Below, piece by piece: positions 1 through 15,012 of a stretch of DNA of 15,012 bases. The number at the start of each line of letters is the position of its first letter. The stretch's first letter is position 1. Source of the DNA: DATDCY01 sp031406795 [NCBI: Candidatus Rokuibacteriota bacterium] (GTDB lineage: Bacteria; JAUVQV01); assembly GCA_031406795.1 (NCBI GenBank), contig JANOHV010000132.1:1-15012 (forward strand), given 5' to 3'. The translations under genes were made by a program, and so were the position numbers. The notes under the pieces are model-generated. The model had not been told where the DNA came from. It saw nothing but the letters and a program-made list of their open reading frames with translations, and ran no database searches.

Positions 1-130
1 CAAGGAGAACGGCAACGGCCTGGGGCTCTTTCTGGCCCGCGAGATCCTGCAGCATCACGGCGGGCGGCTCGAAATCCAGAGCATCCAGGACGAGGGCACG
101 TCGGTCATCCTGACGCTCCCCTATGCCTAG
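1..130 (+). CDS. Sensor histidine kinase, C-terminal end (partial)
   Basis: Only the last 42 codons are present, read from base 2 to the TAG at 128-130; the rest lies before the window. The peptide contains NGNGLGLFLARE, the G2 box of the HATPase_c ATP-binding domain, followed by the usual ending of that domain (HGGRLEIQS, EGTSVILTLPYA). The protein is therefore the catalytic end of a two-component sensor kinase. Its position directly before an NtrC-class response regulator suggests the two are a cognate pair. The kinase stop codon lies inside the terminal CTAG of a small inverted-repeat element that now separates the two genes. The sensor domains and signal cannot be seen. Confidence 0.9.
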   Translation, partial: KENGNGLGLFLAREILQHHGGRLEIQSIQDEGTSVILTLPYA

Positions 131-252
131 GCCGTCGGAAAGGGCCCACCAGCGGCGTTGGGCTTCGCCCTTCGTCGCTGCGGCGTACTGCTCGTACGCC
201 TCACTCCTCAGGACTCGCCCGCCTTGCATCTGGACCCTTTCCGACAGCCTAG
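127..252. repeat. MITE-like inverted-repeat element between kinase and regulator
   Basis: A 126-bp element begins and ends with CTAG. Its terminal arms, 127-148 and 231-252, are inverted repeats matching at 20 of 22 positions; the two differences are both C/T. Inside are two more perfect hairpins: GGGC-TTC-GCCC at 160-170, and 7-bp arms GGCGTAC/GTACGCC at 182-200. Bounding by CTAG with TA at each end is what a non-autonomous relative of an IS630/Tc1-mariner-type element, which duplicates TA, would leave. If it is removed together with one CTAG copy, the kinase still ends on the same TAG and the regulator ATG lies 16 nt downstream, so insertion into a tight operon is plausible. No transposase is encoded. 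It could instead be a structured RNA or REP-like repeat. Confidence 0.6.
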
Positions 253-268
253 CCAGATACCCGATCTC

Positions 269-1645
269 ATGACAAAGAAGACGATCCTCGTCGCCGACGA
301 CGACCGGAATACCTCCTCGGCGATGCGCGAAGGGCTCGAGGACGAGGGCTACACCGTCTTCTGCGCCGGCTCCGGGACTGAGGGACTGGAACTCGCGCGC
401 GCAAAGAAGCCGGACCTCGTGCTGACCGACCTGATGATGCCCGGCATGGACGGCCTGGTCTTCCTGAAGACCCTCAAGAAACTCGACCCGTTCCTCCCGG
501 TCGTCATCATCACCGGGCAGGGATCGGTGGAGACTGCCGTCGAGGCGCTCAAGGAGGGCGCGGCCGATTACCTCGCCAAACCGGTGCGCATGAAGGACCT
601 CGTCAAGCTCGTCGGGCGCACGCTCGAAGTTCAGGCGCTGCGACTGGAGAACCTGACCCTCAAGAACCGGCTCAAGTCGCTGAGCCAGCCGGCCGAAGTC
701 GTCGGGCGCAGCCCGGCGTTCGCCAGGATCCTCGAGGTCGTCCGCCAGGTGGCGCCGACCCGCAGCACCGTGCTGGTCACCGGCGAGAGCGGCACCGGCA
801 AGGAACTGATCACCAACCTGCTGCACCAGCACAGCGCCCGCTGCGACAAGCCGCTGATCAAGGTCAACTGCGCGGCCATCCCCGAGACCCTGATGGAAGC
901 CGAACTCTTCGGCCACGAGAAGGGGGCGTTCACCGGCGCCGTCGCGCAGAAGAAAGGGCGGTTCGAACTCGCGCACGAGGGGACGCTTTTTCTCGACGAA
1001 GTCGGCGACATGAGCCTCACGCTGCAGGCCAAGCTGCTGCGCTGCATCCAGGAGGGCGAATTCGAGCGCGTCGGCGGCACGGAGACGCTGAAAGTCGACG
1101 TGCGGCTCATCGCCGCGACCAGCCAGGACCTGCTCGAGGCGATCACGGCCCGGCGCTTTCGCGACGACCTCTACTATCGACTGAACGTGATCTCGATCCA
1201 CGTGCCCCCGCTGCGGGAGCGCACCGGCGACATCCCGCTGCTGATCGGCCACTTCCTGCGCAAGTACACCGCCGAGACCGGCAGGAAGATCGAGGGGATC
1301 ACGCAGGACTGCCTCGAGGCGATGGCGACCTACCCCTGGCCCGGCAACGTGCGGGAGTTGGAAAACATCATCGAGCAACTGGTGGTCCTGGCGCGCGCAC
1401 CGCTGCTGCGCAAGGAGGATCTTCCGGCGACGATCCGTCAGGAGGGCCGCCGCCGGGACGTCATGGTCCTGCCGATCGGCACGACACTCGAGCAGATCGA
1501 ACAGGCCGCCATCCGTGAAACGCTCTCCATCACCGACGGCAACAAAGAACAGGCCGCCGCGTTGCTCGGCATCCATGTCGCCACCCTCTACCGCAAGCTC
1601 TCCTCCGAGGAGCTCTCGCAAAAAGCGAAAGAAAAACAGGACTAA
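269..1645 (+). CDS. Sigma-54-dependent NtrC-family response regulator
   Basis: This 458-residue bacterial enhancer-binding protein activates sigma-54 promoters after phosphorylation. A receiver domain fills about residues 4-120, with acidic residues D10-D12, phosphoacceptor D54, T82 and K104. The AAA+ domain follows, with Walker A GESGTGKE at 172-179, the sigma-54-contacting GAFTGA loop at 219-224 and Walker B D243-E244. A Fis-type helix-turn-helix ends the protein at about 425-444 (NKEQAAALLGIHVATLYRKL). The ATG at 269 is chosen because it directly precedes the receiver fold; a longer frame to 158 would be translated from the inserted repeat element. No clear ribosome binding site precedes 269. 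Three palindromes and a sigma-54 promoter lie at and after its 3' end, so the downstream operon is its likely target. Domain class is certain; signal and target are inferred. Confidence 0.95.
   Translation: MTKKTILVADDDRNTSSAMREGLEDEGYTVFCAGSGTEGLELARAKKPDLVLTDLMMPGMDGLVFLKTLKKLDPFLPVVIITGQGSVETAVEALKEGAADYLAKPVRMKDLVKLVGRTLEVQALRLENLTLKNRLKSLSQPAEVVGRSPAFARILEVVRQVAPTRSTVLVTGESGTGKELITNLLHQHSARCDKPLIKVNCAAIPETLMEAELFGHEKGAFTGAVAQKKGRFELAHEGTLFLDEVGDMSLTLQAKLLRCIQEGEFERVGGTETLKVDVRLIAATSQDLLEAITARRFRDDLYYRLNVISIHVPPLRERTGDIPLLIGHFLRKYTAETGRKIEGITQDCLEAMATYPWPGNVRELENIIEQLVVLARAPLLRKEDLPATIRQEGRRRDVMVLPIGTTLEQIEQAAIRETLSITDGNKEQAAALLGIHVATLYRKLSSEELSQKAKEKQD
1615..1629. promoter_or_regulatory. 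Putative enhancer site 1 (CTCGC-N5-GCGAA)
   Basis: CTCGC-AAAAA-GCGAA differs by one base from the perfect palindromes at 1656 and 1697, and lies exactly 41 bp before the first of them. It falls inside the last codons of the response regulator gene. The centre is about 221 bp upstream of the predicted transcription start, within the normal range for sigma-54 enhancer sites. As the least perfect of the three it is the least certain. Confidence 0.55.
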
Positions 1646-1655
1646 ACAGAATTGT

Positions 1656-1670
1656 TTCGCATTTTGCGAA
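1656..1670. promoter_or_regulatory. Putative enhancer site 2 (TTCGC-N5-GCGAA)
   Basis: TTCGC-ATTTT-GCGAA is a perfect palindrome with a 5-bp spacer, 10 bp after the response regulator stop codon. Its centre is about 180 bp upstream of the predicted start of the sigma-54 promoter. The motif, spacing and context fit a binding site for the Fis-type HTH of the adjacent regulator. Assignment to that regulator is inferred. Confidence 0.7.
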
Positions 1671-1696
1671 CGACCTTGTGCCAATAGCACATTATT

Positions 1697-1711
1697 TTCG
1701 CGTATTGCGAA
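1697..1711. promoter_or_regulatory. Putative enhancer site 3 (TTCGC-N5-GCGAA)
   Basis: TTCGC-GTATT-GCGAA sits 41 bp after the preceding site, so both copies share nearly the same helix face (about four turns). The symmetry extends to 9-bp arms (TATTTTCGC/GCGAAAATA, 1693-1715), making this the strongest of the three palindromes. Its centre is about 139 bp upstream of the predicted sigma-54 start. An A-rich tract at 1798-1805 lies between it and the promoter and might help bend the DNA, although no good IHF consensus was found. Confidence 0.72.
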
Positions 1712-1734
1712 AATAACTGCTTTCACAAACCCTG

Positions 1735-1752
1735 ACCACTACCCCTAGTGGT
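1735..1752. promoter_or_regulatory. Inverted repeat ACCACTA-CCCC-TAGTGGT
   Basis: Perfect 7-bp arms enclose a CCCC loop. It lies 90 bp after the regulator stop codon and 65 bp before the sigma-54 promoter. It could be the terminator hairpin of the kinase-regulator transcript, though no T-run follows, or an operator for another DNA-binding protein. Its arm sequence is unrelated to the three TTCGC/GCGAA palindromes. Confidence 0.35.
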
Positions 1753-1816
1753 TACCGTTCTGCTCAGACACTAGGAATATCAGGGGTAAAAGATCGCAAA
1801 AAATTAGTATAGCACT

Positions 1817-1832
1817 TGGCACTACAATTGCT
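1817..1832 (+). promoter_or_regulatory. Sigma-54 (-24/-12) promoter
   Basis: TGGCAC-TACAA-TTGCT matches the sigma-54 consensus TGGCAC-N5-TTGCW at every fixed position. Taking the conserved C of the -12 element (1831) as -12 puts the transcription start near 1843, only about 6 nt before the ATG at 1849. Three candidate activator palindromes lie 139-221 bp upstream, the usual enhancer arrangement. The promoter should drive the receiver-kamA-GNAT-ATP-grasp operon. Confidence 0.88.
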
Positions 1833-1848
1833 TAGTGTCAACAGCAAC

Positions 1849-2301
1849 ATGAGCGCGCGCAATAATCGCTACCGGATTCTCGTGTCCGACCGGGAGAAGA
1901 ACACCCGGGACGCCGTGGCCGAGATCTTCACCGACGCCGGCTACAAAGTCGACGCCGCGGGCAGCGGTTCCGAGACCATCGAGATGCTCACCCGCCAGAG
2001 TTACGACCTGATCTTCTGCGATCTCGACCTGCCGAAGAAATCGGGTTTCGAACTCGTGCGCATGGCCCGCGCCCTCAACCGCGACGCGCGCATCGTGGTG
2101 ACTTCGGCCCAGGGCGAGCCGGTGAACCGCACCCGCATGAAGAAGGAAGGCGCCTTCGATTTCCTCGACAAGCCGCTGCGGCGCGCGACGCTGCTCGCCG
2201 CCGCGCGCAACGCGCTGCGCAGCACCGGGATGACCAGCACCAGCGACGCCGCCGTCCCTACCGGCACCGACGGCGATCGCGAAAACTCGAGGCCGGCATG
2301 A
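1849..2301 (+). CDS. Stand-alone receiver-domain protein
   Basis: This 150-residue protein is a single CheY-like receiver with no output domain. Phosphoacceptor D58 lies in FCDLDLP, the Thr/Ser position is T85-S86, and K108 lies in FLDKP; a short Ala/Thr-rich tail follows. The acidic pocket after strand 1 reads SDRE instead of the usual DD pair, so metal binding may be altered. The ATG at 1849 is chosen because an upstream TTG at 1816 overlaps the sigma-54 promoter itself. No Shine-Dalgarno sequence is visible and the predicted leader is about 6 nt, so translation may be nearly leaderless. Its stop overlaps an ATG of the next gene (ATGA at 2298). It may act as a phosphate sink or feedback partner for the upstream kinase, which is inference. 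Confidence 0.85.
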   Translation: MSARNNRYRILVSDREKNTRDAVAEIFTDAGYKVDAAGSGSETIEMLTRQSYDLIFCDLDLPKKSGFELVRMARALNRDARIVVTSAQGEPVNRTRMKKEGAFDFLDKPLRRATLLAAARNALRSTGMTSTSDAAVPTGTDGDRENSRPA

Positions 2302-2314
2302 AGGAGACGGGGAG
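2301..2314 (+). promoter_or_regulatory. Ribosome binding site deciding the kamA start
   Basis: The purine-rich stretch AAGGAGACGGGGAG lies 7-15 nt before the ATG at 2322. The alternative in-frame ATG at 2298, overlapping the receiver stop codon, has only a weak match upstream. This favours 2322 by position, although translational coupling from 2298 remains possible and would add eight residues. Confidence 0.55.
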
Positions 2315-2321
2315 AATCCAG

Positions 2322-3542
2322 ATGGAGACCGCGGACGCTTCACTCAGCACCGGCGAACCACCCCAGGAACCGCGCACCTACCCTTGGCAGCGCATACCCC
2401 GCTGGCGCGATGTCGGGCCGGAGCAGTGGCACGACTGGCGCTGGCAGGCAAGGCACCTGATCCGCACCATCGAGGACCTGGACGGGATCGTACCCCTGCG
2501 GGACGCCGAGAAGAAGAAGCTGACGCCGATCGCCGCGGAGTACCATTTTGCGATCACCCCGCACTATGCCGCGCTCATCGACCCGAACGACCCGAACGAC
2601 CCGATCCGCCGCCAGGCCATCCCGGCGCGCGAAGAGGGCTGCTACTACGGCAACGAGACCGAGGACCCGCTGCACGAACTCGAGCACGCGCCCGTCCCGG
2701 GCCTGACACATCGCTACCCGGACCGCGCGCTGCTGGTGACCACGGACTTCTGTTACATGTACTGCCGCCACTGCACGCGCAAGCGCATCTGGAAGAACGG
2801 CGAGACGCCGGTCACCCGCGCGTCGATCCGGGCGATGGTCGACTACATCCGCTGTCACCCCGAGATCCGCGACGCGATCGTCTCGGGCGGCGACCCGCTC
2901 TCCCTGCCGCTGGAACAGCTGGATTTCATCCTCGGCGAACTGCGCTCGATCCCGCACCTCGAGATCATCCGGATCGGCACGCGGGTGCCGGTCGTCCTGC
3001 CGATGAAAATCACCCCCGAACTGGTCTCCGTCCTCGAAAAGCACGGGCCGATCTGGCTCAACACCCAGTTCAACCACCCGCGCGAAGTCACGCCCGAGTC
3101 GGCCGCGGCCGTCGATCGCCTGCTGCGCGCCGGCGTCCCGGTGAACAACCAGACCGTGCTGCTGCGCGGCGTGAACGACGACGCCCCGACGATGCTCGCG
3201 CTCAACCACGCCCTGCTTCGCGCCAAAGTCCGCCCCTACTACCTCTTTCAGTGCGACCCGGTCATCGGCGCCGAGCACTTCCGCACGACCGTGGCGGCCG
3301 GCCTGAAGATTATGAGCGCGATGCGCGTCCACACCTCCGGCCTCGCCCTGCCGACCTATGTCATCGACTTGCCCGGCGGCGGCGGCAAAGTGCCGATCTC
3401 CCAGAACTACGTCATCGGCGAGAACGAGCAGGGCCTCGTGCTGCACAACTTCGAGGGGAAGACCTACACGTACCCGAGCCCCGCGCGCGCCGCCCGCACC
3501 CCGCGGCGCAAGGTCGAGACCCTCGACCCCGTACCGGCGTAG
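2322..3542 (+). CDS. kamA: Lysine 2,3-aminomutase-like KamA radical SAM enzyme
   Basis: This 406-residue protein matches the length of clostridial lysine 2,3-aminomutase (416). That enzyme uses a 4Fe-4S cluster, S-adenosylmethionine and PLP to turn L-lysine into L-beta-lysine in the cytoplasm. The radical SAM motif is C144-YMY-C148-RH-C151. The PLP lysine is K356 in PGGGGK. The two aspartates that bind the substrate side-chain amino group in the clostridial enzyme (D293, D330) align with D312 (QCDPVIG) and D349 (VIDLPGGGGK), with identical spacing of 37 residues. Glutamate 2,3-aminomutases replace both, so lysine or a close analogue is the predicted substrate. The PGGGGK ending and length also separate it from the shorter EpmB. 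It is the second gene of the sigma-54 operon, 13 nt before a GNAT gene. Family is sure, substrate likely. Confidence 0.92.
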   Translation: METADASLSTGEPPQEPRTYPWQRIPRWRDVGPEQWHDWRWQARHLIRTIEDLDGIVPLRDAEKKKLTPIAAEYHFAITPHYAALIDPNDPNDPIRRQAIPAREEGCYYGNETEDPLHELEHAPVPGLTHRYPDRALLVTTDFCYMYCRHCTRKRIWKNGETPVTRASIRAMVDYIRCHPEIRDAIVSGGDPLSLPLEQLDFILGELRSIPHLEIIRIGTRVPVVLPMKITPELVSVLEKHGPIWLNTQFNHPREVTPESAAAVDRLLRAGVPVNNQTVLLRGVNDDAPTMLALNHALLRAKVRPYYLFQCDPVIGAEHFRTTVAAGLKIMSAMRVHTSGLALPTYVIDLPGGGGKVPISQNYVIGENEQGLVLHNFEGKTYTYPSPARAARTPRRKVETLDPVPA

Positions 3543-3555
3543 GGCGGCGGACGCG

Positions 3556-4059
3556 ATGCCCGCTCCCGGGACGGACGTCACCGTCACGCCGACGCGCGAG
3601 CAGGAGCGCCCGGCCATCGAGGGTCTGCTGCGCCGCTGCGGCGTCTTCAGCGAGGAGGAGATCGCCGTCGCGCTCGAAGTCCTCGACGTCTACCTGTACC
3701 GGCTCAACCAGCAGGATTACCAGGTGTTCACGGCCAAGCGCGGCGGCGAGGTCGCCGGCTACGTCTGCTTCGGGCGCAACACGATGACGGACGGGACCTT
3801 CGAACTGTACTGGATCGCCGTCGACCCGCGGCAGCATCGCCACGGCGTCGGCGGCTCGCTGATGACCCTCGCCGAGTACGAGATCGCCCGCCAGGGCGGC
3901 CGCCTGATCAGTGTCGAAACATCGTCGCGGGAGGACTACCACGCGACGCGCAAGTTCTACCACCACCTTCACTACCGGCAGGCAGCCGTCGTCGCCGACT
4001 ACTACGCCGCCGGCGACTCGAAAATCATCCTGACCAAGAAAATCGCGCGCGTCGCATGA
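3556..4059 (+). CDS. GNAT-family N-acetyltransferase
   Basis: This 167-residue protein has a GNAT fold. The acetyl-CoA loop is at residues 94-100 (HRHGVGG) after the typical strand YWIAVDP; the position usually Gln or Arg is His94. The later segment ATRKFYHHLHY matches the conserved last helix and strand of the family. The frame is open further upstream inside kamA, but the ATG at 3556 starts just before the first strand (DVTVTPTREQE) and is chosen for that reason. It lies 13 nt after kamA and its stop overlaps the next start (ATGA). In methanogens, lysine 2,3-aminomutase (AblA) is paired with a beta-lysine acetyltransferase (AblB). This protein is much shorter than AblB, so acetylation of beta-lysine or of a derived peptide is only an inference from context. 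Confidence 0.85.
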   Translation: MPAPGTDVTVTPTREQERPAIEGLLRRCGVFSEEEIAVALEVLDVYLYRLNQQDYQVFTAKRGGEVAGYVCFGRNTMTDGTFELYWIAVDPRQHRHGVGGSLMTLAEYEIARQGGRLISVETSSREDYHATRKFYHHLHYRQAAVVADYYAAGDSKIILTKKIARVA

Positions 4060-5060
4060 GGATCGGGATCGCCTTCAACCTGCGCGACGACGTCCCCTCC
4101 CCCCCCGGGGCCCCCGTCGACCACGCCGAGGAATTCGACTCGCCCACCACCATCGCGGCCCTCGAGGAAGTGCTCGCGTCGGCCGGACACGCCGTCGAGC
4201 GGCTCGGTTTCGGGCGGCCGCTGCTGGAACGCCTGCTCGCCGACCCGCCGGACCTGGTCTTCAACATCGCCGAGGGCCTCAGCGGGCGCAGCCGCGAAGC
4301 GCAGGTCCCGGCGGTCTGCGAGATGCTCGGCGTGCCCTGCACCGGTTCCGACCCGCTGACGCTCGCGCTCACGCTGGACAAGGACCTGGCCAAGCGCGTG
4401 GTCGCATCCCGCGGGCTCGCGACGCCGCGACACCTGCTCGTCGAGCGGCTCGCCGAGCTGCCCGGCGGCGCCGCGCCCGGCGGCCTGGTCTTCCCGCTGA
4501 TCGTCAAACCGGCCTGGGAGGGTTCGAGCAAAGGAGTCCGGCTGGCCTCCCGGGTGACGGACCACGCCGCACTGCGCGAGCAGGTCGGTTTTGTGCTCGA
4601 GGGGTACGGCGGTCCGGCGCTGATCGAGGAGTTCTGCGAGGGCGAGGAGTTCACGGTCGGGGTCCTCGGCAACGAGTCGCCCCGGGTCATCGGGGTAATG
4701 CAGATCCGCCATCGCACCCTGCCGGCCGACGAGTTTCTCTACTCGCTCGAGGTCAAGCGTGACTGGGAAAACCAGGTCGAGTATCTCGTGCCCCCCCCGG
4801 TGTCGGCGCGGCTCCTCGCCGAACTTGAGGGGCTTGCGCTGGGGTGCTATCACGCGCTCGGCTGCCGCGACGTCTCGCGCGTCGACCTGCGCCTCAAAGG
4901 CGGGGTGCCCCATTTCATCGAGGTCAATCCCCTCCCCGGGCTCTCGCCGACTTACGGCGATCTGCCGATTCTCGCCGGGCGCATGGGCTGGACGCATCGG
5001 GAGCTGGTCCTGGCGATCGTGCGGCACGCGGCCGAACGAAGCGGCCTCAAACAAGTCTGA
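4056..5060 (+). CDS. ATP-grasp ligase, D-Ala-D-Ala ligase-like (first of pair)
   Basis: This 334-residue ATP-grasp enzyme should join a carboxylate to an amine through an acyl-phosphate, in the cytoplasm. Visible elements are D108-K109 at the start of the ATP-grasp fold, K151 in VKPAWEGSSKGV (close to the VKP..GSS.GV signature of D-Ala-D-Ala ligase), E191-E192 (EEFCEGEEFTVGVLGN), and metal ligands D277, E289 and N291 (SRVDLR and IEVNPLPGLSP). The start overlaps the GNAT stop (ATGA), indicating coupled translation. A true cell-wall Ddl would be expected near murein genes; here the neighbours are KamA, a GNAT and a second ATP-grasp gene, so a peptide or amide ligase acting on a beta-amino-acid product is more likely. 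Substrates cannot be told from sequence alone. Confidence 0.88.
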   Translation: MRIGIAFNLRDDVPSPPGAPVDHAEEFDSPTTIAALEEVLASAGHAVERLGFGRPLLERLLADPPDLVFNIAEGLSGRSREAQVPAVCEMLGVPCTGSDPLTLALTLDKDLAKRVVASRGLATPRHLLVERLAELPGGAAPGGLVFPLIVKPAWEGSSKGVRLASRVTDHAALREQVGFVLEGYGGPALIEEFCEGEEFTVGVLGNESPRVIGVMQIRHRTLPADEFLYSLEVKRDWENQVEYLVPPPVSARLLAELEGLALGCYHALGCRDVSRVDLRLKGGVPHFIEVNPLPGLSPTYGDLPILAGRMGWTHRELVLAIVRHAAERSGLKQV

Positions 5061-5071
5061 CGCATCACGCA

Positions 5072-5109
5072 ACTCAGCGTCGGCCTTTGGGAAGGGAACC
5101 ACTCAGCGT
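5072..5109. repeat. Short direct repeat between the two ATP-grasp genes
   Basis: ACTCAGCGT occurs at 5072-5080 and again at 5101-5109, inside the 91-bp gap that is the longest inside this operon. No convincing promoter, terminator or strong ribosome binding site was found in the gap. It may be chance. Confidence 0.25.
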
Positions 5110-5151
5110 GCAACATACCGGAAGAGTCGGAAAAGAAAGCGCCGCCGACAA

Positions 5152-6150
5152 ATGAGCCTCGGGCTCATCGTCATCGCACACAACGAGCTCGCCGACCCCC
5201 GGCGCCCCGGTCCGGCCGCCGAGCCGCACCTGATCCACGAAGAGATCCCGATCATCGACGAGGTGCTGCGCGCAGCCGGGTGGGAAACGCTCGCGCTCCC
5301 CGTCGGCGCCGACATTTTCGGAGCTCTCCACACGCTTGGGGCGCGACGCCCCCGCGCCGTGGTCAACCTCTGCGACGACCTGCTCGGCCGCAGCGACCAC
5401 GAGATGCACTTCGCCGGCGCGCTGGAACTGCTGGGGATTCCCTACACCGGGGCCCCACCCCTCGCGCTCGGGCTGTGCCGCGACAAGGTCAAAACCAAAC
5501 TGATCCTGCGCGGGCACGGCGTCCCGACCGCGCCGTTCGTGCTGGTCGATGAGCCGGAGACCCCGCTCGAGCTGCTGCGCTTCCCGGTGATCGTCAAGCC
5601 CGCCGCCGAGGATGGCAGCCTCGGGATCACGGATGCCAGCGTGGCCGCGGACGAGACCGCCGCGCAGCGCGCCATCGCGGCGGGGCTCCAGGCGTACGGC
5701 CCGGTGCTCGTCGAGGAGTACATCGAGGGCCGCGAACTCAATGTGCCGGTGTTCGGCAACGACCCGCCGCGCGTGCTCCCCATTTCCGAAATCGATTTCA
5801 GCGGACTGGCTCCCGGGTTGCCGCGCATCTGCGGCTACGAGGCCAAGTGGGAGCCGGCCGATGCGCGCTATGGCGGCACCGTGGGAATCTGCCCCGCGGA
5901 CCTCACCGGGCAGCTGCGAGACCGGATCGAGCACTGGTCCGCGCTCGCCTTCCGGGTGCTCGGCCTGCGCGACTACGCCCGCATCGACTGGCGCCTCTCG
6001 CCGACACGGGGCCTGATGGCGCTCGAGGCGAACCCGAACCCCGACATCTCGCCGAGTTCGGGCTTCCTGCGGTCCGTCCGCGCCGCGGGCATGGACTACC
6101 CGCAGTTCATCGCACAACTGGTCGAGCAGACGCTCGCCCGCGCCCGATGA
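5152..6150 (+). CDS. ATP-grasp ligase, D-Ala-D-Ala ligase-like (second of pair)
   Basis: This 332-residue protein is a second, clearly different ATP-grasp enzyme. Motifs are D111-K112, K149 in VIVKPAAEDGSLGI, E188-E189 (VEEYIEGREL), and metal ligands D279 (RIDWR), E292 and N294 (EANPNPDISP). The ATP-binding loop reads EDGSLGI where the first paralogue has EGSSKGV, and the N-terminal half differs strongly, so the two probably use different substrates rather than being redundant. The frame is open well upstream, overlapping the first ligase gene, but the ATG at 5152 precedes the first strand (LGLIVIAHNE) and is preferred; its ribosome binding site is weak. The stop overlaps the start of the secreted-protein gene (ATGA). 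The role is likely a second ligation step in the same pathway, which is inference. Confidence 0.87.
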   Translation: MSLGLIVIAHNELADPRRPGPAAEPHLIHEEIPIIDEVLRAAGWETLALPVGADIFGALHTLGARRPRAVVNLCDDLLGRSDHEMHFAGALELLGIPYTGAPPLALGLCRDKVKTKLILRGHGVPTAPFVLVDEPETPLELLRFPVIVKPAAEDGSLGITDASVAADETAAQRAIAAGLQAYGPVLVEEYIEGRELNVPVFGNDPPRVLPISEIDFSGLAPGLPRICGYEAKWEPADARYGGTVGICPADLTGQLRDRIEHWSALAFRVLGLRDYARIDWRLSPTRGLMALEANPNPDISPSSGFLRSVRAAGMDYPQFIAQLVEQTLARAR

Positions 6151-6752
6151 ACAGGATGGCTGCCAGACTCCTCGTTCTCGCCTGCCTTCTCGCGGCGGTC
6201 CCCGCCGGCGCGCAGGGACTCGACCCGCAACTCCAGGAGATCCGGACGCTGATCCGGGAGAAGCGCTACCCCCTGGCTCTGGAGAGCCTGCGCCTCGTCG
6301 GCCGGCAGATCCAGGAGTTGCGCCTGGAGTCGGTCGCCGCCGCCTTCCCCGCCGCTCCGAACGGCTGGACCGCCCTGCCGCCGCTGAGCCTCCTCGAGGA
6401 GGACGAGATCTGGAGCAATCGCATTGCCGCGCAGCGTTCCTACGTCGGCTCCCCGGGTCCGGCGCGCGTCGACCTCACGATCGACGTGCACTCGCCGTAC
6501 GGACCGGCAGTCGCGTTGAGCTTCAACCCGATACTGCTGACGGCCGATCCCCTGTCCCGTCTCGTCCCGATCGGCGCCGAAAACGCGCTGGTGCGTTTCA
6601 ACCCCGACACCGGCGAGGGCGAACTTCGCGTGCTCGTCGGGCGGGAAACTCTCGTCACTGCCCGGGGGCGCGGGGTCCGCTCCCCCGAAATCCTCATCGA
6701 GATCGCCCGCAGGGTGGATTTCGTCCTGCTGCGCCATGCCGCGGGTCTGTAG
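6147..6752 (+). CDS. Small secreted protein of unknown function
   Basis: This is a 201-residue protein. Residues 1-22 look like a Sec signal peptide (a charged MNRMAAR start, a Leu/Ala core, and likely cleavage near VPAGAQG), so the mature protein is probably periplasmic or extracellular. A predicted helical stretch (LQEIRTLIREKRYPLALESL) follows, then a region with NGWTALPPLS and a beta-rich C-terminal half. I do not recognise a named family. The start ATG overlaps the stop of the second ATP-grasp gene (ATGA); a second ATG at 6156 would remove three residues. As the last gene of the operon it is probably co-expressed with the cytoplasmic pathway. It might bind, sense or export the product, but nothing in the sequence shows this. 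Confidence 0.75.
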   Translation: MNRMAARLLVLACLLAAVPAGAQGLDPQLQEIRTLIREKRYPLALESLRLVGRQIQELRLESVAAAFPAAPNGWTALPPLSLLEEDEIWSNRIAAQRSYVGSPGPARVDLTIDVHSPYGPAVALSFNPILLTADPLSRLVPIGAENALVRFNPDTGEGELRVLVGRETLVTARGRGVRSPEILIEIARRVDFVLLRHAAGL

Positions 6753-6757
6753 GAGGC

Positions 6758-6766
6758 TGGTATAAT
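6758..6766 (+). promoter_or_regulatory. Extended -10 promoter (TGG-TATAAT)
   Basis: A consensus -10 hexamer TATAAT (6761-6766) with the TGn extension begins six bases after the preceding stop codon. No good -35 element is visible at 16-18 bp, which is usual for extended -10 promoters. The predicted transcription start (about 6773) coincides with the ATG of the patatin gene. In this GC-rich sequence a perfect TATAAT here is unlikely to be chance. Confidence 0.6.
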
Positions 6767-6772
6767 CCGGGG

Positions 6773-7699
6773 ATGGAAAGTCGCCCCGTGACGATACCGC
6801 TCTCAGCCGGATCCCGCCTCGCGGCGGCTCTCTTGCTGCTCGCCGCGCTCGCGGCGCTCACCGGCTGCGCCGGGCACGCCAACGGGCTTGCGGCCTGGCC
6901 CCCGGCGGATGGCGTGCGGCCCCGGGTTGGCCTCGCCCTCGGCGGCGGCGGCGCCCGCGGCTTCGCCGAGATCGGCGTCATCCGGGCGCTCGTCCGCGAG
7001 AAGGTCCCGATCGACATCGTCGTCGGCACGTCGGTCGGCAGCCTGATCGGCGCTCTGTACGCCGACACCGGCAAGAGCCTCGACCTGGAGTTCTCCGCAC
7101 TGCTGGTGACCAACGAGGATCTCTTCGACTACAAGGCGCTGGCGATCCTCTCCGGCGGCTTCGTCAAGGGTGATCGGCTCGAGGAATTCCTCGGCGAACG
7201 GCTGAAAAACCGGGACATCGAGAAGATGGCGCTGCCTTTCGCCGCAGTGGCGACGGATCTGCGGACAGGAACGACGGTGGTTTTCAGCCGCGGCCCGGTC
7301 GCGCGCGCCGTGCACGCTTCCGCGGCCGTCCCCGGGGTTTTCGTGCCGGTGACGATCGATGGGCAGACGCTGGTCGACGGCGCGGTGACCAACCCGGTGC
7401 CGGCCGATGTCGCCCGCTCGCTCGGCGCGGACATCGTGATCGCGGTGGCCATACCTTCGGCCGTGCCGGCCAAGGCGCCGGTCACGCCGATCGAAGTCGC
7501 CTACCACGCGGTGACCGTCATGGCCGCTGAAATCGGCCGGCTGCGCGCCCGCGAGGCCGATGTGGTGATCACGCCGGACGTCGGCGACACCGCCTATGAC
7601 GATTTCACGGAAAAGAAGCAGCTCATCGAGGCGGGTGAAGCCGCCACCCTCGCCGCGCTTCCGGCGATCAAAGCGGCGATTTCACGAAAGACCCGGTAG
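6773..7699 (+). CDS. Patatin-like phospholipase, lipoprotein (RssA/NTE type)
   Basis: This 308-residue protein of the patatin family would hydrolyse acyl esters with a Ser-Asp dyad. The oxyanion loop GGGGARG is at 57-63, the nucleophile S87 in GTSVG, and the partner D202 in VDGA. The N-terminus has a hydrophobic core and a lipobox L29-T-G-C32, predicting a lipid-anchored envelope protein. The C-terminal pattern VITPDVGDTAYDDF fits bacterial RssA/NTE-like members. The ATG at 6773 is taken as the start; the AGGAGG at 6751-6756 lies 16 nt upstream, too far for normal use, and a consensus -10 lies between them, so the message may be leaderless. A GTG at 6788 is the alternative. It could act in phospholipid turnover; its substrate is unknown. 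Confidence 0.9.
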   Translation: MESRPVTIPLSAGSRLAAALLLLAALAALTGCAGHANGLAAWPPADGVRPRVGLALGGGGARGFAEIGVIRALVREKVPIDIVVGTSVGSLIGALYADTGKSLDLEFSALLVTNEDLFDYKALAILSGGFVKGDRLEEFLGERLKNRDIEKMALPFAAVATDLRTGTTVVFSRGPVARAVHASAAVPGVFVPVTIDGQTLVDGAVTNPVPADVARSLGADIVIAVAIPSAVPAKAPVTPIEVAYHAVTVMAAEIGRLRAREADVVITPDVGDTAYDDFTEKKQLIEAGEAATLAALPAIKAAISRKTR

Positions 7700-7722
7700 C
7701 TTTTGGCCCGAAACTCAAACCT

Positions 7723-7730
7723 GGGAGGAG
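7723..7730 (+). promoter_or_regulatory. Strong Shine-Dalgarno of the Cys-rich gene
   Basis: GGGAGGAG ends 7 nt before the ATG at 7738. It is the best ribosome binding site in the window and supports translation of the short gene that follows. Confidence 0.8.
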
Positions 7731-7737
7731 AACGAAC

Positions 7738-7962
7738 ATGAAGAAGCTGTTGATCTCGATTACCGCGGCGCTGCTGCTGACGCTGCCGGCGGCCTGCATG
7801 CACCATGGCTACCGCGGCGGTCCGGGAGGACCTGGTTGCCAGAAGCACAAGGATAGCGAGTGCAAATGCCATCAGCGGCAGGACTGCCCCAAGCCGGATT
7901 GTCCGAGCAAGCCGGATTGTCCGCAGACACGGCATCAGGAGCCGCCCCCGCCGGCCAAGTAG
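7738..7962 (+). CDS. Small Cys/Pro-rich exported protein
   Basis: This 74-residue protein has a clear signal sequence (MKKLLISITAALLLTLPAAC). Cys20 may be lipidated, though the preceding PAA is not an ideal lipobox. The mature part is polar and carries seven cysteines counting Cys20 (20, 34, 42, 44, 50, 55, 61) plus several histidines (HH at 22-23, H37, H45, H66). A repeating DCP.KP pattern at 49-62 is encoded by a near-perfect 18-bp duplication. Such composition suggests metal binding or a disulfide-rich envelope peptide, which is inference. An excellent ribosome binding site 7 nt upstream supports a real gene, 38 nt after the patatin gene. I do not recognise a family. Confidence 0.75.
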   Translation: MKKLLISITAALLLTLPAACMHHGYRGGPGGPGCQKHKDSECKCHQRQDCPKPDCPSKPDCPQTRHQEPPPPAK

Positions 7963-8066
7963 AAACCTCCGTCGAGCCCGCCCGGGTGCCGCGATTCCAA
8001 GGGGTGCCCGGGTGGGTACATTGCACCGGGCAACGCCCACGGCTGTGCTAATGAGAGGTGTGTCTG

Positions 8067-9509
8067 ATGCGCACGGGGGGGAAGTTCTCTTGGTCCGGCG
8101 GGTCACGGTCAACCCTCGGCCTCCTGCTCCCGGCTCTCGCGTGCGGATGCCTGCTCTTTGCCGCGTTCTCCTGGCACCGCTCGCATCTGATTCCCCGAGA
8201 CGCCGACTTCGAAAGAGCGCAGTGGCTGCTGACCGGCGACGAGCCGGGCTACCTGCTGCTCGCCCAAGCTATCGCGGCGGGTGACGGCCTCGATGTCCGG
8301 CCGTCCCATCTGCGCAGTTCATTTCTCACGTTCCAGTCGAGAGCCGTGATCGGGCCGGACCAGTGGACATGGGAAGCCTACCGGACGCTCGGTTTCAAGC
8401 CCTGGCTCGACCGATCGAAGTCCTGGGGCGACCGCCAGATCCTGCCCCGCCTGCCTCTGTTCTCCGCTGCCGTTTCACCGCTGGTCAGGCAGACCTCACA
8501 TCTGCGCTGGCTCATCGGCTGTCTTCAGGCCCTTCTCGTTGCAGGCACGGCCGTGATGCTCGCGGCCTTCGCCGCGCGTGACAACCCGAAAGCGGGCATC
8601 CACTCGGCAGCGGGGCTGCTCTTTGTCCTGGGGAGCATCCCCATAGCGTATTACACGACGCAAATGTTCCCGGAAACCCTTGCCGGCCTGTTGCTGCTGT
8701 GCGCCTTGGCCTGGCGCGCCCGCAGCTTGCGGGTCGCCGGCCTCGTGGGAAACACCCTGCTGGTTCTTGCCCTCTGGACGACGCCGCGGGTCGCGGCTGG
8801 GATCCTCGCGGCGACGGTGGTGCTGGCGGTCCATGACTGGCGGAAACATCGATATGCCAATGTCGGCACGCTTGTCCTCGGGTGGCTTGTTTTCATCTGC
8901 TGGAACCTGTGGGTCTGGGGCTCCTGGATGCAACCGAACCAGAACGCGGCCAGCCAGAACAGCCTGGCATTTTTTCCGCAAGGAGTCCTCCGGTTCTTTT
9001 TGGGCAACGACGTCGGGATCATCTTTCTCAGTCCGGTGATGTGGGTCTGCCTCGTCGCCGGTGTCGTCAACCTGATGCTGCTCAGGAATCATCTCGATCT
9101 CGCCTGGGCCGCTCTGTTCGCGGGAATTCTCGCGGTCGTCGCCTCGTTTCCCGACGTCCGGGCGGGAACCTGTCCGGCGGGGCGGTATCAGGTCATCCCG
9201 GCGTACCTTCTCGCCTTTCCCCTGATCCGTCTCTTGTGCAGCGACCTGACTGTCTGGCGACGGCGACTGGTGCCGCTGCTGTACGTGCTCGGCATACCGG
9301 GGCTGGCGATGGCCCTGGTGGTCGCAACCCGCCCGTCGTTCTGGTTTCGGCGCTACCACCCGCTGTTCGGTTTCGAGGAATTCCGACGGTTCTACGCACT
9401 CCTGCCGCCGGCGCAAGGGCCGGCTCTCTTGTGGCTGAGCTTGGCCTGGCTCGGCGGGCTGTTCCTGCTTCTTTGGTTGTCCCGGCTGAAAAGAGGCGGC
9501 ACGGGCTGA
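8067..9509 (+). CDS. Multi-pass membrane protein resembling GT-C glycosyltransferases
   Basis: This 480-residue protein has many hydrophobic helices, beginning at about residues 17-36 and continuing through clusters at about 150-180, 190-280, 300-370 and 380-475. After the first helix a loop carries R50 and the acidic pair D58-E59 in GDEPGYLLLAQAIAAGDG. This layout (a first helix, then an acidic motif before YLxxA..I..G) recalls dolichyl- or undecaprenyl-phosphate-sugar glycosyltransferases of the GT-C fold (PMT/ArnT relatives). The ATG at 8067 has GAGAGG 8 nt upstream and is preferred over a GTG at 8058 that overlaps that ribosome binding site. It lies 104 bp after the Cys-rich gene and converges with the minus-strand operon. 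The sugar-transferase role is a fold-level guess. Confidence 0.65.
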   Translation: MRTGGKFSWSGGSRSTLGLLLPALACGCLLFAAFSWHRSHLIPRDADFERAQWLLTGDEPGYLLLAQAIAAGDGLDVRPSHLRSSFLTFQSRAVIGPDQWTWEAYRTLGFKPWLDRSKSWGDRQILPRLPLFSAAVSPLVRQTSHLRWLIGCLQALLVAGTAVMLAAFAARDNPKAGIHSAAGLLFVLGSIPIAYYTTQMFPETLAGLLLLCALAWRARSLRVAGLVGNTLLVLALWTTPRVAAGILAATVVLAVHDWRKHRYANVGTLVLGWLVFICWNLWVWGSWMQPNQNAASQNSLAFFPQGVLRFFLGNDVGIIFLSPVMWVCLVAGVVNLMLLRNHLDLAWAALFAGILAVVASFPDVRAGTCPAGRYQVIPAYLLAFPLIRLLCSDLTVWRRRLVPLLYVLGIPGLAMALVVATRPSFWFRRYHPLFGFEEFRRFYALLPPAQGPALLWLSLAWLGGLFLLLWLSRLKRGGTG

Positions 9510-9539
9510 CGCGGGCGGGAACCCCGTTCGATACCCGCG
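9510..9539. terminator. Possible hairpin between convergent genes
   Basis: The 68-bp gap between the convergent membrane-protein and enolase-family genes holds CGCGGG (9510-9515) and CCCGCG (9534-9539) as inverted arms, with a smaller GGG-AA-CCC inside. No T-tract follows on either strand. A bidirectional terminator is plausible by position but weakly supported. Confidence 0.25.
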
Positions 9540-9577
9540 CGCATCGTCTGCCGCAAGCGTGTCCTGTTAGCTGCCTC

Positions 9578-10702
9578 TCAGGCAATAACGGCGGAGTCCA
9601 CCACGAGCGGCGACAGTCGCGCCGGGGAGATGGTGATCCCGAGGCCCGGCGTCCGCTGTACGACGGCATCTCCGCCCTGTCCGAATTCGAACGGCTCGTC
9701 GGTCACGTCGTGTTCCAGCAGTCGGGTGCCATACGACCCTTCGAGAGCCTCGTATCCGGGCAGCGTCGCCGCGAGCAGTCGGCCGGCTGCCGAGAGCAAC
9801 GACGATTCACCGACCTGGCACCCGACCTGCACCCGCACCCCGCTCTCCCCGGCGACGCGGGCGATCCGCTGGCACGCGGCCAGCCCGCCGAGCTTCGAGA
9901 GACGAAGGTTGAAGAGTCGGTAGCCGCCCTGCTGCACGAGCGCGTGAGCCTCCTCCGCGGTTGTCAGCGACTCGTCCGCCATCAGGGGGATCGCGCTGCT
10001 GCCGGCCAGCGCCGGGATCTCGTGCTCGCGCCCGCGAGCCAGCGGCTGCTCGACCCACGCGACGGCGAAGCGCTCCATCGCCCGCAGGTGCCCGATCGCC
10101 GCTGCCAGGTCCCAGCTCCCGTTGGCATCCACGGCGATCGTCACGGCATCTCCGAGCAGGCTGCGGGCCTCGGCAAGGGCCTCCTGCCAGATCTCCCCCT
10201 CGGCCTTGATCTTGAGATGGCGCACGCCGAGTTCCCGCACGCCGCAAAGGAACGCGGCGGTCTCGGTGCGTTCCAGCAGCGGGAGGACGACCGAGTACCG
10301 GACCGACTCCCGCCGCCGACCGCCGAGCCACCATGCCGCCGACCGGTTGAACGACCTGCCGGCGAGGTCGAACAGGGCGAGTTCCGCGGCGCAGCAGCAG
10401 GTCTGGGTGCCCGGTGTCGGCGCAAGGAGCCCGGCGAGCGCCGGCAGCAGCTCCCCCGGCTCTTCGATGACGGTTCCGATGAGTGAGGGCAGCAGGACCT
10501 GCGCCAGGTGCGCGAACGAGGTTTCGGCGGCTTCCCCGGTCACATAATCTCGGGGCACGCCCTCGCCCCAGCCTTCGTTCCCCTCCTCGTCGCGGAGCCT
10601 GACGACCAGGTTCAGGCTCTCCCGCCTCGACGCGAGAGCGTGACGGACGCTCAGGCGCAGCGGCAGGCGAACGAGGAACGCCTCGGCCCGGCACAACCTC
10701 AT
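9578..10702 (-). CDS. Enolase-superfamily enzyme, muconate-cycloisomerase subgroup
   Basis: This 374-residue protein has the full catalytic set of the muconate lactonizing enzyme/o-succinylbenzoate synthase/dipeptide epimerase subgroup. It shows K164-x-K166 (LKIKAEG), metal ligands D192 (DANG), E218 (VEQP) and D243 (DES), and K270 (KLGG). These positions nearly equal those of Bacillus Ala-Glu epimerase (K162, D191, E219, D244, K268). The C-terminal DxD motif that marks dipeptide epimerases appears absent: the matching strand reads LEGSYGTRLL. Specificity is therefore open (epimerase, cycloisomerase or OSB synthase-like). The ATG at 10702 overlaps the stop of the acyltransferase upstream; a longer open frame to 10999 would overlap that gene and is rejected. 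No menaquinone genes are nearby to support OSB synthase. Confidence 0.85.
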   Translation of the reverse strand: MRLCRAEAFLVRLPLRLSVRHALASRRESLNLVVRLRDEEGNEGWGEGVPRDYVTGEAAETSFAHLAQVLLPSLIGTVIEEPGELLPALAGLLAPTPGTQTCCCAAELALFDLAGRSFNRSAAWWLGGRRRESVRYSVVLPLLERTETAAFLCGVRELGVRHLKIKAEGEIWQEALAEARSLLGDAVTIAVDANGSWDLAAAIGHLRAMERFAVAWVEQPLARGREHEIPALAGSSAIPLMADESLTTAEEAHALVQQGGYRLFNLRLSKLGGLAACQRIARVAGESGVRVQVGCQVGESSLLSAAGRLLAATLPGYEALEGSYGTRLLEHDVTDEPFEFGQGGDAVVQRTPGLGITISPARLSPLVVDSAVIA

Positions 10703-11607
10703 GCCGGCTGCAGCTGGTCGAGAAGGTGCAGTTCTTTCCAGATATACCAGTGATCGGGGGCGCCGTAGATGTAGTGCTCCAGCCGTTTCAGCAGCTGCGC
10801 ATCCGGACCAAGGCCGGTGGGGGCGGCGTGGTGCTCCTGCGGCGATTCGAGGACGAGTTGATAGTTCATCGCGCCGACCCGCTCCATCAGCGCGAGCAGG
10901 ACCGGCGCTCCCGTGCGCCGGTGCAGCAGATCCACCGTGCGGTCCAGGGCGACCCGCCGACCGAAGAAGTTCATCACCTTGTTCGCGGTGGGCTTCCACG
11001 AGGACATCTCGTCGAGTTCGGTGATGAAAATTCTCCCGCCGCGCAGCGCCGCGAGCGCCCGGGTCATCACGGCCCCCTCCCCGGCGTCGAGGGGCTCGAC
11101 ACCGGCCCGCCGGGCGATCCCTTCCATGGTTGTCTTCAGCTGCCGGGTCTGGTACTTGACGACCATGGTGATCGGGTACCCACGAAACGCGAGCGAGCCC
11201 GGCAGGAACTCCACCGCGCCGAAGTGACCGGTGGAGAGGATCACGCCCCGGCCGTCAGCCAGCGCGGCATCGAGCAGGTCCGCGTGAACCAGCGTGACGT
11301 GCCTCAACAGATACGCCCGCACCCGTTCATAGCCCCAGTAGGCGGAGAGCATCTTCTCGAAATAGTGGTCGAAGATGCCGTGGATCACGCGCTTTTCCAG
11401 GTCGGCATCGAACTTGCGGCTCACGTGCGAGGCGCAGTACGTCTCCCGCAGCGCCCGCAGGTAGAGACTGCGCTCCAGCGGTTTCCGGCGAAAATACAGC
11501 CGGCCCAGCAGGCGGACGTAGCTGCGCAGCACGCGCGGCGGATACCAGGCAAAGACCGCCGCATTGACGGGAGCCTGGAAGAACCGGCTCAGGTTTGCTG
11601 CAGGCAT
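10699..11607 (-). CDS. LpxL/HtrB-type lysophospholipid (lipid A-like) acyltransferase
   Basis: This 302-residue protein resembles the LpxL/HtrB family of inner-membrane acyltransferases, which add a secondary acyl chain to lipid A precursors; some members act on ornithine lipids or other acceptors. The catalytic HX4E motif is H128-FGAV-E133 in the context STGHFGAVEF. Length matches the family (about 300). The N-terminal hydrophobic anchor is weak (AAVFAWYPPRVLRSYVRLL). It starts 19 nt inside the HD-GYP gene and its stop overlaps the enolase-family start, so the three form a translationally coupled operon. No other LPS genes are in the window, so the acceptor lipid is unknown. Confidence 0.82.
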   Translation of the reverse strand: MPAANLSRFFQAPVNAAVFAWYPPRVLRSYVRLLGRLYFRRKPLERSLYLRALRETYCASHVSRKFDADLEKRVIHGIFDHYFEKMLSAYWGYERVRAYLLRHVTLVHADLLDAALADGRGVILSTGHFGAVEFLPGSLAFRGYPITMVVKYQTRQLKTTMEGIARRAGVEPLDAGEGAVMTRALAALRGGRIFITELDEMSSWKPTANKVMNFFGRRVALDRTVDLLHRRTGAPVLLALMERVGAMNYQLVLESPQEHHAAPTGLGPDAQLLKRLEHYIYGAPDHWYIWKELHLLDQLQPA

Positions 11608-13424
11608 ATCAGCGGAGAAGTGCTGCGCGGGATCGCGTTGGTCTCACGCAGCTTGAGGAAACTCTCCACAAGATACGGGTCGAACTGTTTGCCCCGGTTC
11701 TCCACCAGCTCCCGGACCACGACCTCTTCCGGGAGGGGAACCCGGTACGGACGGGTCGTGGTCATCGCGTCGTAGCTGTCCGCGATCGCGAGGATCCGCG
11801 CCTCCAGCGGGATCCCGTCGCCGGCGAGCCGGTCCGGGTAGCCCAGGCCGTCATAGCGCTCGTGGTGGCTGCGGATGATCCGGGCGATGTCGCCGAGACC
11901 CTTGAGCGGCCGGATAATCGTCTCGCCGATCACCGGGTGGTGCTTGATCGCGTCGTGTTCGTCCTGGTCCAGCCGACCCGGCTTGTGCAGGATCTTCTCG
12001 GTGATGCCGATCTTGCCGATGTCGTGAATCATGCAGGCCAGTTTGAGGTTCAGCAGTTGTTTCTCCGAAACGCCGACCTCGGCGGCCAGCCGCGCGGAGT
12101 AATCCGCGACGCGCTCGGAGTGCCCGTGCGTGTAGGGGTCCTTCGCCTCGACCGCCTTGGCCAGAGCCTGGATGGCGTCGAGAGAAGCCTGCTCCAGGCT
12201 CTGGTAGAGACGCGAGTTCTCGAGCGCCACCGCGACGTGATTGCCGAAACCGGCCAGGGAGTCGAGGTCCTCCTGGGTGATCGGCGCGTGCCGCCCCGCC
12301 CGATCGGCGGCCAGCACGCCGATCACCTTCCCGCGACTGATCAGCGGGACGATCAGGAAGGAAGTCGGCGAGAACGCCTTGAGCAGCAGATTCTTCTGGT
12401 TGAGGCCGTGATGCGCGACGTCGTCGACCAGGACCGGCTTGCCGGAATTGAAGCTCCGCACCAGGATGTTGTTGGTGCGGTTGAGCGGGACCCGGTAACC
12501 GCCGAACTGCTTCATCATCTCGATCTCGCCGCCCGAGGAGGCGGCCGTGACGAGACTCTGCTCATCCTCGTCGAGCAGCAAGATGATGCTGCGATCGTAG
12601 CCGAGGCTCGACGTCGTGAGCCGCATGATGACGTTCAGCAACTCCCGCCGGTCGAGCAGCGAGACGACGGCCTTCCCGGACTCGTGGATGGTCTCCAGCT
12701 CCTGGATCTTCTTGCGCAGCCGGCCCGTCAAGTCCTGGACTTCCCGGTACTTTTGCGAGAGCAGCTGCTTGTCCTCTTCGAGTTCCCGCACGGTGTCCTG
12801 GAAAAGACCGCGGGAGATGAAGAATTTCCTGAAGACCCCGAACGGGCGGGACACGGGCTGCCAGCGCAGCCGGTACTCGCAGCAGGCGCCGCCTTCGAAC
12901 GCACACTCCGTCTCCATCACCGATGCGGGCTTGACCCCCCAGACCTGGGTGATCGCGCTGTAGATCCCCTGGTTGTACAGGCAGACGTCCTTGGAGTGCT
13001 CCATCCCGGGAAACCAGTCGAGCCGGAGCACGGCTTTGTCCCTGGTGAGCTCGATGAGCTCGACGCGCTTGGTCCGGTTGAACCGGTCGTTGACTTCCTG
13101 GGCCTTGCTCAAGCCTTGTGCCGGGGTCAGGAAGATGCGGAGAAAGATATTCTGGATGTAGCCGAACCGCCGGTGCACGACCGAGTCGTAGCCGATCTTG
13201 AAAGCGAGCTGCTCGTCGCCGAGATGCAGGCGCAGCCTGGCGAAGAGCCGGCTCACGGCGCCGGCGGACACCCAGTTGTTGCGGTCGGAGAGATACGCAA
13301 GGGGCTCTTCAAGAAGATCGAGCTCGGGGCAGAGCCCGGTGACGAATCGCCGGGGGTCGATCGACTTGCGGGAGAGATAGTCCAGGATCGCGCGGGTGTT
13401 GAGACAACTCACCTCGGCCTTCAT
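11589..13424 (-). CDS. Sensor-GAF-HD-GYP cyclic-di-GMP phosphodiesterase
   Basis: This 611-residue soluble signalling protein has several parts. Residues 1-195 form an N-terminal sensor-like region ending in EGGACCEYRLRW (Cys181-Cys182), reminiscent of V4R-type ligand-binding domains but not assignable by eye. A coiled coil spans about 205-250, a GAF domain about 255-400 and an HD-GYP domain about 410-600. The HD-GYP metal residues H467-D468 (MIHDIGK) and the signature HHERYDGLGYP (520-530) are intact, so hydrolysis of c-di-GMP is predicted. The ATG at 13424 has GGAGG with a G-run about 11 nt upstream. A promoter and a leader hairpin precede it. It heads an operon with an acyltransferase and an enolase-family enzyme, linking c-di-GMP turnover with envelope-type functions by context only. 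Confidence 0.92.
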   Translation of the reverse strand: MKAEVSCLNTRAILDYLSRKSIDPRRFVTGLCPELDLLEEPLAYLSDRNNWVSAGAVSRLFARLRLHLGDEQLAFKIGYDSVVHRRFGYIQNIFLRIFLTPAQGLSKAQEVNDRFNRTKRVELIELTRDKAVLRLDWFPGMEHSKDVCLYNQGIYSAITQVWGVKPASVMETECAFEGGACCEYRLRWQPVSRPFGVFRKFFISRGLFQDTVRELEEDKQLLSQKYREVQDLTGRLRKKIQELETIHESGKAVVSLLDRRELLNVIMRLTTSSLGYDRSIILLLDEDEQSLVTAASSGGEIEMMKQFGGYRVPLNRTNNILVRSFNSGKPVLVDDVAHHGLNQKNLLLKAFSPTSFLIVPLISRGKVIGVLAADRAGRHAPITQEDLDSLAGFGNHVAVALENSRLYQSLEQASLDAIQALAKAVEAKDPYTHGHSERVADYSARLAAEVGVSEKQLLNLKLACMIHDIGKIGITEKILHKPGRLDQDEHDAIKHHPVIGETIIRPLKGLGDIARIIRSHHERYDGLGYPDRLAGDGIPLEARILAIADSYDAMTTTRPYRVPLPEEVVVRELVENRGKQFDPYLVESFLKLRETNAIPRSTSPLICLQQT

Positions 13425-13455
13425 CCGCGCGCCCCCCTCCCAGCCCCTCTATCAA

Positions 13456-13476
13456 GCCTTCGGCGAGGCCGAAGGC
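13456..13476 (-). promoter_or_regulatory. Leader hairpin of the HD-GYP operon
   Basis: Perfect 9-bp arms GCCTTCGGC/GCCGAAGGC enclose a 3-nt loop, 32 nt before the HD-GYP start codon. It would lie in the 5' leader of about 73 nt predicted from the promoter upstream. No T-run follows on the minus strand. It could affect message stability or translation, or end transcription arriving from the AAA ATPase gene. The role is unproven. Confidence 0.45.
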
Positions 13477-13503
13477 CGCCAGTCATTAGGTTTCCAGACC
13501 CAT

Positions 13504-13531
13504 ACGCTATCATGAGAATGGTTTATGTCAA
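13504..13531 (-). promoter_or_regulatory. Sigma-70-type promoter of the HD-GYP operon
   Basis: On the minus strand a perfect -35 TTGACA (13531-13526) is followed after 16 bp by TAGCGT (13509-13504), a partial -10 match (T, A and final T). The stretch is AT-rich against a GC-rich background and sits between the AAA ATPase stop and the HD-GYP start. The predicted start is near 13497. Confidence 0.5.
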
Positions 13532-13611
13532 GAAATTCTGTCAGTGACAGCCATCACCGACACGAACGCGGCAAATGTGGGCGAATTCACTGCCCGAGTC
13601 GGCAGGGAGCG

Positions 13612-15012
13612 CTAACGGGAACGCAGTTTCTCGGGGACGAAGTCGAGGTCGCTGGCTTCGCGGACCGCGAGCCCGATCTGGAAATCCATCACATCGCGGG
13701 GGACCGGCAGCTGGTAGCCCACCAGACAGGCCGCGAGGGCCGGGACGGCCGCCAGCCCCTGCGTGCGCGCCAGGCGATACGCCTTCACCGCGATCGCCTC
13801 GGCCGCCCCGGGGGTGAGCATCTCCGGAATCGTCGACTCCAGGCCGGCGTACGCCTCCTCCGGGATGTCCAGGCCGACCCGCCTGCAGAGCGCCCGCAAC
13901 AGCGTGAAACCCTCGCGGGGTTCGAGCGTCGGGAAAAGCGGGATCTTGACGTCGATGCGTCCGGGCCGCTTGATGTCGACTTCGATCAGGTCGGGGCGGC
14001 TCGAAGCGAGGATCCAGAGGATCTTCCCCCGGTTGTCGGTGTCGCTCATCTCCTCGGCGATCATCGAATAGATGCGCCCCGACACGCCGGAGTCGTTGCT
14101 GGAGGACTCGCGCCGCCCGAGCGCCTGGTCGGCTTCGTCCACGAACACGATGCAGCGGCCGAGCGCGTGCAACAGACGGAAGATCCGCTCGAGGTTGCCC
14201 TCGGTGCTCCCCACCCACTTGTCGCGGAAGTTCTTCATCTTGACGACCGGGACGCCCGCCTCGCCGGCGAGGCACTCGACGAGGAATGTCTTGCCCGTCC
14301 CGACCGGCCCGCAGAAGAGATACCCCATCGGCAGCGCCTTGAGATCGTCCTGCTTCCACAGGGCGATGTCCTGCCGCAGCCAGGCCTTGACCTTCTCGCT
14401 CCCGTAGATGTCGTCGAGCGTGCGCCGGCTCTCGACAAAGCCGATCAGCCCGCTGTAATCCTGCTCGACGAGCGACTTCTTGAGCGCCACGAGGCCGGCG
14501 GGTTCGACCGCCCGGCCCGCATGGCGCGCCGATTTGAGCAGCTGCTCCACGGAACTCAGGGCGACCCCCGCCAGCTGGCGCGCGAGCGAGTCCAGCCGGC
14601 CGGCGTACCCGGCGAGGGCGGCGGCGTACGCCGGCTCGAGCACGCGCAGCGTCTCGCTCAGCGCGGCTGCATCGGGAAGCGGCACCTTGATCTTCGCGGC
14701 GTGGGCGTTGTTCGCGAGCAGCGGGTGCAGGTCGTTGAGGTTCTCGGCCACCAGGAAGGTCGCGATCTGGTGACCGCCGATCAGGCTGTCGTTCGCCCAA
14801 TCGCGCAGCAGCAGCACGACCGCACCCTGGTCGTAGCCGCCCGCGTCCCCGGCCGGCGCGATCAGCTCCGCCGCCTCGAGCAGCACCGCGACGCGGGGCG
14901 TCGATTTGCCGAGCCGCCCGAGATTCGCGGTATACCGCAGATAGTGGGTCAGCGACTCGACCGCGCCGCGCGGCGCCCGGGGCAGCTCGCCGAGCCGCTG
15001 CAGGGCGGGCCA
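13612..15012 (-). CDS. Ycf46-like AAA ATPase (partial, N-terminus off window)
   Basis: At least 466 residues are present; the frame is open to the window edge, so the internal GTG at 14886 is not needed as a start. The AAA module has Walker A GPVGTGKT (14310-14287), Walker B FVDEAD, the second-region arginines in RPGRIDVKIPLF, and a C-terminal helical lid. The preceding part (VAVLLEAAELI, GAVVLLLRDWAN, FLVAENLNDLHPLLANNAHAAKIKVPLPD) looks like a degenerate NTPase domain lacking a P-loop. That is the layout I associate with Ycf46-type AAA proteins. The AAA identity is secure; the Ycf46 likeness rests on recalled pattern. Function is likely ATP-driven remodelling of an unknown partner. The 187-nt gap with its own promoter suggests it is not fused to the HD-GYP operon. 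Confidence 0.82.
   Translation of the reverse strand, partial: WPALQRLGELPRAPRGAVESLTHYLRYTANLGRLGKSTPRVAVLLEAAELIAPAGDAGGYDQGAVVLLLRDWANDSLIGGHQIATFLVAENLNDLHPLLANNAHAAKIKVPLPDAAALSETLRVLEPAYAAALAGYAGRLDSLARQLAGVALSSVEQLLKSARHAGRAVEPAGLVALKKSLVEQDYSGLIGFVESRRTLDDIYGSEKVKAWLRQDIALWKQDDLKALPMGYLFCGPVGTGKTFLVECLAGEAGVPVVKMKNFRDKWVGSTEGNLERIFRLLHALGRCIVFVDEADQALGRRESSSNDSGVSGRIYSMIAEEMSDTDNRGKILWILASSRPDLIEVDIKRPGRIDVKIPLFPTLEPREGFTLLRALCRRVGLDIPEEAYAGLESTIPEMLTPGAAEAIAVKAYRLARTQGLAAVPALAACLVGYQLPVPRDVMDFQIGLAVREASDLDFVPEKLRSR

Follow-up and report, generated by a model that had tools for sequence, protein, structure and literature searches.

The window, by which we mean the whole 15,012-nucleotide stretch of a Candidatus Rokuibacteriota contig analyzed here, contains an operon of six open frames (1849-6752) that belongs to a conserved and putatively biosynthetic cassette, a view supported by which genes it holds, how they are conserved and co-occur across genomes, the promoter, the residues and the predicted folds. 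The frames encode a receiver, the lysine 2,3-aminomutase-like enzyme KamA, a GNAT acetyltransferase, the ATP-grasp ligases AG1 and AG2, and an exported protein. What we infer are the individual reactions, the order in which they run, the partner and the end product; the scheme would probably yield an amide that contains beta-lysine, perhaps conjugated to a polyamine, with acetylation as an option.

Operon layout and predicted sigma-54 control

A frame and family check recovered all six genes where the sequence-only reading had placed them, and the operon it described, with ATGA overlaps or short gaps, is real: the overlaps lie at 2298, 4056 and 6147, and the remaining gaps measure 13 and 91 bases (Table 1). 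The exported protein matched nothing in Pfam or NCBIfam at E 0.001. PADLOC hit the receiver once, weakly and in part, and none of the remaining five proteins, so a defence role was set aside.

Table 1 Features of the operon and its upstream region, in window coordinates.
Feature	Position	Strand	Evidence
Histidine kinase gene, 3' end, runs off the window	2..130	+	HATPase_c 3e-8 over 42 aa; frame from base 2
NtrC-type sigma-54 activator with receiver domain	269..1645	+	Sigma54_activat 1.1e-71, Response_reg, HTH_8
Palindrome TTTCGCATTTTGCGAA, possible activator site	1655..1670	.	Read from sequence; upstream counterpart in L114, imperfect in L116
Palindrome TTTTCGCGTATTGCGAAAA, possible second activator site	1695..1713	.	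Counterpart in L114; imperfect in L116
Sigma-54 promoter, predicted, TGGCAC-N5-TTGCT	1817..1832	+	11/11 scored positions (full consensus)
Stand-alone receiver (RR)	1849..2301	+	Response_reg 6.7e-23; 83% identity to L114 and 53% to L116 counterpart
KamA, lysine 2,3-aminomutase-like radical SAM/PLP enzyme	2298..3542	+	Radical_SAM and LAM_C
GNAT acetyltransferase	3556..4059	+	Acetyltransf_1 2e-11
AG1, Ddl-fold ATP-grasp ligase	4056..5060	+	Dala_Dala_lig_C 2.1e-26
AG2, second Ddl-fold ATP-grasp ligase	5152..6150	+	Dala_Dala_lig_C 3.1e-31
Exported protein, predicted	6147..6752	+	Signal peptide by eye; 52% identity to L114 counterpart, same place

The claim of sigma-54 control was likewise supported, since a predicted promoter and a kinase-activator pair were found 5' of the operon. 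The distance from the promoter to the receiver start is 32 bases, with the same spacing in the related loci L114 and L116, and the promoter is conserved in both of the relatives that keep the NtrC-receiver-KamA layout (L114 and L116, the latter a repeat of L001). The activator gene lies at the same place in these relatives, with an identity of 84% in L114 and 71% in L116/L001. Judged by its -24/-12 promoter and the activator gene, the operon is predicted to be sigma-54 dependent, and in the window lineage the histidine kinase would act through NtrC and sigma-54 to turn it on.

Active-site residues of KamA and the ATP-grasp pair

The best curated model for KamA was AblA (TIGR03820, E 2.2e-140), with a score of 468.1 bits that lies below the cut-off of 525.4; among other cassette KamA proteins, those of L114 (481.7) and L087 (475.3) also fell below it, and that of L097 (532.6) above. 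The window protein aligns with 2a5h (5.2e-130) and retains the CxxxCxxC motif, Asp293, Asp330 and Lys337, which we take to be the radical SAM motif, two lysine-site aspartates and the PLP lysine, respectively. The same three residues and the three cysteines were present in 112/112 KamA segments, a set in which some loci overlap and not all segments are distinct (L116 duplicates L001, and L081-L084 are copies of earlier loci or similar to them). With the lysine-site residues kept in the window and its relatives, the assignment of KamA as lysine 2,3-aminomutase-like is supported.

AG1 and AG2 share 34% identity across 283 residues, and their predicted models (pLDDT 94.5 and 91.1) match DdlB closely, AG1 with 8evy (Z 34.0, rmsd 2.3, 297 aligned) and AG2 with 8evz (Z 33.0, rmsd 2.6, 296 aligned). 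In a residue count from the alignment, made without L116 and without the AG2 pieces of L133, with L090 and L091 classed as 'other' and long frames cut at 400 residues, the Ddl residues Lys215, Arg255, Asp257 and Asn272 were retained in 72/72 AG1 and 65/65 AG2 proteins, and Glu270 in 72/72 and 64/65. Tyr216, which like Glu15 we take to belong to the D-Ala site of Ddl, was found in none of the 72 AG1 or 65 AG2 proteins, versus 7/7 true Ddl; at its position AG2 invariably has Trp, and most AG1 proteins have Arg, Glu or Trp. The Glu15 column, which is poorly aligned, holds Glu in 5/7 true Ddl, 31/72 AG1 and 4/65 AG2. AG2 carries further active-site changes relative to Ddl, Ser150 being replaced by Ala or Gly and Gly276 by Asp or Cys in 65/65 proteins each, and because these two columns differ its chemistry is less sure.

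The two proteins thus resemble Ddl, VanA and the D-Ala-D-Ser/D-Lac ligases in fold, in ATP and metal residues and, likely, in acyl-phosphate chemistry, as would be expected if they were ordinary cell-wall D-Ala-D-Ala ligases standing beside KamA by chance. This explanation, which the sequence-only reading had named, together with a KamA without effect on metabolites, as refuting its own proposal, is already contradicted and in our estimate extremely improbable: Tyr216 is missing from 137/137 proteins, TIGR01205 (Ddl) scores of 113.7 and 119.9 fall short of the cut-off of 245.65, and none of the listed Ddl models scored either protein above its cut-off. Moreover, the cell-wall genes that were found lie away from the cassette. 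A true Ddl and MurC over cut-off are located elsewhere in 18/21 non-Chloroflexota genomes, and neither scored over cut-off in 19/19 Chloroflexota genomes of the set (genome completeness not stated for either group).

Distribution and gene neighborhoods

KamA, AG1, AG2 and GNAT occur together in 65/80 nearest KamA loci, spanning several phyla, and AG1 in 72/80; the loci are the best KamA matches and not a random sample, and within them the recurrence exceeds chance. Cassette members were found in Chloroflexota, Acidobacteriota, Nitrospirota and Rokubacteria. Conservation of the gene set, which the sequence-only reading had set as a check, was supported for the four enzymes but not for the receiver and exported protein as constant members: among the loci compared, L114 alone carried the exported protein, and the receiver turned up in no loci other than L114, L116 and, weakly, L097. 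A scan of viral contigs with AG1 as the query returned zero relatives.

In one phylum sample (the phylum of G035), an AG1 search found the ligase in 103/297 genomes, about a third, at 105 places in total. Among the KamA matches listed, which reach about 1e-122 and leave weaker ones outside the count, KamA lay within 1.5 kb of 68/105 AG1 places and within 6 kb of 79/105; for the other 26 none was listed within 6 kb, in a count that used part of the listed KamA places, those omitted lying, by eye, off the contigs of the 26 (G242 excepted). At E 1e-130, KamA was present in 96/103 AG1 genomes and 21/194 others (Fisher p 1e-47, indicative only, as the genomes are related), leaving seven AG1 genomes without it; at E 1e-80 the figures were 100/103 and 78/194. 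In three complete-looking genomes of 1.4-1.5 Mb, only KamA and AG1 were found within the 16 kb examined.

This distribution bears on whether the product could be a secreted bioactive beta-lysine amide of the negamycin type. According to the accessible parts of PMC12154649, the negamycin cluster combines beta-lysine-forming genes with ATP-grasp genes, the latter also occurring in related clusters, and some of our loci have MFS or MarC membrane proteins as neighbors. Such a product nevertheless seems quite improbable: transporters are not constant, and in our judgement a cassette present in 103/297 genomes of one phylum sample, and as just two genes in genomes of 1.4-1.5 Mb, does not show the patchiness of an antibiotic cluster. 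The cassette is more widely spread than negamycin-type clusters and carries twin Ddl-like ligases.

In one AG1 clade it is mostly arginine decarboxylase, not KamA, that adjoins AG1, a polyamine link that adds to the sequence-only reading. Here genes for a pyruvoyl arginine decarboxylase (PvlArgDC), an agmatinase and a deoxyhypusine-synthase-like protein precede AG1-AG2, these neighbor families exceed curated cut-offs in the representatives scanned, and PvlArgDC stands at AG1 in 14/21 low-score AG1 places. In the underlying tree, long Ddl rows leave some joins unsure, L094, L096, L117 and L135 are labelled KAM yet no KamA was seen adjoining, and L130 is labelled polyamine type yet its contig stops beside AG1. 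All 15 polyamine-type genomes keep a KamA elsewhere. PvlArgDC was found in 68/103 AG1 genomes (53/88 without the 15 polyamine-type genomes) and 72/194 others; the idea that KamA and arginine decarboxylase exclude each other was tested and proved wrong, many genomes having both. Because PvlArgDC adjoins AG1 in this clade only and was found in just 1/26 Chloroflexota genomes searched, a polyamine partner made in that way could not be general. We know of no polyamine pathway that includes such a ligase pair.

A conceivable role in protein modification, in which beta-lysine or a polyamine would be added to EF-P or another protein by a route parallel to EpmA/EpmB or hypusine, appears very unlikely. 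EF-P beta-lysylation also makes and attaches beta-lysine, but its ligase is of a different superfamily from AG1 and AG2, and the usual substrates of Ddl-fold ligases are small molecules. KamA scores 235.2 against the EpmB model TIGR03821, under the cut-off of 369.3, and no recognisable EF-P was seen by eye among the recurrent neighbors of the 80 loci, even though KamA and the deoxyhypusine-synthase-like genes recall EF-P/eIF5A modification as treated in the accessible parts of PMC2821294.

Acetylation, the proposed pathway and its meaning

The closest solved structure to the GNAT protein is 2r7h (2.4e-26). A search at E 1e-8 found no relative of GNAT in G186, which is the closest genome, or in G406, and three Dehalococcoides-like genomes, which keep KamA-AG1, likewise gave none. 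Since even the closest genome lacks a detectable relative, GNAT is not essential, and acetylation as a fixed step was not borne out. A GNAT-like/deacetylase fusion occurs in or at the cassettes of L100, L117, L127 and L134 and downstream in 9/80 loci; the top five of its 128 solved matches are acetylpolyamine amidohydrolases.

The analogy drawn earlier with the AblA/AblB pathway to N-epsilon-acetyl-beta-lysine is likewise weak. An osmolyte-type pathway would account for an acetyltransferase that acts after a lysine 2,3-aminomutase, a known logic in the accessible parts of PMC3543383 and PMC12776343; we regard it as unlikely here, because AblB was over cut-off in 0/40 genomes of the loci (weak matches in 2), the window GNAT had no match to the AblB model TIGR03827 at E 0.001, and several lineages keep the ligases without GNAT. 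An Rfam scan of 8 sources, the window included, gave three tRNAs as its sole matches and no riboswitch, which also speaks against it. In contrast to AblA/AblB, the cassette has two extra ATP-grasp ligases, a variable acetyltransferase and, in the window lineage, a sigma-54 promoter.

In the beta-lysine amide scheme that we favor, KamA would convert L-lysine to beta-lysine. AG1, predicted to keep the Ddl fold and ATP residues with one D-Ala specificity residue lost, would activate a carboxylate and make an amide in which beta-lysine is one of the partners; the other may be an amino acid, with a polyamine or agmatine made through the genes beside AG1 as the alternative in at least one AG1 clade. 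AG2 would add a further unit, GNAT could optionally acetylate an amine, and in some lineages the acetyl group might be removed by the acetylpolyamine-amidohydrolase-like enzyme encoded at the cassette. Of the original reading, putative beta-lysine formation and ligation by a pair that is not ordinary Ddl are retained; fixed acetylation, the AblA/AblB analogy and the constancy of the receiver and exported protein are not. Its statement that no described pathway has exactly this gene set agrees with our search of open-licence literature, in which none turned up, and the cassette is not described in the accessible parts of PMC12316311, PMC3543383, PMC9337991, PMC12776343, PMC12154649, PMC11641026 and PMC2821294.

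More tentatively, the cassette could represent a widespread and so far undescribed class of metabolites, beta-lysyl-polyamines or beta-lysyl-peptides with reversible acetylation, assembled by twin Ddl enzymes that took on new substrates and having a polyamine-like or stress role in many bacteria; this is possible but doubtful at present. Dehalococcoidia would be included, where MurC was not over cut-off and a Ddl fold thus seemingly has no cell-wall use. If the favored scheme is correct, an undescribed small-molecule pathway would exist in about a third of the sampled phylum as well as in some Chloroflexota, Acidobacteriota, Nitrospirota and Rokubacteria, and ligases that resemble the cell-wall D-Ala-D-Ala ligase by fold would bear the wrong function.

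Operon structure and control region

All six genes of the operon delineated by the sequence-only reading (receiver, KamA, GNAT, AG1, AG2 and exported protein) were confirmed in place by reading frames and family matches, with ATGA start/stop overlaps at 2298, 4056 and 6147. Its proposal of sigma-54 control is well supported by a predicted promoter matching every scored position, and by the NtrC-type activator and kinase end located upstream. As background, no 11/11 site arose on the scanned strand of 20 block-shuffled windows, which averaged 0.55 sites of at least 10/11 over both strands; the only other site in the window (10/11) lies at 9816. After a 20-base gap, the operon is followed on the same strand by a gene for a patatin-like, RssA-like protein (6773-7699, match below cut-off).

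Predicted features flanking the operon in the window
Feature	Position	Strand	Remark
Histidine kinase			3' end only; upstream of NtrC-type activator
NtrC-type activator	269-1645		upstream of operon
Palindrome 1	1655-1670		between activator and receiver genes
Palindrome 2	1695-1713		between activator and receiver genes
Sigma-54 promoter	1817-1832		between activator and receiver; 11/11 scored positions
Enolase-superfamily protein	9578-10999	minus	
Lipid A acyltransferase-like	10699-11607	minus	
GAF-HD domain protein	11589-13424	minus	
AAA ATPase	13612-15012	minus	

An identical promoter was found 32 bases 5' of the receiver gene in L114, the closest relative locus, and in L116, the contig of L001, which are the two relatives with the NtrC-receiver-KamA arrangement of the window; the palindromes have clear counterparts in L114 and imperfect ones in L116. 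In another lineage, fully read for L097, the genes run AG1, kinase, NtrC, receiver-like gene, KamA, AG2, with the receiver match of L097 scoring just below the Pfam cut-off. The searched genes of L098 and L099 are ordered likewise, and the site scan identified a 10/11 promoter downstream of NtrC in these two loci and none in L097. The 3.8-4.2 kb AG1-to-KamA gap that marks this layout occurs at nine AG1 places, including these three. Thus, such regulators accompany the cassette enzymes in two lineages.

Conservation of the cassette

Using the window KamA as the query against 84,980 species genomes, 498 relatives were identified and the best 80 analyzed. The gene set is conserved in other genomes, a point on which the sequence-only reading had depended: KamA, AG1, AG2 and GNAT occur together in 65 of these 80 loci, and AG1 in 72. 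Gene calls gave the order KamA-AG1-AG2-GNAT in 58/80 loci and KamA-GNAT-AG1-AG2 in the window and L001; overlaps of 4, 16 or 29 bases are common at the gene borders, given starts chosen by script. Among the 15 incomplete loci, eight stop within 2.3 kb after KamA; for two of the other seven (L042, L053, L063, L064, L065, L070, L074), the remaining cassette genes sit elsewhere in the genome (L053, at L096; L063, at L094 and L095). Locus titles name Dehalococcoidia, other Chloroflexi, Deltaproteobacteria, Acidobacteria, Nitrospirae and Rokubacteria.

Neighboring genes vary, each type being assigned from one scanned representative. A helix-turn-helix plus cupin regulator lies directly 5' of KamA in 11 loci, mostly titled Deltaproteobacteria (L002, L003, L004, L005, L007, L008, L009, L010, L013, L018, L019), and a divergent winged-helix gene upstream in 21 Chloroflexota loci. 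A MarC-family membrane protein, possibly an exporter, follows the cassette in 12 loci (L014, L016, L022, L023, L031, L040, L043, L049, L067, L069, L077, L080).

Conservation also holds with AG1 as the starting point. In the class of G016, 25/148 genomes carry AG1 at an E value of at most 1e-130 (28/148 at 1e-40). At E 1e-70, AG1 was found in 103/297, 35/199, 3/8 and 2/2 genomes of the phyla of G035, G009, G024 and G001, respectively. In the phylum of G035, KamA lies within 1.5 kb of AG1 at no fewer than 68 of 105 places and within 6 kb at 79 or more; at 26, none lies within 6 kb among the KamA matches listed. KamA was detected in 96/103 AG1 genomes versus 21/194 without AG1 at E 1e-130, and in 100/103 versus 78/194 at E 1e-80. 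By eye, distant AG relatives occur in long frames resembling peptidase (L090:5830-8136) and methyltransferase (L091:4943-7297) fusions.

Active sites of KamA and the ATP-grasp pair

The window KamA aligns to the solved lysine 2,3-aminomutase 2a5h with E 5.2e-130. The PLP lysine, three cluster Cys and the two Asp residues that bind the side chain of the substrate lysine are intact in 112/112 KamA segments, supporting the predicted lysine 2,3-aminomutase-like function; the window enzyme falls below the curated AblA cut-off and the L097 cassette enzyme above it.

Confident models of AG1 (pLDDT 94.5) and AG2 (pLDDT 91.1) both match D-Ala-D-Ala ligases best (Z 34.0 and 33.0), and the ATP and metal residues of Ddl are retained. 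Tyr216, which together with Glu15 and Ser150 forms a residue set at the D-Ala site, is present in 0/72 AG1 and 0/65 AG2 versus 7/7 true Ddl from genomes in the set. All 65 AG2 carry Trp at 216, Ala or Gly at Ser150, and Asp or Cys at Gly276; in AG1, position 216 is occupied by Arg (31), Glu (19), Trp (18) or some other residue (4), the first three tracking three clades of the AG1 tree. The Glu15 column aligned poorly across AG1, AG2 and Ddl.

True Ddl exceeded its cut-off in 18/40 genomes behind the loci and MurC in the same 18. Neither did so in 19/19 Chloroflexota genomes or in G003, G021 and G023, all of unstated completeness; in G003 a contig begins with a partial Ddl-like match, and in G021 the MurC match is split. 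The possibility that the pair is ordinary cell-wall Ddl, raised by the sequence-only reading against itself, was rejected on the loss of Tyr216 (137/137), scores under the Ddl cut-offs and this MurC/Ddl distribution. From such sequence evidence, AG1 and AG2 are clearly predicted not to serve the cell wall.

Optional genes, polyamine neighbors and the predicted pathway

In L114, whose KamA, AG1 and AG2 are 86%, 83% and 75% identical to those of the window, AG1 directly follows KamA, GNAT is absent, and both AG2 and the exported protein are retained. Acetylation as a fixed step could not be upheld, no GNAT relative being found at E 1e-8 in the L114 genome, G406 or three Dehalococcoides-like genomes; the last three carry the KamA-AG1 pair alone within the 16 kb fetched. 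Unlinked GNAT relatives occur in G304, G332, G315 and G286. Given these absences of GNAT and AG2, the core is KamA and AG1, with AG2 next and acetylation last. In the Dehalococcoides-like locus L087, the pair is followed by a regulator gene of the Fur family and an operon for ZnuA-type metal uptake.

Among the 21 lowest-scoring of the 105 AG1 places, all fetched, PvlArgDC (pyruvoyl arginine decarboxylase) adjoins AG1 in 14, with agmatinase in 11 of these and a deoxyhypusine-synthase-like gene in seven (two weakly), some loci being short; one representative of each neighbor family passed curated cut-offs. KamA is present at three (L112, L127, L129); the L130 contig ends at AG1, L117 is short, and L121 and L125 show neither PvlArgDC nor KamA. 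The AG1 relatives of L121 and L125 have Leu at the Tyr216 position, and none of the partner genes sought was found in the region retrieved around them. In L111, an extra RimK-like ATP-grasp gene (6634-7560) separates arginine decarboxylase from AG1.

The 15 polyamine rows of the AG1 tree (including L130) group with the three KamA rows in a single supported clade, within which the KamA rows are nested. Strong KamA occurs elsewhere in 15/15 polyamine-type genomes; at ten fetched KamA places of these genomes, no AG1, AG2 or GNAT lies beside it. By eye, KamA neighbors in L144, L145, L148 and L152 include pyrF-like ORFs, with pyrE-like ORFs in three of the four. In the low-score band of the phylum of G009, 5/6 fetched places have the order AG1-AG2-GNAT-KamA, with KamA last, and at the sixth the contig stops after GNAT. 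KamA is present at L161 and absent from L160, the two higher-scoring places fetched in that phylum. Predicted beta-lysine formation thus remains associated with the ligases after linkage is lost, with polyamine synthesis joining them.

In L100, L117 and L134, a fusion of GNAT-like and deacetylase parts separates AG2 from GNAT; the fusion heads the cassette in L127 and lies downstream in 9/80 loci. The five best of its 128 solved matches are acetylpolyamine amidohydrolases; its N-terminal part matches GNAT weakly (E 0.0012, below cut-off). PvlArgDC was found in 8/34 genomes searched, including 7/8 non-Chloroflexota; its scarcity in Chloroflexota (1/26) counts against a polyamine as the general partner.

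The analogy to the AblA/AblB osmolyte pathway is weak: unlike the cassette, that pathway lacks ligases, and AblB exceeded its cut-off in 0/40 genomes behind the loci. PMC12154649 reports that the negamycin cluster combines beta-lysine formation with ATP-grasp genes, and the cassette chemistry thus has a precedent. No published description of the cassette was found in the open-licence papers searched. Computation shows the active-site residues, the predicted folds, the conservation of the cassette and its promoter. The best-supported reading is an amide-forming pathway in which beta-lysine would be a building block, two dedicated ligations would follow and acetylation would be optional, perhaps reversible; we infer the reactions, their order, partner and product. 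In our judgement, the wide distribution favors a cellular role for the product rather than one as a weapon.
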